Of a stretch of DNA of 64,000 nucleotides, positions 1-64,000 are shown piece by piece. The notes under the pieces were generated by a model, which saw nothing but the letters and a program-made list of their open reading frames with translations, did not search any database and had not been told where the DNA came from. Both the position numbers and the translations under genes were made by a program. The stretch covers positions 1 to 64,000 of the forward strand of contig NZ_AZXF01000022.1 of NCBI RefSeq assembly GCF_000515115.1, in the 5' to 3' direction. The stretch is from Nocardiopsis sp. CNT312. GTDB lineage: Bacteria; Actinomycetota; Actinomycetes; Streptosporangiales; Streptosporangiaceae. Numbering within the stretch: the stretch's first letter is position 1; every line of letters starts with the position of its first letter.

Positions 1-1289
1 CAGGGCTGTTTCAAAGTCGGGTGAGGTCGGGATCAGCGCTGGTCACGCGAGTCCGAGAAGGTCGAGCGGGCGACTGAAAGCCTCGTAGGACACCCAACGC
101 ACCGCCTCGGGGATGCTCGTGTGCCCCAGCTCTGCCAGCAGCGGGATCACCAGGTTGCGCAGCATCGCCATGTTCTGCGGACCGTGCCCGGTCCGCACCC
201 GCGAGGCGTCCTCGCCGAAGCTCACGTCCCGTACATGGTGTAGCGCCTCGATCCGCCAATGACCCCGCACCAGGCCCGCCAACCGGGCGGCGTCGGCCCG
301 CTCGGCGGGCAGGCTCGTGATGACGTAGGCGTAGGTGCGCCGCACCCGCCCGGTGGCCGCCTCCTTGACCCACCGGTGCACCCGCAGCACCTGCGCCGCG
401 TGCGGGAACGCGATCCGGGGTGCGGTGAGCACCTTGACGGTGCGCCTCTCGACCCGCCCGTGTGCGCGATCGGTCTCGGTGGACAGGGCGGGCGCCTTCG
501 CCCATGGAAGCGCTTTGACCTGTGCGAACAAGGTCGGCTGGTTGCCTTTGACGGTGAACACGTAGTGGGCCTTGCGCTCGCTGACCAGGTGCCGGGCGGT
601 GTCGGTCTGGGTGTGCAGCGCGTCTGCGGAGACCACGCTGCCCTCGATGTCCAACCCGTCAAGGACGTCGGCGAGCGCGGGGATCTCGCTGGTCTTGTCC
701 GCTACCCGGATCTGGGCGGCGACGTGCCCGGCGGGGGTCATCGCGGCCAGCAGGTGCACGGCCTGGGAACGGCGGGTGCGCGAGCCGCGCACGCTCTTGC
801 CGTCAATGATGAGCACAGCCAGGTCGGCGGCGGTGGTCATGCGGGTCAGGGCGGCAGGATCCAGGCTGGTCAGCACCCGTCGGATGGTGGCCGTCGAGGG
901 GGCGGTGCGCACTCCGAGTCCGGGGCAGGTGGTGCGGGCTCCCAGACGGGCCAGGGTGCGTGGGGGTGCGTTGGCCGCCCATTGGCCGATCGCGGTCAGG
1001 GAGCGGGCTCCGGCCAGCACCGCGCACAGACAGACCAGGACGATACAGCCCAGGCGGTGGCGGCGGCCCCGCCGGTCGCGGGGATCGGCTTCTTCCTCGG
1101 CGGGCGCGGACAGGGCGGGGGAGGGCATGGCAGACTGGGGGTGCAACGGAGTCCTTGTGAGGCCAGGGGTGTGGAAGTTCCTGACCTTCTACCAGGGCTC
1201 CGTTGTTGTGTTCAAGGCACCTTCCTCACGCTGGAACGCTTCTGTGACCAGGAGCGATGCCATCGATCACCGACTTTGCAACACCCCTG
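1..1289 (-). mobile_element. ISAs1-family insertion sequence, complete
   Basis: The element is bounded by imperfect 20-bp terminal inverted repeats. The left end (1-20) begins CAGGGCTGTTTCAAAG, and the reverse complement of 1270-1289 matches it at 18 of 20 positions. It encodes one DDE transposase on the minus strand. Because the left repeat starts at base 1, the left target duplication lies outside the window; the right flank begins CGTGCCATCG. A second, diverged and truncated copy lies at 49046-49646. Confidence 0.9.
43..1128 (-). CDS. ISAs1-family DDE transposase
   Basis: This gene encodes the transposase that mobilises the enclosing element. The N-terminal part is Arg/Ala-rich. The DDE core shows DGKSVRGS (first Asp), SADALHTQTDTARHL (second Asp) and the family-typical GHWRIEALHHVRD followed by FGEDASRVRTG and QNMAMLRNL, which carries the Glu region. 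The reading frame is intact to the stop at 43, giving about 361 residues, normal for the family. A TTG at 1146 would add six residues; the ATG at 1128 is preferred. It appears functional. Confidence 0.9.
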   Translation of the reverse strand: MPSPALSAPAEEEADPRDRRGRRHRLGCIVLVCLCAVLAGARSLTAIGQWAANAPPRTLARLGARTTCPGLGVRTAPSTATIRRVLTSLDPAALTRMTTAADLAVLIIDGKSVRGSRTRRSQAVHLLAAMTPAGHVAAQIRVADKTSEIPALADVLDGLDIEGSVVSADALHTQTDTARHLVSERKAHYVFTVKGNQPTLFAQVKALPWAKAPALSTETDRAHGRVERRTVKVLTAPRIAFPHAAQVLRVHRWVKEAATGRVRRTYAYVITSLPAERADAARLAGLVRGHWRIEALHHVRDVSFGEDASRVRTGHGPQNMAMLRNLVIPLLAELGHTSIPEAVRWVSYEAFSRPLDLLGLA

Positions 1290-1637
1290 CGTGCCATCGG
1301 GGCACGGACGGTGGTTGTCCTTGGGACCGGGCAAGAAGCTAGCAAGACCACACACAAAACAAAATGGTGACGCAGAACACACCATGCGGCACGCAAGCGT
1401 GCGACATGCGCCTTAAGGCTGATAAGAGGTACTCAGAACCATCATGGCCGCATCCGGCCATCCATCGGATGTTTGAATGGATTCAAAATCGTGGAGATGT
1501 GGCCGAGCCATAGGGAATCGCAGTTCAGGGCCACGACTGGAGAGAGGCCTTCGCCCTCATACGGGTCGACCCCTGTGCTGGTGCAGGGGTCGGGGCTGAG
1601 TTCTGCACCAGCACAGGGGTCGACCACCCCAAGAACG
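1290..1637. other. intergenic region with one long hairpin
   Basis: No gene is seen. This stretch is less GC-rich than its surroundings between about 1340 and 1500. It contains the long perfect inverted repeat listed separately. The first bases are the right flank of the insertion sequence. Confidence 0.5.
1564..1625. repeat. 22-bp perfect inverted repeat (long hairpin)
   Basis: The arms at 1564-1585 and 1604-1625 are perfectly complementary over 22 bp with an 18-nt loop. It lies 12 nt beyond the stop of the minus-strand GNAT gene, so it could act as its terminator, although no U-tract follows. The arm contains CCAGCACAGG, close to CCAGCGCAGG in the hairpin at 57387-57442. Confidence 0.85.
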
Positions 1638-2162
1638 TCAGACCTCCGGGCTCTCCGCCACACCGAGCCTCCCGAGATCGAGGCGCTCGGCCCGGCGCGC
1701 GAGCAGGTACAGGTGTCCGGCACTGCGGTCCTGCTCCTTGACCAGGACGAACCCCTGGGTCTCGTAGTACGCGACCAGTTCGGGGAAGAAGCAGCCGCGC
1801 CGAACCCACTTTCGGCCCTGCCGCGCAGCCCGGTCGACCGCCCACAGGGCGATCAGCGTTCCGGGCCCGGCCTCCCGGTATGCGGGATCGGTCACGGTGG
1901 TGAACAGGTACAGGCTGGGCTCCGCAGCCTCTTCGGCGGTCCAGTCCTTGGGCGGCGGCTGGGTCATGACCGTGGCGCATCCGACGATCCGGCCCTGGGC
2001 CTGGAGCACCCACATGGAGCCGCTCGCGGCCTGCCCGGCGAGGTCGTCGACGTTCTCCCGCCACGATTCCAAGCCGCGCCGTTCCATCCAGTCGCAGCGC
2101 GCCGCGATCATCGACACCACACCGGCTGTGTCGGCCCCGGTGGCGGGGCGCACGGTGAACAC
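1638..2162 (-). CDS. GNAT family N-acetyltransferase
   Basis: This is a probable acetyl-CoA-dependent N-acetyltransferase of about 174 residues; the substrate cannot be told. The fold is indicated by an N-terminal FTVRPATGAD strand-helix start, a central GRIVGCATV strand, a degenerate acetyl-CoA loop (PGTLIALWAVDRAARQG) and the C-terminal KWVRRGCFFPELVAYYETQG segment typical of a GNAT subfamily common in actinomycetes. GTG at 2162 is preferred because GGGAGG lies 7 nt upstream; a TTG at 2177 is an alternative. The long hairpin at 1564-1625 lies just after its stop. Confidence 0.75.
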   Translation of the reverse strand: MFTVRPATGADTAGVVSMIAARCDWMERRGLESWRENVDDLAGQAASGSMWVLQAQGRIVGCATVMTQPPPKDWTAEEAAEPSLYLFTTVTDPAYREAGPGTLIALWAVDRAARQGRKWVRRGCFFPELVAYYETQGFVLVKEQDRSAGHLYLLARRAERLDLGRLGVAESPEV

Positions 2163-2226
2163 GGATCGGCCTCCCAACGGTTGAAGAACACCCGAACACC
2201 TGCTTCGAACCGAAGGTGGCCGGGGC

Positions 2227-2253
2227 GGCGCCGGGCCTTCCCGGCCCGGCGCC
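2227..2253 (-). terminator. terminator after the M16 protease gene
   Basis: Perfect 11-bp GC arms (2227-2237 and 2243-2253) with a 5-nt loop stand 12 nt beyond the minus-strand stop at 2266. There is no U-run, as is common in high-GC actinobacteria. Confidence 0.6.
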
Positions 2254-2265
2254 CCGGCCGCCGCA

Positions 2266-3600
2266 CTAGAACGCGCGGTTCTCGTCGTAGGGGCCGATGA
2301 CGGCCAGCGCGCGGGGGCGGGCCAGCAGCTCGGCGGCGACCTCGGCCACGTCCCGCTCGGTGACGGCGTCGAACAGCGCCAGGTCCTCGTCCACGGACAT
2401 GTGGCGGGGGTGGTTGAGCTCGTGCCCCAGCAGCCGCCCCATGCGGGCGTTGGTGCTCTCGTTGGCCAGCACCCACGCGCCCTGGATCTGGCCCTTGGCG
2501 CGGGTCAGCTCCTCTGAGGTGATCCCGTTGGCGGCGGCCTTGGCCAGCTCGTCGCGGCACACCCCGATGACCTCGTCGGCCTTCTCCGGCAGGCAGCCCG
2601 CGTAGACCTGGAACAGGCCCGTGTCGGCGTAGCCGATGTGGTAGGAGTGCACGGAGTAGGCGAGGCCGCGCTTCTCCCGCACCTCCTGGAACAGCCGGGA
2701 GGACATGCCCCCGCCCAGCGCGGCGGTGAGCAGCCGCAGGGCGTGCCAGCGCCCGTCGGTGCGAGGCAGCCCCTCCGAACCGAGGATGATATGCGCCTGC
2801 TCGGTCTCGCGGGACACCACGACCGTGCCGTCGTGGACCCCCACCCGGGCACCGGCGGTGCGGGGGCGGGCGGGGCGGGCGTCCCCGGCCGCGGCCAGCT
2901 TCTCGGCGAACATCCCCCGGACCAGCTCCACCACCCCGTCGTGGTCCAGGCTCCCGGCGGCGGTGACGACCAGCTCACCGGGGACGTAGGCCTCCCGGTA
3001 CTGCTCCATGATCCGGTCCCGCGACAGGGCGCGGATGGTGTCGGCGGTGCCGAGGATCGGCCGCCCCAGCGGGCTGTCGGCGAAGAAGTGCGCGGCGAAG
3101 ACGTCGTCCACCAGGTCGGCGGGCTCGTCCTCGTACATGGCGATCTCCTCCAGGATCACGCCGCGCTCGGTCTCCACCTCGCCCTCGTCCAGGACCGAGT
3201 TGGCCACCATGTCGCCGACGACGTCGACGGCCAGCGGCAGGTCCCGGTCCAGCACCTTGGCGTAGTAGCAGGTGTGCTCCTTGGTGGTGTAGGCGTTGTG
3301 GTCGGCACCCACCCCGTCCAGCAGCGAGGAGATCTCCAGTGCCGAACGGGTCCTGGTCCCCTTGAACAGCAGGTGCTCCAGGAAGTGCGCCGAACCGGCG
3401 TGCCTGCCGTCCTCGTCGCGCGAACCCGTGGTGGCCGAGATCCCGAAGGCGGCCGAACGGCCGCCGGGGACGTCCTCGGTGACCACCCGCAGGCCGCCGG
3501 GGAGCACGGTCCGCCGCACCAGCCCCGATCCCCCCTCGGGCTCCAGAAGGGTGAGGGTGGTGTCCGGCTCCTGCTCGGCTGCGATGGGGACAGAACTCAT
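2266..3600 (-). CDS. M16 family zinc metallopeptidase (insulinase-like)
   Basis: This is a 444-residue processing-peptidase-like protein. The inverted zinc motif HFLEH is at residues 72-76 in AHFLEHLLFKGT, and the downstream Glu ligand is E152 in GVILEEIAMYEDE. The second, inactive-like M16 half carries GGGMSSRLFQEVREKRGLAY, the usual substrate-chamber signature. ATG at 3600 has GAGAAGAAGG upstream. Its position just after pnp is conserved in actinobacteria, but the function there is not established; a role in peptide or protein processing is inferred. Confidence 0.92.
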   Translation of the reverse strand: MSSVPIAAEQEPDTTLTLLEPEGGSGLVRRTVLPGGLRVVTEDVPGGRSAAFGISATTGSRDEDGRHAGSAHFLEHLLFKGTRTRSALEISSLLDGVGADHNAYTTKEHTCYYAKVLDRDLPLAVDVVGDMVANSVLDEGEVETERGVILEEIAMYEDEPADLVDDVFAAHFFADSPLGRPILGTADTIRALSRDRIMEQYREAYVPGELVVTAAGSLDHDGVVELVRGMFAEKLAAAGDARPARPRTAGARVGVHDGTVVVSRETEQAHIILGSEGLPRTDGRWHALRLLTAALGGGMSSRLFQEVREKRGLAYSVHSYHIGYADTGLFQVYAGCLPEKADEVIGVCRDELAKAAANGITSEELTRAKGQIQGAWVLANESTNARMGRLLGHELNHPRHMSVDEDLALFDAVTERDVAEVAAELLARPRALAVIGPYDENRAF

Positions 3601-3675
3601 GGGTCCTTCTTCTCGTCGGGTACGCCGGGGGCGCCTGTCGCGCACGCCCCACCGGTCCAGCAGAGCATACGCGCC

Positions 3676-3708
3676 GGGGGCGGCCGCACCCCTGGTGCGA
3701 CCGCCCCC
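3676..3708 (-). terminator. terminator after pnp
   Basis: Fifteen-base arms with a single G-U-type mismatch (3676-3690, 3694-3708) and a 3-nt loop lie about 20 nt after the pnp stop. They separate pnp from the M16 gene. Confidence 0.7.
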
Positions 3709-3728
3709 CAAATCTGACTTTTTCCTGA

Positions 3729-6029
3729 TCAGGTGTTCTCGGAGCGGCCCCCGGAGGAGCGGCGGCGACGGCGGCGCGGAGCCCCGCCCTCCTTGTCACC
3801 CGAAGCGTCCTCGTCGGAGCCCTCGGCGGGGTCCTCCGCCGAGGCGGCGACGGCTGCGGCCTCCTCCACGACCTCGACCGGGGCAAGCGAGAGCTTGCCG
3901 CGGTCGTCGATCTCGCGGATCTCGACCTGGATCTTCTCACCGATGCCGAGCACGTCGTCGACGTTCTCGATCCGCTTGCCGCCGTGCAGCTTGCGGATCT
4001 GCGAGATGTGCAGCAGGCCGTCCTTGCCGGGCAGCAGCGACACGAACGCGCCGAACGTGGTGGTCTTGACCACGGTACCGAGGTAGCGGTCGCCGACCTC
4101 GGGCATCGTCGGGTTGGCGATCTGGTTGATCGTGTCCCGGGCCGCCTCGGCCGAGGGGCCGTCGGTGGCGCCGATGTAGATCGTGCCGTCGTCCTCGATG
4201 GTGATCTCGGCGCCGGTGTCGTCCTGGATCGAGTTGATCATCTTGCCCTTGGGGCCGATGACCTCGCCGATCTTCTCCGTGGGCACCTTCACCGTGAGGA
4301 TGCGCGGAGCGTTCGGGCTCATCTCGGCCGGGCGCTCGATGGCCTCCTGCATCACGTCCAGGATGGCCAGGCGGGCACCGCGGGCCTGCTGGAGGGCGAG
4401 GGCCAGCTGCTCAGCGGGGATGCCGTCGAGCTTGGTGTCCAACTGGAGCGCGGTGATGAGCTCGCGGGTGCCGGCGACCTTGAAGTCCATGTCGCCGAAC
4501 GCGTCCTCGGCTCCGAGGATGTCAGTGAGCGTGACGAACTCGTCGCCCTCACTGATCAGGCCCATCGCGATGCCCGACACCATCTCCTTCAGCGGCACGC
4601 CGGCCGCCATCAGGGACATGGTGGAGGCGCAGACCGAACCCATCGAGGTGGAGCCGTTGGAACCCAGCGCCTCGGACACCTGCCGGATGGCGTAGGGGAA
4701 CTCCTCGCGCGAGGGCAGGACCGGGAGCAGGGCCCGCTCGGCGAGCGCGCCGTGCCCGATCTCGCGCCGCTTGGGTGAGCCCACCCGGCCGGTCTCACCG
4801 GTGGAGTAGGGCGGGAAGTTGTAGTTGTGCATGTAGCGCTTGGTCTTCTCGGGGTTGAGAGTGTCGACCATCTGCTCCATGCGCAGCATGTTCAGCGTGG
4901 TGACGCCCAGGATCTGGGTCTCACCGCGCTCGAACAGGGCGGAGCCGTGCACCCGCGGCAGCACGCCGACCTCGGCGCTGAGCGAACGGATGTCCTTGGG
5001 GCCGCGGCCGTCGATGCGGACCTTCTCGCGCAGCACGCGCTCGCGCATGAGCTGCTTGGACAGCGACCGGAAGGCGGCGCCGACCTCCTTCTCACGGCCC
5101 TCGAAGGCCTCGCCGACCCGCTCCGCCGCGAGCGCCTTGACGCGGTCCAGCTCACCCTCGCGCTCCTGCTTGTCGGCGATGGTCAGAGCCTTGGACAGCT
5201 CCTCGCGGACGGCGGACTCAACGGCCTGGTAGGCGTCCTCCTCGTAGTCGAGGAAGATCGGGAACTCGGCCGTCTCCTTGCTGGACTGCTCGGCGACGGC
5301 GGCCTGGGCCTTGCACAAGACCTTGATGAAGGGCTTGGCGGCCTCCAGGCCCTCGGCGACGGTCTGCTCGTCGGGGCCGACGGCACCCTCGGCGACCAGC
5401 TTCAGGGTGCGCTGGGTGGACTCGGCCTCGACCATCATGATCGCGACGTCGCCGTCCTCCAGAACGCGCCCGGCGACGACCATGTCGAAGGTGGCGTCCG
5501 CCAGCTCGGTGTGGGTGGGGAAGCCCACCCACTGGCCCTCGACGAGGGCGACGCGCACGCCGCCGATGGGACCGGAGAAGGGGATGCCGGAGATCTGTGT
5601 GGACATCGAGGCCGCGTTGATGGCGACGACGTCGTACAGGTGGTCGGGGTGCAGCGCCAGGATCGTCTCGACGATCTGGATCTCGTTGCGCAGGCCCTTC
5701 CTGAACGACGGGCGCAGCGGCCGGTCGATCAGGCGGCAGGTGAGGATGGCGTCCTCGGAGGGACGCCCCTCGCGCCGGAAGAAGGAGCCGGGGATGCGGC
5801 CCGCGGCGTACATGCGCTCCTCGACGTCCACCGTCAGGGGGAAGAAGTCGAGGTTGTCCTTGGGGCGCTTCGAGGCGGTGGTGGCCGACAGGACGACGGT
5901 CTCGTCGTCCAGGTAGACCGAGGCCGAACCGGCGGCCTGCTGCGCGAGCCTGCCGGTCTCGAAGCGGATGGTACGGGTGCCGAAGCGGCCGTTGTCGATC
6001 ACGGCCTCGGCTGAGAACACGCCCTCCAT
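3729..6029 (-). CDS. pnp: polyribonucleotide nucleotidyltransferase (PNPase)
   Basis: This is a phosphorolytic 3'-5' exoribonuclease/polymerase involved in mRNA decay, and in actinobacteria also the main 3'-tailing enzyme. The 766-residue protein shows two RNase PH domains joined by an alpha-helical linker, the second holding catalytic Asp residues in [17 protein letters not shown] domain with the GPKG loop ([15 protein letters not shown]) and an S1 domain ([19 protein letters not shown]) follow, then an Arg-rich tail. The ATG at 6029 has AGGAGG six bases upstream. It lies downstream of rpsO, the classical arrangement; the 289-nt gap between them may hold the usual pnp leader, but no convincing autoregulatory structure was recognised. 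Confidence 0.98.
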
Positions 6030-6318
6030 GGGCGACCTCCTACTACACGTTGTGGGGCGCACTCGCGTGGAAGCGGTGCGCTGGTCCTCGCCCGCGTCGT
6101 GCCTCGGAAGTGATGACGGCCGGTCATCGATCGAAGTCCACGGCGCCCCTGAGAGGCGTGCCGGAGACCACTACCGAGGACCGGCCCCTGTGGCCGAGGA
6201 AGGATCACGGGACCTGTCTGTCTATGCTTCTGTGCGCGCACGGGACCGGGCCCCGCACGTGTCACACCCTACTCCCAACGAAGGGGCGGGGGCAGCCGAA
6301 ACCACCCCCGCGGCCACA

Positions 6319-6588
6319 TCAGCGGCGCAGGCCCAGGCGCTCGATGAGCGAGCGGTACCGGGTGATGTCCTGCTTGGCGATGTACTTGAGCAGGCGGCGG
6401 CGGCGGCCGACCATCAGGAGCAGGCCGCGACGGCTGTGGTGGTCGTGCTTGTGGCCCTTGAGGTGCTCCGTCAGCTCGGTGATGCGGTGCGTGAGCAGCG
6501 CGACCTGGACCTCGGGAGAACCGGTGTCACCCTCGCCGGTGCCGTACTCGGAGATGATCTTCGCCTTGGTGGCGGTGTCGATCGACAC
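6319..6588 (-). CDS. rpsO: 30S ribosomal protein S15
   Basis: This 89-residue ribosomal protein binds 16S rRNA helices 20-22 and helps nucleate assembly of the 30S platform. It shows the family signatures [29 protein letters not shown] and RRRLLKYI, and has normal length. The start is GTG at 6588 with GGAG close upstream. Gene order ribF-rpsO-pnp is the standard bacterial one. Confidence 0.97.
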
Positions 6589-6830
6589 AGCGCTCCATTC
6601 TTCGTCAGCGGTACGCGGGACCCCCCGGACGGGGCCGGGGGCAGACGCGGTGACCGCGCGTACGAACAGTCACCGTCGCGTGTGTCGTGCGCGGGCCCGC
6701 CGCAGACGGCGTGGGCGCACCGCGCTCCCCGCCGACGGCCCCTCCGGGAGGAGGGACGGAGGCAGGGCACACGTGGACGGACCCACTCTACCCCAAAGGG
6801 TGAGGCCACGCACCGACCCGCCACCGTCCG

Positions 6831-7778
6831 TCACCGCACGAGCACCTCGCGGCAGCGGTCGACGTCGCGGTGCATGGCGGCGATCAGCTCTTCCAGGCTC
6901 GCGAACTTCTCCTGGCCCCGGATCCGCTCGGTGAAGTCCACCGCCATGTGCGCGCCGTACAGCTCCAGGTCGTTGCGGTCCAGGGCGTAGGCCTCGACCG
7001 TGCGCTCCGTGCCGTCGAACTGGGGGTTGGTGCCCACCGAGATCGCCGCGGGCCACCGCGACTCACCGCCCCCCTGCACGGGGGCGGTGTGGCTGAGCCA
7101 GCCCGCGTACACGCCGTCGCCCGGCACGGCCGTGTCCGGAGCGAGGTCCATGTTGGCGGTGGGGAAGCCGAGCAGCTCGCGGCCGCGCGCCGCGCCGTGC
7201 ACCACCTCGCCCTCCACCCGGTGCGGGCGCCCCAGCAGCAGCGCGGCCTCGGCGACCGCACCCTCTGCGAGCAGGGCGCGCACGCGCGTGGAGGTGATCG
7301 TGCCGCTGTCGGCGACTAGGCGCACCCCGTCGACGGTGAAGTCGTACTTGCCGCCGAGCTCCTCCAGAACCGGCACGTCGCCGGCCGCCCGGTGCCCGAA
7401 GCGGAAGTCCTCACCCACCACCACGGCGCGGGCGCGGAGCCGGTCGACGAGCGCGCGCTGGACGAACTCCTCGGCGGTGAGCGCGGCCAGTTCGGGAGTG
7501 AACGGCAGCACGCACACCTGGTCGGCCCCCTGCTCCTCCAGCAGGTCGGCACGCCGCCCCACCGGGGTGAGCACGCCCGGACCCGCCCCGTGCAGGACCG
7601 CCTCCGGGTGGGGGTCGAAGGTCATCACGACCACCGGGACCCCGAGGTCGCGCCCCCGCCGCCGCGCGGTCCCGACGATCGCCTGGTGGCCGCGGTGCAC
7701 GCCGTCGAAGACACCGACCGCCACCACCGAACGGCCCCATCCGGAGGGAACGTCCTCCAGCCCTTCCCAACGCCCCAC
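6831..7778 (-). CDS. ribF: bifunctional riboflavin kinase / FAD synthetase
   Basis: This protein makes FMN from riboflavin (C-terminal kinase domain) and FAD from FMN (N-terminal adenylyltransferase domain). About 315 residues. The N-terminal nucleotidyl-transfer motif is GVFDGVHRGHQAIV, followed by FDPHPEAVL; the C-terminal flavokinase has GFPTANMDL and the VEAYALDRNDLELYG strand. The GTG at 7778 is preferred because GAGGGGAG precedes it by 7 nt; a longer frame to 7817 lacks such support. In most actinobacteria ribF directly follows truB; here 2.5 kb of other genes separate them. Confidence 0.95.
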   Translation of the reverse strand: MGRWEGLEDVPSGWGRSVVAVGVFDGVHRGHQAIVGTARRRGRDLGVPVVVMTFDPHPEAVLHGAGPGVLTPVGRRADLLEEQGADQVCVLPFTPELAALTAEEFVQRALVDRLRARAVVVGEDFRFGHRAAGDVPVLEELGGKYDFTVDGVRLVADSGTITSTRVRALLAEGAVAEAALLLGRPHRVEGEVVHGAARGRELLGFPTANMDLAPDTAVPGDGVYAGWLSHTAPVQGGGESRWPAAISVGTNPQFDGTERTVEAYALDRNDLELYGAHMAVDFTERIRGQEKFASLEELIAAMHRDVDRCREVLVR

Positions 7779-7974
7779 CAGTGGACTCCCCTCGCACCTG
7801 TTCGTGAACGACCGCAACGCACACTATCGGCACGCGCCGGGTCCCCCTGAATCCAGGGTGCCACCGCCGCGGGCGCTCCGTGCACGCGGGCACCCGTAGC
7901 GCCCGCGGCGGAGACCGTCCGCCCTGAGCGGACAGGGGTCGACCCGGCCACCGCCCGGCCGTAGCGTCCCCTCC

Positions 7975-8850
7975 ATGACGCGCATCGACATCGGCCGGAC
8001 CGTACTGGGCTACGAGGAGAGGGGCGAGGGCCCGCCGGTGGTCCTCGTGCACGCGGCGGTCGGGGACCGCCGTATGTGGGACCACCAGTTCACGGCGCTG
8101 GCCGAGCGCCACCGGGTGGTGCGCTACGACTGGCGCGGCTACGGCGAGTCGGACGACGCCTCCGGGGCGGTCGCCCACCACGAGGACCTGCTGGCCCTGA
8201 TGGACGCGCTGGACATCGAACGCGCCGCCCTGGTGGGGGCGTCGATGGGCGGCGGGTTCGCGGTGGACGCCGCCCTGACCTCGCCGGAGCGGGTGAGCGC
8301 CCTGGGGCTGGTGTGCGCGGCGATGACCGGGCGGCGGTGGCCGGAGAGCTTCGTCACGGCGGCGGGCCGGGCCATGGCCGACGCGGTGCCGCCCGAGCGC
8401 CTCGCGCGGTACCGGCGGGGGCACGCCGACCCCGCCCCGGAGGATGTGGCGGCGGTGGCGCGGGCCCAGGCCCGGTTCTTCGTGCTGGGGCCGCACCGGA
8501 GCCCGCGGGACCTGCCCGAGGGGATGTGGGAGCGGCTCCTGGAGCTGTACCGCGCCACCTTCCAGCGGATGTGGAGCGGCCCGCCCGCCACGGAGGCGCC
8601 GCCCGAGCCGCCCGCCGAGGGCCGCCTGGCGGAGGTGGCCGCACCGGCCCTGGTGGTCAAGGGAGGCCGGGACGTACCCGAGATCCAGGAGATCTCCGAC
8701 GTGTACGCCGCGGGCCTGCCGGAGGCGCGCCTGCTCGACCTCCCCGGATCGGGGCACATGCCGTCGATGGAGTGTCCCGCCGAACTCACCGGAGCCCTGG
8801 CGGACTTCCTGGCCGGGCACGGGCCCGGCGTGTGGGAACGTCGTCCGTGA
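7975..8850 (+). CDS. alpha/beta hydrolase
   Basis: This is a 291-residue single-domain alpha/beta hydrolase. The oxyanion region is VLVHAAVGDRRMWDHQ, the nucleophile elbow is GASMGG (Ser90), a candidate acid lies in VVKGGRDVPE, and the catalytic His is in GSGHMP near the C-terminus. It resembles 3-oxoadipate enol-lactonase-like hydrolases, but the substrate cannot be assigned. It is transcribed divergently from ribF with a 196-nt gap. No clear SD sequence is seen. It is the first gene of the islet inserted between ribF and truB. Confidence 0.85.
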   Translation: MTRIDIGRTVLGYEERGEGPPVVLVHAAVGDRRMWDHQFTALAERHRVVRYDWRGYGESDDASGAVAHHEDLLALMDALDIERAALVGASMGGGFAVDAALTSPERVSALGLVCAAMTGRRWPESFVTAAGRAMADAVPPERLARYRRGHADPAPEDVAAVARAQARFFVLGPHRSPRDLPEGMWERLLELYRATFQRMWSGPPATEAPPEPPAEGRLAEVAAPALVVKGGRDVPEIQEISDVYAAGLPEARLLDLPGSGHMPSMECPAELTGALADFLAGHGPGVWERRP

Positions 8851-8889
8851 CACTCAACCGGCGGCGGGAGCACCTCGGGAGGATCGGCC

Positions 8890-9168
8890 GTGGACGAGAA
8901 GCGACTCGAAGAACTGGCCCGGTCCTACGACCACCACGACCTCGGCGAAGAGATCGCCCGGGGAGAACTGAAGCGGCACGAACCGGTCCCGGCGGACCGG
9001 TTCGTGGTCGTCCCCTCGATCCGGCTGCCCAAGCCCGCCATGGACCGGGTCCGCGCGGCGGCGTCGGCCGAGGGTGTCGATCCGGCCGTGCTCATGCGGC
9101 GGTGGATCGAGGAGCGGTCGACGCTGTGGGAGGAGTCGGAGGACACCGGGCCGCGCACCGGCTCGTGA
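8890..9168 (+). CDS. small ribbon-helix-helix-like protein (orphan antitoxin-like)
   Basis: This is a 92-residue charged protein. The stretch RFVVVPSIRLPKPAMDRVR followed by AASAEGVDPAVLMRRWIEER looks like a beta-strand plus two helices of the ribbon-helix-helix DNA-binding fold found in BrnA- and CopG-type antitoxins; this is pattern recognition only. GTG at 8890 has GGGAGGA about 6 nt upstream. It starts 39 nt after the hydrolase and no toxin gene follows on the same strand, so it would be an orphan or a free-standing regulator. Confidence 0.6.
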   Translation: MDEKRLEELARSYDHHDLGEEIARGELKRHEPVPADRFVVVPSIRLPKPAMDRVRAAASAEGVDPAVLMRRWIEERSTLWEESEDTGPRTGS

Positions 9169-9333
9169 CACACGCCCGGTTCATCGGCGGGCCGCACGCA
9201 GCGTGTCCCGCATGGACTGGAAGACGCCGAAGGGCGCCATCACACCAATGGTCCCCCAGAGAGGACCGGACGGACCGATGCCACCCGGCACTCTCCCCGG
9301 GACCGTGGCGGCATGCTGGATAGCATCGGTGGT

Positions 9334-9591
9334 ATGGGACGTGGCAGCGAGCAGCACTCTGTGCCTCTGCCCGAAGACATCGGGGAAGAGGCACGCACCC
9401 ACAGCGGACCGTTGGGGCCGTCCTCCTACGCCACGGAGACAATCCGGCGCAAGATCGAACAGGACCGTCTCGGGGAACTACTGGCTGCCATGGAGACCGA
9501 GCACGGATCCGTCTCTGACGAACGCATCCAAGCGGTGCTCGACAGGATCGACCGATCCTATGTGGAACAAGGGATCCAAGCCACTCCCTGA
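9334..9591 (+). CDS. CcdA/ParD-like antitoxin (orphan)
   Basis: This is an approximately 85-residue protein with an N-terminal strand (HSVPLPEDIGEEAR), SSYATETIRRKIEQDRLGE and an acidic C-terminal helix (MEHG-type EHGSVSDERIQAVLDRI). This is the layout of actinobacterial CcdA/ParD-like antitoxins, which normally precede a PIN or MazF-type toxin. No toxin follows; the next gene is an opposite-strand RelE. ATG at 9334 has a TAGCAT box ending 7 nt upstream, suggesting leaderless translation; an in-frame ATG at 9313 is the alternative start. Confidence 0.65.
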   Translation: MGRGSEQHSVPLPEDIGEEARTHSGPLGPSSYATETIRRKIEQDRLGELLAAMETEHGSVSDERIQAVLDRIDRSYVEQGIQATP

Positions 9592-9639
9592 CCACCGAGA
9601 ACGCCGAAGGGCACCACCGGCATGGTGTGATTCCAACGG

Positions 9640-9924
9640 TCAGCGCCTCCCCGAATAACGATAGGCGTCAGCCCTGCCCTGAATATCGAGGACGATAACC
9701 GTGTGCGCCTCATCGTCGATCCGGTAACGCACACGGTATGTGGAACGGCGCGCCACCCACTGTCCACGGAACGGGACTTGAAGGGGTTTCCCCACCCGTC
9801 GAGGCGCGGATCGAAGATCCCCGTCCACCAACTCCCACACAGCCGAGGCGATCTTGACCGGGAGTTCCTCCATAAGCGCGCGGCGAGCAGGCCGGGCCAG
9901 AACAAGGTCGTACCGGTCACTCAT
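9640..9924 (-). CDS. RelE/ParE-family toxin
   Basis: This 94-residue toxin is probably a ribosome-dependent mRNA interferase of the RelE/YoeB superfamily. It has the compact layout YDLVLARPARRAL, KIASAVWELVDG, LRSAPRRVGKPL, then beta strands WVARRSTYRVRYRIDDEAHTVIVLDIQGRADAYR. The conserved basic and aromatic residues of the C-terminal sheet are present, including the R-x-Y end. The start overlaps the end of the antitoxin gene by 8 nt, so the two are translationally coupled with the antitoxin first, the usual arrangement. Confidence 0.9.
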   Translation of the reverse strand: MSDRYDLVLARPARRALMEELPVKIASAVWELVDGDLRSAPRRVGKPLQVPFRGQWVARRSTYRVRYRIDDEAHTVIVLDIQGRADAYRYSGRR

Positions 9925-10210
9925 GCCTGACCTCACGTTCCACTCGCTCCCGCAGGAGTTCGGCCATCTCCTCAGCAGTCGTTACATCGCCCGCTTCAAG
10001 TGACTTCTCGGCTTCACGCAGCCGCTCCTGCTCCTCCGGGCTCTCCAAAAGAGCGAACGTCTCCATGAGCGACTCGTAGTCGTCCACGGAGATCACCACG
10101 GCAGAAGGCTTCCCGTTGCGCGTGATGGTGATGGAGTCGTGGGTTCTCTCGACGGCATCGATGATCTTGGACAGCTTGTTTCTGGCTTCGGCCAGCGGCA
10201 GCATCATCAT
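9917..10210 (-). CDS. Phd/YefM-family antitoxin
   Basis: This protein neutralises the adjacent RelE-type toxin and represses the operon. The N-terminal DNA-binding fold is PLAEARNKLSKIIDAVERTHDSITITRNGKPSAVVISVDDYESL (family pattern); the acidic C-terminal tail (SPEEQERLREAEKSLEAGD) would wrap the toxin. Three tandem ATG codons (10210, 10207, 10204) are possible starts. A frame to GTG at 10228 exists, but a TAGAAT -10-like box occupies 10218-10223, only 7 nt before the first ATG, which favours a leaderless start there. Confidence 0.88.
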   Translation of the reverse strand: MMMLPLAEARNKLSKIIDAVERTHDSITITRNGKPSAVVISVDDYESLMETFALLESPEEQERLREAEKSLEAGDVTTAEEMAELLRERVEREVRHE

Positions 10211-10249
10211 GTACATGATTCTAGCCACAATGAGGGTTCATGTACATGA
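10206..10249 (-). promoter_or_regulatory. YefM-type operator: two TGTACA palindromes and a -10 box
   Basis: A perfect 14-bp palindrome (10206-10219) and a perfect 12-bp palindrome (10238-10249) both have the core TGTACA. Their centres are 31 bp apart, about three helical turns. The TAGAAT box (10218-10223, minus strand) lies between and touches the first. TGTACA is the known core of the Escherichia coli YefM operator, so autoregulation by the YefM-like antitoxin is the likely function. Confidence 0.8.
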
Positions 10250-10267
10250 TAAGCGCCAATAAACAGG

Positions 10268-11155
10268 TCAGGCGGGGTCGAAGACGACCACCGGCTTGGT
10301 GTGGTCCCGGCGGTTCTCCCCCAGCGCCACCACGCGGCCGTCGGGCGCGAACAGCCCCACCGGGCCGCCGCCCGGACCCTGCACCGCGATCCGGTTGCCG
10401 TGCCGGATCCGCCCCGTCTCCTCCTCGGTCAGCTCCCGCGCCGGGAACGCCGCCGCCACCGCCAGAGCCAGCGGGACCTGCGTGAACTCCTCGGCGAGCT
10501 GCTCCAGGGTGCGGGCCTGCGCCAGGTCGTAGGGGCCCACCCGGGTACGGCGCAGCGCGGTCAGGTGGCCGCCCACCCCCAGGTCGGCACCCATGTCACG
10601 GGCCAGCGACCGGATGTAGGTGCCGCTGGAGCAGGTCACCTCGGCGTCCACGTCCACGAACACGCCGTCGGCGTCCGCCACCCTGCGCACGTCGGAGACG
10701 CTGAAGGCGCTCACCGTCACCTCGCGTGCCTTGAGCGCGACCTCCTTGCCCTCCCGGGCCGACTTGTAGGCGCGTTTGCCGTCCACCTTGATCGCGCTGA
10801 CCTGCGGCGGCACCTGCTGGATCCGCCCGGTGAGCCGGGCCGCGGCCTCGCGGACGTCCTCCTCCAGGACCCCGGAGGCGTCCGTGCGCGCCCCCGGCTC
10901 GCCCTGGGCGTCGTCGGTGTTGGTGGCCAGTCCCAGCCGGACGGTCGCCTCGTAGACCTTCTCGGTGAGCGCGAGGTGGCCCAGGATCTTGGTGCCCTTC
11001 TCGATCCCCAGCACGAGCACGCCCGTGGCCATCGGGTCCAGCGTTCCGGCGTGCCCCACTCTGCGGGTGCGCGCCAGTCCGCGGGTCTTGGCGACCACGT
11101 CGTGGGAGGTCCAGTCGGCGGGCTTGTCGACCACCAGGACACCGCTCTCGGCCAT
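10268..11155 (-). CDS. truB: tRNA pseudouridine-55 synthase
   Basis: This enzyme isomerises U55 of the tRNA T-loop. The 295-residue protein carries the catalytic motif HAGTLDPMATGVL with nucleophile Asp40. It also has KVYEATVRLG, the RNA-contact motif QVPPQVSAIKVDGKRAY and GTYIRSLARDMG, and a C-terminal PUA-like extension. ATG at 11155 has GAGGAG four bases upstream. It ends the DUF503-rbfA-truB unit, with a 60-nt gap after rbfA; the toxin-antitoxin operon begins just beyond it. Confidence 0.97.
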   Translation of the reverse strand: MAESGVLVVDKPADWTSHDVVAKTRGLARTRRVGHAGTLDPMATGVLVLGIEKGTKILGHLALTEKVYEATVRLGLATNTDDAQGEPGARTDASGVLEEDVREAAARLTGRIQQVPPQVSAIKVDGKRAYKSAREGKEVALKAREVTVSAFSVSDVRRVADADGVFVDVDAEVTCSSGTYIRSLARDMGADLGVGGHLTALRRTRVGPYDLAQARTLEQLAEEFTQVPLALAVAAAFPARELTEEETGRIRHGNRIAVQGPGGGPVGLFAPDGRVVALGENRRDHTKPVVVFDPA

Positions 11156-11215
11156 GGCTCTCCTCGAAAGAAAGGGGGGCGGCGGCGCGGTGGCACCGCC
11201 GCCCGAACGTTCGCC

Positions 11216-11653
11216 CTACTCGTCCTCTTCGGTTTCGCGGGGGGCCTTGTAGGGGTCGGCCTCCCCGGCGTGCCGGGCCCCGGTGGCCTTCTGGGCCACC
11301 TCCTCGTCGGACCTGCGCGCCTGGGCGAGCAGCTCCTCGATGTGCTGGGCGTTCTGCTGCACCTCGTCGAAGACGAAGGTCAGGCTCGGCGTGTGCCGGA
11401 TACCGGTCTGGCGGCCCACCTCGCTGCGGATCAGGCCCTTGGCACTCTCCAGGGCGGCGGAGGTACCCGCCTTCTCCTCGGGCGAGCCGAACACCGTGTA
11501 GTACACCGTGGCGTCCCGCAGGTCGGCGGTGATCCGGGCGTCGGTCACCGTGACGAACCCCAGGCGGGGGTCCTTGACCCGCCGGTCCAGCATCTCGGCG
11601 ACGATGCGCTGGATGCGGTCGGCGATCTTCCGCGCGCGAGCGGCGTCAACCAT
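11216..11653 (-). CDS. rbfA: 30S ribosome-binding factor A
   Basis: This 145-residue single-KH-domain factor is needed for late 16S rRNA 5'-end maturation of the 30S subunit. Signatures are ARKIADRIQRIVAEML, VKDPRLGFVTVTDARIT, DLRDATVYYTVFG and LIRSEVGRQTGIRHTPSLTF with the usual DE(V)QQN helix. It starts 2 nt after the DUF503 stop, so it is translationally coupled. The C-terminal acidic tail is actinobacterial. Confidence 0.97.
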   Translation of the reverse strand: MVDAARARKIADRIQRIVAEMLDRRVKDPRLGFVTVTDARITADLRDATVYYTVFGSPEEKAGTSAALESAKGLIRSEVGRQTGIRHTPSLTFVFDEVQQNAQHIEELLAQARRSDEEVAQKATGARHAGEADPYKAPRETEEDE

Positions 11654-11655
11654 GG

Positions 11656-11961
11656 TCAGTCTTCCTCTTCGTTGAAGAGCCGCTGCCTGGCGGACAGCAG
11701 CTCCAGTTCGGGACGGCCCGCGACGAACCGTTCACAGGAGTCCATGAGCTCCCGGGCGTGCGCGGCCGTCGACGAGACCACCGCCACACCGATCCTCGCC
11801 CTGCGGTACAGGTCCTGGTCGGCGGTCTCGGACACCGACACCGAGAACTTGCGGCGCAGGTCGGCGATGACCGGGCGCACCACCGAACGCTTCTGTTTGA
11901 GTGAACGGACGTCCCCGAGCAGGACGTCCAGGGACAGCGCCCCAACGTACACGTGGATCAC
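11656..11961 (-). CDS. DUF503 family protein
   Basis: This 101-residue protein belongs to the uncharacterised DUF503 family (YlxP-like), nearly always encoded between infB and rbfA; an association with ribosome maturation is inferred from position. Family features are the start IHVYVGALSLDVLL, SLKQKRSVVRPVIADLRRKF and SVSE, then VAVVSSTAAHARELMD. Translation probably begins at GTG 11961. A strong terminator separates it from infB, so DUF503-rbfA-truB likely has its own promoter in the 77-nt gap. Confidence 0.92.
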   Translation of the reverse strand: MIHVYVGALSLDVLLGDVRSLKQKRSVVRPVIADLRRKFSVSVSETADQDLYRRARIGVAVVSSTAAHARELMDSCERFVAGRPELELLSARQRLFNEEED

Positions 11962-11987
11962 CTGTGGGTGTGTGAGCCGTCAAAGGA

Positions 11988-12015
11988 GGGGCCCCGGCCT
12001 CGCGGCCGGGGCCCC
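11988..12015 (-). terminator. terminator after infB
   Basis: Perfect 12-bp GC arms (11988-11999, 12004-12015) enclose a 4-nt loop, 24 nt beyond the infB stop. They separate the rimP-nusA-ylxR-infB unit from DUF503-rbfA-truB. Confidence 0.75.
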
Positions 12016-12038
12016 AGTGGGATCAGACTCCGCGAGGG

Positions 12039-15000
12039 TCAGTCGCGGGGCTTCTCCTGCATCTCGTAGGTCTCGATGACGTCTTCGAGCCGCAGGTCGT
12101 TGTAGCCGACACCGATACCGCACTCGAAGCCCTCGCGGACCTCGGTCGCGTCGTCCTTGAACCTGCGCAGCGACTCCACGGTGAGGTTGTCGGAGATGAC
12201 CACCCCTTCGCGGATGAGCCGCGCCTTGGCGTTGCGGCGGATGAGGCCGCCGCGGACGATCGAACCGGCGATGTTGCCGATCTTGGGCACCTTGAAGACC
12301 TCGCGGATCTCGGCGCTGCCGAGCTGGACCTCCTCGTAGACCGGCTTGAGGAGACCCTTGACGGCGGCCTCGACCTCGTCGATGGCCTTGTAGATCACCG
12401 AGTAGTACCGGATGTCCACGCCCATGCGGTCGGCGAGCTCGCTGTTCTTGCCCTCGGGCCGAACGTTGAAGCCGATGATGATCGCGTCGGCGGAGGACGC
12501 CAGGTTGATGTCGTTCTGCGTGATCGCACCGACACCGCGCCCGATGACCCGGATGGCGACCTCGTCGCCGCCGGAGTCGATCTTGAGCAGCGACTCTTCG
12601 AGGGCCTCGACGGAACCGGACATGTCACCCTTGATGAGGAGGAGCAGCTCGGAGCGCTCGCCCTCCTTGAGGCGGTCCTGCCAGGTCTCCATCGTGACCC
12701 GCCGCGCCGACTTCGCCTGCTGGGCGAAGCGCTCGCGCGCCTCGCGCTGCTGGGCGATCTGCCGGGCCACCCGGTCGTCCTTGACGACCAGGAAGCTGTC
12801 GCCGGCGCTGGGCACGTTGGTCAGGCCCAACACCTGCACCGGGCGGGACGGCTCGGCGCTCTGCACGTTCTGGCCGTGCTCGTCGAGCATGGCCCGCACA
12901 CGGCCGTAGGCGTCGCCGCAGACGATCGAGTCGCCCACGTCCAGGGTGCCGCGCTGGACGAGCACCGTGGCCATCGAACCGCGGCCGCGGTCCAGGTAGG
13001 CCTCGATGGCGATGCCCTGCGCGTCCATGTCCGGGTTGGCCTGGAGTTCCAGGGCCGCGTCGGAGGTCAGGACGATCGACTCCAGCAGGGAGTCGATGTT
13101 GGTGCCCTTGAGCGCGGAGATGTCCACGAACTGGACGTCGCCGCCGTACTCCTCGGCCACCAGGCCGTACTCGGTGAGCTGCGCGCGGACCCGCTGCGGG
13201 TCGGCACCCTCGACGTCGATCTTGTTGACCGCGACGACGATCGGCACCTCGGCCGCCTTGGCGTGGTCGATGGCCTCCGCCGTCTGCGGCTTGACGCCGT
13301 CGTCGGCCGCCACCACGAGCACCGCGATGTCGGTGACCTTCGCACCTCGGGCACGCATGGCGGTGAACGCCTCGTGGCCGGGGGTGTCGATGAAGGTGAT
13401 CTTGCGGTCCTCGTCCTCCACCCGGGTGGAGACCTGGTAGGCACCGATGTGCTGGGTGATCCCGCCGGCCTCGCCGCTGACGACGTTGGCCTTGCGGATG
13501 GTGTCCAGCAGTCGGGTCTTACCGTGGTCGACGTGACCCATGACGGTGACCACCGGCGGACGCGGACGCAGGTCCTCGTCGCCGCCCTCGTCCTCACCGA
13601 ACTCGATGGAGAAGGACTCCAGCAGCTCGCGGTCCTCGTCCTCGGGACTGACGACCTCGACCGTGTACTTGAGCTCCTCGCCCAGCAGTTGCAGGGTCTC
13701 GTCCGGCAGCGACTGGGTCGCGGTGACCATCTCGCCCAGGTGCATCATCACCTGGACCAGCGACGCCGGGTTGACGTCGATCTTGTCGCCGAAGTCCGAC
13801 AGCGAGGCACCGCGGGACAGGCGGATCACCTGGTTGTTGCCGCTCGGGATCTTGACGCCGCCGAACGACGGGGCCTGGAGGTCCTGGAACTCTTGGCGCC
13901 GCTGCTTCTTGGACTTGCGGGAGCGCCCGGGACGACCGCCCGGACGGCCGAACGCGCCGGCCGTGCCGCCACCGCGCCCGCGACCGCCGCCACCGGGACG
14001 GCCGCCGAACCCGCCGGGACGGCCGCCGCCGCCACCACCGGGACGCGGACCCGCGGGGGCTCCCCCGCGGCCGCGGCCGCCACCGGGACGTCCGCCCCGG
14101 CCACCGCCCGCGGGGGCGGCCGGACGGGACGCGGGCATGTTCATCGGACTGGGACGCGGACCGCCGGGACGCGGGGCACCGCCACCCGGACGGGGACCGC
14201 CGCCGGGACGCGGGGCACCGCCGCCGGGACGCGGAGCACCGGAGGCGCCACCCGGGCGCGGGGCGCGCTGGTCGCCGCCCTGCGGGCCCGGACGCGGACC
14301 GCCCGGACCGCCCGGACCACCCGGACGCGGACCGGGACGGGGTCCCGGACGCGGAGCGCCGGAGGCGCCACCCGGGCGCGGGGCGCGCTGGTCGCCGCCC
14401 TGCGGGCCCGGACGCGGACCGCCCGGACCGCCCGGACCGCCCGGGCGCGGGCCCGGACGCGGAGCGTTCCCGCCCGGACGCGGGCCCGGACGCGGAGCGG
14501 TCGGCTTGGACCCCATGCCGGAGGCGTTGGACGCGAACGGGTTGTTGCCCGGACGCGGGCCGGTGGGACGCGGACCGCGGCCGCCCTCGGAGCGGCCCGC
14601 GCGCTCGCCGCGCTGCGGACGCTCACCACGGCCGCCCTGCGGGCCGGGCTTGGGCGCCGCGGGACGCGCACCGGCGTCGCCGCGGGGCGCCTTGGGCCCC
14701 GGCTTGGGCGCGGCCGCCCGCGGAGCCGCCTGGCTCTTGGGCGCTTCGGCCTTGGCGGACTCACCCTTGGGCGCTTCGCTCTTGGGGCCGGGCTTGGGCG
14801 CCGCGGGGCGCGGTCCCGGCTTGGGTGCGGGCCCCGGCTTGGGCGCGGCCGCGCGTGTGGATCCGGACGCGGCGGAGCGCGGTCCCGGCTTGGGAGCCGA
14901 ACCGCTCTTCTTCCCACCGCCCTGGGATCCGTCGTTGAAAGCCTCTTGCAGGCGTCGTACGACCGGTGCCTCTATCGTCGAGGACGCCGAACGGACGAAT

Positions 15001-15086
15001 TCGCCCATCTCGTTGAGCTTGGCCAGGACGGCCTTGCTCTCTACTCCGAACTCCTTGGCGAGTTCGTACACCCGGACCTTCGCCAC
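12039..15086 (-). CDS. infB: translation initiation factor IF-2
   Basis: This GTPase delivers initiator tRNA and promotes subunit joining. It has 1015 residues. An IF2N-like start ([25 protein letters not shown]) is followed by a very long low-complexity Pro-Gly-Arg-rich linker to about residue 395. The G domain follows, with P-loop GHVDHGKT at about residues 517-524, switch DTPGHEAF and NKID, then domains II-IV. GTG at 15086 has GGAGAG upstream. The linker contains an exact-length tandem duplication described separately. It is last in rimP-nusA-ylxR-infB. Confidence 0.97.
14221..14460. repeat. tandem 120-bp duplication inside infB
   Basis: Bases 14221-14340 and 14341-14460 are near-identical copies in the same frame, each encoding a 40-residue Pro-Gly-Arg-rich unit that includes [20 protein letters not shown]. 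The copies differ at only a few positions, so the duplication is fairly recent or kept uniform. Confidence 0.9.
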
Positions 15087-15298
15087 TACTCTCCTTCAGC
15101 TTCGGTCCGGGACATGGGCACGTGCCGGACCGTTGTCAGCTCGAGTTACTCATCGCTGCGTACTCATCAGGCGCTCATCGCAATCTCGACCTGCTTCCTC
15201 ATCGCTACACAACAATGGGCCGGTTGTGCGTGCCGACACAGCACGGCACGCCGACCTCGGTGAGTACAACACCGACGGTCGGCTCAGACATTCCAACC

Positions 15299-15628
15299 CT
15301 AACCGGAACCGGGCACGGTTCCGCCACTCGGGGCGGAGCCGATCAGTGCCTCCACGCGGGAGAGGTCCCACTGGCCGGAGCCGTGGGCGCTCCGCTCCCT
15401 GAAGGCCCGCGACCACACTCTGCGACGCACGGCGAGCTCCAGGCAACGCCGGTCGTCGTGCAGGTAGGCACCGCGCCCTGGAAGACGGCCCCGGGTGTCG
15501 GGCGTGATGACCGTGCCCTCGGCCACCAGCCTCACGAGGCCGGACTGGACTGCCCGTGACCGGCACCCCACGCACGTGCGCACGGGTCGGCCAAGACCGC
15601 CTTCCTCCACCCTATCGCGTCGTGACAC
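15299..15628 (-). CDS. ylxR: YlxR (DUF448) family RNA-binding protein
   Basis: This 109-residue protein is of the nusA-infB intergenic family. The signature [13 protein letters not shown] lies near the N-terminus, then [28 protein letters not shown]. YlxR proteins bind RNA and in some bacteria affect RNase P or transcription; the role here is inferred. GTG at 15628 starts 13 nt after the nusA stop. A 212-nt gap without recognised features precedes infB. Confidence 0.93.
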
Positions 15629-15641
15629 GGGTTCGATCCGA

Positions 15642-16676
15642 TCAGTCGGCCACCGGAGCGCCGTCGGCGTCCGCGCCGGGCCCGTCGGCCCCCTCCGCCG
15701 TGTCGGCGTCGGGCTGGGCGTCGGAGCGGATGTCGATGCGCCATCCGGTGAGTCGCGCGGCCAGGCGGGCGTTCTGCCCCTCCTTGCCGATCGCCAGGGA
15801 CTGCTGGTAGTCGGGGACGATCACGCGGGCCACCTTGGCGGCCATGTCCAGGATCTCCACCGAGTTGACGCGTGCGGGCGAGAGCGCGTTGGCCACGAAC
15901 ACGGCAGGGTCGTCGGAGTGGTCGACGATGTCGATCTTCTCGCCGTGCAGCTCGGCCATGACGTTGCGGACGCGGCTGCCGAGCGGGCCGATGCAGGCGC
16001 CCTTGGCGTTCACGCCGCCGCGGTTGGAGCGGACCGCCATCTTGGTGCGGTGCCCGGCCTCGCGTGCGATGGAGGCGATCTCGACGGTGCCGTCGGCGAT
16101 CTCGGGCACCTCCAACTGGAAGAGCTTGCGCACCAGGTTGGGGTGGGTCCGCGACAGGGTCACCGACGGACCGCGGTGGCCCTTGCGGACCTGCACGACG
16201 TAGGCGCGCAGCCGCTCGCCGTGCGTGTAGGTCTCCGTGGGCACCTGCTCCTGCGGGGGCAGCACGGCCTCCAGCCTGCCGAGGTCGACCAGCACGTTGC
16301 GGGGATCCCGGCCCTGTTGGATGATGCCGGAAACGATGTCGTGCTCGCGCCCGGCGAACTCGCCGAGGGTCATCTCGTCCTCGGCGTCGCGCAGGCGCTG
16401 GAGGATGACCTGCTTGGCGGTGGAGGTCGCGATGCGGCCGAACCCGGAGGGGGTGCCGTCGTACTCGCCGACCGTCTCGCCCTCCTCGTCCAGCTCGGCC
16501 ACCCACACGGTGACGTGGCCGCTGGAGCGGTTGAGCTCGACGCGGGCGCGCTTGTCCGCGCCCTCCTCGCGATGGTAGGCGATCAGCAGGGCGTCCTCGA
16601 TGGCCTTGGCGACCAGCTCGACCGAGATGTCCTTCTCGCCCTGCAAGCTGCGCAGGACACTCATGTCAATATCCAC
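15642..16676 (-). CDS. nusA: transcription termination/antitermination factor NusA
   Basis: This 344-residue RNA polymerase-binding factor controls pausing, termination and antitermination. The N-terminal domain ([19 protein letters not shown]) is followed by an S1 domain (about 125-200, [22 protein letters not shown]). Two KH domains come next, with [23 protein letters not shown] and [22 protein letters not shown]. The acidic C-terminal repeats of proteobacteria are absent, as usual in actinobacteria; only a short Asp/Ala tail remains. GTG at 16676 has a GGGGGAG sequence just upstream; it starts 12 nt after rimP. Confidence 0.97.
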
Positions 16677-16688
16677 GGGGCTCCCCCT

Positions 16689-17171
16689 CTAGTCCGCCGC
16701 GTCGGCGTCGGTGTCGCGGCGGAATTCCACCTGCACCCTGCCCTGGGCCAGTTCGGCGTGGGCGAAGGTGCGGGGCTGACCCTCGATCTCCAGGGTGACC
16801 CCCTGGTCGTCGGCGCCGGTGATACGGCCGGTGACCTCTCCCCCCTCGGCGAGGGCGGCCTTCACCAGCCGGCCGCGGTTGCGTCGCCAGTGCCTCGGCT
16901 GTGTCAGCGGCCGGCTCACGCCGGGCGAGGAGACCTCCAGGTTGTAGGGCAGCTCGCCCATGACATCGGAGGATTCCAGGGCGCCGTCGACGTCCTGGGT
17001 GGCCTCGCCGATCGTGTCCAGGTCAACACCGTCGTCGGAGTCCACGATCACGCGCAGTACCCGCTTCTTGCCCGCGGGCGTGAGTTCGACGGCCTCCAGC
17101 TCCAGCCCGGCCTTGGCCAGGACCGGCTCCAGCAGCTCGGCGATGCGCTCCTCGCGCGCCTGCGCTCCCAT
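16689..17171 (-). CDS. rimP: ribosome maturation factor RimP
   Basis: This 160-residue factor is for 30S maturation. The two small domains are recognised by ELLEPVLAKAGLELEAVELTPAG with RVLRVIVDSDDGVDLDTIGEAT, then YNLEVSSPGVSRPLTQPRHW and a C-terminal SH3-like barrel (VTGRITGADDQGVTLEI). ATG at 17171 has GGAGGGG upstream. It is first in the rimP-nusA-ylxR-infB unit; the 345 nt between it and the divergent lipoprotein gene show no other feature and should hold both promoters. Confidence 0.95.
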   Translation of the reverse strand: MGAQAREERIAELLEPVLAKAGLELEAVELTPAGKKRVLRVIVDSDDGVDLDTIGEATQDVDGALESSDVMGELPYNLEVSSPGVSRPLTQPRHWRRNRGRLVKAALAEGGEVTGRITGADDQGVTLEIEGQPRTFAHAELAQGRVQVEFRRDTDADAAD

Positions 17172-17516
17172 GTCGTGTTGCCCCTCCAACAGCGAAATCC
17201 CGCCCGCTCGGCCTGAGCCGTCGTGTACGGGGCGGTCCAGCTCTGTACGTAGTCTGCGACGTGTGGGTCCGCCTCCGGGAAGGCGGACCGGCCGCCCTCG
17301 CGTGTGAGGTGCGGTCGTGCTGCAAGGGTATCCACACCTAGGAGCGTTCCAGGTCCCCCGAAGCGGCCAGGGCGCGTCGGCGGACGCCGGAGCACCCGTC
17401 GGAGCGGGGAGCGGGGGCTCCTTCCATGGAAGGATAGGCTCCGGCCGCGTGAGGGCGGCCGTCGCTTGCGAGCTGCGAGAACCGCGCCCCTGGCGCGGGA
17501 CACGGGAGGAGGCCGG

Positions 17517-18101
17517 GTGGGCCGGGATCGGGGCGGTGTCAGCCGCCGTGCCATGCTGGGTGCCGCGGCGGCCGGTGCCGCCTTCGGCCTGGCCGGATGC
17601 GGCCGGGTGGACTGGTACCCGCGGGAGGTGGCTCCGGAGGAGTACGTCCTGCGGTCGGTGCTCCGGGAGAAGGAGCGGACGGTGGCCCGCTACGAGGCGG
17701 CGCTGGCCGGCGGCGACCTCCCCGAGGAACTGCTGCGCGGTGCACTGGAGCGCCACCTCTCCCACGTGGACGCGCTCACGGAGGCCCTGCCGGAGGACTC
17801 CCTCGCGGCGGCCGACGGAGGGGGCGGGGCCTCCGGAGGGACGGCCGCCGCCGTCCCCGAACCGGAGGGGGTCCTGGACGCGGCCGGGCTGCGCGCGCTG
17901 GAGGCCGCCGCCGCGAGCACGCGCATCGACCAGGCCCTGGACGTCTCCGACCCGGGTATCGCGCAGTTGATCAGCGGGATCGGTGCCTGCGAGGCCGGAC
18001 ACGCCTACCTTCTGGGCCGCCTCGAAGGGGCCGGGGACGAAGAGGAGGGCGGCCCCGGGGACGGCGAGGCCGACGGGGAGGAAGAGGTCGCGGATGTCTG
18101 A
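17517..18101 (+). CDS. ferritin-like lipoprotein
   Basis: This is an approximately 194-residue exported protein. GTG at 17517 has GGAGGAGG upstream and gives the N-terminus GRDRGGVSRRAMLGAAAAG, a twin-arginine-like export signal. A lipobox LAGC follows, so it should be a membrane-anchored lipoprotein. The mature part is helical, with conserved Glu/His-rich segments (EEYVLRSVLREKERTVARYE, GACEAGHAYLLGRL) suggesting a ferritin-like helical bundle. Its last 8 nt overlap the next gene. Function is unknown; the pair next to proS/rimP is common in actinobacteria. Confidence 0.8.
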   Translation: MGRDRGGVSRRAMLGAAAAGAAFGLAGCGRVDWYPREVAPEEYVLRSVLREKERTVARYEAALAGGDLPEELLRGALERHLSHVDALTEALPEDSLAAADGGGGASGGTAAAVPEPEGVLDAAGLRALEAAAASTRIDQALDVSDPGIAQLISGIGACEAGHAYLLGRLEGAGDEEEGGPGDGEADGEEEVADV

Positions 18102-18558
18102 GACTCCCGCTCCCGTGGAGGGCGCACGCACAGCGGAGGGCACGGGTGTGGCGGAGGAGGCGCTGGCCGAGGCGCTCGGCGCGGAGCACGCGGCGGTGTA
18201 CGGGTACGAGTTCGTCCGGGGTGCCGCCGGTGACGAGCAGCGGCGCGACCGCGCGTTGACCCACATGGACCACCACCGGGAGACACGCGACGCGCTGCAC
18301 GCGGCTGCCGTTGAGCGCGGCTTCGGGCCGACCCCCGCCCGCCCGGCCTACCCGCTGCCCGAGGAGCGCGGCGACGCGGTCCTGGACGGCTACGCCGTGG
18401 GGCTGGAGAGGGCTGCCGCACGGGCGTGCCTGTGGCTTTCGGCGTCCGGGGACGCCGGGCTGCGCGCGCTCGCGGCCCGGGCCCTCCAGGAAGCCGCCGT
18501 GCGGGCGCTGGTGTGGGGCGGCGAGCTCGACGCCCTGCCCGGGTTCGACGAGGCGTGA
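18094..18558 (+). CDS. DUF4439 ferritin-like domain protein
   Basis: This 154-residue cytosolic four-helix-bundle protein is of the DUF4439 type. Metal-ligand-like residues recur in ALGAEHAAVYGYEFVRG and THMDHHRETRDAL, the E..H..Y and HxxHR arrangement of ferritin-like folds. The ATG lies inside the end of the lipoprotein gene, so the two are translationally coupled. A helical partner for the lipoprotein or an iron/redox role is possible, but neither is shown by the sequence. Confidence 0.85.
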   Translation: MSETPAPVEGARTAEGTGVAEEALAEALGAEHAAVYGYEFVRGAAGDEQRRDRALTHMDHHRETRDALHAAAVERGFGPTPARPAYPLPEERGDAVLDGYAVGLERAAARACLWLSASGDAGLRALAARALQEAAVRALVWGGELDALPGFDEA

Positions 18559-18565
18559 CCGCCGG

Positions 18566-18604
18566 CCGGGGACGCCGCGGACCTTCTGCGCGCGGCGTCC
18601 CCGG
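18566..18604. terminator. bidirectional terminator between DUF4439 gene and proS
   Basis: Perfect 14-bp arms (18566-18579, 18591-18604) with an 11-nt loop fill the 52-nt gap between the two converging genes. Confidence 0.8.
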
Positions 18605-18610
18605 AGGGAC

Positions 18611-20347
18611 TCACGCCTTGCAGGCGGCCTCGGCCCGGTCGACGACATCGGCCAGGGCGATCTCCTCGCGCTCGCCGGTGGCGCGGTCGCGCAGCTCCAC
18701 GATCCCGTCCTTGAGGCCGCGGCCGACGATGACGGCGGTGGGGATGCCGAGCAGTTCGGCGTCGGTGAACTTCACCCCGGGCGAGACGCCCTTGCGGTCG
18801 TCCACCAGCACGCGCAGGCCGCGCGCCCGGAGCTCCCCGGCGATCCGCAGCGCCTCCTCGATCTGCTCGCCCTTGCCGGTGCCCACCACGTGGACGTCGG
18901 CCGGGGCGACCTCGCGCGGCCACACGATGCCCTTGTCGTCGTGCGACTGCTCCACGATCGAGGCCACCGCGCGGGAGACGCCGATGCCGTAGGAGCCCAT
19001 CGTGACCCTCGTGGGCTTGCCGTCGGGGCCCAGGGCGTCCACGGCGAAGGCGTCGGTGTACTTGCGGCCCAGTTGGAAGATGTGGCCGATCTCGATGCCG
19101 CGCGCGGTGTAGAGCGTGCCCCGGCCGTCCGGCGAGGGGTCGCCGTCGCGCACCTCGGCGACGTCGATGGTGCCGTCCGGGGTGAAGTCGCGTCCCGCGA
19201 CCAGGTCCAGCACGTGGTGGTCGGTCTCGTCGGCGCCGGTCACCCAGGAGGTGCCGGTGACCACACGCGGGTCGACCAGGTAGCGGACCTTGTTGTCGAT
19301 CAGGGCGCGCGGGCCGATGTAGCCCTTGGCCAGGAAGGGGTGGGCGGCGAAGTCGGCCTCGTCGAGGAGGGCGACCTCGGCGGGCTCCAGCGCGGCCTCC
19401 AGGCGCTTGAGGTCCACCTCACGGTCTCCGGGCACGCCGACGCCGAGCAGCTCCCAGTCCTTCGCGCCGGGCTCGCGCGTCTTGACCAGCAGGTTCTTGA
19501 GGGTGTCGGCCTCGCTGAAGTCGCGCCCCAGGCCGGCGGCGTTGAGAAAGTCCACCAGTGTGCGGATAGTGGCGGTGTCCGGGGTGTGGTGGACCCGGGC
19601 CTCGGGCAGCCCCTCGACCGGGAGCGCGGACGGCGCGGGGGTGGCGACGGCCTCGACGTTGGCGGCGTAGTCCGATCCCGTGCTGCGCACGAAGGTGTCC
19701 TCGCCGGTGGCGGCCACGGCCAGGAACTCCTCTGAGGCCGACCCGCCCATGGCCCCGGAGGTGGCCGAGACGACCACGTACTCCAGGCCGAGGCGGTCGA
19801 AGATGCGGATGTAGGCGGCGCGGTGGGCGTCGTAGGAGGCCTGGAGGCCCTCGTCGTCGATGTCGAAGGAGTAGGAGTCCTTCATGTGGAACTCGCGCCC
19901 GCGCAGCACCCCGGCCCGGGGCCGCGCCTCGTCGCGGAACTTCTCCTGGATCTGGTACAGGACGACGGGGAAGTCCTTGTAGGAGGAGTACTCGCCCTTG
20001 ACCAGGAGGGTGAACAACTCCTCGTGGGTGGGGCCGAGCAGGTAGTCGGCGCCCTTGCGGTCCTTGAGGCGGAAGAGGGTGTCGCCGTATTCGGTCCAGC
20101 GGCCGGTCGCCTCGTAGTACTCCTTGGGGAGCAGGGCGGGGAGGAGGACCTCCTGGGCGCCGATGGCGTCCATCTCCTCGCGCACCACCCGGGACACGTT
20201 CTCCAGGACCAGCTTGCCCAGGGGCAGCCACGAGTAGACACCGGGGGCGGCCCTGCGCACGAACCCGCCGCGCACGAGGAGCTTGTGGCTGGGCACCTCG
20301 GCGTCCGCCGGGTCCTCGCGCAGGGTGCGCAGGAACAGGGTCGACAT
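18611..20347 (-). CDS. proS: prolyl-tRNA synthetase, bacterial type
   Basis: This class II synthetase charges tRNA-Pro. It has 578 residues, the length of the bacterial type with the inserted editing domain. Motif 1 lies near [22 protein letters not shown], motif 2 near [23 protein letters not shown] with HMKDSYSFD, and motif 3 near [15 protein letters not shown]. Between them the INS editing domain spans roughly residues 220-400, and an anticodon-binding domain closes the protein ([20 protein letters not shown]). The ATG at 20347 is followed by the conserved [16 protein letters not shown]. Confidence 0.97.
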
Positions 20348-20518
20348 CCGCAGTAGCACGGCCACTCCTCGTTGCTGGCGCCCGGCGGGCGCGCTGTGGG
20401 GACACTCGGAAGACCCAGGTTAGTGCCCTCGGGAACGGGGACGTGCCCTCGGGAGCACACTGCACCGCGTTCGAGAAACCGGCCCTAGTCTGGGTTGGAG
20501 CGAACGGAGGTCGGGGCC

Positions 20519-21367
20519 ATGGGCGGACGGAGGGTGCGCGAGCGCGATCGGGAGGAGGACACCGGGGTGCCGGGGGCGGAACTGCTGGCCGACGCCGACC
20601 GGGCCGACTCCTGGTTCCTGGTGGTGGAGGGAACGCCGCAGTCACACGTGGACCTGTCCGACCCCGCCTACCTGGACTTCTCCTACGTACGGCGGATGGC
20701 GCACGCCGCCGACCTGGTCGCCCCGGAGGGCGAGCCGGTGGAGGCCCTGCACCTGGGTGCCGGGGCTCTCACCCTGGCCCGCTACATCGCGCACACCCGA
20801 CCGGGTTCGGACCAGCGTGCGGTGGACATCGACGCCCCGCTCGTGGAGATGGTGCGCCGTCGGCTGCCCTGGGACCGGCGTGCCCGGCTGCGCGTGGGGA
20901 TCGGCGACGCCCGGGAGTGGATCGCCGCCCGCCGTGACGCGAGCGCCGACCTGGTCCTGTCCGACGTGTTCTCGGGGGCGCGGACCCCGGCGAAGCTGAC
21001 ATCGGTGGAGTTCTACGCAGAGGCAGCGCGGGTACTGCGCCCCGGAGGGTTCCTGGTGGTGAACGTCGGCGACGGGCACGGCCTGGCGCACGCGCGCGGC
21101 CAGGCCGCCACCGCGCGGGAGGTGCTGCCGCACGCCGTGCTGACCGCCGATCCGGGTGTGCTGCGCGGACGCCGGTTCGGCAACCTGGTGCTGGTGGCGG
21201 GACACCGGCCGCTGCCCGCCGACGAGCTGGGGCGCCGGGCGCACCGCGACCCGGAGATGGCGCGCCTGGTGGAGGGGCGGGACCTGGACCGATTCACGTC
21301 GGGCCGGGCGCCGGTCCGCGACGCCGACGCCGTGGACTCCCCCGCTCCCCCAGAAGGGGTGTTCTAG
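20519..21367 (+). CDS. spermidine-synthase-like methyltransferase-fold protein
   Basis: This is an approximately 282-residue protein with a Rossmann core like spermidine synthases: ALHLGAGALTLARYIAHTRPG (nucleotide-binding loop), VDIDAPLVEMVRRRLPW, VGIGDAREWIAA, and SADLVLSDVFSG in place of the catalytic D-x-x-D loop. The N-terminal QSHVDLSDPAYLDFSYVRRM matches the soluble actinobacterial subgroup. True polyamine synthesis is doubtful; the annotation is at fold level. ATG at 20519 has GGAGG upstream. It is transcribed divergently from proS. Confidence 0.82.
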   Translation: MGGRRVRERDREEDTGVPGAELLADADRADSWFLVVEGTPQSHVDLSDPAYLDFSYVRRMAHAADLVAPEGEPVEALHLGAGALTLARYIAHTRPGSDQRAVDIDAPLVEMVRRRLPWDRRARLRVGIGDAREWIAARRDASADLVLSDVFSGARTPAKLTSVEFYAEAARVLRPGGFLVVNVGDGHGLAHARGQAATAREVLPHAVLTADPGVLRGRRFGNLVLVAGHRPLPADELGRRAHRDPEMARLVEGRDLDRFTSGRAPVRDADAVDSPAPPEGVF

Positions 21368-21840
21368 GCGGCGGCCGTACTCCCCGGGGAGTAGGCACGG
21401 CATGGGAGCCCCTTCCTGGAGACGACGCGCCTCCCCGAGGTGCGGGCCGTACTGTCGGTGGTGCGGCCGCACGACTTCCCAGGCCCGTGCGCGCCGACGC
21501 CCTGAGGTTCCGGCGGTGGTGTGGAGGGTGCTGGCGCCGATGGTTCCGGTCATGTTCCTCGGGCAGGTTTGGCTCTACCAAATGACGCGCCGCCCGGTGC
21601 CCGGTCCGGGTCTCTTCGCTTGAGTCCACGCGGAGACACCGCAGGTCGCCCCGGTTCCCGGGGGCCGCACGGCGACCGCTCTGCCTCGGCTGGCCGCACG
21701 TCGTTCCGGCGTGGCGGGTTGTCACGGCGGCGCACAGGGCACCCCTGGCCCTGGGACGCGCGCCCGTGATGCCCCTCCCGTCACCGGGAAGGGAACCGGC
21801 ACCGTCGGCACGGGTACCGCCGAGACCCCGAGGAGGAATC
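21368..21840. other. intergenic region, no gene recognised
   Basis: About 470 nt with no convincing coding frame on either strand. It probably holds the promoter of the Cys-rich peptide gene near its right end; no clear -35/-10 pair was identified. Confidence 0.5.
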
Positions 21841-21951
21841 GTGACCGACACACCGACCACTCTCCCCGCCCTGGGCGGGTGCAGCTGCGGCTCCGGGTGC
21901 AGCTGCGGCTGCCAGAGCGGCAGTTCCTGCAGCTGCGGGGGCGCCTGCTGA
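21841..21951 (+). CDS. 36-residue Cys-rich peptide (metallothionein-like or modified peptide)
   Basis: This short gene begins with GTG, preceded by a very strong SD (GAGGAGGAA, 3-4 nt spacing). The product starts MTDTPTTLPALGG and continues as a Cys/Ser/Gly module with eight Cys (14, 16, 20, 22, 24, 30, 32, 36) in CSC, CSCGC and CSC clusters ending on Cys. The CxC spacing resembles small metallothioneins; the alternative is a precursor of a modified peptide, since the N-terminal 13 residues could be a short leader. No modification enzyme is adjacent. The function is unknown. Confidence 0.7.
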   Translation: MTDTPTTLPALGGCSCGSGCSCGCQSGSSCSCGGAC

Positions 21952-22093
21952 CAGCGGCGCACCGCGGTCGGGCCGCCTCTCCCCTCGGGGGCGGTCCGCC
22001 GGCGGCCGTCGCGCGTAACGCGACAATCAGCGATGCCGCCTATACCCTGTGTAACATCGCGAGGTTGCGCGTCCACGCGTTGGGAGATCAGCG

Positions 22094-22444
22094 ATGGCAT
22101 CGTTCACCACTCCGACGCCGCGGGGTGGGGCCCCCTCCGAGCACGCACGGCTGCTCCGGTGCGTGCAGGGGATCCGGGACCGCTCGACCCGCGCGGTGCC
22201 ATGGGAGCCGGACACCGTCGGCCTCCCGAAGGCGCGTTCGTCCAGTGCGCTCTCCCGGATCAACGACGTCGCCTTCTACGCGAACGCGCGCGCGGAGGTC
22301 ACCGCCCTGGCTGGGGTCTGCCTGGACCTGCTCCTCCTCCACCGCCCCGGGGAGGGCGACACGCCCGACGGGGACGGATGCCTGGGCTGCTACCTGTCCT
22401 GGCCGTGCCCGACCTTCGGGGAGATCTCCCGGCTCCTGACCTGA
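22094..22444 (+). CDS. small protein with C-terminal CLGC-x5-C motif
   Basis: This 116-residue protein of unknown function has a polar N-terminus, a central helix (AFYANARAEVTALAGVCLDLLLLH) and a C-terminal motif GDGCLGCYLSWPCPTFGEI with three close Cys that could bind metal. Similar short C-terminal motifs occur in many actinomycete hypothetical proteins. ATG at 22094 has GGGAG seven nt upstream. TATACC and TAACAT stretches near 22038-22055 are candidate -10 boxes. It lies 142 nt after the Cys-rich peptide gene; a functional link is unproven. Confidence 0.65.
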   Translation: MASFTTPTPRGGAPSEHARLLRCVQGIRDRSTRAVPWEPDTVGLPKARSSSALSRINDVAFYANARAEVTALAGVCLDLLLLHRPGEGDTPDGDGCLGCYLSWPCPTFGEISRLLT

Positions 22445-22478
22445 CCCCGGCGCGGCCACCGCGGGCGGGGGACGGACT

Positions 22479-22778
22479 CTAGGCCGGGAGGCGGAACTGG
22501 ACGGCGGCACGCCCGGCGAGCATCGGGCGGATGACCTTCAGCGCGGCCTGGTGCGCGGGGTGGTCGCGGTAGGCGGCGAATCCGGCCTCGTCGTCGAGGT
22601 CGGCCACCACGGCGAAGTCGTGGCGGCCTTCACCCAGTCCCAGATCAGGCCCGAAGGCGTAGGAGCGCAGGGCGGGAACGGTGCCGGGCAGGCCGGCCAG
22701 GAGCGCCTCGACCTCGGCGACCTGGGCCTGTGTGACGTCGTCCCGCCACGAGAAGAGTGCGATGTGTCGGATCCCCAT
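22479..22778 (-). CDS. Dabb (stress-responsive A/B barrel) domain protein
   Basis: This 99-residue dimeric ferredoxin-like barrel protein shows the family pattern IRHIALFSWRDDVTQAQVAEVE, a central FGPDLGLGEGRHDFAVVADLDD and YRDHPAHQAALKVIRPM. Members range from stress proteins to cyclases; no substrate can be assigned. It converges with the preceding gene. The start at 22778 is ATG. Confidence 0.88.
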   Translation of the reverse strand: MGIRHIALFSWRDDVTQAQVAEVEALLAGLPGTVPALRSYAFGPDLGLGEGRHDFAVVADLDDEAGFAAYRDHPAHQAALKVIRPMLAGRAAVQFRLPA

Positions 22779-23161
22779 ACGGGAGAACCTATCCCCTCCG
22801 GCCTCCCGAGGGGGGCGGGACCAGGCCCAGGGGCGGGGGACAGCCCCTGGGACCGGCCGGAGCGGTGGGGCGCAGCGGCCCGCCGGCCCACGAGGGCATG
22901 CCCTCCGAGACCTCGTGCGCCCGGCACGGGGCGCGCCCCACCCCGCCGACGTTAACGAACAGGCGATAACGCGAACACCCTCCAATGGGTAACCGGAATG
23001 TCTCGATCACCCGAAACCGACACTCAAGGGAAACACCGCACACATAGGAATCGGCCGACTCCGCTCCGCGCCCGGACCCCGAACGCGGCGGGAAGCGATC
23101 GGAAGCCACCCCCTCCCGAGCAGCGGGAACGAAAACGTGTCAGGGGGTTGCTATTCCTATC
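22779..23161. other. intergenic region, no gene recognised
   Basis: No coding frame with plausible codon use. From about 22950 to 23160 the base composition is markedly less GC-rich than the surrounding genes. It should hold the promoter of the minus-strand Dabb gene. Confidence 0.45.
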
Positions 23162-23196
23162 CGAAAACAAGGAAAAGGCCCCGGTTTCCGGGGCCC
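23162..23196 (-). terminator. Rho-independent terminator
   Basis: An 8-bp perfect GC stem (23177-23184, 23188-23195) with a 3-nt loop is followed on the minus strand by a T-rich tract (23162-23176). It lies 5 nt after the stop of the 89-residue gene and is the clearest intrinsic terminator in the window. Confidence 0.9.
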
Positions 23197-23200
23197 GCGA

Positions 23201-23470
23201 TCAACTGATCCGTGTCGCCAAGAGATACGCCGTGGGCGCGTCGGCGTCGACGATATCCGTGACTTTCCAGGCCCGGCCGCCAACGGTGAAGACATCGCCC
23301 ACACGGACGTCGATCATCGGGGTGGGGCGCCACTCTTTGGGACCGCCGATCTTGGCGACAGGCTCGCCGTCCTCGGCGATCCAGAACTGACCACCGCCCA
23401 CTGGACCGCCCTCGAAACGATCGTTTCTCCCGTAACTGATCTTCTCCTGCTCGCCGATCTCATGAACCAC
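23201..23470 (-). CDS. small DUF6406-like protein
   Basis: This 89-residue protein starts at GTG 23470. It is mostly predicted beta strand: GGGQFWIAEDGEPVAKIGG, PTPMIDVRVGDVFTVGGRAWKVTDIVDA and AYLLATRIS. The VGDVFTVGGRAWKVTDI pattern resembles DUF6406-type actinomycete proteins; the assignment is tentative. It follows secA2 on the same strand after 180 nt and is closed by a strong terminator. Confidence 0.6.
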   Translation of the reverse strand: MVHEIGEQEKISYGRNDRFEGGPVGGGQFWIAEDGEPVAKIGGPKEWRPTPMIDVRVGDVFTVGGRAWKVTDIVDADAPTAYLLATRIS

Positions 23471-23650
23471 TGTGGCCTCAGTCTCACCGTCTCGGATTCC
23501 GTTGAAAACTCCGCCATGTTAACCCGGAACCGGCAATGCCACACCGAACCTTCGGGCCGCATCGACATTTCGAACGAAGGATCTGACAAAAGTAATGCGC
23601 GGGCGGGACTTTGGTCCCGACCCGCGCACCCGCCGAAACAGCGGCCCCGG

Positions 23651-25957
23651 TCAATCGCCGTTGGAGGATCCCCTGCCGCCCTTGAGCCGGCCCACCAGGG
23701 TCTCCAGTGCGGAGCTGAACGGGTGGTCATGCACCATGTACGTCCACGTCATGGACGGGCGCTTGACCCCCACGTCGCCGACGTCCAGCCCGCCCTCGCG
23801 CACCTCCAGTTCGGCGAAGCTGTCGGCGGCCCGCTCCCGGGCCTCGTCCAGGAAGCCCTTGAAGACGGGCACCGCCTCGCGGTTGAACTCGTCCAGCGGG
23901 TCCCTGCGGCCCAGGAACCTCAGGTGGATGCCCTCCCGCAGTTCGGACAGGAAGGCGTTGTGGTCGGTCCACCCGCGGTCCAGGTGGTAGAGGGTGATCA
24001 GGCGGGCCGCCTGCGCGACCTCCTCCCCGCCGAGCTCCTCGACCAATGCGGCGTGGCGCTCCCTGCGGTCGGCGGCGATGGTGCGGTCGCCCTCGTCGCC
24101 GGTCAACACCTTCTCCCGGTGCTCCAGGACCACGTCGCGCTGCACGTCGATGAGCTGGTTGTAGCGCCACGTGTTGCGGTGCACTTCCAGCAACTGCCCC
24201 TCGGAGACCCGCTGGGCGTGGTCGACCTGGGCCAGCCACCCCTCGTCGGTGATCTCACCATCGTCCGCGGTCCGGTACCCGGTGGTCTCCGAGGCGTGGT
24301 TGACCAGCAGGTCGTCGTCCATGCTGACGAAGAAGACGGAGTCGCCGGGGTCGCCCTGGCGCCCCGCACGCCCCCGCAACTGCCCGTCCAGGCGGCTGCT
24401 GGGGTAGCGCCCGAACCCCATGACGTAGAGACCACCGGTGTCCACCACGCGCTCGCGGTCGGACATGTCGCTGCCGCCCAACCGGATGTCGGTGCCGCGC
24501 CCGGCCATCTGGGTCGAGACCGTGATCGCCCCGTAGGTGCCGGCCTCTGCGATGATCGACGCCTCGTCGGCGTCGTTCTTGGCGTTGAGGACCACACACT
24601 CCAGGCCCGCCTCGGCCAGACGCCCGGCGAGCACCTCCGACTCGGCCACGTCCTGCGTGCCGATGAGGATCGGACGGCCCGTCCTGTGGACCTCCTCGAC
24701 CCGTTCGACGAGCGCGTCCTCCTTCTCCTCGCGCGTGGCGTACAGGCGCGTGCCGTGGTCCTCGCGCACACACGGCTTGTTGGAGGGGATGACGGCGACC
24801 TCGAGTTCGTAGAACTCGCGGAGCTGCTCGGCCACGGCCATCGCCGTACCGGTCATGCCCGCGTGCGTGGGGTAGCGCAGCACCAGGGACTGGACGGTGA
24901 TGGAGTCGAGCACCTCGCCGGTCTCGCTGAGGGCCACCTTCTCCTTGGCCTCGACCGCGGCCTGGAGCCCGTCGGGCCAGCGCTGGAGCAGCGCGATCCG
25001 ACCGCGGGACTCGTTGATCAGGCGCACCTCGCCGTCGCGCACGACGTAGTGGACGTCGCGCTGGAGCAGGACGTGGGCGTGCAGCGCCAGGTTGACCTGA
25101 GGGAGGACAGTGGTGTCGTCCTCGGAGTAGAGGTCCACACCGCCCAGGGCCTTCTCCACCGCGTCGATACCGGCGTCGGTGAGCTGGACGTTGCGGCCCT
25201 CGCCGTCGACCTCGTAGTGCAGTCGCGGGCTGAGCGTCCGGACGACGTCGGCCATCTCCACGTCCGCGGCCACGCTCTCCGCCGCCCCGGCGAGCACCAG
25301 GGGGACGCGCGCCTCGTCGACCAGCACGGAGTCCGCCTCGTCGACGATCGCGACCTCGGGCACCGGGACGACGCGGTCGGCGATCTCGGTGACCATGCGG
25401 TCACGCAGGACATCGAAGCCGAGCTCGCTGACGGACACGTAGGTGATATCGCACGAGTAGGCCTCGGCGCGCTCCTCGGGCGCGGAGTCCTCGTTGATCC
25501 ACCCGACGCTCACACCGAGCATGTCGTAGAGCGGACGCATCCACTCCGCGTCGCGGCGCGCGAGGTAGTCGTTGACGCTCAGGACGTGCACCCGCTTGCC
25601 GCGCAGGGAGAACCCGGCGGCGGCCAGGGCGCCCGCGAGGGTCTTGCCCTCACCGGTGGCCATCTCCGCGACGCGGCCGTCGAGCAGGGCCATCGTGCCG
25701 AGCAGTTGCACGTCGAAGGGGCGCTCGTCCAGCGCGCGCCGCGCGGCCTCACGGCCCACAGCGCACAGCGACACGAGGTCGTCACGTTCGTAGGGAAGCT
25801 CGGCGTTCCCGAGTTCGATGGCCCGTTCCGTCAGCTCGTCGTCGCCGAGCTCACGCAGACCATCCTCCTCGGCCTCGATCGCCGGCAGGAGCTTGGTATA
25901 GGGCCGCAGGTCCACCGCTCCGGGTTTGCCCAGGAGTCGGCGTACGCTTTCCGCCAT
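23651..25957 (-). CDS. secA2: accessory Sec translocase ATPase SecA2
   Basis: This DEAD-motor ATPase is for an accessory Sec pathway. It has about 768 residues, shorter than housekeeping SecA and lacking its zinc-binding C-terminus, as in actinobacterial SecA2. Walker A is EMATGEGKTLAG; Walker B region is VAIVDEADSVLVDEARVPLV; the helicase half shows QMAGRGTDIRLGG and GLYVMGFGRYPSSRLDGQLRGR. ATG at 25957 is chosen; a GTG at 25972 is possible and neither has a good SD. The exported substrates are unknown and no other accessory Sec gene is nearby. Confidence 0.92.
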   Translation of the reverse strand: MAESVRRLLGKPGAVDLRPYTKLLPAIEAEEDGLRELGDDELTERAIELGNAELPYERDDLVSLCAVGREAARRALDERPFDVQLLGTMALLDGRVAEMATGEGKTLAGALAAAGFSLRGKRVHVLSVNDYLARRDAEWMRPLYDMLGVSVGWINEDSAPEERAEAYSCDITYVSVSELGFDVLRDRMVTEIADRVVPVPEVAIVDEADSVLVDEARVPLVLAGAAESVAADVEMADVVRTLSPRLHYEVDGEGRNVQLTDAGIDAVEKALGGVDLYSEDDTTVLPQVNLALHAHVLLQRDVHYVVRDGEVRLINESRGRIALLQRWPDGLQAAVEAKEKVALSETGEVLDSITVQSLVLRYPTHAGMTGTAMAVAEQLREFYELEVAVIPSNKPCVREDHGTRLYATREEKEDALVERVEEVHRTGRPILIGTQDVAESEVLAGRLAEAGLECVVLNAKNDADEASIIAEAGTYGAITVSTQMAGRGTDIRLGGSDMSDRERVVDTGGLYVMGFGRYPSSRLDGQLRGRAGRQGDPGDSVFFVSMDDDLLVNHASETTGYRTADDGEITDEGWLAQVDHAQRVSEGQLLEVHRNTWRYNQLIDVQRDVVLEHREKVLTGDEGDRTIAADRRERHAALVEELGGEEVAQAARLITLYHLDRGWTDHNAFLSELREGIHLRFLGRRDPLDEFNREAVPVFKGFLDEARERAADSFAELEVREGGLDVGDVGVKRPSMTWTYMVHDHPFSSALETLVGRLKGGRGSSNGD

Positions 25958-26090
25958 TCGTCCGAACACCACGCCAGGGTAACGCCGGGCGCAAGCCCTC
26001 GCTTCCCCCGCACCCCTGAGCCGTCCGGTTCACAGGCCACGGCTGGAAGCGGCACGAGGACGGTGGCGGGCCTGGGGCGGCGAAACACAA

Positions 26091-26705
26091 CTAGACGGGT
26101 TGGCGGACCGAGCGCTGCCGGGACTCCACGACCATGGCGTGCTTGACGAGGGTGACCAGCACCCCCACGACCGAGTTGCGGTCGCGGGCGTCGCAGTGGA
26201 CGACGGGCACGTCGGGGGTGAGGTCGAGGGCGTCGCGCAGGTCGTCGGCCGTGTAGGGGCTCTCGGGCGAGAAGTCGTTGACCGCGATGACGAAGGGGAT
26301 TCGGTACTGGCGCTCGAAGTAGTCCAGTGCCTGGAAGGTGTCCTCCAGGCGCCGGGTGTCGGCCAGGACCACGGCACCCAGAGCACCTCTGACCAGGTCG
26401 TCCCACATGAACCAGAACCGCTGCTGTCCGGGGGTCCCGAACAGGAACAGCGTCAGGTCGGTCTCCAGGGAGATACGGCCGAAGTCCATCGCCACGGTGG
26501 TGCTGGTCTTGTCCGGCGTGTGGGAGAGGTCGTCGACACCGGCGCTGGCCGCGGTGACCGCGGCCTCGGTCCGTACCGGCGGGATCTCGGAGACGGCGCC
26601 GACGAAGGTGGTCTTGCCGACCCCGAACCCGCCGGCCACGATGATCTTCGTGGACAGTCCGGTCACTGTTCGGCCGTGGCTGGCGTTGCTGGCTGCGTGG
26701 ATCAC
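26091..26705 (-). CDS. CvnD-type small GTPase (orphan conservon GTPase)
   Basis: This 204-residue ATP/GTP-binding protein has P-loop AGGFGVGKTTFVGAVSEI, an effector region with SHTPDKTSTTVAMDFG, switch II FGTPGQQRFWFMW and VAVNDFS. This is the Streptomyces conservon D family, related to MglA. Normally cvnD follows the sensor-kinase-like cvnA, roadblock cvnB and DUF742 cvnC; none is present here, so it is an orphan. GTG at 26705 has GAGGA seven nt upstream. Confidence 0.88.
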   Translation of the reverse strand: MIHAASNASHGRTVTGLSTKIIVAGGFGVGKTTFVGAVSEIPPVRTEAAVTAASAGVDDLSHTPDKTSTTVAMDFGRISLETDLTLFLFGTPGQQRFWFMWDDLVRGALGAVVLADTRRLEDTFQALDYFERQYRIPFVIAVNDFSPESPYTADDLRDALDLTPDVPVVHCDARDRNSVVGVLVTLVKHAMVVESRQRSVRQPV

Positions 26706-27275
26706 CGTTGGGTCCTCACGGGAAGAGCCGGGAGTGCGGCCGGGGACCCGGATCACCGGGGCCGGGCCGTGGAGGGCAGGGCGCCCCGGATCCGAACCGC
26801 GGCCGGGGGCACCGTGCCTGGAACCTAGCACCGGATCACCGTCGGTGAGGGCGTTTCGGGAGAGAAAGACGCACAGGGACGGGAATCGCGTGCTTCGCCC
26901 CGTCCCCGACGGCAGTTCACGGGCCTACACCGGTTCCCGCACCGTGTGGGCGTCTTTACCTGATTGTGAGCGACCGTATCCGGCCGTGTCCGGACCTGCC
27001 CCCGACCAGTGGCGGAGTCTACGGTGGATGCTGCCCCCACCGAAGCGCGGCCGCGGACAGCTCCTGGCACGAGCCCGCGGCCACCGCGGGGGCGGCGCCC
27101 CGTCGGCCCGCACCCGTCCACGCGGGCCGGCGGGGTACCGCCGCACGGCTCACGGCCTCCGCCGCGCGGTTGGCTCTAGGATGGACACCATCCCCTCCCC
27201 CGTGCCGCATCCGGCGGTCCGCGCGGGGAGCGGAGCACACCCGTCGATCTCTCCCGAGGGAGCCGAGAACCCCAC
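26706..27275. other. intergenic region between cvnD-like gene and hisS
   Basis: About 570 nt without a convincing gene; it must hold the divergent promoters of the GTPase and hisS. No riboswitch or T-box-like leader was recognised before hisS. Confidence 0.45.
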
Positions 27276-28610
27276 ATGTCCCAGCAGCGTGTCGTCCGCC
27301 CCACCCCCATCAGCGGTTTCCCCGAGTGGACCCCCCAGGTCCGGGCCGTGGAGCAGCGCTGGCTGGACCATATCCGGGCCGGGTTCGAGTCCTTCGGGTT
27401 CGCTTCGGTGGAGACGCCGTCGGTGGAGAACCTGGACGTCCTGACGGCCAAGGGCGAGACCTCCCAGGAGGTCTACACGCTCCAGCGGCTCCAGGCCGAA
27501 GCCAAGGACGACACCGACGCCAGGCTCGGGCTGCACTTCGACCTCACGGTGCCCTTCGCCCGCTACGTCGCCCAGCACTTCAACGAGCTGGCCTTCCCGT
27601 TCAAGCGCTACCAGATACAGCGTGTGTGGCGCGGTGAGCGCCCTCAGGAGGGCCGGTTCCGCGAGTTCACCCAGTGCGACATCGACGTGATCAACGTCGA
27701 CTCGGTGCCGCTGCACTTCGACGCCGAGCTGCCACGGATCGTGCACGGGGTGCTCAGCGGCCTGGACCTGCCCGCCTGGACGCTCAACGTCAACAACCGC
27801 AAGGTCCTCCAGGGCTTCTACGAGGGGCTCGGCATCAAGGACCCGGTCGCGGTCATCCGCGCCGTGGACAAGCTGCACAAGATCGGCGACGACGGCGTGC
27901 GCGAGATCCTCCTGGGCGAGGGCCTCGATGACGGACAGGCCGACGCCTGCCTGTCGCTGGCACGCGTGCGCGGGGCGGACGCCGTCGAACGGGTCCGGGC
28001 CCTGGGGGTCTCCTCCGACCTGCTCGACGAGGGGCTGGAGGAGCTCTCCTTCGTTCTGGGCGACCTCGCCGACCTGCCCGAGGGCGACGTAATCGCCGAC
28101 CTGTCCATCGCCCGCGGGCTGGACTACTACACCGGCACGGTCTACGAGGCCTCCTTCGACGACGACCCCGGCTACGGGAGCATCTGCGCGGGCGGACGCT
28201 ACGAGGACCTGGCCGGGCAGTTCATCCGCCGCCGCCTGCCGGGTGTGGGCATCTCCATCGGTCTGACCAGGATCTTCGCCAAGCTCGTGGCGGAGGGCCG
28301 CATCGTGCCCGGGCGCGCCTGCCCCACCGACGTGGTGGTCGTGGTGCCCGGTGCCGAGCAGCGGTCCGAGGCCCTGCGCACCGGAGCTCTCCTGCGTGAG
28401 CGGGGCTTCAACACCGAGGTCTTCCATTCCGCCGCCAAGGTCGGCAAGCAGATCCAGTACGCCGCGAAGAAGGGCGTCCCCTTCGTGTGGTTCCCGCCGT
28501 TCGGTGCCGACGGCGGGCACGAGGTGAAGGACCTGGAGTCAGGCGAGCAGGGCCCCGCCGACCCCTCGACCTGGAGCCCGGAGCGGTGGCCTGGTGTGGC
28601 CGCACCGTAG
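27276..28610 (+). CDS. hisS: histidyl-tRNA synthetase
   Basis: This class II synthetase charges tRNA-His. The 444-residue protein shows motif 2 in RVWRGERPQEGRFREFTQCDID, the histidine-A motif RGLDYYTGTVYEA and motif 3 region ICAGGRYEDLAGQF. A Rossmann-like anticodon-binding domain (TDVVVVVPGAEQRSEALRTG) ends the protein. The order of motifs and length are normal. It is monocistronic here, followed by a decayed transposon. Confidence 0.97.
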   Translation: MSQQRVVRPTPISGFPEWTPQVRAVEQRWLDHIRAGFESFGFASVETPSVENLDVLTAKGETSQEVYTLQRLQAEAKDDTDARLGLHFDLTVPFARYVAQHFNELAFPFKRYQIQRVWRGERPQEGRFREFTQCDIDVINVDSVPLHFDAELPRIVHGVLSGLDLPAWTLNVNNRKVLQGFYEGLGIKDPVAVIRAVDKLHKIGDDGVREILLGEGLDDGQADACLSLARVRGADAVERVRALGVSSDLLDEGLEELSFVLGDLADLPEGDVIADLSIARGLDYYTGTVYEASFDDDPGYGSICAGGRYEDLAGQFIRRRLPGVGISIGLTRIFAKLVAEGRIVPGRACPTDVVVVVPGAEQRSEALRTGALLRERGFNTEVFHSAAKVGKQIQYAAKKGVPFVWFPPFGADGGHEVKDLESGEQGPADPSTWSPERWPGVAAP

Positions 28611-28773
28611 CACGTTCGCGGTCGGCATGGGCGGTTTCGGACCGCTTGTGCCGAAACCGGCCAATGTGGAGACAGGTACGGGCGTCCGGTGCGACACTCG
28701 GCACAAAGACCGTGTCCTTTTCGCCCGCGGCGCCCTGGGCGCGCGGCGGACCGATCCGCCGTCCGATTGACTT

Positions 28774-28818
28774 CCCCCTCCCTGAAGGGAGGGGGTCCGG
28801 CCGTCCCCGGAGGGACGG
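28774..28818 (-). repeat. paired hairpins at the TnpB right end
   Basis: A 9-bp perfect stem with a four-base loop (28774-28795) is followed by a 7-bp stem (28801-28818). Both lie just 3' of the tnpB remnant, where the transposon end and the scaffold of an omega RNA would be expected. Confidence 0.75.
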
Positions 28819-28825
28819 TTCCACC

Positions 28826-29536
28826 CTAGGTGGACTGCCTCGCGGCAGCGGCTTCCTGCTTCGTTGCCGATCGCGGAAGGGAGGGCCCTTGCCGTCTGAC
28901 ACCAGCTCCACAGGCGTCGCCCGCGCGTGCGCGGACTGCGGCTCGACCAGCCGCAAGGATGTGCTTGGCCGCGTTGACGTCCCGGTCGTGCCGGGCGCGG
29001 CGGCGGGGGCACGCCCAGAACCGGGTGCCCAGCGGCAGTGTGTCCAGCAGGTGCCCGCAGTGCGCGCACGTCTTGGCGGAGGGGAACCACCGGTCCGCCA
29101 CGGCCAGGGTGCGGCCGCGGCGGGCGGCCTTGTACTCCAGTCGGCGGCGGAACTCGCCCAGCGTCAGGCGGCCGTCGCGCACACGGAACGCGCTGCGGGT
29201 GTAGTGCGCGCTCTGGCGACTACTGCGGCTTTTGAACCGGGGGGAGCGGGCACGGCCGGAGAAGAAGTTCTGGAAGGCCGTGTGCTGGTGGCGGAGCGTC
29301 TGCTGGAGGGGGACGGAGGACACCTCGGACAGGAACGCCAGATCGGTGGTCTTCTTCCACCCGGTCAGCGCCCGGCCGGTCTGCCCGTAGGGGGTCTTCT
29401 CGCCCCGCTGGTGGTACGCGGCGTGCCGTTCGGCCAGGGTCTTGTTCCACACCAGGAGCACGCACCCGAACGTGCGGCCCAACTGGGTCGCCTGTGCGGG
29501 GGTCGGGGAGGCCCGACACTTGCACGCCGTTCGCAT
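28826..29536 (-). pseudogene. TnpB with large internal deletion
   Basis: The 236-residue frame begins with a typical TnpB N-terminus (MRTACKCRASPTPAQ, FGCVLLVWNKTLAERH) and ends with EFRRRLEYKAARRGRTL, KTCAHCGHLL and ARHDRDVNAAKHIL. The middle, about 130 residues carrying RuvC-I Asp (DLG) and RuvC-II Glu (EDL), is missing: DGRLTLG joins EFRRRLEYK in frame. The second zinc pair has decayed from CxxC to CPRR. The nuclease should therefore be inactive; deletion extent is judged against the usual family length. Confidence 0.85.
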
Positions 29537-29633
29537 GCACGAAACCTTACGAGGAATCCAAGTATGAGCAAAAAGCCCGGTGGTGCCAGACATGGACATG
29601 TCCAGCGCATGTGCCGCTGCGCGGCGGACCGGG

Positions 29634-29670
29634 TTCCTCCCCGGCCTGAAGGCCGGAGCATCCTCCGGGA
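29634..29670 (-). repeat. solo TnpB-type right-end hairpin
   Basis: A 6-bp perfect stem with a four-base loop (29641-29656), flanked by TCCTCC-type sequences on both sides, resembles the right-end hairpin at 28774 in sequence and orientation. It ends about 20 nt before the LuxR-type regulator start, so it may supply leader sequence to that gene. Confidence 0.65.
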
Positions 29671-29689
29671 GATCAGGTAAATCGAGGCC

Positions 29690-32116
29690 ATGTCCCACCC
29701 CCGCCACAACCTTCCCCTGTCGGCAGGCGAGTTCGTCCGATTCGTCGGCCGTGAGCGCGACATCATCGATCTGAGCAGAATCCTGGGCACCGCCAGGATG
29801 GTCACGCTGACCGGAACCGGCGGTATCGGCAAGACCCGTCTCGCCCTCCACCTGGCCGAACGCGTCCTGCGCCGCTTCCCCGACGGTGTGCGCTTCATCG
29901 ACCTCAGCGAGGCCGCCACCCACCGCCAGGTGCTGGCGGCGGTGGCGGTCGGCCTCCAGGCGGTCGAGGACGACTCCCGCACTCCGTTGGAGGCGGTCAT
30001 CACGGCGCTGCGCACCCAGGACCTCCTCCTGCTGCTGGACACCTGCGAGCACGCCGTGGAGTCGATGGCCGAGCTGTGCCGGGAGATCCTGCGGCACTGC
30101 CCCCGGGTCCGCATCCTGGCGACGAGCCGCCAGCCCCTGCACATCCCGGAGGAGAACATCTGGCGGGTGCCGCCCCTGTCGCTGCCCGCACGGCCCACGC
30201 CCACGGACCCGAACGCGGCCGACCCCGCCCCGCTCCCCCGGCGCTACGAGTCAGTGCGCCTGTTCGTCACCCGGGCCCACGCGGCCCGCTCGGGCGGGTT
30301 CGAGATGACGCGGGAGAACTCCGGCTACATCGCGGAGATCTGCCGGATCCTGGACGGCGTGCCGCTGGCCATCGAACTGGCGGCGGCCCGGGTGCGGGTG
30401 CTCTCCGTCCAGCAGATCCTGCACAGGCTCGACGACCGGTTCCGGCTGCTCACCAGCGACGGCTCCGAGGACCTCCCCCCGCGCCAGCGCACCCTGCGCG
30501 CGGTGCTGGAGTGGAGCCACGACCTGCTGACGGAGCCCGAGCAGCTCCTGCTGCACCGGTTGTCGGTGTTCACCACCTGGTGCCTGGAGTCGGCCGAGGA
30601 AGTGTGTTCCGGAGACGGTGTGGACCCCGCCGACATCCTGCCGCTGCACTTCTCGCTCCTGGACAAGTCCCTGGTGGTGATGGACGCCGAGGTGAACGGC
30701 ACCGCCCACTACCGGCTCACGGAGACCGTGCGCGCCTACGCCGCCGAGCGGCTGGCCGCCGGGGGCGGGGAGGAAGAGCGGTGGGAGCGGTACCTGCGGC
30801 ACCTCGTCCACTGGTTGGAGGCCCGGGCCGCGGACGTGGGCAAACCGATGCCCTGGGGGGAGCGCCTGGGCCTGGTGCGCTTCATGGACCACCACCGGGA
30901 GAACCACACGCGGGTCGTGGAGTGGGCGGTGGCCCACGGACGGGTGGAGGACGCCCTGCGCGTGTGTGTGGCACTGCGCCCCTACTGGACGGTCCGCGAC
31001 CTCTCGGCCGAGGGCAGCCGCGTCCTGGAGCGGGTGCTGGAGACCGATCCCGACGGCCAGCCGCCGGTCCTGCGCACCCGGGCCCTCGCGCTCCAGGCGG
31101 AACTGCGCCTGGAACTGGACTCCGCGCCCCGCGTCTTCGCCCTGGCCCGGTCGGCTCTGGAGGCCGCTCGTGCCTGCCGCGAACCGGGGGCCGCCGCCTC
31201 CGCACTGACCGCCCTCGCGGAGCTGGCCCTGCGCACGGGGTCCACGGACGAGGCCTACGAGCACGCCGAACAGGCGTGGAGGTGGGCGCGGCGGGCCAAC
31301 GACCCCGTCACCGACGCCGCGCTCCTCACCGTGCGGGCCCTGCTGTGCAGGCGCCGCGGGGAGGCCGACCGGGCCGTCGAACACCTGGAGCTCGCCATCA
31401 CGGCGGCCGAGGAGCTGGGCGACCGGTGGACGGTGGCGCGCGGACTGCACGGGCTGGGGTCGATCGCGGCCGAGCGGGGCGAGGCGGTGCGGGCCCGCGC
31501 ACTGCTCTCGGACGCCCTGGAGGTCTTCACCGAACTGGGTGCGGCACCTGCCACGGCGCGCTGCGCCCGGGAGCTGGGCCGCCTCCACCTCGCCGAGGGG
31601 GAGACCCTGGAGGCCCAGGAGCCCCTGACGACGTGCCTGCTGGTGAGTTTCGCGTCGGGACAGCGGATCGCCGTGGCGCGGGCTCTGGAGGCGCTCGCCG
31701 ACCTGGCGCTGGCCGAAGGCGAGGCCGAGCGCGCGGGGGCCCTGGCGGGGGTGGCCTCCGACCTGCGGACGTCGCTGGGCCGGCCGTCGGCCGAGACCGT
31801 CCGGCTGAGATCGGTGGTGGAGCGGCAGGTGGGCGCTTCCGCGGCCGCCGACTCCTGGAACGCCTGGCGGCACCTGCCCCTGGAGCAGGTACGCGACCGG
31901 GCCCTGGCCTTCCCCCGTTCGGGCGGGCCCTCGTCCCTGACACCCCGGGAGCGTGAGGTGGCCGAACTCGCCGAGACGGGTCTGTCCAACCGGGAGATCG
32001 CCGAACGGCTCATCATCAGTCAGGCCACCGCGGCCCGGCACATCGCCAACATCTTCAGAAAACTCTCCATCTCCTCCAGGACGCAGTTGACCGGCTGGAC
32101 CTCCGCCGAGGACTGA
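29690..32116 (+). CDS. STAND ATPase / LuxR-type transcriptional regulator 1
   Basis: This 808-residue regulator has an NB-ARC-like ATPase first: RFVGRERDIIDL, Walker A GTGGIGKTRLALHLAE, Walker B LLLLLDTCEHA, then GVPLAIELAAARV and RTLRAVLEWSHDLL. A winged-helix/TPR-like helical middle (about 400-730) and a C-terminal LuxR/GerE HTH (SLTPREREVAELAETGLSNRE, TAARHIANIFRKL) follow. Such proteins are ligand- or oligomerisation-controlled activators. The start has GAGG only 2 nt before ATG. It is a tandem paralogue of the next gene, 150 nt apart. Confidence 0.9.
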   Translation: MSHPRHNLPLSAGEFVRFVGRERDIIDLSRILGTARMVTLTGTGGIGKTRLALHLAERVLRRFPDGVRFIDLSEAATHRQVLAAVAVGLQAVEDDSRTPLEAVITALRTQDLLLLLDTCEHAVESMAELCREILRHCPRVRILATSRQPLHIPEENIWRVPPLSLPARPTPTDPNAADPAPLPRRYESVRLFVTRAHAARSGGFEMTRENSGYIAEICRILDGVPLAIELAAARVRVLSVQQILHRLDDRFRLLTSDGSEDLPPRQRTLRAVLEWSHDLLTEPEQLLLHRLSVFTTWCLESAEEVCSGDGVDPADILPLHFSLLDKSLVVMDAEVNGTAHYRLTETVRAYAAERLAAGGGEEERWERYLRHLVHWLEARAADVGKPMPWGERLGLVRFMDHHRENHTRVVEWAVAHGRVEDALRVCVALRPYWTVRDLSAEGSRVLERVLETDPDGQPPVLRTRALALQAELRLELDSAPRVFALARSALEAARACREPGAAASALTALAELALRTGSTDEAYEHAEQAWRWARRANDPVTDAALLTVRALLCRRRGEADRAVEHLELAITAAEELGDRWTVARGLHGLGSIAAERGEAVRARALLSDALEVFTELGAAPATARCARELGRLHLAEGETLEAQEPLTTCLLVSFASGQRIAVARALEALADLALAEGEAERAGALAGVASDLRTSLGRPSAETVRLRSVVERQVGASAAADSWNAWRHLPLEQVRDRALAFPRSGGPSSLTPREREVAELAETGLSNREIAERLIISQATAARHIANIFRKLSISSRTQLTGWTSAED

Positions 32117-32266
32117 GCCCGGGGCGCGCCGGAACGCGCAGAAGCACTTGCACAGTGCGCGTGCACGCGCTAAACCAGAAACCCGAGAGTCCCTCCTCCC
32201 GACACCGTCCGCAACCCCTTCCGTCCCCGGGTGGGGCCCTCCCCGACCGCCCCTACATTGAAGGCC

Positions 32267-34789
32267 ATGGCACCTCTGACCGCGCCCGCACGCCACAACC
32301 TCCCCCGGCCGGGTACCGGGTTCGTGGGTCGTGAGCGGGACCTGAGTGACCTGCTCCGGCTCCTGGACACACGCCGCTCCGTCAGCCTGTGCGGCTCCGA
32401 AGGCATCGGCAAGACCCGGTTGGCGCTGCGTGTGGCCGAGCAGGCGACGGTGTCCTTCCCCGACGGGGTGTGGTTCGCCGAACTGGGCGACGCCTCCTGC
32501 GCCTCCGAGGTCTACGTGCGCATCGCCGAGGCCGTGGGGGTGATCGAGGAGCCCGGACGACCGCTGTCGGCGACCGTTCTGGCGGCCCTGCGCCCGCGTC
32601 GGCTCCTGCTGGTGCTGGACCCCTGCGACCGCGCGGCCGACGAGGTGGCCGGGGTCTGCGAGACCCTGCTGGAGACCTGCCCGGGGGTGGCGCTGCTGCT
32701 GACCGGCCGGGAGCCGGTCCACCTGACGGGCGGGACCGTGTGGCGGGTGCCTCCGATGGCCATGCCGGTGGCGGCGCGCGGCGCCCCTCCGCCCGACCCG
32801 GCGGGCGCGGAGGCGGTGCGCCTGTTCACCGACCGGGCCCGGGCGCGCGACCCCAGGTTCTCGGTCTCCTCCCACGAGTGGGGGACGGTGGCGGAGCTGT
32901 GCGACCTGGTCGGCGGTGTCCCCATGGGCATCGAGGTGCTCGGGGCGAGTGCCCCGGGGATGGGCCTCGACGCGCTCGCCGCGGGGCTGCGGGAACACCT
33001 GGCCTCACCCACCGCACGCCCCGGTCCGGGGCAGGCGGTGGCGCGCAGCGACGTACTGCCGCTGGTCTTGGCCTTCGTCCACAAGGACCTGACGGGGCCG
33101 GAACAGGCGCTGCTGGCCCGGCTGTCGGTGTTCCGCGGCTGGGACCTGGAGCTGGCCGAGCAGGTGTGCGCGGACTCCGAGGTACCGGAGGCCGACATCC
33201 TCGACCTGCTCTCCTCCCTTCTGAACCGGTGCCTGGTCACCGTGTGCGGAGAGGTCGAGGGCCGGGTGCGCTACCGGCTCACGGGGGCCGTTCTGCGGTT
33301 CGCCCAGGGGCTGCTGTCGGCGCGCGGGGAGGAGGCGGACTTCCACGAGCGGCTGCGGGACCGGATGCTGCGGCTGGTGGAGGGGCTCAGCCGACGGGTC
33401 GGGGTGAGCGAACCGATGCCCTGGGCCGACCGGGACCTCGACCGGCAGCGGATCAGGACCGAGTACGAGACGCTGCGCTCGGTGCTGCACCGGGTGCACG
33501 GGCAGGGGGCCCTCGAAGCGGGGCTGAGCCTGTGTGCGGGCCTGACCTCCCACTGGATGAGCTACCACAACGCCTTCGAGGGCGAGCTGTGGATGGACCG
33601 GTTCATGGAGCCCGACGAGGCGGCCAAGGCGCCGTCGTGGGCGCACGCCCTGGTCTGCCGGGCGCAGTTGGCGCGTGTGCGACGCGACGACGACCGGGCC
33701 CTGGAGCTGGGCGAGCAGGGACTGAGGCTGTCCCGAGAGGCCGGGGACGAACTGTTCGTGCGCGTGTGCCTGAACATGCTCGCGCTCGTGGAGGTGCGCA
33801 CCCGGTCCTGTGACCGGGCGGCCGTGCGTGTCGAGGAGGCCCTGCGGCTGTGCCGCGACTCCGGAGACCTGTTCGGCGAGGCGATCGCCCTGGGCACCCG
33901 GGCGGCCCTGGTCGCGCAGCAGGGCGACCTCACCGTCGCCGACCAGTACTTCAACGCCGCGCTCACGCTTCTGCGGGGTATGGACCACCGCTGGGGCGTC
34001 GGCGTCATGCTCATGGGCCAGGCCGTCGCGGCGGAGGCCGGCGGCGACCTGGTGACCGCGGACCGCTCCTTCCGGGAGGCCCTGGACACCCAACGGGTCA
34101 TCGGTTCGGTCCCCGACGAGGCGCGCTGCCTGGCCGGGATCGGCCGTGTCGCCCACGCGCAGGGCCGCAGTGAGCAGGCCTACGACTACCTGAGCGAGGG
34201 TTTGGGCCTGAGCCACGCGGCGGGCCAGCGGGCCGACGCCGCGCGAGCGCTGACCGCGATCGCGCGGGTGGCCTTCGACGGCGGCGAGAAGGAACGGGCC
34301 TGCCGCATCGCCGGCGCGGCGGCGGCCGTCCGGGAGCAGTTGGGCCGGGACCCCGAGCGGGCGCCGTGGCCGTTCGGGGACGCCGAGCGGCTCCGCCGCC
34401 GCAAACGGCAGTTGATCGGCTGGTGGGAGCACGGCCGGGAGATGGATCTGTCCGAGGCGGTCCAGGAGGCCGAGCGACTGGCCGAGGAGGGCAACGGGCA
34501 CGGCCCGACGCGCGGGAAGGGCACCTCCCGGGGCACCCGGGGTGCCCGGAGCGGCGCGTCCACCGCGGCTCCGGCGGCGGCGAACGGTGCTCAGCCGAGC
34601 CTCACTCGGCGGGAGTGGGAGATCGCGCGCCTGGTGAGCGCCGGCAAGAGCAACCCGGAGATCGCCCGGGCGCTCTTCATCACGCCGTCGACGGCGGCGC
34701 GGCACGTGGCCAACATCAACCGCAAGATGGGGTTCAACTCACGCAGCCAGATCACGGACTGGGTGGAGCGCAACGGCACCGCGAGCTGA
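32267..34789 (+). CDS. STAND ATPase / LuxR-type transcriptional regulator 2
   Basis: This is an 840-residue paralogue of the preceding regulator with the same order: GTGFVGRERDLSDLLRLLD, Walker A CGSEGIGKTRLALRVAE, Walker B LLLVLDPCDRA, GVPMGIEVLGA, a helical middle, and a C-terminal HTH (SLTRREWEIARLVSAGKSNPE, TAARHVANINRKMGF). A Ser/Ala/Gly-rich linker of about 40 residues precedes the HTH and is absent from copy 1. The ATG at 32267 gives the shared N-terminus (ARHNLPRPGTG against SHPRHNLPLSAG). Targets are unknown; adjacent genes are candidates. Confidence 0.9.
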   Translation: MAPLTAPARHNLPRPGTGFVGRERDLSDLLRLLDTRRSVSLCGSEGIGKTRLALRVAEQATVSFPDGVWFAELGDASCASEVYVRIAEAVGVIEEPGRPLSATVLAALRPRRLLLVLDPCDRAADEVAGVCETLLETCPGVALLLTGREPVHLTGGTVWRVPPMAMPVAARGAPPPDPAGAEAVRLFTDRARARDPRFSVSSHEWGTVAELCDLVGGVPMGIEVLGASAPGMGLDALAAGLREHLASPTARPGPGQAVARSDVLPLVLAFVHKDLTGPEQALLARLSVFRGWDLELAEQVCADSEVPEADILDLLSSLLNRCLVTVCGEVEGRVRYRLTGAVLRFAQGLLSARGEEADFHERLRDRMLRLVEGLSRRVGVSEPMPWADRDLDRQRIRTEYETLRSVLHRVHGQGALEAGLSLCAGLTSHWMSYHNAFEGELWMDRFMEPDEAAKAPSWAHALVCRAQLARVRRDDDRALELGEQGLRLSREAGDELFVRVCLNMLALVEVRTRSCDRAAVRVEEALRLCRDSGDLFGEAIALGTRAALVAQQGDLTVADQYFNAALTLLRGMDHRWGVGVMLMGQAVAAEAGGDLVTADRSFREALDTQRVIGSVPDEARCLAGIGRVAHAQGRSEQAYDYLSEGLGLSHAAGQRADAARALTAIARVAFDGGEKERACRIAGAAAAVREQLGRDPERAPWPFGDAERLRRRKRQLIGWWEHGREMDLSEAVQEAERLAEEGNGHGPTRGKGTSRGTRGARSGASTAAPAAANGAQPSLTRREWEIARLVSAGKSNPEIARALFITPSTAARHVANINRKMGFNSRSQITDWVERNGTAS

Positions 34790-34840
34790 AGGCTCCGGTA
34801 CCCGGCGCTCCGGCACGGTCCTGGGCGTTTCCCGAATCTA

Positions 34841-34872
34841 CATATGCATATGCACCGCATAGTGCATGTGCA
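34841..34872. promoter_or_regulatory. cluster of TGCAT dyads
   Basis: Within an unusually AT-rich patch are the perfect palindrome CATATGCATATG (34841-34852), whose right part overlaps TGCATATGCA (34845-34854), and the near-palindrome TGCATGTGCA (34863-34872). Their centres are 18 bp apart. The patch lies about 210 nt upstream of the 35083 gene and just after the second LuxR-type gene, so it is a candidate regulator site. Confidence 0.5.
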
Positions 34873-35082
34873 TTCAACCGTGAAGACGCTAAGCTTCAGG
34901 CAACTGGGGAACGGACCCGTGACACCGGCCCGCCCCGGGCCGGAAGGACCGCTCCGGAAGCGTCGCGTCCCGGAGATCAGGACGTGTGTCCGCACCGGAT
35001 GCGGATGTGACCCGGGCTCGCCACGTGGAGGGGGCATGGCGAGCCCGGGTCGCCACAGCGCCACGGCAGAGTTGGGGTTTGC

Positions 35083-35931
35083 ATGGGGGTAGGGCTGATT
35101 TCGGGACCGCAACGACCAGGACGCCACCTGCCGCGCAGGGACGATCCCATCGGATCCCTGACCGGCGGGCTATGCGAGCGGCTCCGGCTGCGCCCCGCGC
35201 TGGGCGGGACGATCCGCGGCCGGGGCAGCAGGGTGGAGGCGCTGACGTTCGCCGCAACGGTGGAGCGGGCCGCGGCGGGACTGAGCCACCGGGGCATGTG
35301 CTTCAGCGACGTGGTGGGGATCCTCGCCCCGGTCTCGCCGGAGCGCCTCCTGGCCACGTACACGGTGATGAGTGTCGGGGGGCGGGCACTGCCGCTGTCG
35401 ACCTCGTCCGACCTGGAGACCCAGGGCGCGATCCTGGCCGAGACCGACGCCCGCCTGCTCCTGGTCACCGCGGACCTGGCCCCCACAGCGCTGGAGCTGG
35501 CCGAGCGCTCGCGGGTGCGCCAGGTGATCGCCTTCGGCGACGCGCTGGGGACCACGCCCTTCGACGAACTGCTGCGCCCCAGCCCGGACGGCAGCGGCTA
35601 CCACCCCTCACGGGGGCTCTTCGACAACGGCATCCTGGGTTATGAGCGGACCAGTGACGGGGTGCTGGCCACCCTGTACCCGCACAGCGACCTGATGGGG
35701 CGCTTCTCGCTCCTGCGCGACCGGCTGGCGCTGTCGGCCGACGACGTGGTGGCGGTCGACGAGCGCGGCGACGAGCCCACGCGCGTGGCCCTGGTGGCCC
35801 TGGCGCTGTGGACCGGCGCCTGCGTCGTGGCCGGTGCCGACGCGCCCCTGCCGGAGGGGCGCCGGGTGACGGTCCTGTGCGAGCCCGACCCCGTCAGGGT
35901 GGCGCACCCGGCGCCAGGAAGCGGACGCTAG
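35083..35931 (+). CDS. truncated adenylate-forming (ANL) enzyme-like protein
   Basis: The 282-residue product resembles the first part of an acyl-CoA synthetase/adenylation domain: LTFAATVERAAAGLSHRG, DVVGILAPVSPERLLATYTVM, GGRALPLSTSSDLETQGAIL, ARLLLVTADLAPTALELAE. Later, LYPHSDLMGRFSLLRDRL and ADDVV resemble the stretch after the A3 loop, but the Ser/Thr/Gly-rich A3 motif itself is not visible and the A5-A10 half is absent. It is probably catalytically dead or a regulatory relic. An SD-like GGGG precedes the ATG at modest spacing. Codon use is typical of the genome. Confidence 0.6.
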   Translation: MGVGLISGPQRPGRHLPRRDDPIGSLTGGLCERLRLRPALGGTIRGRGSRVEALTFAATVERAAAGLSHRGMCFSDVVGILAPVSPERLLATYTVMSVGGRALPLSTSSDLETQGAILAETDARLLLVTADLAPTALELAERSRVRQVIAFGDALGTTPFDELLRPSPDGSGYHPSRGLFDNGILGYERTSDGVLATLYPHSDLMGRFSLLRDRLALSADDVVAVDERGDEPTRVALVALALWTGACVVAGADAPLPEGRRVTVLCEPDPVRVAHPAPGSGR

Positions 35932-35985
35932 GAGAGGGCCGCCCGGCACCCGCGTCGGCGCGGGTGCGGCGAGCACCGACCGGCG

Positions 35986-36498
35986 TCATGAGGGGGCCGG
36001 GTCGTCGATCTCGAACCAGGCGACGTGGGTCGTCCCGGCCCGGTACTCCCCGCTGCGCGTGGCGCAGTTGTCGACGATGAACCGTCCGCGGCCGTAGTCC
36101 TCGCCGTCCTCGCGGGTGTACCCGCCGTCACCCTCGCGCTCGCCCTGGTCGGCGACGGCGACGCGGAGCCGCCCGTGCCCCGAGCGCAGGAAGAGCGTCA
36201 TGACGCCGCCGCTCTGCCCCGAGCGCGAGTGCAGGAGCGCGTTGGTGGCGAGTTCGCTGACGGCCAGTTCGGCGTCGTCCAGGGCGTCGTCGCCGTGCCC
36301 CTTCCCCGAGAGGAACCCACGGACGCGGGAGCGGATGGACCTGATGGCGGTGAGGTTGCCCGCGCAGCTCCAGACGGTGTGGTCGGTGGCGTCGCCGGAG
36401 GGGTCCCCGGCCTCGGTCCCGGGGGGGAGGGGTTCGGTGCCGCGGAATCCGGGCGCGTCCGAGGACACCTGTTCCCGGAGCTGCCTCGTCTCCGCCAT
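35986..36498 (-). CDS. ATP-binding protein, anti-sigma-factor kinase type
   Basis: This 170-residue HATPase_c_2 (RsbW/SpoIIAB-like) protein shows the N-box ELAVSELATNALLHSRSG, G1-like VAVADQGE and GRGRFIVDNCATRSG. Such small kinases regulate partner switching or act alone as ATP-binding modules in actinomycetes. ATG at 36498 is preferred, with GGGAG 7 nt upstream, over an in-frame start at 36555. No anti-anti-sigma factor is adjacent. Confidence 0.85.
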   Translation of the reverse strand: MAETRQLREQVSSDAPGFRGTEPLPPGTEAGDPSGDATDHTVWSCAGNLTAIRSIRSRVRGFLSGKGHGDDALDDAELAVSELATNALLHSRSGQSGGVMTLFLRSGHGRLRVAVADQGEREGDGGYTREDGEDYGRGRFIVDNCATRSGEYRAGTTHVAWFEIDDPAPS

Positions 36499-36841
36499 CC
36501 GGTCACTCCCCTCACCCGCGACGGACGCGCGGGGTGCGCCGCCTACAGCACACAACCTTAGACAAGGGTGGTCCGGGGCAGGGACGGCACACCCGGTTTC
36601 GGCGCGGCCGGGATCGGCCCTACGGCTCCGCCGCGTGTTCCCCCTCTTTGCGGACAGGGATCAGGGTACACACCGCGACCACCATGAGGTGACGTGCGAC
36701 ACACTGCGTGGCGCGATCGTTCGACCGGCAGGCACCGGTCGGGGACCGATCACCGCTACCGTTACCGGTTCGCGCGGTGCACCGTCGCGCACAGCGCGGT
36801 GGAGCTCCGCGTGAAGCTCACGGCCGTGCGGGTCGGCCTTC

Positions 36842-37684
36842 TCAGAACAGCACCGACATGACCTCGCCCACCTGGCGGAAGCCCACTCTGCGGTAGGTGG
36901 CGCGCGCCGCGGTGTTGAAGTCGTTGACGTAGAGCGTGACACGGGGGGCGATCTCGGCGAGGGCGTAGCGGACCACGGCCGCCATCCCCCCGGCGGAGTA
37001 GCCTCGGCCGCGCAGCTCGGGGTGGACCCACACGCCCTGGACCTGGCAGGCCTGCGGGGTGACCGCGCCGATCTCGGCCTTGAACACCACGCGCCCGTCC
37101 TCGATCCGGGCGAACGCCCGTCGACCGCGGACGAGTTCCTCGACCCGGGCACGGTAGAGGGCGCCGCCGTCGCCGGAGTCCGGCGGGACCCCCACCTCCT
37201 CGGTGAACATGGCGACGCAGGCGGGCAGCAGGATGTCCATCTCGGAGCGGCGGACACGACGCACGGCGGGGTCGGGACGCACGGCCGGGGGGCCGTCGAT
37301 CTCCAGGACGGGCTGGCTGGCGCGGATGGCGCGTGCGGGGCCCCAGGAGGGGGCGAGCTGCTCCCAGAGGTCGTTGACGGCCTCGACCGGGCCGACGATG
37401 GAGGAGCAGCGGCGCCCGCGCCAGCGGGCATGGTCGGCGAAGGTGCGGATCGCGGACGGTCCGGCGTTGATCGGGACCAGGTTGGCACCGGAGTAGCACA
37501 GGGCGTCCAGGCGTCCGTCCTCGACGTGCCCCCACAGTTCGGTGCCGCTGAAGCCCGAGGAGATGCGCGTGGCCCTCAGCCGCGAGGCGACGAAGACGTT
37601 GCCCACGGGATCGGTGTCGAGGATCGCCCTGACGGCCGGCCGGTCCCGCTCTCCGAGGATCCGTACCGGCGTGGTCCGAAGCAT
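36842..37684 (-). CDS. DUF4081 / GNAT family acetyltransferase
   Basis: This 280-residue two-domain protein has an N-terminal DUF4081 region (LRTTPVRILGERDRPAVRAI, DPVGNVFVASRL, YSGANLVPINA) followed by a GNAT domain with VQGVWVHPELRGRGYSAGGM (acetyl-CoA loop RGRGYS) and LYVNDFNTAARATYRRVGF. ATG at 37684 has GGGGGA upstream. It lies beside ispG in many actinobacteria, its substrate unknown. The 340-nt gap below it to the ATP-binding gene contains nothing recognisable. Confidence 0.9.
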   Translation of the reverse strand: MLRTTPVRILGERDRPAVRAILDTDPVGNVFVASRLRATRISSGFSGTELWGHVEDGRLDALCYSGANLVPINAGPSAIRTFADHARWRGRRCSSIVGPVEAVNDLWEQLAPSWGPARAIRASQPVLEIDGPPAVRPDPAVRRVRRSEMDILLPACVAMFTEEVGVPPDSGDGGALYRARVEELVRGRRAFARIEDGRVVFKAEIGAVTPQACQVQGVWVHPELRGRGYSAGGMAAVVRYALAEIAPRVTLYVNDFNTAARATYRRVGFRQVGEVMSVLF

Positions 37685-37764
37685 CGCGTATCCCCCATCG
37701 TTGTCGATCCTGCGATGCGCGCCGGAAGGGAGGGCCAGAGCCGGTTCGCACCGCTTCCAGAGTA

Positions 37765-39402
37765 TTAGACCGGCTGTCGGCACTCATCGGAGCGCTCCAG
37801 CCGGACCGGGCCGACGGGGTCGGCCCGTGTGGCCGGGGCACCCTGCCCGGTGCGGGGGGCGGGTGCGCTCCGGGCCGCACAGGCGGTGTCGGGCCCCCTG
37901 CCGGTGCGCTCGGGCAGGCGCCCGTCGCGCAGGTAGGCGGTGACGGTCTCGTCCACACAGGTGTTGCCGCCGAAGGTGATGCCGTGGACCCTCCCGCCGT
38001 CCTCGGTGACCAGGACCGATCCGGGCAGGCGGGCACGCAGGGCGTGGGCGCCCTCGATGGGGGTGGCACCGTCCTCGGTCCCGTGCACGATCAGGGCGGG
38101 GCCGGTGTAGGCGGAGTGCTCCCCCGGGCCGTCCCCGACCTGGAACCAGTCCCCGGACTCGGCGGGCCAGTCCACGCACGGAGCGTTGTACCAGGTGTTG
38201 TGCCATCCCATGAAGGGGGCCGCCACGTGTGCCTTGGCGGCGTCGCCGCGCCAGGTGCCCCAGTCGTCGGGCCAGTGCGCGTCAGTGCACTGCACGGCCA
38301 GGTAGCCGCCGTAGGCGCGATCGCCCTCGGGCGCCTCGCCGAAGCGTGTGTGCAGGTCGACCAGGGCGGCGGGTTCGCCGTCGTTGACGCGGGAGGACAG
38401 GGCGCGGGCGACCGCGGGCCAGACGGCGTCGGTGTAGGCGGCCACGAGGACCGCGGTCTCCAGTTCGGTGGGGCCGACGGTGCCCTCGTCCGGTGCGTCG
38501 GCCAGTTCCGACCGCAGGCGGTAGTAGGCGTCGGCGACCGCGCGCTCGGTGGTGCCCAGGCGGTAGACGCCGTCGTGCCGGGCGGTCCACGCGAAGAAGT
38601 TGCCGATGGCGCGGTCCAGCGCGCGGCTCTGGCGGTGGTTGCTCTCGTACCAGGGGGTGTCCGGGCCGACGGCGCTGTCCAGCACGAGCGCACGGACCCG
38701 TTCCGGGTAGAGGGCGGAGTACACCGTGCCGAGATAGGTGCCGTAGGAGTAGCCGAGGTAGTCGATCCGCTCGCGGCCCAGGGCGACGCGGACGGCGTCG
38801 AGGTCGTGGGCGGTGTCCTCGGTGCGCATGTGGTCGAGCAGCGCCCCGGTGTTCTCCCCGCAGGCGCGGGCGTAGGCCGCTGCCGCCTCGCGCAGGGCCT
38901 CCTCCGCGGAGGCGTCGGCGGGCACCGTGTCGGGCCGGACGGGGGCCAGGTGACCGGGGTCGCAGACGATGCCGGGGGTGGAGGCGCCAATGCCGCGGGG
39001 ATCGAAGGCGACAACGTCGTAGCTCTCGCGGAGTTCGGCGGGCATGCGGCGGGCGGTGTGCGCGGCCCAGTGCCGGGCGCGGCTTCCGGGACCGCCGGGG
39101 TTGACGAGGAGGGTGCGCTCGGGGGTGCCGGTGGCGGGCACCCGGCTCAGCGCGAGTTCGACGGTGGCCCCCGATCCGTCGGCGGGCGCGCCGTCGGCGG
39201 TCCGGGCCAGGGGGACCTCCAGGCGGGCGCACTCCAGGGCCTCGCCCTCAACGGCCTCCAGGTCCGCGCAGGGCCCCCAGGCGAGGCCGGGTGCGGCCTG
39301 TTCCGTGTCGGGGGCCGGGTCCTGGGCTGTGGCCGGGGCTGCCGTGGCGAACGCGGCCAGGAGGACTCCCGCGGAGACGGCTGCCCGGGTTCGTCGTCGC
39401 AT
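37765..39402 (-). CDS. secreted alpha/beta hydrolase, tripeptidyl-aminopeptidase type
   Basis: This 545-residue exported peptidase is of the SlpD/E-TAP family. The signal peptide is RRRTRAAVSAGVLLAAFATAAP with an AxA-like cleavage region near TAQDPAP. The oxyanion region is LLVNPGGPGSRARHW; the nucleophile elbow is GYSYGTYLG; the acid is in VHGTEDGATP; the His is in GGRVHGITFGG near the C-terminal TAP-like domain. It likely removes N-terminal tripeptides from extracellular proteins. Several Cys (ALECARL, VCDPGH, AVQCTDAHW, APCVDW) could form disulfides. Confidence 0.9.
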   Translation of the reverse strand: MRRRTRAAVSAGVLLAAFATAAPATAQDPAPDTEQAAPGLAWGPCADLEAVEGEALECARLEVPLARTADGAPADGSGATVELALSRVPATGTPERTLLVNPGGPGSRARHWAAHTARRMPAELRESYDVVAFDPRGIGASTPGIVCDPGHLAPVRPDTVPADASAEEALREAAAAYARACGENTGALLDHMRTEDTAHDLDAVRVALGRERIDYLGYSYGTYLGTVYSALYPERVRALVLDSAVGPDTPWYESNHRQSRALDRAIGNFFAWTARHDGVYRLGTTERAVADAYYRLRSELADAPDEGTVGPTELETAVLVAAYTDAVWPAVARALSSRVNDGEPAALVDLHTRFGEAPEGDRAYGGYLAVQCTDAHWPDDWGTWRGDAAKAHVAAPFMGWHNTWYNAPCVDWPAESGDWFQVGDGPGEHSAYTGPALIVHGTEDGATPIEGAHALRARLPGSVLVTEDGGRVHGITFGGNTCVDETVTAYLRDGRLPERTGRGPDTACAARSAPAPRTGQGAPATRADPVGPVRLERSDECRQPV

Positions 39403-39722
39403 CCGTGTCCTCCCCCACCGTGGCCTCTCTCTGCATTGTCATCACGACGGAGAGTGAAAACGGGAAGCGACACGGGCCCCGGGGCTCCCTCTTCGGCGGC
39501 ATGCCCATGATTCGCCCATAGCTGAATGAAAAGCACACAGCGCACCCGATCCGTGTCGGCGATGCGGATCAACGCACCGCCGGGCCCGAACCGAGCGCCC
39601 GGGAGATCCCACCACCCCTTCGCCAGTGGCACGGATCACCGTGGCACGTGACCCGCACCGCTCGACGCGGCAGGGCTTTCACCCGGTGCAAGCGTTCCCG
39701 GCCACAGCCGCCCGGCACACGA

Positions 39723-39754
39723 GGGGCGGGGCCGGGCTCTCCCGGCCCCGCCCC
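39723..39754 (-). terminator. terminator after ispG
   Basis: Perfect 14-bp GC arms (39723-39736, 39741-39754) with a 4-nt loop lie 23 nt beyond the ispG stop. Confidence 0.8.
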
Positions 39755-39777
39755 CGGAGCGTGTGTCCGGTGCGGCC

Positions 39778-40932
39778 TCAGCCCGCGACGGCGACGGTGG
39801 GCTCTCCGGGCTCGACGGACTCGCCCATCTCCTCGGCGATGCGCATGGCCTCCTCGATGAGGGTCTCCACGATCTGCGACTCCGGGACGGTCTTGATGAC
39901 CTCGCCCTTGACGAAGATCTGTCCCTTGCCGTTGCCCGAGGCCACCCCGAGGTCGGCGTCGCGCGCCTCGCCCGGGCCGTTCACCACACAGCCCATGACG
40001 GCCACGCGCAGCGGCACCTCCATGCCCTCCAGGCCGGCGGTGACCTCCTCGGCGAGCGTGTACACGTCCACCTGGGCGCGGCCGCAACTGGGGCAGGAGA
40101 CGATCTCCAGGCCGCGCTCGCGCAGGCCCAGCGACTCCAGGATCTGGGCGCCGACCTTGACCTCCTCGGCCGGGGGCGCCGACAGGGAGACGCGGATGGT
40201 GTCGCCGATACCCTCCGAGAGCAGGGCACCGAAGGCCACGGCCGACTTGATGGTGCCCTGGAAGGCCGGACCAGCCTCGGTGACGCCCAGGTGCAGCGGG
40301 TAGTCGCACTTGGCGGCCAGCAGCCGGTAGGCGTTGACCATCACGACCGGGTCGTTGTGCTTGACCGAGATCTTGATGTCGCGGAACCCGTGCTCCTCGA
40401 AGAGCGAGCACTCCCACAGCGCCGACTCCACGAGCGCCTCGGGCGTGGCCTTGCCGTACTTCTCCAGCAGCCGCTTGTCGAGCGAGCCGGCGTTGACCCC
40501 GATCCGGATGGGCGTGCCCGCCTCGCCGGCGGCCTTGGCGATCTCGGCGACCTTGTCGTCGAACTTCTTGATGTTGCCGGGATTGACGCGCACGGCCGCG
40601 CATCCTGCGTCGATGGCCGCGAACACGTACTTGGGCTGGAAGTGGATGTCGGCGATGACCGGGATCTGCGACTTCCTCGCGATGATCGGCAGCGCGTCGG
40701 CGTCGTCGTTGGTGGGCACGGCCACGCGCACGATCTGGCAGCCGGCGGCGGTCAGCTCGGCGATCTGCTGGAGGGTGGAGTTGATGTCGGAGGTGCGGGT
40801 CGTGGTCATCGACTGCACGGACACGGGCGCGTCCCCGCCCACGGGGACGTTGCCGACCATGATCTTCCGCGACACGCGCCGGGTCGCCAGGGGACGCGGC
40901 GGGGTTACGGGGATACCGAGATCGACGGACAC
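39778..40932 (-). CDS. ispG: 4-hydroxy-3-methylbut-2-en-1-yl diphosphate synthase
   Basis: This is the penultimate enzyme of the MEP isoprenoid pathway, converting MEcPP to HMBPP with a [4Fe-4S] cluster. The 384-residue protein has a TIM-barrel start ([30 protein letters not shown]) and cluster ligands in [13 protein letters not shown] and [12 protein letters not shown], with the Glu of GPGE as the fourth ligand. GTG at 40932 is chosen from the conserved N-terminus. It follows the site-2 protease gene on the same strand, as in many actinobacteria. Confidence 0.97.
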
Positions 40933-41184
40933 GCTTGATTCACCTCGTCGTCTGCCGCCGTGAGGGGGCGGCCTTGATTCGTCCGGATGCGAGAACACAG
41001 GGCGCACGGCCGTCGGGCACGGTACCGCGCCCGCGGCACCGAATCGCCGGGCCGCCGCCGAGAGCGTGGGCCCAGGTTACCCGCAGCGCGGGGACCAAGG
41101 GGCCGAAACCGTCCGCCACCTCCCTCAACGGGCGTCGGCGGCCCGATCTTCCCCCTCACGCAACCCCGCGTTCACTCTCCGGCG

Positions 41185-42537
41185 TCAGCCGAAGAGCCGC
41201 ACGGGGTTGAACAGGTCGGCGATGAGCAGCACCACGCTGAACACCAGGAAGCACGCCACCACCACGTAGGCCACCGGTGTCAGCATCGCCACGTCCACCG
41301 GGGCGGGGGCCGGGCGGCGGGTCATCTTCGACCAGGCGCGCTTGAGCCACTCCCAGAGCGCGCCCGCCATGTGGCCGCCGTCCAGCGGCAGGATGGGCAC
41401 CAGGTTGAAGGCGAACAGGAAGAGGTTCACCCCGGCCAGCATCTGCATCATGATCGCGGCGGTGTCGGCCACGGGCAGACCCTGGGACATGATCTCGCCG
41501 CCGATGCGGGAGATGCCGACGATGCCCACCGGGGAGTCCTGGGTGCGCTCCTCGCCCAGGAAGGCGGCGGCGAACACCTCGGGCACCTTGCCCGGCAGGT
41601 CGATGAGGGCCCGGCCCACGCTCACCAGCATGCCGCCCATCTCGGCGGCGGACTCGCCCAGGGTGAGGGTGGACCGCTCCTGGGTGAACACGATCCCGAG
41701 GAAGCCCACGGTCTCGGTCTGGTAGACGCGGTAGCCCTGGTCGTCGTGGACCCAGTCGCCGTCGGCGTCGGTCTCGTAGAGGATCTCGCCCTCGGCGTCG
41801 CGCGCGGGCAGCTCGTTCTCGATGATGTCGACGTCGAGGGGGAGGCGCTCGCCGTCGCGCTCGACCACGATCTCGGTGGTGCCCAGGGAGTGGCGGATCT
41901 CCTGGCTGGCGCTGTTCCAGTCGGGGGTGGGCACGCCGTCCACCTCGACGATGGTGTCGCCGGCCGCCAGGCCCGCCTCCGCCGCCGGGGTCGGCGGGTG
42001 CTCGCCGGTGCACTCGGTGGCGGTGCTGGTGGCGGGGACGACGCACTCGGTGACCGCGCCGATGGTGCTGGTGCTCTGCGGGATACCGAGGCCCATGAAC
42101 AGCACGCCGAGCAGGATCGCGGCGAGGACGAGGTTCATGCCCGGCCCGGCGAACATGACGATGAGCCGCTTCCACGGCGCCCGTTGGTAGAACTGCCGGT
42201 CCTGGTCCTCGGGGCCCAGGTCGACGAAGGAGGCCTCGCGCGCGTCCTCGGCCATGGCCCGCCAGCGGGAGAGCGGCCGGTCGCCGCCGGTCCTGCGGGC
42301 GGGCGGCATCATGCCGACCATCCGCACGTAGCCGCCGAGCGGAACGGCCTTGACTCCGTACTCGGTCTCGCCCCTGCGGAAGGACCACAGGGTCTTGCCG
42401 AAGCCGACCATGTACTCGGTGCACTTGATGCCGAACATCTTGGCCGTCGAGAGGTGGCCCAGTTCGTGCCAGGCGATCGAGAACAGCAGTCCGAACACGA
42501 ACAGGACGATCCCGATCGCGGTCATCAACGCGACCAT
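41185..42537 (-). CDS. RseP/RIP-type site-2 metalloprotease
   Basis: This is a 450-residue membrane-embedded zinc protease for regulated intramembrane proteolysis. The first membrane helix carries HELGH (in FSIAWHELGHLSTAKMFG). A central PDZ domain includes LAAGDTIVEVDGVPTPDW. The last third carries NLVPILPLDGGH with the Asp ligand, and a final C-terminal membrane helix. The likely role is activation of extracytoplasmic sigma factors or clearance of signal peptides. ATG at 42537 has GAGGAG upstream. It lies between dxr and ispG. Confidence 0.95.
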   Translation of the reverse strand: MVALMTAIGIVLFVFGLLFSIAWHELGHLSTAKMFGIKCTEYMVGFGKTLWSFRRGETEYGVKAVPLGGYVRMVGMMPPARRTGGDRPLSRWRAMAEDAREASFVDLGPEDQDRQFYQRAPWKRLIVMFAGPGMNLVLAAILLGVLFMGLGIPQSTSTIGAVTECVVPATSTATECTGEHPPTPAAEAGLAAGDTIVEVDGVPTPDWNSASQEIRHSLGTTEIVVERDGERLPLDVDIIENELPARDAEGEILYETDADGDWVHDDQGYRVYQTETVGFLGIVFTQERSTLTLGESAAEMGGMLVSVGRALIDLPGKVPEVFAAAFLGEERTQDSPVGIVGISRIGGEIMSQGLPVADTAAIMMQMLAGVNLFLFAFNLVPILPLDGGHMAGALWEWLKRAWSKMTRRPAPAPVDVAMLTPVAYVVVACFLVFSVVLLIADLFNPVRLFG

Positions 42538-42558
42538 GCAGCTCTCCTCAACCGGTGT

Positions 42559-43815
42559 TCAGCTCCGGCCCGTCAGAAGTTCACGCGCACGCACGCGGGC
42601 CCAGGTGTCGGCGGCGTACACGTCGTCCAGGGTCAGGCGGGCCGGGGGGCCGACCGGGGGTCGCTCCGACCGCTGATGTTCAGAGACTACCCGCGACACG
42701 GTGTCCATGATGGCCGGAAACGCGAGGTTTTCCTTGAGGAAGGCGTCGACCGCCTCCTCGTTGGCGGCGTTGTAGACGGCCGGGGCCGTACCGCCCGCCG
42801 CCCCCACCTCGGCGGCCAGACGCACGGCGGGGAAGGCCTCGTGGTCCAGCGGCTGGAAGGTCCACTCCTGGGCACGGGTGAAGTCCAGGCCCGGCCCGGC
42901 CTCGGGCACCCGGTCCGGGGCGCCGATCCCGTGGGCGATCGGGATGGCCATGCTGGGCGGGCTGGCCTTGGCGATGGTGGAGCCGTCCACGTACTCGACC
43001 ATCGAGTGCACGACGGACTGCGGGTGGACGACCACGTCGATGCGGTCGAAGGGGATGTCGAACAACAGGTGGGCCTCGATGACCTCCAGCCCCTTGTTGA
43101 CCAGGGTGGCGGAGTTGACGGTGATGACCGGCCCCATGCTCCACGTGGGGTGGTTCAGCGCGTCCTCGGGGGTGACGGAGGCCAGTTCGTCGCGTCTCCG
43201 GTTCCGGAAGGGGCCGCCGCTGGCGGTGACCACCAGGCGGCGCACCTCGTCGCGGCGAGCGTGCAGGTGTCCCTGAGCGAGGCTGGCCAGTTCGCCCTCG
43301 GGCACGCGGGGGAAGCACTGGGCCAGGGCGTAGTGCTCGGAGTCGACGGGGACGATCTGCCCGGGGCAGGCCGCCTCCCGCACCAGGGGACCACCGATGA
43401 TCAGCGACTCCTTGTTGGCCAGGGCGAGCCTACGCCCGGCGCGCAGCGCGGCGAGGGTGGACTCCAGGCCCAGGGCCCCGGTGATGCCGTTGAGCACGAC
43501 GTCGCACTCGGCCCCGGCGAGTTCGGCGACCCCCTCCGCCCCGGTGAGAACGGCGGCGCGGCTGCCCTGCTCGGCGAGGGCGCGCTCCAGGGCTGGAGCC
43601 TGGGCGGGGTCGGCGACGGCCACCAGGCCGGACCCGAGTTCTACGGCCTGCTTGGCGAGCAGGTCCACCCTGCCGCCGCCCGCCGCCAGGCCCGCCACGC
43701 GGAAGCGGTCGGGGTTGCGCTGGACGATGTCGACGGCCTGGGTGCCGATGGAGCCGGTGGAACCGAGGAGCACTACTGATCGCTGCTGTTGTCGCACGTG
43801 GTCATTGTCCCGCAC
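42559..43815 (-). CDS. dxr: 1-deoxy-D-xylulose-5-phosphate reductoisomerase
   Basis: This enzyme makes MEP from DXP with NADPH, the committed step of the non-mevalonate pathway. About 418 residues. The NADPH loop is VVLLGSTGSIGTQAVDIV, the active-site region VPVDSEHYALAQC with metal ligands Asp and Glu, TASGGPFRNRRR, and SMGPVITVNSATLVNKGLEVIEA. GTG at 43815 and GTG at 43797 are both possible starts. The gap to the site-2 protease gene is 21 nt, so the two are co-transcribed with ispG downstream. Confidence 0.96.
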   Translation of the reverse strand: MRDNDHVRQQQRSVVLLGSTGSIGTQAVDIVQRNPDRFRVAGLAAGGGRVDLLAKQAVELGSGLVAVADPAQAPALERALAEQGSRAAVLTGAEGVAELAGAECDVVLNGITGALGLESTLAALRAGRRLALANKESLIIGGPLVREAACPGQIVPVDSEHYALAQCFPRVPEGELASLAQGHLHARRDEVRRLVVTASGGPFRNRRRDELASVTPEDALNHPTWSMGPVITVNSATLVNKGLEVIEAHLLFDIPFDRIDVVVHPQSVVHSMVEYVDGSTIAKASPPSMAIPIAHGIGAPDRVPEAGPGLDFTRAQEWTFQPLDHEAFPAVRLAAEVGAAGGTAPAVYNAANEEAVDAFLKENLAFPAIMDTVSRVVSEHQRSERPPVGPPARLTLDDVYAADTWARVRARELLTGRS

Positions 43816-43899
43816 CGGGGCCGCCGCCGCACCCGGACCTCGATCCCGGCATCCGCCGGGTTTCAGGGGGGTTTACATCCACGCCCGCACCCCTTAACT

Positions 43900-43930
43900 T
43901 TACTGTTTAGTAAGTTACCTCACAGTAACT
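43900..43930 (+). promoter_or_regulatory. compound AT-rich operator before the secreted hydrolase gene
   Basis: Two dyads share one base: TTACT-N4-AGTAA (43900-43913) and AGTTAC-N6-GTAACT (43913-43930), both with perfect arms. The patch is strikingly AT-rich for this genome and stands between divergent dxr and the hydrolase gene. It probably binds a TetR/MarR-like repressor; no such regulator is encoded next to it. Confidence 0.65.
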
Positions 43931-44020
43931 CGTGTCCCCCGCCACACCGACCCCCCGATGGCGAAGGCGCGCGCCATCGGAACCTCTCCCCCTGCCCCCC
44001 AGAACCGGAGGTTCCCCGCT

Positions 44021-45658
44021 TTGCGGACCGCGACCGAGACACCCCCCTCCCGCTCCCGAACCCGCCGCGCCCTCACCCGCCTGCTGTCGGCGGGGACGGC
44101 GGCACTGCTCACCGCCGCTCTCCTGCCCGCCGCACCGGCCGCCGCCGCCACGGTCACCGTCACCCACGAGACGATCGTGAGCCACGACGGCGCCGAACTC
44201 TCCGCCAAGGCCATCACCCCCGGCACCGACGGCCCGCACCCGCTGCTGGTCATGCCCGCCGCCTGGGGCACCCCCAACCTCATCTACGTGGGCGCCGCCC
44301 ACCGCCTGGCCTACGAGTCCGGCTACCAGGTCGTCGCCTACACCTCGCGGGGCTTCTACGACTCCGGCGGCGGCATCGAGGTCGCCGGCCCCGAGGACCG
44401 GGCCGACGCCAGCGCCGTCATCGACTGGGCCCTGGCCAACACCGACGCCGACCCCGACCTGATCGGCATGGCCGGCATCTCCTACGGCGCGGGCATCAGC
44501 CTGCTCACCGCCGCCGAGGACGAGCGCGTGGACGCCGTCGCCGCCCTCAGCGGGTGGGCCGACCTGGCGGCGTCGCTGTACCCGAACCGGACCATCAACG
44601 AGCAGGCCGCCGAACTCCTGCTGCTGGCGGGCAACCTCACCGGCAGCCCCGGCGAGAAGCTCCAGATGATCGAGGAGGAGTACCGCGACGGCAACGTCGC
44701 GCCGATCGTCGAGGCCAGCCTGGACCGCTCCGCGATGCACAAGGTCGACGCGATCAACGCCAACGGCACCGCCGTGATGATGGCCCACACCTGGAACGAC
44801 GGCATCTTCAACCCCAACCAGATCACCGACTTCTACGAGGCTCTGGAGGGCCCCAAGCAACTCATGCTCACCCCCGGGGACCACGCCACCCAGGACGCCT
44901 TCGGCGCCCTCGGCCTGCCCGACGAGGTGTGGTCCGCCGCCGGCGACTGGTTCGACCACCACCTGCTGGGCGAGGACAACGGCGCGGCCGCCGCCGACCC
45001 GGTGCGCGTCAAGCCCAACAGCGGCGGCGGCTGGACCTCCCACGCGGACTGGGCGTCGGTGACCGGCCGCACCGACGCGTACTACCTGGGCAAGCCGAGC
45101 ACCAGTTGGTTCCGCTGGCAGAGCCGGGGCGCCATGGCGGCCGAGCCCGCCACCGGCTGGGAGTACCGCTACCGGTCCGGGTACGGGACCAACGCCCAGA
45201 GCGGCACCATCCTGCTCACCGGCGCGCTCCAGCAGTTCTTCGACGTGCCGACCGGCGTGTCCCTGCCCAGGGTGGACCGCTACCACTCCGCCGTGTGGAC
45301 CGGCCCCGCCTACCCCGACGGCGTCCGTATCGCGGGCACCCCGCGGGCGGAGCTCACGGCCACGCCGACCTCAGCCGACCAGACGCTGTACGTGTACCTG
45401 TACGACATCGACGAGCGGGGCCGCGGCGCGCTCGTCTCGCACGCGCCCTACAGCCTGCGCGACACCACCCCCGGTGAGCCCGCCCAGGTCGGCGTCGACC
45501 TCCAGGACATCGTGTGGGACGTGCCCGCCGGGCACCGCCTCGCGGTGGTGGTCGACAGCGGCGACCTGCGCTACGCCGAGGAGAACGACCCGTGGGACCG
45601 GGTGACGGTGGCTTCGGGCGAGGAGTCCCCCGCCCGCGTCACCGTCCCGCTGGGCTAG
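44021..45658 (+). CDS. secreted X-Pro dipeptidyl-peptidase-like (CocE/NonD) hydrolase
   Basis: This is an approximately 545-residue exported serine hydrolase. TTG at 44021, with CGGAGG nine nt upstream, gives an Arg-rich n-region (RSRTRRALTRLLSAG) and a hydrophobic Ala/Leu core ending APAAAA; a longer frame from ATG 43958 lacks an SD. The catalytic domain has TSRGFYDSGGGIEVAGPED, nucleophile elbow GMAGISYGAG, candidate acid in HTWNDGIFNP and His in TPGDHATQDAF. A C-terminal jelly-roll domain (about 400-545) is typical of the family. It may degrade proline-containing peptides or esters outside the cell. Confidence 0.9.
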   Translation: MRTATETPPSRSRTRRALTRLLSAGTAALLTAALLPAAPAAAATVTVTHETIVSHDGAELSAKAITPGTDGPHPLLVMPAAWGTPNLIYVGAAHRLAYESGYQVVAYTSRGFYDSGGGIEVAGPEDRADASAVIDWALANTDADPDLIGMAGISYGAGISLLTAAEDERVDAVAALSGWADLAASLYPNRTINEQAAELLLLAGNLTGSPGEKLQMIEEEYRDGNVAPIVEASLDRSAMHKVDAINANGTAVMMAHTWNDGIFNPNQITDFYEALEGPKQLMLTPGDHATQDAFGALGLPDEVWSAAGDWFDHHLLGEDNGAAAADPVRVKPNSGGGWTSHADWASVTGRTDAYYLGKPSTSWFRWQSRGAMAAEPATGWEYRYRSGYGTNAQSGTILLTGALQQFFDVPTGVSLPRVDRYHSAVWTGPAYPDGVRIAGTPRAELTATPTSADQTLYVYLYDIDERGRGALVSHAPYSLRDTTPGEPAQVGVDLQDIVWDVPAGHRLAVVVDSGDLRYAEENDPWDRVTVASGEESPARVTVPLG

Positions 45659-45701
45659 AGCGGACCGGTGCGCCCAACGCGCCAGGACGCACCGGCCACC
45701 G

Positions 45702-45737
45702 CCCGGCCGCCCGCGGCAGGAGCCGCGGGCGGCCGGG
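45702..45737 (+). terminator. terminator after the secreted hydrolase gene
   Basis: Perfect 16-bp GC arms (45702-45717, 45722-45737) with a 4-nt loop lie 43 nt after the stop. Confidence 0.8.
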
Positions 45738-45776
45738 TCCTGTGCTCAAGCAACTTCTATTCCATAGACGCACAAG

Positions 45777-45814
45777 GGTGGTGCGGTGCCGGTATACGTC
45801 GGCACCACACCACC
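45777..45814 (-). terminator. hairpin after the minus-strand membrane-protein gene
   Basis: Fifteen-bp arms with one mismatch (45777-45791, 45800-45814) and an 8-nt loop stand 27 nt beyond the stop at 45842. It is a probable terminator facing the one at 45702. Confidence 0.6.
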
Positions 45815-45841
45815 GAGCCACCTGCACAAGGCGACATAAGG

Positions 45842-46249
45842 TCAGCTTCGTTGCCGCGCTGCTCGGTGCAGCCTGAGCACACCGACGGCGGCTGCCATCG
45901 CAGCCAGAAGAGATCCACCCACCGCGGCCCACCACGGCGCCTCCGCTGCGACGGCCACTGCACCTACAGCCAGAGCTACGGTGCCCGCTGCCGCGACCAT
46001 GCAGATGCCGACATGCGCCGTCTCCGTGGACGAGTTCGTCGGAAATCCTGCCGACGACCGTGCACGCAGCGGACCGAAGGACACGTCGATCGAGTGATGC
46101 ACCCGCTGCCTGTCGGATTCGTGGGCCCCATCACTCGTTGGTGAGGAAGTAGCGGCAACCTGATCGTTCATCCGGCCGTTGTGGGGCATGAGCCCATCCG
46201 TGTCCCCTCCAGCACTGGACGTGACACGCCCGTCCTTGGAATCATTCAC
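45842..46249 (-). CDS. small membrane protein with polar N-terminus
   Basis: This is a 135-residue hypothetical protein. The first 85 residues are hydrophilic; two hydrophobic segments follow (VGICMVAAAGTVALAVGAVAVAA and WWAAVGGSLLAAMAAAVGVLRL), so it should be an integral membrane protein with short basic tail RLHRAARQRS. GTG at 46249 has GGAGAGG about 7 nt upstream. It is divergent from the sensor kinase gene, 130 nt away; function unknown. Confidence 0.55.
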   Translation of the reverse strand: MNDSKDGRVTSSAGGDTDGLMPHNGRMNDQVAATSSPTSDGAHESDRQRVHHSIDVSFGPLRARSSAGFPTNSSTETAHVGICMVAAAGTVALAVGAVAVAAEAPWWAAVGGSLLAAMAAAVGVLRLHRAARQRS

Positions 46250-46379
46250 CGTGGCGCCTCTCCTGCTCCCGGCGGTCGCCTCTGCCTTACACGACCGCTC
46301 ACCACCAATCGTGTCTGGCTCAGCGAACCCTGTGAGGGACAGATGTCCTTGACAGGATGACGTACAATCCGGGGGCTGC

Positions 46380-47567
46380 ATGACGGATTCGCAGACTGAT
46401 GCGCCGATCAACGAGGACACCGTCTCCAGAATCATTCGTGACCTGGTGACCAAACGTGAATGGTTCGCCTTCGCAGCTCAGGGAACCGCAATCCTCGCCA
46501 GTCTGATCGTCGACAACCTCCCCCCAAACGGAGAACTGGTTCTGTTCGTTCTCCTGATCACCCATTCCGGGCTTGCCTGCTGGTGCTTCTACAAGCGCAA
46601 GGGACCATTCGGGCTCGGCTGGGTGAGCGCAACCATCTGGGTTTGTTCAGCCTTCCTTTCCCCTCTCTTGATGGTTCAACTCATTCCACAGGGCGAATAC
46701 GGAAGCACCCCTTCCTGTGTCCAGATGTGTGGCTACCCTGTCGCCCCCGTACTGGTCATGGCCGCGTACCCCTGGGGACGGAGCCCCGGCACACGTCTGG
46801 CTACAGAACTCGGCGTGCTCCTACTCATTGGGATATCCCCACTACTAGTCATTCTGAGTGCAAATGGCCGATTCACCCCCGAGAATCTTTGGGCGGTTTT
46901 GATGTCATTCCTGTACGTAGCCATCTACTACGTCGCGGGGCGAACGGTGCACAGCATGTGCAAGCAAGCGGCCAACAACCAAGCAGACCAGACAAAAAGA
47001 GAGCTCAAGATCCTTGATAATCTATTTCACAGTGACAGCATAATCCTTCTTTCCCGCCTAAAAGAAAGGGCTGAGAATGGAGAATTTGAAAAAATACCAA
47101 GACTGATCGAAGAAGCAGAAAAAAACATGCGCAAAGCAGAGATAGACACCTATTTGCGCATGCCTAATGTAAACGTCTTACGCCTACTGAGGAAATACAT
47201 TAATACATCACCGATCCGAGACCAGATAATATTGAGAGCACCCTCGGGTTCATTCACTCTGGAGAATCGTGCAGGAGAAGTGGTGTACAGAACAGTCTCT
47301 GCACTCGTAACCAACGCCCAGCAACACGGAAGCCTCCCGGTTTTCCTCACTCCGAACTGCGTAAGAAATGTTTTTTACCTGGAAGTTAGAGACTCGGGAA
47401 ACGGGATCAATTCCAACGAACTGAATAACGAAAGAAACAGCCTGCCCAGCATGCGAAAAGAGCTACGAAGACTAGGGGGAGATCTGACCATTAAATCCAC
47501 ACCTGGCGAAGGAGCACGACTTTTGCTATACGTTCCCGTAGAGCACGGCCCCGAATCTGAAGCGTAG
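46380..47567 (+). CDS. membrane sensor histidine kinase, atypical
   Basis: This is a 395-residue protein. The N-terminal 190 residues contain about five or six membrane segments (ILASLIVDN, LVLFVLLITHSGLACWCF, LLLIGISPLLVILS, FLYVAIYYVAG). A helical segment holds the candidate phospho-acceptor His217 in ILDNLFHSDSIILLSRLK, which does not match classical H-box patterns. The ATPase shows N-box SALVTNAQQHG, G1 VRDSGNGI and G2-like TPGEGARL. The 3' half is AT-rich with codon use unlike its neighbours, suggesting transfer. It is first gene of a three-gene operon. Confidence 0.85.
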   Translation: MTDSQTDAPINEDTVSRIIRDLVTKREWFAFAAQGTAILASLIVDNLPPNGELVLFVLLITHSGLACWCFYKRKGPFGLGWVSATIWVCSAFLSPLLMVQLIPQGEYGSTPSCVQMCGYPVAPVLVMAAYPWGRSPGTRLATELGVLLLIGISPLLVILSANGRFTPENLWAVLMSFLYVAIYYVAGRTVHSMCKQAANNQADQTKRELKILDNLFHSDSIILLSRLKERAENGEFEKIPRLIEEAEKNMRKAEIDTYLRMPNVNVLRLLRKYINTSPIRDQIILRAPSGSFTLENRAGEVVYRTVSALVTNAQQHGSLPVFLTPNCVRNVFYLEVRDSGNGINSNELNNERNSLPSMRKELRRLGGDLTIKSTPGEGARLLLYVPVEHGPESEA

Positions 47568-47574
47568 GAATGAG

Positions 47575-48330
47575 ATGGATGTTCTTCTGGTTGATGACGC
47601 CATACTCATCGATGACGTTGCAGAGGGACTAACCAGGAGAGGTCACCAAGTACACACGGCCAGCGACCCGCACCAAGCAAGACAGGCGCTGAATAGACAC
47701 ACCTTCGACGTCGCCTTGGTTGACATTCTTTACACTCAAGAAGTCGATTCTTTGGAGGAGAATCGGAGGAAGAAGAAACTATCCATCACCCATGGACCCT
47801 TCATTGCCAGTTGCCTAATGGTTTTGAAATCAATCTCCGACCTGCAGCCCAATGTCCGCACCGCCCTCTGGTCCGAAAGCGACGACAAACGCCTCCTCCA
47901 TATGCGCTACGCCCAGGAACACTTCGGCGTGAAGAATTTCTACCGCAAGAACACCAGTGGCAGCTCTAGACTTGACCAAGCCATACGGGAAACTGCAGCA
48001 GGAAAGAAGTACATTGATCCGGGACTCGAAGAGGAAGGCATCGGGGCCCCCTGGATCCCCCTCGGCATGACTTTGCTGGCCAATCCTCGGCATCTTCCCC
48101 TATGGCGGGCCTTGGCCTGCGGCGCACGATCGAACCACGCGATCAAAAAAGCAGTGACACAGGCTGGCCTGTCCTACAAAAGAGACGACCTTGGCGAAAT
48201 GGCACGGGAGGCCAGCTCCACACGCCCTTTCGACGATCTTGACGGGAACCCTCTGGCATATTGCAGTGTATATGCTCAGATCCACCAAGCATTCTTGTTC
48301 GATGCGACAATCGCAGAACAGATCAAATGA
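47575..48330 (+). CDS. atypical response regulator
   Basis: This is a 251-residue protein starting 7 nt after the kinase stop, with AGGAATGAG as SD. The receiver domain has acidic pair DD (residues 7-8, in VLLVDDA), phospho-acceptor Asp50 (DVALVDILY), Ser/Thr around ALWSES and Lys125 in NFYRKN. A roughly 25-residue charged insertion (SLEENRRKKKLS) follows Asp50, unusual for a receiver. The C-terminal 90 residues (LACGARSNHAIKKAVTQAGLS) may form a divergent helix-turn-helix, but no known output family was recognised. It probably receives phosphate from the upstream kinase. Confidence 0.8.
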   Translation: MDVLLVDDAILIDDVAEGLTRRGHQVHTASDPHQARQALNRHTFDVALVDILYTQEVDSLEENRRKKKLSITHGPFIASCLMVLKSISDLQPNVRTALWSESDDKRLLHMRYAQEHFGVKNFYRKNTSGSSRLDQAIRETAAGKKYIDPGLEEEGIGAPWIPLGMTLLANPRHLPLWRALACGARSNHAIKKAVTQAGLSYKRDDLGEMAREASSTRPFDDLDGNPLAYCSVYAQIHQAFLFDATIAEQIK

Positions 48331-48836
48331 ACGCATCCGGAAATATCAAAAGAAAAAATCTTGGCAAGGGACCAGGACCGTGGGATATCGGCCGGTGGCG
48401 TCTCCTTCGTCTACGACTACACCGCGCCTTTGCTCCAAGGCTTCCCGTCCTACTTGCGTTCGTGATCCTCGCAGTCTTCATCCTAATCTCCATACCATAC
48501 TTCCTCGAAGATTCAACTCCACGCACGGTCAACGGAATCGTGGAATGCTCTTCGGGGCGAGCCGTGCAAGGCATCTGGGTTCAGCCATCTGGTCGTGTTG
48601 GGGGCTGGGCTGACTGGACGACCCGCGAAGACCCTGCCATCGCCCACTACACACGCGATAACGTCCGAGGCCCCTACCGGATAAAGGTCGGGTGCGGAAG
48701 TGCCTTCGGGGAATGGGAGTTCGAGGTGGCCTCCGAGATGATCATACGCTCAGAGAACCACTTCGTGTGCACGGATGGCAACATCTCAGGCGGTCCCGGA
48801 CCATGTCTTTCTACAGACTCTTCTAAAAACGACTAA
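48327..48836 (+). CDS. single-pass membrane protein in the kinase operon
   Basis: This is a 169-residue protein whose ATG overlaps the TGA of the response regulator gene (ATGA), so translation is coupled. A basic cytosolic N-terminus (GRWRLLRLRLHRAF) precedes one membrane helix (LPVLLAFVILAVFILISIPYFL). An approximately 105-residue extracellular domain with four Cys (VECSSG, VGCGSA, FVCTDG, GPCLST) and a Trp-rich start follows. A sensory or signal-transmitting partner of the kinase is a reasonable inference. Homology was not recognised. Confidence 0.75.
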   Translation: MNASGNIKRKNLGKGPGPWDIGRWRLLRLRLHRAFAPRLPVLLAFVILAVFILISIPYFLEDSTPRTVNGIVECSSGRAVQGIWVQPSGRVGGWADWTTREDPAIAHYTRDNVRGPYRIKVGCGSAFGEWEFEVASEMIIRSENHFVCTDGNISGGPGPCLSTDSSKND

Positions 48837-49045
48837 CTCCGAAAATCAGATCATGGCAAAGACGAGGAGGAGCCTCCAGCGAACAACGGATCCTTGCCTG
48901 CCTTCGGGGTTCTCCCCATGACAAACCCCGACGCGGTGACAGCCAGGCGGCGGCGACGGGTACCGGGAACATGGGCATACGCCCACAGCGCCTGCTCCTC
49001 CGAAGCCCGTGAACGACGCACGCACCAGAGAGACCGTTGGACTAC

Positions 49046-49646
49046 CAGGGCTGTTTCAAATTCGGAGTGAGAGACGTGTTCTCCCCGACCGGGGGATCCT
49101 CAGCCGACCAAGAGAGCGGGTGAACGCCTCGTAGGAGACCCAGCGGACCGCTTCGGGAATGCTGGACATTCCCAGCCCCGCCAGCAGCGGGAGGCCCGGT
49201 TACGCAGCATCGCCATCCCCGGCACGCACTCGGGAGGCATCCTCGCCCAAGCTCACGTCCCACACATGGTGTAGCGCCTCAATCCGCCCATGCCCCCGCA
49301 CCAGGCCCGCCAATCGCTCCGGGCCGGCCTGCGCCGCGCTCAGACTCGTGACCACGTAGGCGTAGGTGCGCCGTACCCTCCCGGTGGCCAGGTCCTTGAC
49401 CCACCTGTGCGCCCGTAGCACCTTCTTCGTGTACGCGAACGCGGTCTTCGGTGTGGTGAGCACCCTCACGGCTTTGGTCTCATACCGCACGTGGCCCCGC
49501 TCCGCGGTGGGGAACAGGGTGGGCTCCTGCACCCACGGCAGCGCTTTGACCTGGGCGAACAAGGTCGGCTGGTTGGCCTTCGCCGTCAGGACGCAGGGTG
49601 CCTTGCGTTCGGCGACCAGGTGTTTGGCGGTGTCGGTCCTGGTGTG
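49046..49646 (-). mobile_element. truncated second copy of the ISAs1-type element
   Basis: The outer end CAGGGCTGTTTCAAA is intact at 49046 and the transposase C-terminal half is recognisable (KAPCVLTAKANQPTLFAQVK, KDLATGRVRRTYAYVVTSL, HVWDVSLGEDASRVRAG). The other half and end are gone, replaced by the PhyH gene at 49641-49646. A frameshift or deletion near 49200 breaks the transposase tail. It differs from the copy at 1-1289 at many positions, so it is an older insertion. Confidence 0.88.
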
Positions 49647-50186
49647 CGAACCCGGCAGGACACAGAGCGCGCCCTCCTCGCGGGTCACCCGCCGGAGGTA
49701 GATCAGGCAGTGGATCTGGTGCGGAAAGCAGAAGAGGGGCGGGAGCGGGTCCGGGATCACGGGTGTGTGGGCGTGCCAGGGCACGGCGACACCGGCCCGG
49801 CCCGCGTAGTTCATCCGGGCCTCCAGGTCGATCCACACCTGGGGACCGAGGAGCGACCGGGCGATGGACAGCGCCGGTTCGAGTTCGATGAGCGGGTGGA
49901 AGGCCCGGTCCTTGTCGAGCAGGGAGCGGAGGTAGATGTTCTCGCCGGGGAGGTGCTCGGCCTCCGACAGGCCCTCCTCCGCCTCGGCGAGCCCCGCGAC
50001 GGCCCCGGACAGCTCGGCCGCGGTCTGCGGTGTGAGCATGCGGCGGTGCACGAGGTAGCCGTCGCGGACGAGCGCCTCCAGGTCCCCGGCACGGGCCGGG
50101 GTGGTGACGGAGCGGGTTGGGTAGCCGTTGACCTGGTCGTTGATCACGAAGTCCGTGCGTAGCCCGGGTACTTCACCGGGGGTCAT
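49200..50186 (-). pseudogene. PhyH-type oxygenase truncated and fused to transposase remnant
   Basis: The open frame of 328 residues starts with an SD-preceded ATG and encodes about 180 residues of a phytanoyl-CoA-dioxygenase-like 2-oxoglutarate/Fe oxygenase: ARAGDLEALVRDGYLVHRRML, MNYAGRAGVAVPWHAHTP (candidate first His ligand), CLIYLRRVTREEGALCVLPGSH (second His ligand). At CACACC (49641-49646) it continues in frame into the tail of an ISAs1 transposase. The region after the second His, including the 2-oxoglutarate-binding Arg, is lost, so activity is unlikely. It is third in the cluster with DUF6879. Confidence 0.85.
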
Positions 50187-50237
50187 GTGTTCTCCACCGT
50201 GCTGAACGGGGTGTCCGGGGCCGTCGGCGGTGCGTGC

Positions 50238-50810
50238 CTACCGACCGGCCGCCTGCGCGTGCGCCGCGGTCCCGGGTACCGCCAGCGGTTCGCTGCGGAT
50301 CGCCCTGAGCAGTTCGGCGAGGGGGAACGAGCGCCGGTGGAACTCCTGCCACGCGGCCCTGGCCTCCGTGAGCCGCGCCGGGTCCTCGTTGTTGTTGATG
50401 TAGAGCAGGCACCCCTGGTCGTCGTAGCTCAGGTCCAAAACGGTGGTGTCGTCGAAGATCCAGGTGTCGGTGTAGACCAGGTCGGGGACGTCCTCGCGGA
50501 AGATGAAGCGGATGTCCTCGCCCGCGGCCCCGTTGACGGCGTAGTACCAGTCGATCTCGAACTGGAGGTAGGGGGTGAGGTGACGGTCGATGATGTGGAC
50601 CCGGCCCATGTACTTTCCCGCGGCCGCGCACGCCCGTATGTTGTCCGCCCACTCCCTGTTGCGGTCGGGCGGCAGCGGCGCACCGCTCATGTAGAGGTCG
50701 TAGTTCTCCCTTTCCTCTCCGACATCATAGGCCCCGAGGGTTTCGATGCGTGTGGCCGATGAGGAAAAATCGGTAAAGTAGCGCCCGAACTGCTCCATAT
50801 TAATGATCAT
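50238..50810 (-). CDS. DUF6879 family protein
   Basis: This 190-residue protein is of a family common in actinomycetes near Scr1/DUF397-type regulators. Family pattern: EQFGRYFTDFSSSATRIETL, GAYDVGEERENYDLYMSG, EWADNIRACAAAGKYMGRVH, LTPYLQFEIDWYYAVNGAAG, EDIRFIFRED, TDTWIFDDTTVLDLSYDDQG and a closing EARAAWQEFHRRSFPLAEL. ATG at 50810 (MIIN) has AAGGGA about 8 nt upstream. Biochemical function is unknown. It lies between the 66-residue gene and the PhyH gene on the same strand, a likely operon. Confidence 0.85.
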   Translation of the reverse strand: MIINMEQFGRYFTDFSSSATRIETLGAYDVGEERENYDLYMSGAPLPPDRNREWADNIRACAAAGKYMGRVHIIDRHLTPYLQFEIDWYYAVNGAAGEDIRFIFREDVPDLVYTDTWIFDDTTVLDLSYDDQGCLLYINNNEDPARLTEARAAWQEFHRRSFPLAELLRAIRSEPLAVPGTAAHAQAAGR

Positions 50811-50904
50811 GGGATATTTCCCTTGTGTCGTTCGTGTTCCGGGCGGGCCGCGCCGCCCCCGGGAAGCGTCGCCCACGCAACACCCACCGGGGACGGGGAC
50901 GGGG

Positions 50905-51105
50905 TCAGGATCCGTCGCTGGCCAGGGCTCTTTCGAGGATGTAGCGGGGGATCTCGACCAGGTTCTCACCAGGAGGAAGGCTGATCCCCACACGTTCTCC
51001 GTCGACGGAGAAACCCTGTACCACGATGGTCTTGTTCTCGGTTTCGTAGACCGTCGGGCAGGGGCCGTTCCCACACCCGGATCCACCGATCTGCTTGAGT
51101 GCCAC
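50905..51105 (-). CDS. 66-residue protein with CGNGPCPTVYET motif
   Basis: This small protein starts at GTG 51105 with GAGGAG six nt upstream. The N-terminus ALKQIGGSGCGNGPCPTVYE holds two Cys spaced by four residues; the rest is beta-rich (TIVVQGFSVDGERVGISL, PPGENLVEIPRYILERAL). This resembles small actinomycete proteins encoded with DUF6879; their role is unknown. It is the first gene of the cluster. The 196 nt upstream to 51301 are AT-richer and should contain its promoter. Confidence 0.7.
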   Translation of the reverse strand: MALKQIGGSGCGNGPCPTVYETENKTIVVQGFSVDGERVGISLPPGENLVEIPRYILERALASDGS

Positions 51106-51301
51106 CGCACTCTCCTCTGCGAGAATAAGGAGCAGGTCGATTTAACCCTACCCGGAATCAAATAACCGTCAACCCATTCGGAGAAGGCGAATCCAGGCGA
51201 AAATCAGACCACAGGGGAACGAACTTTCCCATCTCGGGAAACAAGGGACTCCGAAATCCCAGCGGCCCCGGAACGGACCTCGTTTCGGAGGCCGGAAGGG
51301 T

Positions 51302-52174
51302 TCAGGAGAGCTTCAGACCGACGTGGTCGACGATCAGTCGCCCCTGCTCCGGGTCGAGGGCGAAGTAGATACGGCCCACCTGCGAGGGGGCTGTGTAGTC
51401 CCGAACCTTGACGTGCGGAACGCGCAACCAGGTGCGGTCCTCGTAGACGAAGTGGCGGAGCTTGGCGTCGCGCCCGATCGCCTGGTCCTGCAAGGCCACC
51501 TTCAGGTCGAACTCGTCCCTGATCCAGGTGTCCAGGTGCGGCATGGACCGCTCCGTGCCGTCGTACAGGGCGGTGGCCACGCGGGCGAGCTTGACCAGGC
51601 ACTCGGTCATCTCTTCCGGGAAGGGGTACTTGCTCTTCTTCCACGTGATCTCGGCGTGCGGGGTGAAGACGATCCTGCCGGAGGAGAGGTCCTGGAGTTG
51701 CAGGAAGAGTTCCTCGGCGCTGGCGGCGTCCCCGGTGACGAGGGCCGGCAGGTTCTCCCAGGCGTCCTCCGGTTCGACCGGTCGCTCCGGCGGCCCCTGC
51801 GTGGCGCGCAGCGCTTGGCGGAGCTGCTCCACATGGTCCTCCAGGGCGGGTACCTTCTCGGCATCATCCTTGTACCGTTCGGCCCTGCGCTCCTCCTCCG
51901 TCGCGAGCCGCTCCCAATCCTCGGCATCGGCGCGGGCGGCTTCGAGTTCCTCTCGGAGGGCCTCCAACTGGGCCGCCATGTCGCCCGTGACCCTGGCCAG
52001 CTCAGACCGGGTGCGCGCCTTGCTGCTCTGCCGGTTGATCTCAGCCTGCCGGGCCCTGCGGAAGGCGTGGTCGGTGCCGCGCGCAAGGACGGAGAGAGGC
52101 GCGAGCACACGCATGAGGCGGTCCCGCACCCGCTCCGGATCGTCCCCGTTGATCTCCTCCTCACCGAAGACCAC
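51302..52174 (-). CDS. coiled-coil protein with uncharacterised C-terminal domain (split-system part B)
   Basis: This 290-residue protein starts at GTG 52174, 54 nt after the upstream gene. Residues about 30-130 form a charged coiled coil (ARVTGDMAAQLEALREELEAA). The C-terminal domain has RIVFTPHAEITWKKSKYPFP, LVKLARVATALYDG, LRHFVYEDRTWLRVPHVKVR and the end GRIYFALDPEQGRLIVDHVG. The H-(V/I)-K, (R)-(I/L)-Y-F and V-G order is shared with the end of the gene at 59511-61292. No enzyme family was recognised. Confidence 0.75.
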   Translation of the reverse strand: MVFGEEEINGDDPERVRDRLMRVLAPLSVLARGTDHAFRRARQAEINRQSSKARTRSELARVTGDMAAQLEALREELEAARADAEDWERLATEEERRAERYKDDAEKVPALEDHVEQLRQALRATQGPPERPVEPEDAWENLPALVTGDAASAEELFLQLQDLSSGRIVFTPHAEITWKKSKYPFPEEMTECLVKLARVATALYDGTERSMPHLDTWIRDEFDLKVALQDQAIGRDAKLRHFVYEDRTWLRVPHVKVRDYTAPSQVGRIYFALDPEQGRLIVDHVGLKLS

Positions 52175-52228
52175 CTGTTTCGCCTCGTGGTCGCTCCAGA
52201 TCAGCCGTGCGCCCGCATAGGGGGGCGC

Positions 52229-52906
52229 CTATCCCGGCAGTCGCTCGTAGAGGCTCCGGGAGGCCCGGTAGTCGAGGGTGACCACGCGGACGAGTCCCAC
52301 GAGTTTGGCAGCGGCCTGCTTGGCCGTTTCGAGTGCGGCGAGTGTCCGCGTGTGCAGCAGGAGCAGCGGGAGCCGGTTGGAGTGAGAGATGATGTCGGCC
52401 AGTGTCTGCACTTCCTGGTCGCTGCGCACCTGGATGTAACGGCCGTCCTGACGCTGTCCGACGACGGTGATGTCGATACCGCTCTTGCGCATGAGCGAAC
52501 GCACGATCCCCGGCTGGTACAGGGCCGGGGCCGGTGCGGGGGAGAGCCAGGTCGCGGAGGTCTCGCGCCCCATCGAGACACGGACGCCGACCGCGCCGCC
52601 GATATCGCTCAAGGTGACGTGTGTGATGAAGGAGGACTCCGTTTCCTCGTCCTCGTCCCTGACCTTGACCCGCAACGCCCGGCACCCCTCGGGTCCGACC
52701 AGCTCCCAGGAGGCCCGGCGGGGGTCGCCGTTCACCTTGTTGTGGCGCAGTTCCCGGGCACCACTGACTCGGAGATCCGCCTCGGAGATCTCGCCGACCG
52801 CGTTGTAGGTCAGCCACTCGCTGACACAGGAGAGCGCCGCCGCGTACGGGAGCACGCCCTCTTCACGCGGGGCCACATCGAAGCCGACGACATAGAGAAC
52901 CTGCAC
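52229..52906 (-). CDS. uncharacterised protein (split-system part A)
   Basis: This 225-residue protein starts at GTG 52906 with GAGGAGGA five nt upstream. Layout: VLYVVGFDVAPREEG, ALSCVSEWLTYNAVGEIS, DLRVSGARELR, CRALRVKVRDEDEETES, then ADIISHSNRLPLLLLHTRT and AAAKLVGLVRVVTLDYRASR. The same order (VLSEWL, VDFSVSGRYEL, LRLITESDK, VEGLVSAINDPERRMALLA) occurs at the N-terminus of the protein encoded at 59511, indicating homology. No membrane segment or known domain was recognised. Confidence 0.75.
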   Translation of the reverse strand: MQVLYVVGFDVAPREEGVLPYAAALSCVSEWLTYNAVGEISEADLRVSGARELRHNKVNGDPRRASWELVGPEGCRALRVKVRDEDEETESSFITHVTLSDIGGAVGVRVSMGRETSATWLSPAPAPALYQPGIVRSLMRKSGIDITVVGQRQDGRYIQVRSDQEVQTLADIISHSNRLPLLLLHTRTLAALETAKQAAAKLVGLVRVVTLDYRASRSLYERLPG

Positions 52907-53220
52907 TGTTCCTCCTCGGACACGTACAGACAGGGGGTGAGCAGGGTGATGGGGCTGGAAGACGGGGAACTACCGAAATCCTGACAAAATCCCCATACCC
53001 GATGGAACATTTCCAGGATTCCATGCAGGAGACGCAGGAAGAAAATCAGAGACTGATAACCCCTGTTATCGGTTATCCGAATGCATAAAGCACGGGCGCC
53101 CTTCTACGGTGTCGGTCATCGCGCTTGTCGGACGCCGTGTTTCCCACGGCGGCCGGGAAGGCGGACCGTCCTCTCCGCGGACCGGTGAACGGACCGCGCA
53201 CTTCCCTGGAGGAGATCACC
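52907..53220. other. divergent promoter region
   Basis: About 310 nt between the part-A gene and rmuC, AT-richer than its surroundings from about 52975 to 53100. It contains the repeated GATAAC/GTTATC sites listed separately and no gene. Confidence 0.5.
53055..53077. promoter_or_regulatory. triple GTTATC operator-like site
   Basis: GATAAC (53055-53060) and GTTATC (53065-53070) form a perfect dyad with 4-bp spacer, followed after one base by a second GTTATC (53072-53077). It lies between the divergent part-A gene and rmuC, so one regulator could control both. Confidence 0.6.
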
Positions 53221-54747
53221 GTGAACACACTGCTCAGCATCGCCCTGGCCCTGCTCGCGGGCGCGGTCGGCGCCGCGCTCGGCTACCTGCTCGCCCGCCG
53301 CCGCGCCGCCGCCGAGGCCTGTGCCCTGCGGGAGGAGCTGGGGCACCTGCGTACGGACGTGAAGGTCGCCGAAGCCCAGGGCGACCAGGCCCGCGCCCGG
53401 GCCGAGGACCTGAAGGAGGAGCGCGACCGCGCACTGCGGTCCCAGCACGAACACGAGACCGCGACGGCCGGGCTGCGCACCCGTCTGGAGGTCGCCGAGA
53501 GGGAGAGGAACGAGCTGAAGGGGGCTGCCGGGCAGCGCGAGAGGCTGCTCGAAGAGCACCGGACCGAACTCGCGACGCTGCGCACCGAGCGGTCGGAGCT
53601 GGAGAAGCGGCAGGCGGCGGTGGACGCCGCACAGCGGGAGCTGGAGAAGGTCCGCGAGGAGCAGGCCCGCCTCCAGTCGGAGCAGGTCAAGGCGACCGTG
53701 TCCGAGATGCTGACCACGTCCCAGGAGAAGCTGGCCGAGACCGCGAACAAGAGCCTGGGCGCGACCACCCGGGACGTCACCGACAAGCTCCGGGAGCTGG
53801 ACGTCCACCTGCGCGAGTTCGAGGGCAGGCGCACCTCGACCGAGACCCGTCTGGACGAGCAGATCAAGAACCTGGCGGCGGAGAACGCCCGGAGCCGTAC
53901 CCAGACCGAAGCGCTGGTCAAGGCGCTGCGCAAGCCGCAGGTACGCGGCCAGTGGGGCGAACTCCAGCTCAAGCGGGCCGTCGAACTGGCGAACATGCGC
54001 GAACACGTCGACTTCGACCTCCAGGAGACCGTGGTCGACGACGACGGGCACACACTGCGCCCGGACATGGTCGTCAACCTCACCAGCGGCCGCCGGGTCG
54101 TCGTGGACGCCAAGGTCTCCCTCGACGCCTTCCTCAACGCCCTGGCCGCCGACGACGACGCCGAGTACGGGCGCTTCATGGACGAGCACGCCGCGCAGAT
54201 CCGCCGACACGTGGACGCGCTCGCCGCGAAGGAGTACTTCGTGACGGTGGCGGGCAGCCCGGACTTCGTCCTCATGTTCCTGCCGAACGAGTCGCTGTTG
54301 CAGGCGGCGCTGGACCGGAGGGCCGACCTCTACGAGTACGCGCTCGGCAAGAGGATCATCATCGCGACCCCGACCGTGCTCGTCCCCATGCTGCGCACCA
54401 TCGCCCTGTCCTGGGACGAGAAGACGATGCGGGAGAACACGGAGAGGGTCCACGAACTGGGTCGGCAGATCTACGACCGCCTCGCCAAGGTGGGCGAGCA
54501 CCTGGGGAGGCTGCGGAGTTCCCTGGACGGCTCGGTGAAGCACTACAACCAGGTGATCGCCTCGCTGGAGGGGAGGGTCCTGCCCACCGCACGCAGGTTC
54601 CCCGAACTCGGCGTCCGCTCCGAGAGGGACCTGTCCGAACTGACCCCGGTGGAGCGGCAGCCCCGGACACTGACCGCCCCCGAGCTGGTGCGGTCGGCGG
54701 AGACCGGCCCCGAGGTGGCCGCCGCCGGAGAGGCGGAGAGCGCGTAG
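53221..54747 (+). CDS. rmuC: DNA recombination protein RmuC
   Basis: This 508-residue membrane-anchored protein has a restriction-nuclease-like fold. It shows an N-terminal membrane helix (NTLLSIALALLAGAVGAALGYLLA), a long coiled coil (about 30-230), and the conserved core with RGQWGELQLKRAVELANM, RPDMVVNLTSGRRVVVDAKVSLDAF (PD-(D/E)xK-like VVVDAK), FVLMFLPNESLLQAAL and IIIATPTVLVPMLRTIAL. RmuC limits DNA inversions in E. coli; its exact activity is not settled. GTG at 53221 has GAGGAG six nt upstream. Confidence 0.95.
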   Translation: MNTLLSIALALLAGAVGAALGYLLARRRAAAEACALREELGHLRTDVKVAEAQGDQARARAEDLKEERDRALRSQHEHETATAGLRTRLEVAERERNELKGAAGQRERLLEEHRTELATLRTERSELEKRQAAVDAAQRELEKVREEQARLQSEQVKATVSEMLTTSQEKLAETANKSLGATTRDVTDKLRELDVHLREFEGRRTSTETRLDEQIKNLAAENARSRTQTEALVKALRKPQVRGQWGELQLKRAVELANMREHVDFDLQETVVDDDGHTLRPDMVVNLTSGRRVVVDAKVSLDAFLNALAADDDAEYGRFMDEHAAQIRRHVDALAAKEYFVTVAGSPDFVLMFLPNESLLQAALDRRADLYEYALGKRIIIATPTVLVPMLRTIALSWDEKTMRENTERVHELGRQIYDRLAKVGEHLGRLRSSLDGSVKHYNQVIASLEGRVLPTARRFPELGVRSERDLSELTPVERQPRTLTAPELVRSAETGPEVAAAGEAESA

Positions 54748-54764
54748 CCCCGGCCGGGTCGGCC

Positions 54765-54802
54765 GGCGCGGCCCTTCCCCCGGCCGGGGGAAGGGCCGCG
54801 CC
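54765..54802. terminator. bidirectional terminator after rmuC
   Basis: Perfect 17-bp arms (54765-54781, 54786-54802) with a 4-nt loop fill the gap between rmuC and the converging gene that stops at 54819. Confidence 0.85.
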
Positions 54803-54818
54803 CGCGTGCGGCGTGCCG

Positions 54819-55361
54819 TCAGGCCGCGGCGGGGAGCCGGGGGCGGGAGGAGACCGCCGCCAGCTCCCAGGGGCGGAGTGTGAGGGTGGAGGGCGGCCGG
54901 GTGCCGGGCAGACCGGCCAGCGGGACGGGTGGCGCGGCCGCCGGGGCGGCGGCCGGGGCGCTGGTCGGGGCAGCAATCGGGGCCGGCTCTGGCGCGGGTT
55001 CGGTGCGCGGGGTGGCGGGCGGTGTGGCGTGCGGCCACAGCAGCAGGAGCAGGGCGTCGATGTCGGGGGCCTCCTCCAGCCCGGCGGGCGTGGCGGCCCA
55101 GAACGACTGGGTGGCCTCGCCCCACCAGATCACCAGGTGGCGGTAGCGGCGCTGCACGGCGGCGGCCCAGGCGTGCTCGCGTCGGTACTCGTCGCGGTGC
55201 CCGCCCCGCAGCGGCAGCCGCTGGGCGCGGCGCCGCCGGCACGAGCGGTGGACACACGCCGGGCAGAACGGTCCCACGAGAGGGGTGCGGCGGGGCAGCG
55301 GCGGCGGGGTGCGGTACAACCGGTCGCTGATGGGGCGGGGTGCGGGGATAGGATGCGTCAT
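54819..55361 (-). CDS. hypothetical Pro/Ala-rich protein with CPAC motif
   Basis: This 180-residue protein has an N-terminal Cys motif (GPFCPACVHRSCRRRR) that could hold a metal, a central QRRYRHLVIWWGEATQSFWA segment and a Pro/Ala-rich low-complexity linker (about 120-160). The C-terminus is LTLRPWELAAVSSRPRL. No family was recognised with certainty; similar genes accompany the ATP-binding/Scr1 regulator groups of Nocardiopsis-like genomes (from memory, unverified). It follows the ATP-binding gene on the same strand after about 110 nt. Confidence 0.6.
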   Translation of the reverse strand: MTHPIPAPRPISDRLYRTPPPLPRRTPLVGPFCPACVHRSCRRRRAQRLPLRGGHRDEYRREHAWAAAVQRRYRHLVIWWGEATQSFWAATPAGLEEAPDIDALLLLLWPHATPPATPRTEPAPEPAPIAAPTSAPAAAPAAAPPVPLAGLPGTRPPSTLTLRPWELAAVSSRPRLPAAA

Positions 55362-55469
55362 CGATCCTGCTTTCTCACTATGTAGCAGTGGTGGTTTTCG
55401 GGATTGGGGGCCCGGGAGGCGTTGGCGCGCTCTCCTGGGCCCGTTTCACGTCGTGGGCGTGATGCGCTG

Positions 55470-56033
55470 TTACGCGGTGGTGTTCCAGGGGTTGTCGGTC
55501 AGGTCGTAGGCGAGGAAGAACCAGACCTGGCGGTAGTCGCTCTGGCCGTTGTCACCCCAGGTGGTGGCCAGGGCGTCGAGGAGGGCCAGGCCGCGCCCGG
55601 ACTCGGCGTGCGGGTCCAGCCCGCCGGGATCGGGGGCCAGGTAGGAGCGCCGGCCGAGGGGCCGGGGCCGGTGGTGTTTGTCGCCCTGGTCGCGGCAGGT
55701 CAGGCGCAGGCCGTCGCGGCTGCGGGTGCAGGAGAGGGTGTAGGTGCCCAGCCGCTCGCCCGACCGCGAGTGCGTGAGGGCGTTGGTCGCGAGTTCGGAG
55801 CCCAGCAGGGTGAACAGGTACCGGTAGTCGGCCTCGCGCTCGGCGGCGCAGGTGTCGAGGAAGGCCCGGACCAGCGGCAGGTGGCGGGGCGAGCCGATGA
55901 AGTCGTAGCGGCGGGTGCGGTAGTGGGCGCGGTCGGTGCGGCCGGTGAAGTAGTGGCGGCAGCGCGGCGGCACCAGCGCGCCGAGCGGGACGGTCACCTC
56001 GGGCAGCGTGGCCAGCGGTGTGGTTGCGGACAT
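55470..56033 (-). CDS. ATP-binding protein, anti-sigma-factor kinase type
   Basis: This 187-residue HATPase_c_2 protein has N-box LLGSELATNALTHSRSGE, G1 LTCRDQGD and G2 PHAESGRGLALLDALATTW. ATG at 56033 is chosen because AAGGAG lies 9 nt upstream; a frame to 56054 exists. Such genes frequently stand opposite Scr1-type regulators in actinomycetes. Here the regulator is divergent, 220 nt away, with a 34-bp palindrome between them. Confidence 0.87.
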   Translation of the reverse strand: MSATTPLATLPEVTVPLGALVPPRCRHYFTGRTDRAHYRTRRYDFIGSPRHLPLVRAFLDTCAAEREADYRYLFTLLGSELATNALTHSRSGERLGTYTLSCTRSRDGLRLTCRDQGDKHHRPRPLGRRSYLAPDPGGLDPHAESGRGLALLDALATTWGDNGQSDYRQVWFFLAYDLTDNPWNTTA

Positions 56034-56189
56034 GCGGACGAACTCCTTGCGCATAGCGGCGTGAACAGGGGTTGCGTGGTGCCCGTTGGAGGAGTCTCAC
56101 GGTTGCCGTGATGCGCGGAACGGGCAGGGCGTAGCCTGGCCAGGAGACTCTCAGTGAGACCCCCGCCACTGGCTGCATCCAACGATAGA

Positions 56190-56223
56190 GAGTGGATTCT
56201 ACTTGGTCAAGTAGAATCCACTC
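56190..56223. promoter_or_regulatory. 34-bp perfect palindrome, probable operator
   Basis: Sixteen-bp arms (56190-56205, 56208-56223) are perfectly complementary with a 2-bp centre. The site lies 30 nt upstream of the Scr1-type regulator ATG and between divergent genes. Each arm contains TAGAAT, a good -10 hexamer, one on each strand, so binding could block both promoters. Autoregulation by the Scr1-type protein is the simplest reading. Confidence 0.75.
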
Positions 56224-56252
56224 ATGGAAAGAAACTGCGTTAGGCTCCTTCC

Positions 56253-57107
56253 ATGGCCCCTCCTTACAGCCCCAGCGTCCGCCGACGACGCTTGTCCGCA
56301 GAACTCAAGCGGCTTCGAGCAGAAACCGGGATGACACTGAACGACGTTGCCAAGCACACCGGAATCAGCAGGGCCAACCTGAGCAAGATCGAACAGGCGG
56401 AGTCCAAGACGGTCCCCACACCGACCTTGAACAAGCTTCTGGACCTCTACCGCATAGAAGTCTCCGAAGTTCGAGACGCGATGCACGAGCTCTCCCGCCT
56501 GGCCGGGGAACGGGGCTGGTGGGCGCGGTACAAGGACCTGCTCCCCCAGATGTTGCCGGACTTCGAGGCTGAGGCATGTGCATTCAGGACTTATCACGCC
56601 CAAGTGATCCCAGGGATGCTCCAAACCCCTGAGTACGCCGGTGCAGTCTTTCGAGCGAACAAAGTTCGCGAGGATGACGAGATCGCAGATCGAGTCAGTG
56701 CGCGCATACGACGCCAGGAAGTCCTAAAGCGGCCGAATCCTCCCACTTACTCAGCAATCATCGACGAAGGCGCACTCAAACGAACCGTTGGATCCCCTGA
56801 AGTGATGCGGGCACAGCTCCAGCACCTCATACACATGGCTGCTCGGCGCAACATCGATATCTACGTCTTGCCCTTCGCAGCCGGTGCCCATCCCGCTACC
56901 GAGGGCACCTTCATCGTCATGGACTTCCCGGACCCCCGAGACGCCAGCATCGCCTACCTGGAGAACCCGGCAACTAGCCTGTATCTCGAAGAGGACCATC
57001 AGATCAGGATGTTCAACGACATGTTCGGGAACACACAGGGGTGCTCACTCACCCCGGTTCAGTCCCTGGCGTTCATCAAGGAACTCCTGACGACCCTAGA
57101 AGAGTGA
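56253..57107 (+). CDS. Scr1-type XRE regulator (HTH + DUF5753)
   Basis: This 284-residue protein has an N-terminal XRE helix-turn-helix (RRLSAELKRLRAETGMTLND, HTGISRANLSKIEQAES) and a Scr1/DUF5753 domain (about 90-280; FRTYHAQVIPGMLQTPEYAG, RRQEVLKRPNPPTYSAIIDE, VLPFAAGAHPATEGTFIVMD, LYLEEDHQIRMFNDMF). The family controls development and antibiotic genes and forms antitoxin-like pairs with DUF397 proteins. It is followed after 5 nt by the DUF397 gene. Confidence 0.93.
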   Translation: MAPPYSPSVRRRRLSAELKRLRAETGMTLNDVAKHTGISRANLSKIEQAESKTVPTPTLNKLLDLYRIEVSEVRDAMHELSRLAGERGWWARYKDLLPQMLPDFEAEACAFRTYHAQVIPGMLQTPEYAGAVFRANKVREDDEIADRVSARIRRQEVLKRPNPPTYSAIIDEGALKRTVGSPEVMRAQLQHLIHMAARRNIDIYVLPFAAGAHPATEGTFIVMDFPDPRDASIAYLENPATSLYLEEDHQIRMFNDMFGNTQGCSLTPVQSLAFIKELLTTLEE

Positions 57108-57112
57108 GTGCA

Positions 57113-57358
57113 GTGACTGACCAGTTGTCATGGCGAAAGAGCAGCTACAGCGGTGTCAACGGCGAGTGCGTCGAGGTCGCGCACATCCCCTCCCACGTCC
57201 GGAAGAGCAGCTACAGCGGCCAAGAGCCGAGTTGCGTCGAGGTGGCCGACCTGCCCCGTGGCGCGGCCGTCCGCGACTCCAAACACCCCGACACCGGACA
57301 CCTCCCCTTCCCCGCCGCCGAGTGGGCCGGCTTCCTCTCCGCCGCCCTCTCCCGGTAG
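57113..57358 (+). CDS. DUF397 protein with duplicated first repeat
   Basis: This 81-residue DUF397 protein begins at GTG 57113, five nt after the Scr1-type gene. DUF397 is a toxin-like or partner protein of Scr1-type regulators. The hallmark WRKSSYSGVNGECVEVA appears once, then again as VRKSSYSGQEPSCVEVA, followed by GAAVRDSKHP and PFPAAEWAGFLSAAL. Most relatives are about 60 residues with one copy; the extra 20 or so residues come from the internal duplication. Confidence 0.92.
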   Translation: MTDQLSWRKSSYSGVNGECVEVAHIPSHVRKSSYSGQEPSCVEVADLPRGAAVRDSKHPDTGHLPFPAAEWAGFLSAALSR

Positions 57359-57386
57359 CCGCCCCGAACCCCGCTCCCACTCGGGA

Positions 57387-57442
57387 TGATCTTGCTACCA
57401 GCGCAGGAAAATGGCCCTGCTCCTGCGCTGGTAGCAAGATCA
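57387..57442. terminator. 22-bp perfect hairpin between convergent genes
   Basis: Arms 57387-57408 and 57421-57442 are perfectly complementary with a 12-nt loop, between the DUF397 gene and the minus-strand zinc-ribbon gene. A bidirectional terminator is likely. Its core CCAGCGCAGG resembles that of the 1564-1625 hairpin. Confidence 0.75.
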
Positions 57443-57459
57443 CGGCGGTTCAGGGCGCC

Positions 57460-57867
57460 TCACCCCTCCCGGGCATTCTCGCCGGGCAGCAGGTGCGGAC
57501 TCCCTGCCTCCTCCCGCAACCACCCCTCGTCCACCAGGTACCGGATGGTGAGAGCGCCCTCCCACCGACCCCAGCCGAACGCCGTCTCCAGCTCGCGCCA
57601 GGTCGGGCCGCGCCCGTACCTCTCGGCGTGCTCACCCGCGTAGGCCGCCACCCACGGCTCCGTGCCGTGGACGGCCCGGCGGGCGCGCAACCCCTGTTCG
57701 GTGGACAGGGTCCACTCACCCTCCGCTTTCCGGGGCTGCGACCGATACAGCCGGGGTACGCGCCCCGCGCCGGGGTCCGGGGCCGACCGGGCGGAGCGGG
57801 GACGCTCCTTCTTGGAGGTCAGGTGCCAGCCCTTACAGTCCGGGCAGCGGTAGGCACGGCGGGGCAT
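57460..57867 (-). CDS. zinc-ribbon protein with missing N-terminus
   Basis: The ATG-started frame encodes 135 residues: RRAYRCPDCKGWHLTSKKER (CxxC ribbon), then a domain with GRGPTWRELETAFGW and LTIRYLVDEGWL, a winged-helix-like segment. Relatives start earlier with a Cys-containing KRW-type segment and KVSAELALSEI. That sequence is present in frame immediately upstream (57868-57956) but has no start codon, and an in-frame stop precedes it. Either the real start is the ATG at 57867 or a frameshift has removed the N-terminus. Confidence 0.6.
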   Translation of the reverse strand: MPRRAYRCPDCKGWHLTSKKERPRSARSAPDPGAGRVPRLYRSQPRKAEGEWTLSTEQGLRARRAVHGTEPWVAAYAGEHAERYGRGPTWRELETAFGWGRWEGALTIRYLVDEGWLREEAGSPHLLPGENAREG

Positions 57868-58277
57868 CTTGTCCGAGCGGTCGTCGCCACGGCTGCGGAT
57901 CTCGGAGAGAGCCAGTTCGGCACTGACCTTGTCCGTAAACCAGCGCTTGCCGCAGCGGCGTGGGCGCGGTCGGGGGGCTCACGGAGGGCGGGCGGTCTTC
58001 TTCCTGGTACGGCTGCGTTGTCGGTTCGTCGGGGGGCCTTCGCGTCGGCCGGTGCCGCCGGGCACCGGAAGGCGTACTCCGTGGACGGCGGGCAGACGCC
58101 CGTCCGCTCACGCCACGGCAACGACGGTAACCGACACCACGCCCGATAGCAGAGAAACCAGCACCTTCAAGACGCCGACCCCCGACCCACCCACCGAACG
58201 CGGCCCTTTTCCCACGAACCACGGGACACAAACGCAAGGTAGCTACTTAATTACTCAAAGTGTGCAAGGATCGGTGC
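57868..58277. other. upstream region with frameshifted coding relic and promoter
   Basis: The left part (57868-57956) still encodes, on the minus strand, the family N-terminus of the zinc-ribbon protein without a start codon. A run of six C on the minus strand (57972-57977) is the likely frameshift site. The right end (58238-58277) is AT-rich and should be the promoter of the protease gene. Confidence 0.55.
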
Positions 58278-59315
58278 ATGACCTCGCCCATCGCGCACAA
58301 GATCCTCGCCCCCGCCGCCGCGGTCGCGGTCGCGCTCGGGGGACTCGCCCTCCTCGGCGTCCCGGACGGGACCGCCTCGGCCCTCACCCAGGCGGTCCAC
58401 ACCTCCCATGCGGCCCCCGCCTCCGCCCCCCTCGCCCGCATGGAGGGGGTGGCCCACCAGAGCGGCGCGGTGACCCCCGTCCAGCGCCAGGCCGTCCTGG
58501 ACTACTGGACCAGCGAGCGCATGGCCGCGGCCCTGCCCATCACCGGCCTGGTCGGGGACGCGCTGGAGGCGGCCGCACCCGAAGCGCCCACCGAGCGGCA
58601 GGCCGCCCCACACGACAACAGCACCGGCGAGGTCTGGACCGGGGGCGGAGCGGTCACGCGCACCACCGGCAAGGTGTACCTGACGATGAACGGGCGCGAC
58701 TTCACATGCTCGGCCTCGGTCGTGGACTCGGCCAACCGCAGCACCGTGGTCACGGCCGGGCACTGCACCAAGGACGGCAGGGGCTCCTGGGCGCGCAACT
58801 GGACGTTCGTCCCCGGCTACGACCGGGGGTCGGCCCCCTACGGCCGCTACACCGCCCGCGAGATGCTCGCCCCGCCCCGGTGGGCGCGCAACGCCGACGA
58901 CAGCCACGACTTCGCGATGGTGGTCCTCAACACCGACGGCGGCACGCCCGTGCAGAACCGGGTGGGTGCCCAGCGCATCGCCTTCGACCGCTGGCCGCAG
59001 GGGCGCACCGCGCGCGGCCCTCAGGTCTACGCGTTCGGCTACCCGGCGACCTCGCCGTACCGGGGCCGATACCTGCACTACTGTTCGGGCCGGACCACCC
59101 CCGACGACGGGGGCACCACCGCCCACGGCATGCGGTGCGTGATGACGCAGGGCTCCAGCGGCGGACCGTGGTTCACCGGCTTCGACCCGGCGACCGGGCG
59201 CGGCACGATCGCGTCGGTGGTGAGCTTCAAGTACGCCGACGACACCCGGACCCAGTACGGCCCGCGCTTCGGCGACGAGGCACGACGGCTCTTCGACAGT
59301 GCTCAGCGGCTCTGA
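58278..59315 (+). CDS. secreted trypsin-like serine protease
   Basis: This is an approximately 345-residue exported endopeptidase. The signal region is SPIAHKILAPAAAVAVALGGLALLG; a propeptide-like stretch runs to about residue 120. The triad is His in VVTAGHCT, Asp in DSHDFAMVVLN and Ser in MTQGSSGGPWFTG, with disulfide candidates around FTCSAS/GHC and YLHYCSG/RCVMT. It resembles the streptogrisin/glutamyl-endopeptidase-like secreted enzymes of actinomycetes. ATG at 58278 has AAGGAT six nt upstream; GTG at 58260 is less likely. Confidence 0.92.
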   Translation: MTSPIAHKILAPAAAVAVALGGLALLGVPDGTASALTQAVHTSHAAPASAPLARMEGVAHQSGAVTPVQRQAVLDYWTSERMAAALPITGLVGDALEAAAPEAPTERQAAPHDNSTGEVWTGGGAVTRTTGKVYLTMNGRDFTCSASVVDSANRSTVVTAGHCTKDGRGSWARNWTFVPGYDRGSAPYGRYTAREMLAPPRWARNADDSHDFAMVVLNTDGGTPVQNRVGAQRIAFDRWPQGRTARGPQVYAFGYPATSPYRGRYLHYCSGRTTPDDGGTTAHGMRCVMTQGSSGGPWFTGFDPATGRGTIASVVSFKYADDTRTQYGPRFGDEARRLFDSAQRL

Positions 59316-59510
59316 CCCCCACCCGGGCGACACCCGAAAAAGGGAACGACATACCGTGAAATACCCTGAGTTCACACACTATTACCCCGGCTGGCATCTT
59401 CGGTCAACCGACTAGCGCCGACACGACGCTTCGTCCACAGTGGTGGGAGGGGCAGCCCACCGACCAGAGCGGACCGTCCGCCGCCGACGGAAGAAGCCCG
59501 GGAGCGCTCA

Positions 59511-61292
59511 TTGCCACTCGTCTACCGCACTCTCGTCTCGGTCCCCCGGGGCGGCGGCGACCTCGTCGCCGCCGCGTCGGGGGTGCTCTCCGAGTGGCTG
59601 AGCAAGCGGGGGACCTCGGGCGGCCGGGTGGACTTCTCGGTCTCGGGCCGCTATGAGCTGAGCAACCGGTCGCGGGCGCTGGTGGTGCGCCACGACAACC
59701 CCGAGGAGGGCCTGGTCTTCCTCCGTCTGATCACCGAGTCCGATAAACCGGACGCCGTGTGGCGCACCGTGGCCACGGTGGTCGTCGACCCCGAGTTCTC
59801 GCCCCGCCACCACGTGTGGATCGACATGCGCGCCGACCCCCGCAGCCCCGGGGAGGAGACCGCCCACCCGCCGAAACTGGACGTCATGCCGCCCGAGGCC
59901 GCCCGGATGCTCCTGGAGGCGGTCGACGCCCACGACGGGGGGCACCCGATGCCCGCCGAGCCGCGGATCGTGCGCGGACGCGACGCGGCCCTGGTCGAGG
60001 GGCTGGTGTCGGCGATCAACGACCCCGAACGCAGGATGGCGCTGCTGGCCACCGGGCCCCCCGAGGACGTCACCGTGGCCGACTGGCGCACCGCCATGGC
60101 CTCGGCCCTGTCCCGGTGCACCGGCATGTGTGCGGGATACGTGCTGGACCGGACCGCGCTCGGCCGGGTGGGCGGAAAGCTCCCGGAGGGGCTCGATATC
60201 CCGGCGGGCGGGGTGCGCACGTTCTTACCAGGGGTGCGCACCGACGACACGGCCGACGCCTCACGGCACCCCCGCATGAGCCCGGCCACGCTCGACACCG
60301 CCCGGGAGCGCGAGCGCATCCGCTCCTGGGTGGGGGCGACGCTGTCCCGGGAGATCCGCGAGAACGCGCTGGAGACGGCGCTTCCCGAACCGCTGCGCGC
60401 CATCGACGCCTTCCTGGATGAGGAGGTGCGAGAGGTGCGCTCCCGCCGTGCCCGTCCCCTGTCTGCGCCCCGTCTGCTGCCCTCCCTCCGGATCGGGCAG
60501 CCGTACCACGATCCGGCCGCCGCCCAGGCGCGGGAGGAGCTGGAACAGCAGAACCAGCGGCTGCGCGAGGAGGTCACCCGGCTGGGCGCGCGGGTCACCG
60601 AGCTCAGCGAGGAGCGCCAGGAACTGCTCGCCGAGAGCACCGACCTCTCCGAGGAGCTGGCGAGCGCCCGCGAACAACTGCGCGCCTCCCGGCACGAGGC
60701 GCGGTGGCTGCGGTCCAAGGCCCACGACGCGGGGCTGTTCCGCCTGGCCGCCGCACCCGCCCCGCGCGACACACAACTGCCACCGCCCACCCGCGTGGGC
60801 GGGTTGCTGGAGCAGATCACCGACGGTTCGGCGCTGCCGCACCTGTTCTTCACCATCGAGGACCACGACTCGGTGTACGAGCTCTCCGACAGCCGCAAGG
60901 AGGGCCTGTGGGTGACCCGTGCCTGGGAGGCGCTGCTCGCCCTCAACGACTACGCGCGCTACCAGTTCGACAACCCCGGCAGCGGCCTGGGTTTCCACTC
61001 CTACCTGCGGGAGACCCCGGACGGCTACCAGGTCATCCCGGTCAAGCGGCTCGCCTCACAGGAGTCGGACTACGTGCGCAACCGCGGCAAGCTCAACGAG
61101 AAGCGCATGTTCCGGGTGCCCGAGGAGGTGAGCCCGGACGGCCGGGTCCCGATGTACGCGCACATCAAGCTCGACACCGAGTACGGGATCTGTCCGCGGC
61201 TGTATTTCTACCCCCATCTGGGGCCGGGCACCACCAACCGGGTCTACGTCGGCTACCTGGGGCGGCACCTGCCGGTGCAGCAGTCGAACTGA
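59511..61292 (+). CDS. large coiled-coil protein, fused version of the split system
   Basis: This 593-residue protein starts at TTG 59511 with GGAG six nt upstream. Order: N-terminal domain (about 1-180; VLSEWLSKRG, VDFSVSGRYEL, LVEGLVSAINDPERRMALLA), a middle region with CAGYVLDRTALGRVGGKL and AGGVRTFLPGVRTDD, a coiled coil (about 340-400; REEVTRLGARVTELSEERQE), and a C-terminal domain (LPHLFFTIEDHDSVYEL, QVIPVKRLASQESDYV, RVPMYAHIKLD, RLYFYPHLG, VYVGYLGRHL). Both ends resemble the two proteins at 52906-51302. Function unknown; the next gene is 31 nt downstream. Confidence 0.75.
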   Translation: MPLVYRTLVSVPRGGGDLVAAASGVLSEWLSKRGTSGGRVDFSVSGRYELSNRSRALVVRHDNPEEGLVFLRLITESDKPDAVWRTVATVVVDPEFSPRHHVWIDMRADPRSPGEETAHPPKLDVMPPEAARMLLEAVDAHDGGHPMPAEPRIVRGRDAALVEGLVSAINDPERRMALLATGPPEDVTVADWRTAMASALSRCTGMCAGYVLDRTALGRVGGKLPEGLDIPAGGVRTFLPGVRTDDTADASRHPRMSPATLDTARERERIRSWVGATLSREIRENALETALPEPLRAIDAFLDEEVREVRSRRARPLSAPRLLPSLRIGQPYHDPAAAQAREELEQQNQRLREEVTRLGARVTELSEERQELLAESTDLSEELASAREQLRASRHEARWLRSKAHDAGLFRLAAAPAPRDTQLPPPTRVGGLLEQITDGSALPHLFFTIEDHDSVYELSDSRKEGLWVTRAWEALLALNDYARYQFDNPGSGLGFHSYLRETPDGYQVIPVKRLASQESDYVRNRGKLNEKRMFRVPEEVSPDGRVPMYAHIKLDTEYGICPRLYFYPHLGPGTTNRVYVGYLGRHLPVQQSN

Positions 61293-61323
61293 GCGCGGCC
61301 CGCCACCGCCTACCCTGGGGCGC

Positions 61324-62205
61324 GTGGAAGCGACAGCGACCGGGGCGGTGACCGCCCTCACCGAAGCCCAGTGGCGCGGGCGCGCCCGTGCGCACGAGGC
61401 GCGCGTGGACGCGCTGACCGCCGACCACCTGCGGCGGCGCGAGCGGGGCGAGCGCCACCCGGTGGAGGACTTCCTGTTCACCTACTACAGCCTCAAGCCG
61501 TCGCGGCTGCGCCGCTGGCACCCGGGGGCGGGGACGGTGCTGCTGGGCGAGGGCGCGCGGGAGCACCTGGCGGAGCGGTTCCACACCGAGGTCGGGGAGG
61601 GCGTGGGCCTGGACACGCGCGCGTTCCTGAAGGCGCGGCCGGTGACGGGCTTCGTCGAGCGGCTGCTGTCGGCGGTCGCCTCCCGCCCCGCCCACCTGGG
61701 CTGTTTCGGACTGCACGAGTGGGCGATGGTGTACCGCGCCGACCGTGTGCGCCACGAACAGGTGCCGCTGCGGCTGGGGGCCGAGGGCACCGACCGGGTG
61801 GTGCGCTCGCACCGCGTCCGCTGTTCGCACTTCGACGCCTTCCGGTTCTTCACCGAACCGGCCCGGCCGCTCAACACGCTCCAGCCCACCCGGGAGAGCC
61901 AGGTGGACCTGGACCAGCCGGGCTGCCTGCACGCCAACATGGACCTGTACAAGTGGGCCTACAAACTGGCCCCGGCGGTGCCGTCCGAGCTGGTGGCGGA
62001 CTGCTTCGAGCTATCCCGCGACATCCGCGTCCTGGACATGCGTGCCTCGCCCTACGACCTGGCGGCGTGGGGGTACGCGCCGGTGCGGATCGAGACCGCC
62101 GAGGGCAAGGCGGAGTACATGGCCGCGCAGGAGGGGTTCGCCGAGCGGGGGGCGGTGCTGCGCGGGCGGCTGCTGACGGTGTGCGCGGCGCTGCGCGGGG
62201 CGTAA
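61324..62205 (+). CDS. protein of the actinobacterial '3-methyladenine DNA glycosylase' group
   Basis: This 293-residue protein has family-typical stretches GERHPVEDFLFTYYSLKPSRL, GCFGLHEWAMVYR, LRCSHFDAF-type HRVRCSHFDAFRFFT, QPGCLHANMDLYKWAYKL and LDMRASPYDLAAWG. These proteins are commonly labelled 3-methyladenine DNA glycosylase in actinomycete genomes, but no catalytic motif of AlkA, Tag or MPG is visible, so the activity is doubtful. Conserved His, Cys, Asp and Tyr residues hint at an enzyme. It may be co-transcribed with the preceding coiled-coil gene. Confidence 0.7.
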   Translation: MEATATGAVTALTEAQWRGRARAHEARVDALTADHLRRRERGERHPVEDFLFTYYSLKPSRLRRWHPGAGTVLLGEGAREHLAERFHTEVGEGVGLDTRAFLKARPVTGFVERLLSAVASRPAHLGCFGLHEWAMVYRADRVRHEQVPLRLGAEGTDRVVRSHRVRCSHFDAFRFFTEPARPLNTLQPTRESQVDLDQPGCLHANMDLYKWAYKLAPAVPSELVADCFELSRDIRVLDMRASPYDLAAWGYAPVRIETAEGKAEYMAAQEGFAERGAVLRGRLLTVCAALRGA

Positions 62206-62213
62206 GGAAGGAA

Positions 62214-62237
62214 GGGCGGTGCCTGTCGGCACCGCCC
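62214..62237. terminator. bidirectional terminator
   Basis: Perfect 10-bp arms (62214-62223, 62228-62237) with a 4-nt loop lie between the converging genes ending at 62205 and 62283. Confidence 0.75.
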
Positions 62238-62282
62238 CTCCCGGTCAGGCGTCAGGGACGCCGACCCTCACTCGCGTGAGAT

Positions 62283-63035
62283 CTAGCCCTGCGTGTTCCC
62301 GGTGCCCTTGCGGCGTCCGAGGTAGAGGGCCGCACCACCACCGGCAACGGCGACGGCACCGGCGGCTACCAGGCCGGCCAGCGCGGAACCGGTCACGGGC
62401 AGACTGCCCTCGTCCGCCGGCTCGCTCGGGTCGTCCGAGGGGCCGGTGAACGGGTCCGTGCTCGGGTCGTCACCGGGGTCGCCGGACGGGTCCGTGCTGG
62501 GGTCGTCGGAAGGGTCGTCACTCGGCTCGTCCGACGGGTCACCGGACGGGTCGTCACTCGGCTCGTCCGACGGGTCCTCGCTCGGGCCGTCCGAGGGCTC
62601 TTCGGTGGACTCGTCCTCGCACTCGACCTTGAAGACCTTGTGCTTGCCCGCCCCGTTCTCGCCCTCGAAGGTCCAGGTGAGCTTGTAGTGGCCCTCGTCG
62701 AGCCCGATCAGCTGACTGGTGCCGTGTCCGTCCTGGTCCAGGACCAGTTCACCGGCGAGCACCAGGTCGTCCTTGTCGGGGCCGCTCTGGTAGACGATCT
62801 CCCAGGAGACCTCTTGGACGGAGTCGAAGTTGTCACCCTTGATGTAGAACGTGCATACCTTGGGCTCGTTCTTGGGGTCTTCGGCGGGCGTCTCGGGGTC
62901 GTGGATCTTCACGGTGCCGTTGTCGCCGGGGGGAGCGGCGGCGGCGACGCCTCCGCTGAAGACGGTGGCAGCGGCGAGCACGGCAGCGGCGAGCACACGC
63001 GCTCCGAGCACGCCCGGACGGGGTTCGGGGGTCAT
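62283..63035 (-). CDS. LPVTG-anchored surface protein with acidic Ser-Asp-Pro repeats
   Basis: This 250-residue exported protein has signal peptide LAAAVLAAATVFSGGVAAAA, then a beta-rich domain with CTFYIKGDNFDSVQEVSWEI and YKLTWTFEGENG and two Cys. Next comes a stalk of about 15 repeats of S-(D/E)-(D/E/G)-P type, and the sorting signal LPVTG followed by a Gly/Ala-rich membrane helix and the basic tail GRRKG. Sortase-dependent cell-wall attachment is expected. ATG at 63035 has GAGGAG upstream. No sortase gene is in the window. Confidence 0.88.
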   Translation of the reverse strand: MTPEPRPGVLGARVLAAAVLAAATVFSGGVAAAAPPGDNGTVKIHDPETPAEDPKNEPKVCTFYIKGDNFDSVQEVSWEIVYQSGPDKDDLVLAGELVLDQDGHGTSQLIGLDEGHYKLTWTFEGENGAGKHKVFKVECEDESTEEPSDGPSEDPSDEPSDDPSGDPSDEPSDDPSDDPSTDPSGDPGDDPSTDPFTGPSDDPSEPADEGSLPVTGSALAGLVAAGAVAVAGGGAALYLGRRKGTGNTQG

Positions 63036-63231
63036 AGGGAGCTCCTCATCGTGTCCGTTCCGAGGGCGCACGCCCAGGAGATGGAGAACAGGACCCGACA
63101 AATGTACCTTTCTTACCTTTTGAACCAACTGTCACACCCGTCACGGATACCGAAGAGAGACCATCGCAAACCGGGCAGCGGTACCTGGTGCGGCCCTGCC
63201 GTTCACAGGCGGGGCGTCCTATGATCGTGCG

Positions 63232-63627
63232 ATGACCACTTCCCTGGACGACGCGGCGCTGACCGCGTTCCTTGAGGGCCAGGAGACCTCCTGGCTCGCC
63301 GAACAGCTCATCATGGCTGCCGACGACGACCCCCTCACCCGGATCCGGCTCTGCGCCGCGGCCGGAGCCGAGTCCGCCGCGGACGAGGCCCGCACCGCGC
63401 TCCTGGACCTGGTCGCCGACCACGTGCCCTCACTGGTCGACGAGGACCCCGCCGAGGGCGAGGAACTGCACAGGGCGATCGACCTGCTCGACGACCTCGT
63501 CGAGTACGGCTTCGAGGACGAGGCGGCGCGCATCGCCGCCGAGGCGCTCGCCGACTACCTGACACAGCACGGAGACGACGAGGGTGAGTATCTGGATCGG
63601 CTCAGGGAGGCAGCCGGGGAGGACTAG
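63232..63627 (+). CDS. acidic hypothetical protein
   Basis: This 131-residue, strongly acidic, helical protein starts at ATG 63232. Segments: TTSLDDAALTAFLEGQE, SWLAEQLIMAADDDPLTRIR, AADEARTALLDLVADHVP, RAIDLLDDLVEYGFEDEAAR. Helical-repeat character is suggested. No family was recognised. It is divergent from the surface-protein gene. Confidence 0.6.
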   Translation: MTTSLDDAALTAFLEGQETSWLAEQLIMAADDDPLTRIRLCAAAGAESAADEARTALLDLVADHVPSLVDEDPAEGEELHRAIDLLDDLVEYGFEDEAARIAAEALADYLTQHGDDEGEYLDRLREAAGED

Positions 63628-63733
63628 GGGGCTGTTCTCGGACACCGCCCCGTAGTCACCAAAGCGCGGCGGCGGTTCGACGTGACACGGCCAAGGGCCC
63701 GGGGCAGGGATCCTACCTGCGATAACGGGCCGC

Positions 63734-64000
63734 TCAGTCTCGCGGCGCGGCGCGGCACCAGGCGCGGACCGACGTGGTCCACAGGGCGACGTTGGCGACA
63801 ACGGCGAAGAGCGCCGCCACGGCGGCGGCCACCAGGAGTGGTGTGTCGGCGAGCTGGGCGGCCCGGTGCAGTCCCGAGAGGGCCACACCCATCCCCGCAA
63901 GCGCGCAGACCTGGGCGGCCCGGTGCAGCAGGGGCACGGCACGGCGCACCGGAACGGCCAGGGCGCCCAGGGCCGCACCGACCACTCCGACCTCGATGGT
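63734..64000 (-). CDS. membrane protein, 5' end outside the window
   Basis: Only the C-terminal part is present; the frame stays open to the window edge. It has three hydrophobic segments (VVGAALGALAVPVRRAVPLL, AAQVCALAGMGVALSGL, PLLVAAAVAALFAVVANVAL) and ends RAWCRAAPRD. No function can be assigned from the fragment. Confidence 0.6.
   Translation of the reverse strand, partial: TIEVGVVGAALGALAVPVRRAVPLLHRAAQVCALAGMGVALSGLHRAAQLADTPLLVAAAVAALFAVVANVALWTTSVRAWCRAAPRD

Follow-up and report, generated by a model that had tools for sequence, protein, structure and literature searches.

The closest described systems are regulator pairs, STAND signalosomes, phospholipase D (PLD)-fold proteins and PhyH oxygenases. 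XRE-DUF5753/DUF397 pairs (Scr1/Scr2 type) consist of a small protein and a DUF5753 partner. A passage of PMC7159879 links DUF397 to conflict systems, and a passage of PMC13097080 links DUF397 and DUF5753 to graspetide clusters. Part of the account in PMC7889193 describes BASS motifs, which sit at the N-termini of NLR proteins and at the C-termini of BELL-domain proteins. TrmB and TrmBL2 have a PLD fold without catalysis. The catalytic HKD motif of PLD enzymes reads HxKx4D. In the Fe(II)/2-oxoglutarate oxygenases, HxD is part of the 2-His-1-carboxylate triad. The literature that we searched contained no paper joining STAND/NB-ARC conflict systems of actinobacteria with a dioxygenase, and DUF6879 was named in no paper of that literature. 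Here, we describe a locus that has a likeness to each of these systems and differs from all of them. The cluster is real and conserved, and it is undescribed as far as our searches go.

The window, by which we mean the whole stretch of 64,000 nucleotides that was analysed, holds the cluster on its minus strand. A sequence-only reading had described three genes in one direction, a strong Shine-Dalgarno sequence before the 66-aa gene and a broken third gene. The open reading frames together with Pfam/NCBIfam matches bear out this description, and the element that broke the third gene was identified as an ISAs1 transposase remnant. The features are as follows.

50905..51105, minus strand: s66, a 66-aa small protein, defined by its open reading frame and sequence; carries CGNGPCPTVYET
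50238..50810, minus strand: DUF6879 protein, 190 aa (PF21806, E 3.4e-37)
49632..50186, minus strand: PhyH oxygenase, N-terminal 185 residues with PWHAH (HxH) (PF05721)
49203..49631, minus strand: ISAs1 transposase, a C-terminal remnant that continues the reading frame of the PhyH fragment (NF033564)

The s66 gene starts with GTG, and the Shine-Dalgarno sequence GAGGAG lies at 51117-51112, six bases ahead of it. PF21806 matches the DUF6879 protein at 127.9 bits (cut-off 23.9) over profile positions 1-164 of 167. The third open reading frame (50186-49200, 328 aa) is the start of PhyH joined in frame to a transposase tail from about residue 186. PF05721 covers its residues 41-187 (E 5.2e-11, 43.7 bits, cut-off 22), and NF033564 covers residues 181-326 (E 5.9e-15, 55.2 bits), a score that falls under the 70-bit cut-off because the C-terminal half alone of the transposase is left. 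Four other, fuller copies in the same genome match this tail at 67% identity, which marks it as a diverged remnant rather than a recent copy. Since it replaces the C-terminal half of PhyH, the window oxygenase lacks the region of the distal His and the 2-oxoglutarate-binding Arg. What remains is 63% identical to the intact copy of loci L043/L068, and the window copy has probably lost its oxygenase activity. The only trace of a STAND ATPase, the fourth gene of intact relatives, is one weak 59-aa match 20 kb away. With the oxygenase cut in half and no STAND in the window, the function specific to this branch is most likely lost there. Farther out, at 46380-48330 (plus strand), lie genes for a histidine kinase (HATPase_c) and for a protein that resembles a response regulator but scores under the Pfam cut-off. 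Two adjoining genes upstream of s66 (51302-52906, minus strand) gave no convincing Pfam/NCBIfam family, and the first of them looks coiled-coil. The 4.7-Mb genome of the window has 39 DUF397 matches, with one pair in the window near 57128-57346.

Intact relatives were found outside the window. A scan of genome contigs for PhyH gave nine loci, eight of them actinobacterial (five Actinomadura, Amycolatopsis eburnea, Nocardiopsis sp. JB363 and the metagenome-assembled genome G116). Eight of the nine carry s66, DUF6879 and PhyH in this order, and the ninth, from a Pseudomonadales MAG, has PhyH alone. Between the window and eight cassette relatives s66 is 60-81% identical. For the eight actinobacterial scan loci, identity to the window is 64-80% in s66 and 62-73% in DUF6879. 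We also searched 345 genomes of the window's order with PhyH. Fourteen genomes matched at E <= 1e-30, 12 of them at E 2.4e-98 or better and two distantly (about 1e-31). Cassette-type DUF6879 (E <= 1e-45) occurred in the same 12 of 345 genomes, the window's included, and in no others, so that the co-occurrence is strict. The search gave 16 PhyH loci, of which 12 have s66 and DUF6879 alongside and four distant ones do not. Eight of those 12 are the window or scan loci and four are new, which brings the distinct intact loci to 12 (nine Actinomadura-type, one each from Nocardiopsis and Amycolatopsis, and one Streptosporangiaceae MAG). The order s66-DUF6879-PhyH is kept in all 12; these counts are not independent, because nine loci come from one genus-level group. 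The check suggested with the sequence-only reading, whether the 66-residue gene always accompanies intact DUF6879-PhyH neighbours, came out positive in these 12 loci. In the window's family, close PhyH relatives were found in two of 200 genomes, the window's own and G116, where s66, DUF6879 and a whole 273-aa PhyH lie in order. Distant PhyH matches alone (best match in each genome 28-32 bits) were seen in five further family genomes, and in a sample of the phylum the window's own genome was the single one of 396 with PhyH at E <= 1e-30.

The s66, DUF6879 and PhyH genes are under purifying selection, with dN/dS of 0.06-0.49 in five sequence pairs. The conserved order in 12 of 12 loci together with the low dN/dS indicates that the cluster is more than chance. 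The pairwise distances of the gene trees correlate at 0.76-0.92, values that common descent alone would also give. The flanks fall into six groups that have no common flanking gene at 45% identity, as judged with a rough gene caller, and within Actinomadura some loci have flanks in common. In Amycolatopsis the core has a G+C of 0.602 against 0.714 in the flanks. PhyH was absent from plasmids at E <= 1e-10, and no profile relatives of PhyH or DUF6879 were found among viral contigs with stretches matching two peptide patterns.

The link to PhyH does not extend to the DUF6879/s66 family in general. A relative of s66 occurs in 130 of 200 genomes of the window's family. We sampled 33 copies of the wider s66 family, taken from the window's genome and from the loci with the best scores. 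DUF6879 adjoins 25 of them and PhyH none; this, with the single genome of 396 in the phylum, rules out a general partnership. The sequence-only reading had expected PhyH to be a recurrent neighbour. This stands for the present subfamily, with 12 of 12 loci and with both genes confined to one set of 12 among 345 genomes, but not for the wider family. In 29 of the 33 copies, whether DUF6879 is present or not, an XRE-DUF5753 gene follows s66 in the same direction, and three of these XRE proteins were checked with Pfam. The pair was also seen with a STAND. In the window's own genome there is a complete triad of an s66-like protein (89 aa), DUF6879 and STAND with no PhyH (C46, L042:6627-9865). Relatives of the C46 DUF6879 were listed at 30 loci. 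Of these, 28 have s66 upstream, and at 18 a STAND comes immediately after DUF6879; at the other 12, one of which is at a contig end, no adjoining STAND was found. As an XRE gene follows s66 in one sample and a STAND follows the relatives of C46, we read the pair as portable and its outputs as exchangeable; s66-DUF6879 looks like a module attached to differing output proteins. At L150:3434-4492 (minus strand), s66 and DUF6879 lie in one reading frame, as a natural fusion or an overlap, the only such case among 75 s66-bearing frames. This frame has an internal ATG with GGAG ahead of it, and separate translation of the two proteins is possible. In L055, L057 and five further loci, s66 occurs without DUF6879.

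The s66 protein belongs to no Pfam or NCBIfam family. Its Cys11 and Cys16 are invariant in nine of nine cassette sequences, which have 30 invariant columns, and the double-Cys stretch CxxxxCP also occurs in some copies without PhyH. Membership in DUF397 (PF04149), which the layout had suggested, was rejected, as hhalign gave 1.0% over 9 columns (41 vs 25 sequences). We set aside a role as RiPP precursor, since conservation extends over the whole length of s66 and the gene is common beside XRE regulators. Searches for solved relatives by sequence returned weak unrelated matches only, at E 0.16 and worse for DUF6879 and at E 0.37 and worse for s66. Upstream of s66 in L135 and L138 there are XRE-DUF397 pairs, and L138 has another such pair where the N-terminus of the STAND would be expected. 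The cluster resembles the Scr1/Scr2 type in that a small protein is joined to a partner with a predicted relationship to DUF5753. It differs in that s66 shows no detectable relation to DUF397, DUF6879 is a separate protein that has no helix-turn-helix domain, and this branch has PhyH and a STAND in place of XRE.

DUF6879 is predicted to adopt a phospholipase-D-like fold without the HKD motif. Its AlphaFold2 model has a mean pLDDT of 80.8. The best Foldseek matches of the model are NucT, PLD3 and Nuc (best E 5.6e-5, 6ehi), and VIA-align gave Z 11.0 to PLD3 (8q1k), 10.9 to Nuc (1byr) and 10.1 to TrmBL2, where Z 7-8 is typical for models without a clear match. This match covers a common arrangement, and the shared fold shows no function. 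The motif HxKx4D was found in none of 25 DUF6879 sequences. In this respect the DUF6879 model is like TrmB/TrmBL2, in which the PLD fold is also kept without catalysis, but the sequence identity is about 10% and DUF6879 has no helix-turn-helix domain. A relationship between DUF6879 and DUF5753 (PF19054) is likewise predicted. A profile comparison with hhalign gave 90.1% (E 1.6e-6), but over 67 columns only; eight unrelated control pairs were at or below 0.4%. PF21806 also reaches an XRE-DUF5753 protein at E 0.009.

The oxygenase has an unusual motif. Intact PhyH (L043) matches PF05721 at 65.4 bits (cut-off 22). All 14 aligned rows read PWHxH; 13 of them are cassette copies, counting the one in the window, and one is the Pseudomonadales protein. 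HxD stands in the same columns of 8 of 8 outgroup rows, which amount to about five independent ones since L066 and L122 are the same gene and L062/L064 and L119/L121 are near-identical pairs; the outgroup loci L061, L065 and L067, which had no tblastn match, were left out. The second His of HxH aligns with the Asp of WHQD in solved proteins. All 12 intact cassette rows and L076 retain the distal His (WH) and the following Arg, both of which are missing in the window copy. The AlphaFold2 model of PhyH, built from 10 sequences, was poor (mean pLDDT 36.6), and the metal site was therefore read from alignments alone. The Pseudomonadales PhyH (L076:740-1699, plus strand) has the same HxH beside unrelated genes. 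As HxH is present there without the cassette genes, it is older than the cassette. The cassette enzymes thus share PF05721, the distal His and the Arg with Fe(II)/2-oxoglutarate PhyH oxygenases, the nearest solved ones being 7e01/7dzz, EctD, the leucine hydroxylase 5nch and 2rdn. They differ from these by HxH in place of HxD and, in the actinobacterial loci found, always occur with s66 and DUF6879.

A fourth gene usually belongs to the cluster. An NB-ARC/TPR STAND ATPase of about 790 aa is whole beside the cassette in 10 of 12 intact loci, truncated in L138 and absent in L135. It lies tail to tail with PhyH in nine loci and in the same direction in Amycolatopsis. The L075 protein, for example, scores 25.1 bits for NB-ARC (cut-off 23.5) and 82.5 for TPR_12. 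Where the STAND is present its dN/dS is 0.18-0.35. In L135 and L138, dN/dS is 0.09 for s66, 0.22 for DUF6879 and 0.06 for PhyH; purifying selection persists where the STAND has been lost or cut, which speaks against the STAND being indispensable. A GNAT acetyltransferase gene lies between PhyH and STAND in five of 12 intact loci. Each of the 10 whole STANDs has a VVQARDxxGxIxF-like motif at its N-terminus. A 113-aa protein encoded next to the cassette in L068 (4675-5016, plus strand) ends in this motif, and 15-30 aa of it match the STAND N-termini of seven other loci (E <= 0.007). In L072 (11533-11871, plus strand) there is also a small protein beside the cassette, with a different tail; both small proteins look helical. 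Like the BASS/BELL signalosomes, the locus has NB-ARC, TPR and a short motif that recurs at the STAND N-terminus and at the C-terminus of the L068 neighbour. In contrast to those signalosomes, the regular neighbours here are s66, DUF6879 and an oxygenase, and a BELL-like protein is present in two of 12 loci. PADLOC returned nothing for s66, DUF6879 or PhyH, and for the STAND a general TPR model and two weak P-loop matches.

In our preferred reading, to which we give a probability of roughly 0.45, the window carries the decayed remains of a horizontally spread signalling island, in which a protein pair senses a ligand made by an oxygenase and sets a STAND. The intact island would comprise s66, DUF6879, PhyH of the HxH type, sometimes GNAT, and the NB-ARC/TPR STAND ATPase. 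s66 and DUF6879 may form a sensor or adaptor pair, with DUF6879 as a putative non-catalytic PLD-fold domain akin to the DUF5753 of XRE regulators. As its output this pair would usually have an XRE-DUF5753 repressor; a STAND would take that place in a second branch, and a STAND with the oxygenase in the present one. The oxygenase, together with GNAT where present, would make or modify a small ligand that is read by s66-DUF6879, and the pair would then set the state of the STAND switch. The ligand, the complex and the direction of signalling are what we infer here from gene content and order. A more specific version seems doubtful to us: the iron of cassette PhyH would be held by three His, the two of HxH and the distal one, and the enzyme would make or edit a signal. 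DUF6879 with s66, as a PLD-fold sensor without catalysis, would hand this signal on to the NLR-like STAND, and together they may form an oxygen-gated circuit for signalling or immunity.

Other explanations account for part of the same evidence. The STAND might be the NLR-like receptor of a conflict or cell-death system and nucleate an effector through its N-terminal amyloid-like motif, while s66, DUF6879 and PhyH sense or modify. The motif in the STANDs of 10 intact loci, the L068 neighbour that ends in the same motif, as in the BASS/BELL layout given in a passage of PMC7889193, and the differing contexts of the cassette agree with this. However, a BELL-like neighbour is present in two of 12 loci only, the one in L072 has another tail, and PADLOC gave nothing specific, so that we regard a conflict system as conceivable but improbable. 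The proposal of the sequence-only reading, that PhyH hydroxylates s66 as a protein substrate or that s66 is a cofactor of PhyH, would fit with the retention of both genes in 12 of 12 intact loci and with the strong conservation of s66 in its 30 invariant columns. We consider it unlikely. The s66 family is common without PhyH (PhyH beside none of the 33 sampled copies), and the main role of s66 therefore cannot depend on PhyH; CxxxxCP is found in some PhyH-free copies as well; and the solved relatives of PhyH are mostly named as small-molecule enzymes (ectoine, leucine and 1-deoxypentalenic acid hydroxylases).

Hydroxylases of natural products are among those nearest solved relatives, GNAT directly follows PhyH in five of 12 loci, and a passage of PMC10364602 describes regulation of antibiotic production by XRE-DUF397 pairs. 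These observations are consistent with a tailoring mini-cluster, in which a secondary metabolite would be modified by PhyH and GNAT, with s66, DUF6879 and STAND serving only as regulators. But no scaffold-making gene is common to the flanks of different groups and GNAT is missing in seven of 12 loci, and we hold this to be quite unlikely. Least probable, and in our view very improbable, is a toxin-antitoxin pair with s66 or DUF6879 as toxin. XRE-DUF397 pairs, which have a similar layout, were proposed as such in passages of PMC7159879 and PMC10364602; yet, as part of PMC10364602 reports, overexpression of 14 DUF397 proteins in S. coelicolor gave no clear toxicity. Moreover, s66 is not detectably a DUF397 protein, and the seven loci with s66 and no DUF6879 argue against a pair of this kind.

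For the family, this gives DUF6879 and s66 a first testable role, that of a portable two-protein module placed on XRE, on STAND, or on STAND with an oxygenase. Both DUF6879 and the s66 family occur widely among the bacteria of the window's family. The conserved HxH in place of HxD raises the question of whether three His suffice for activity in a PhyH-fold enzyme. Should the module be a sensor, its ligand could be sought through the oxygenase branch.
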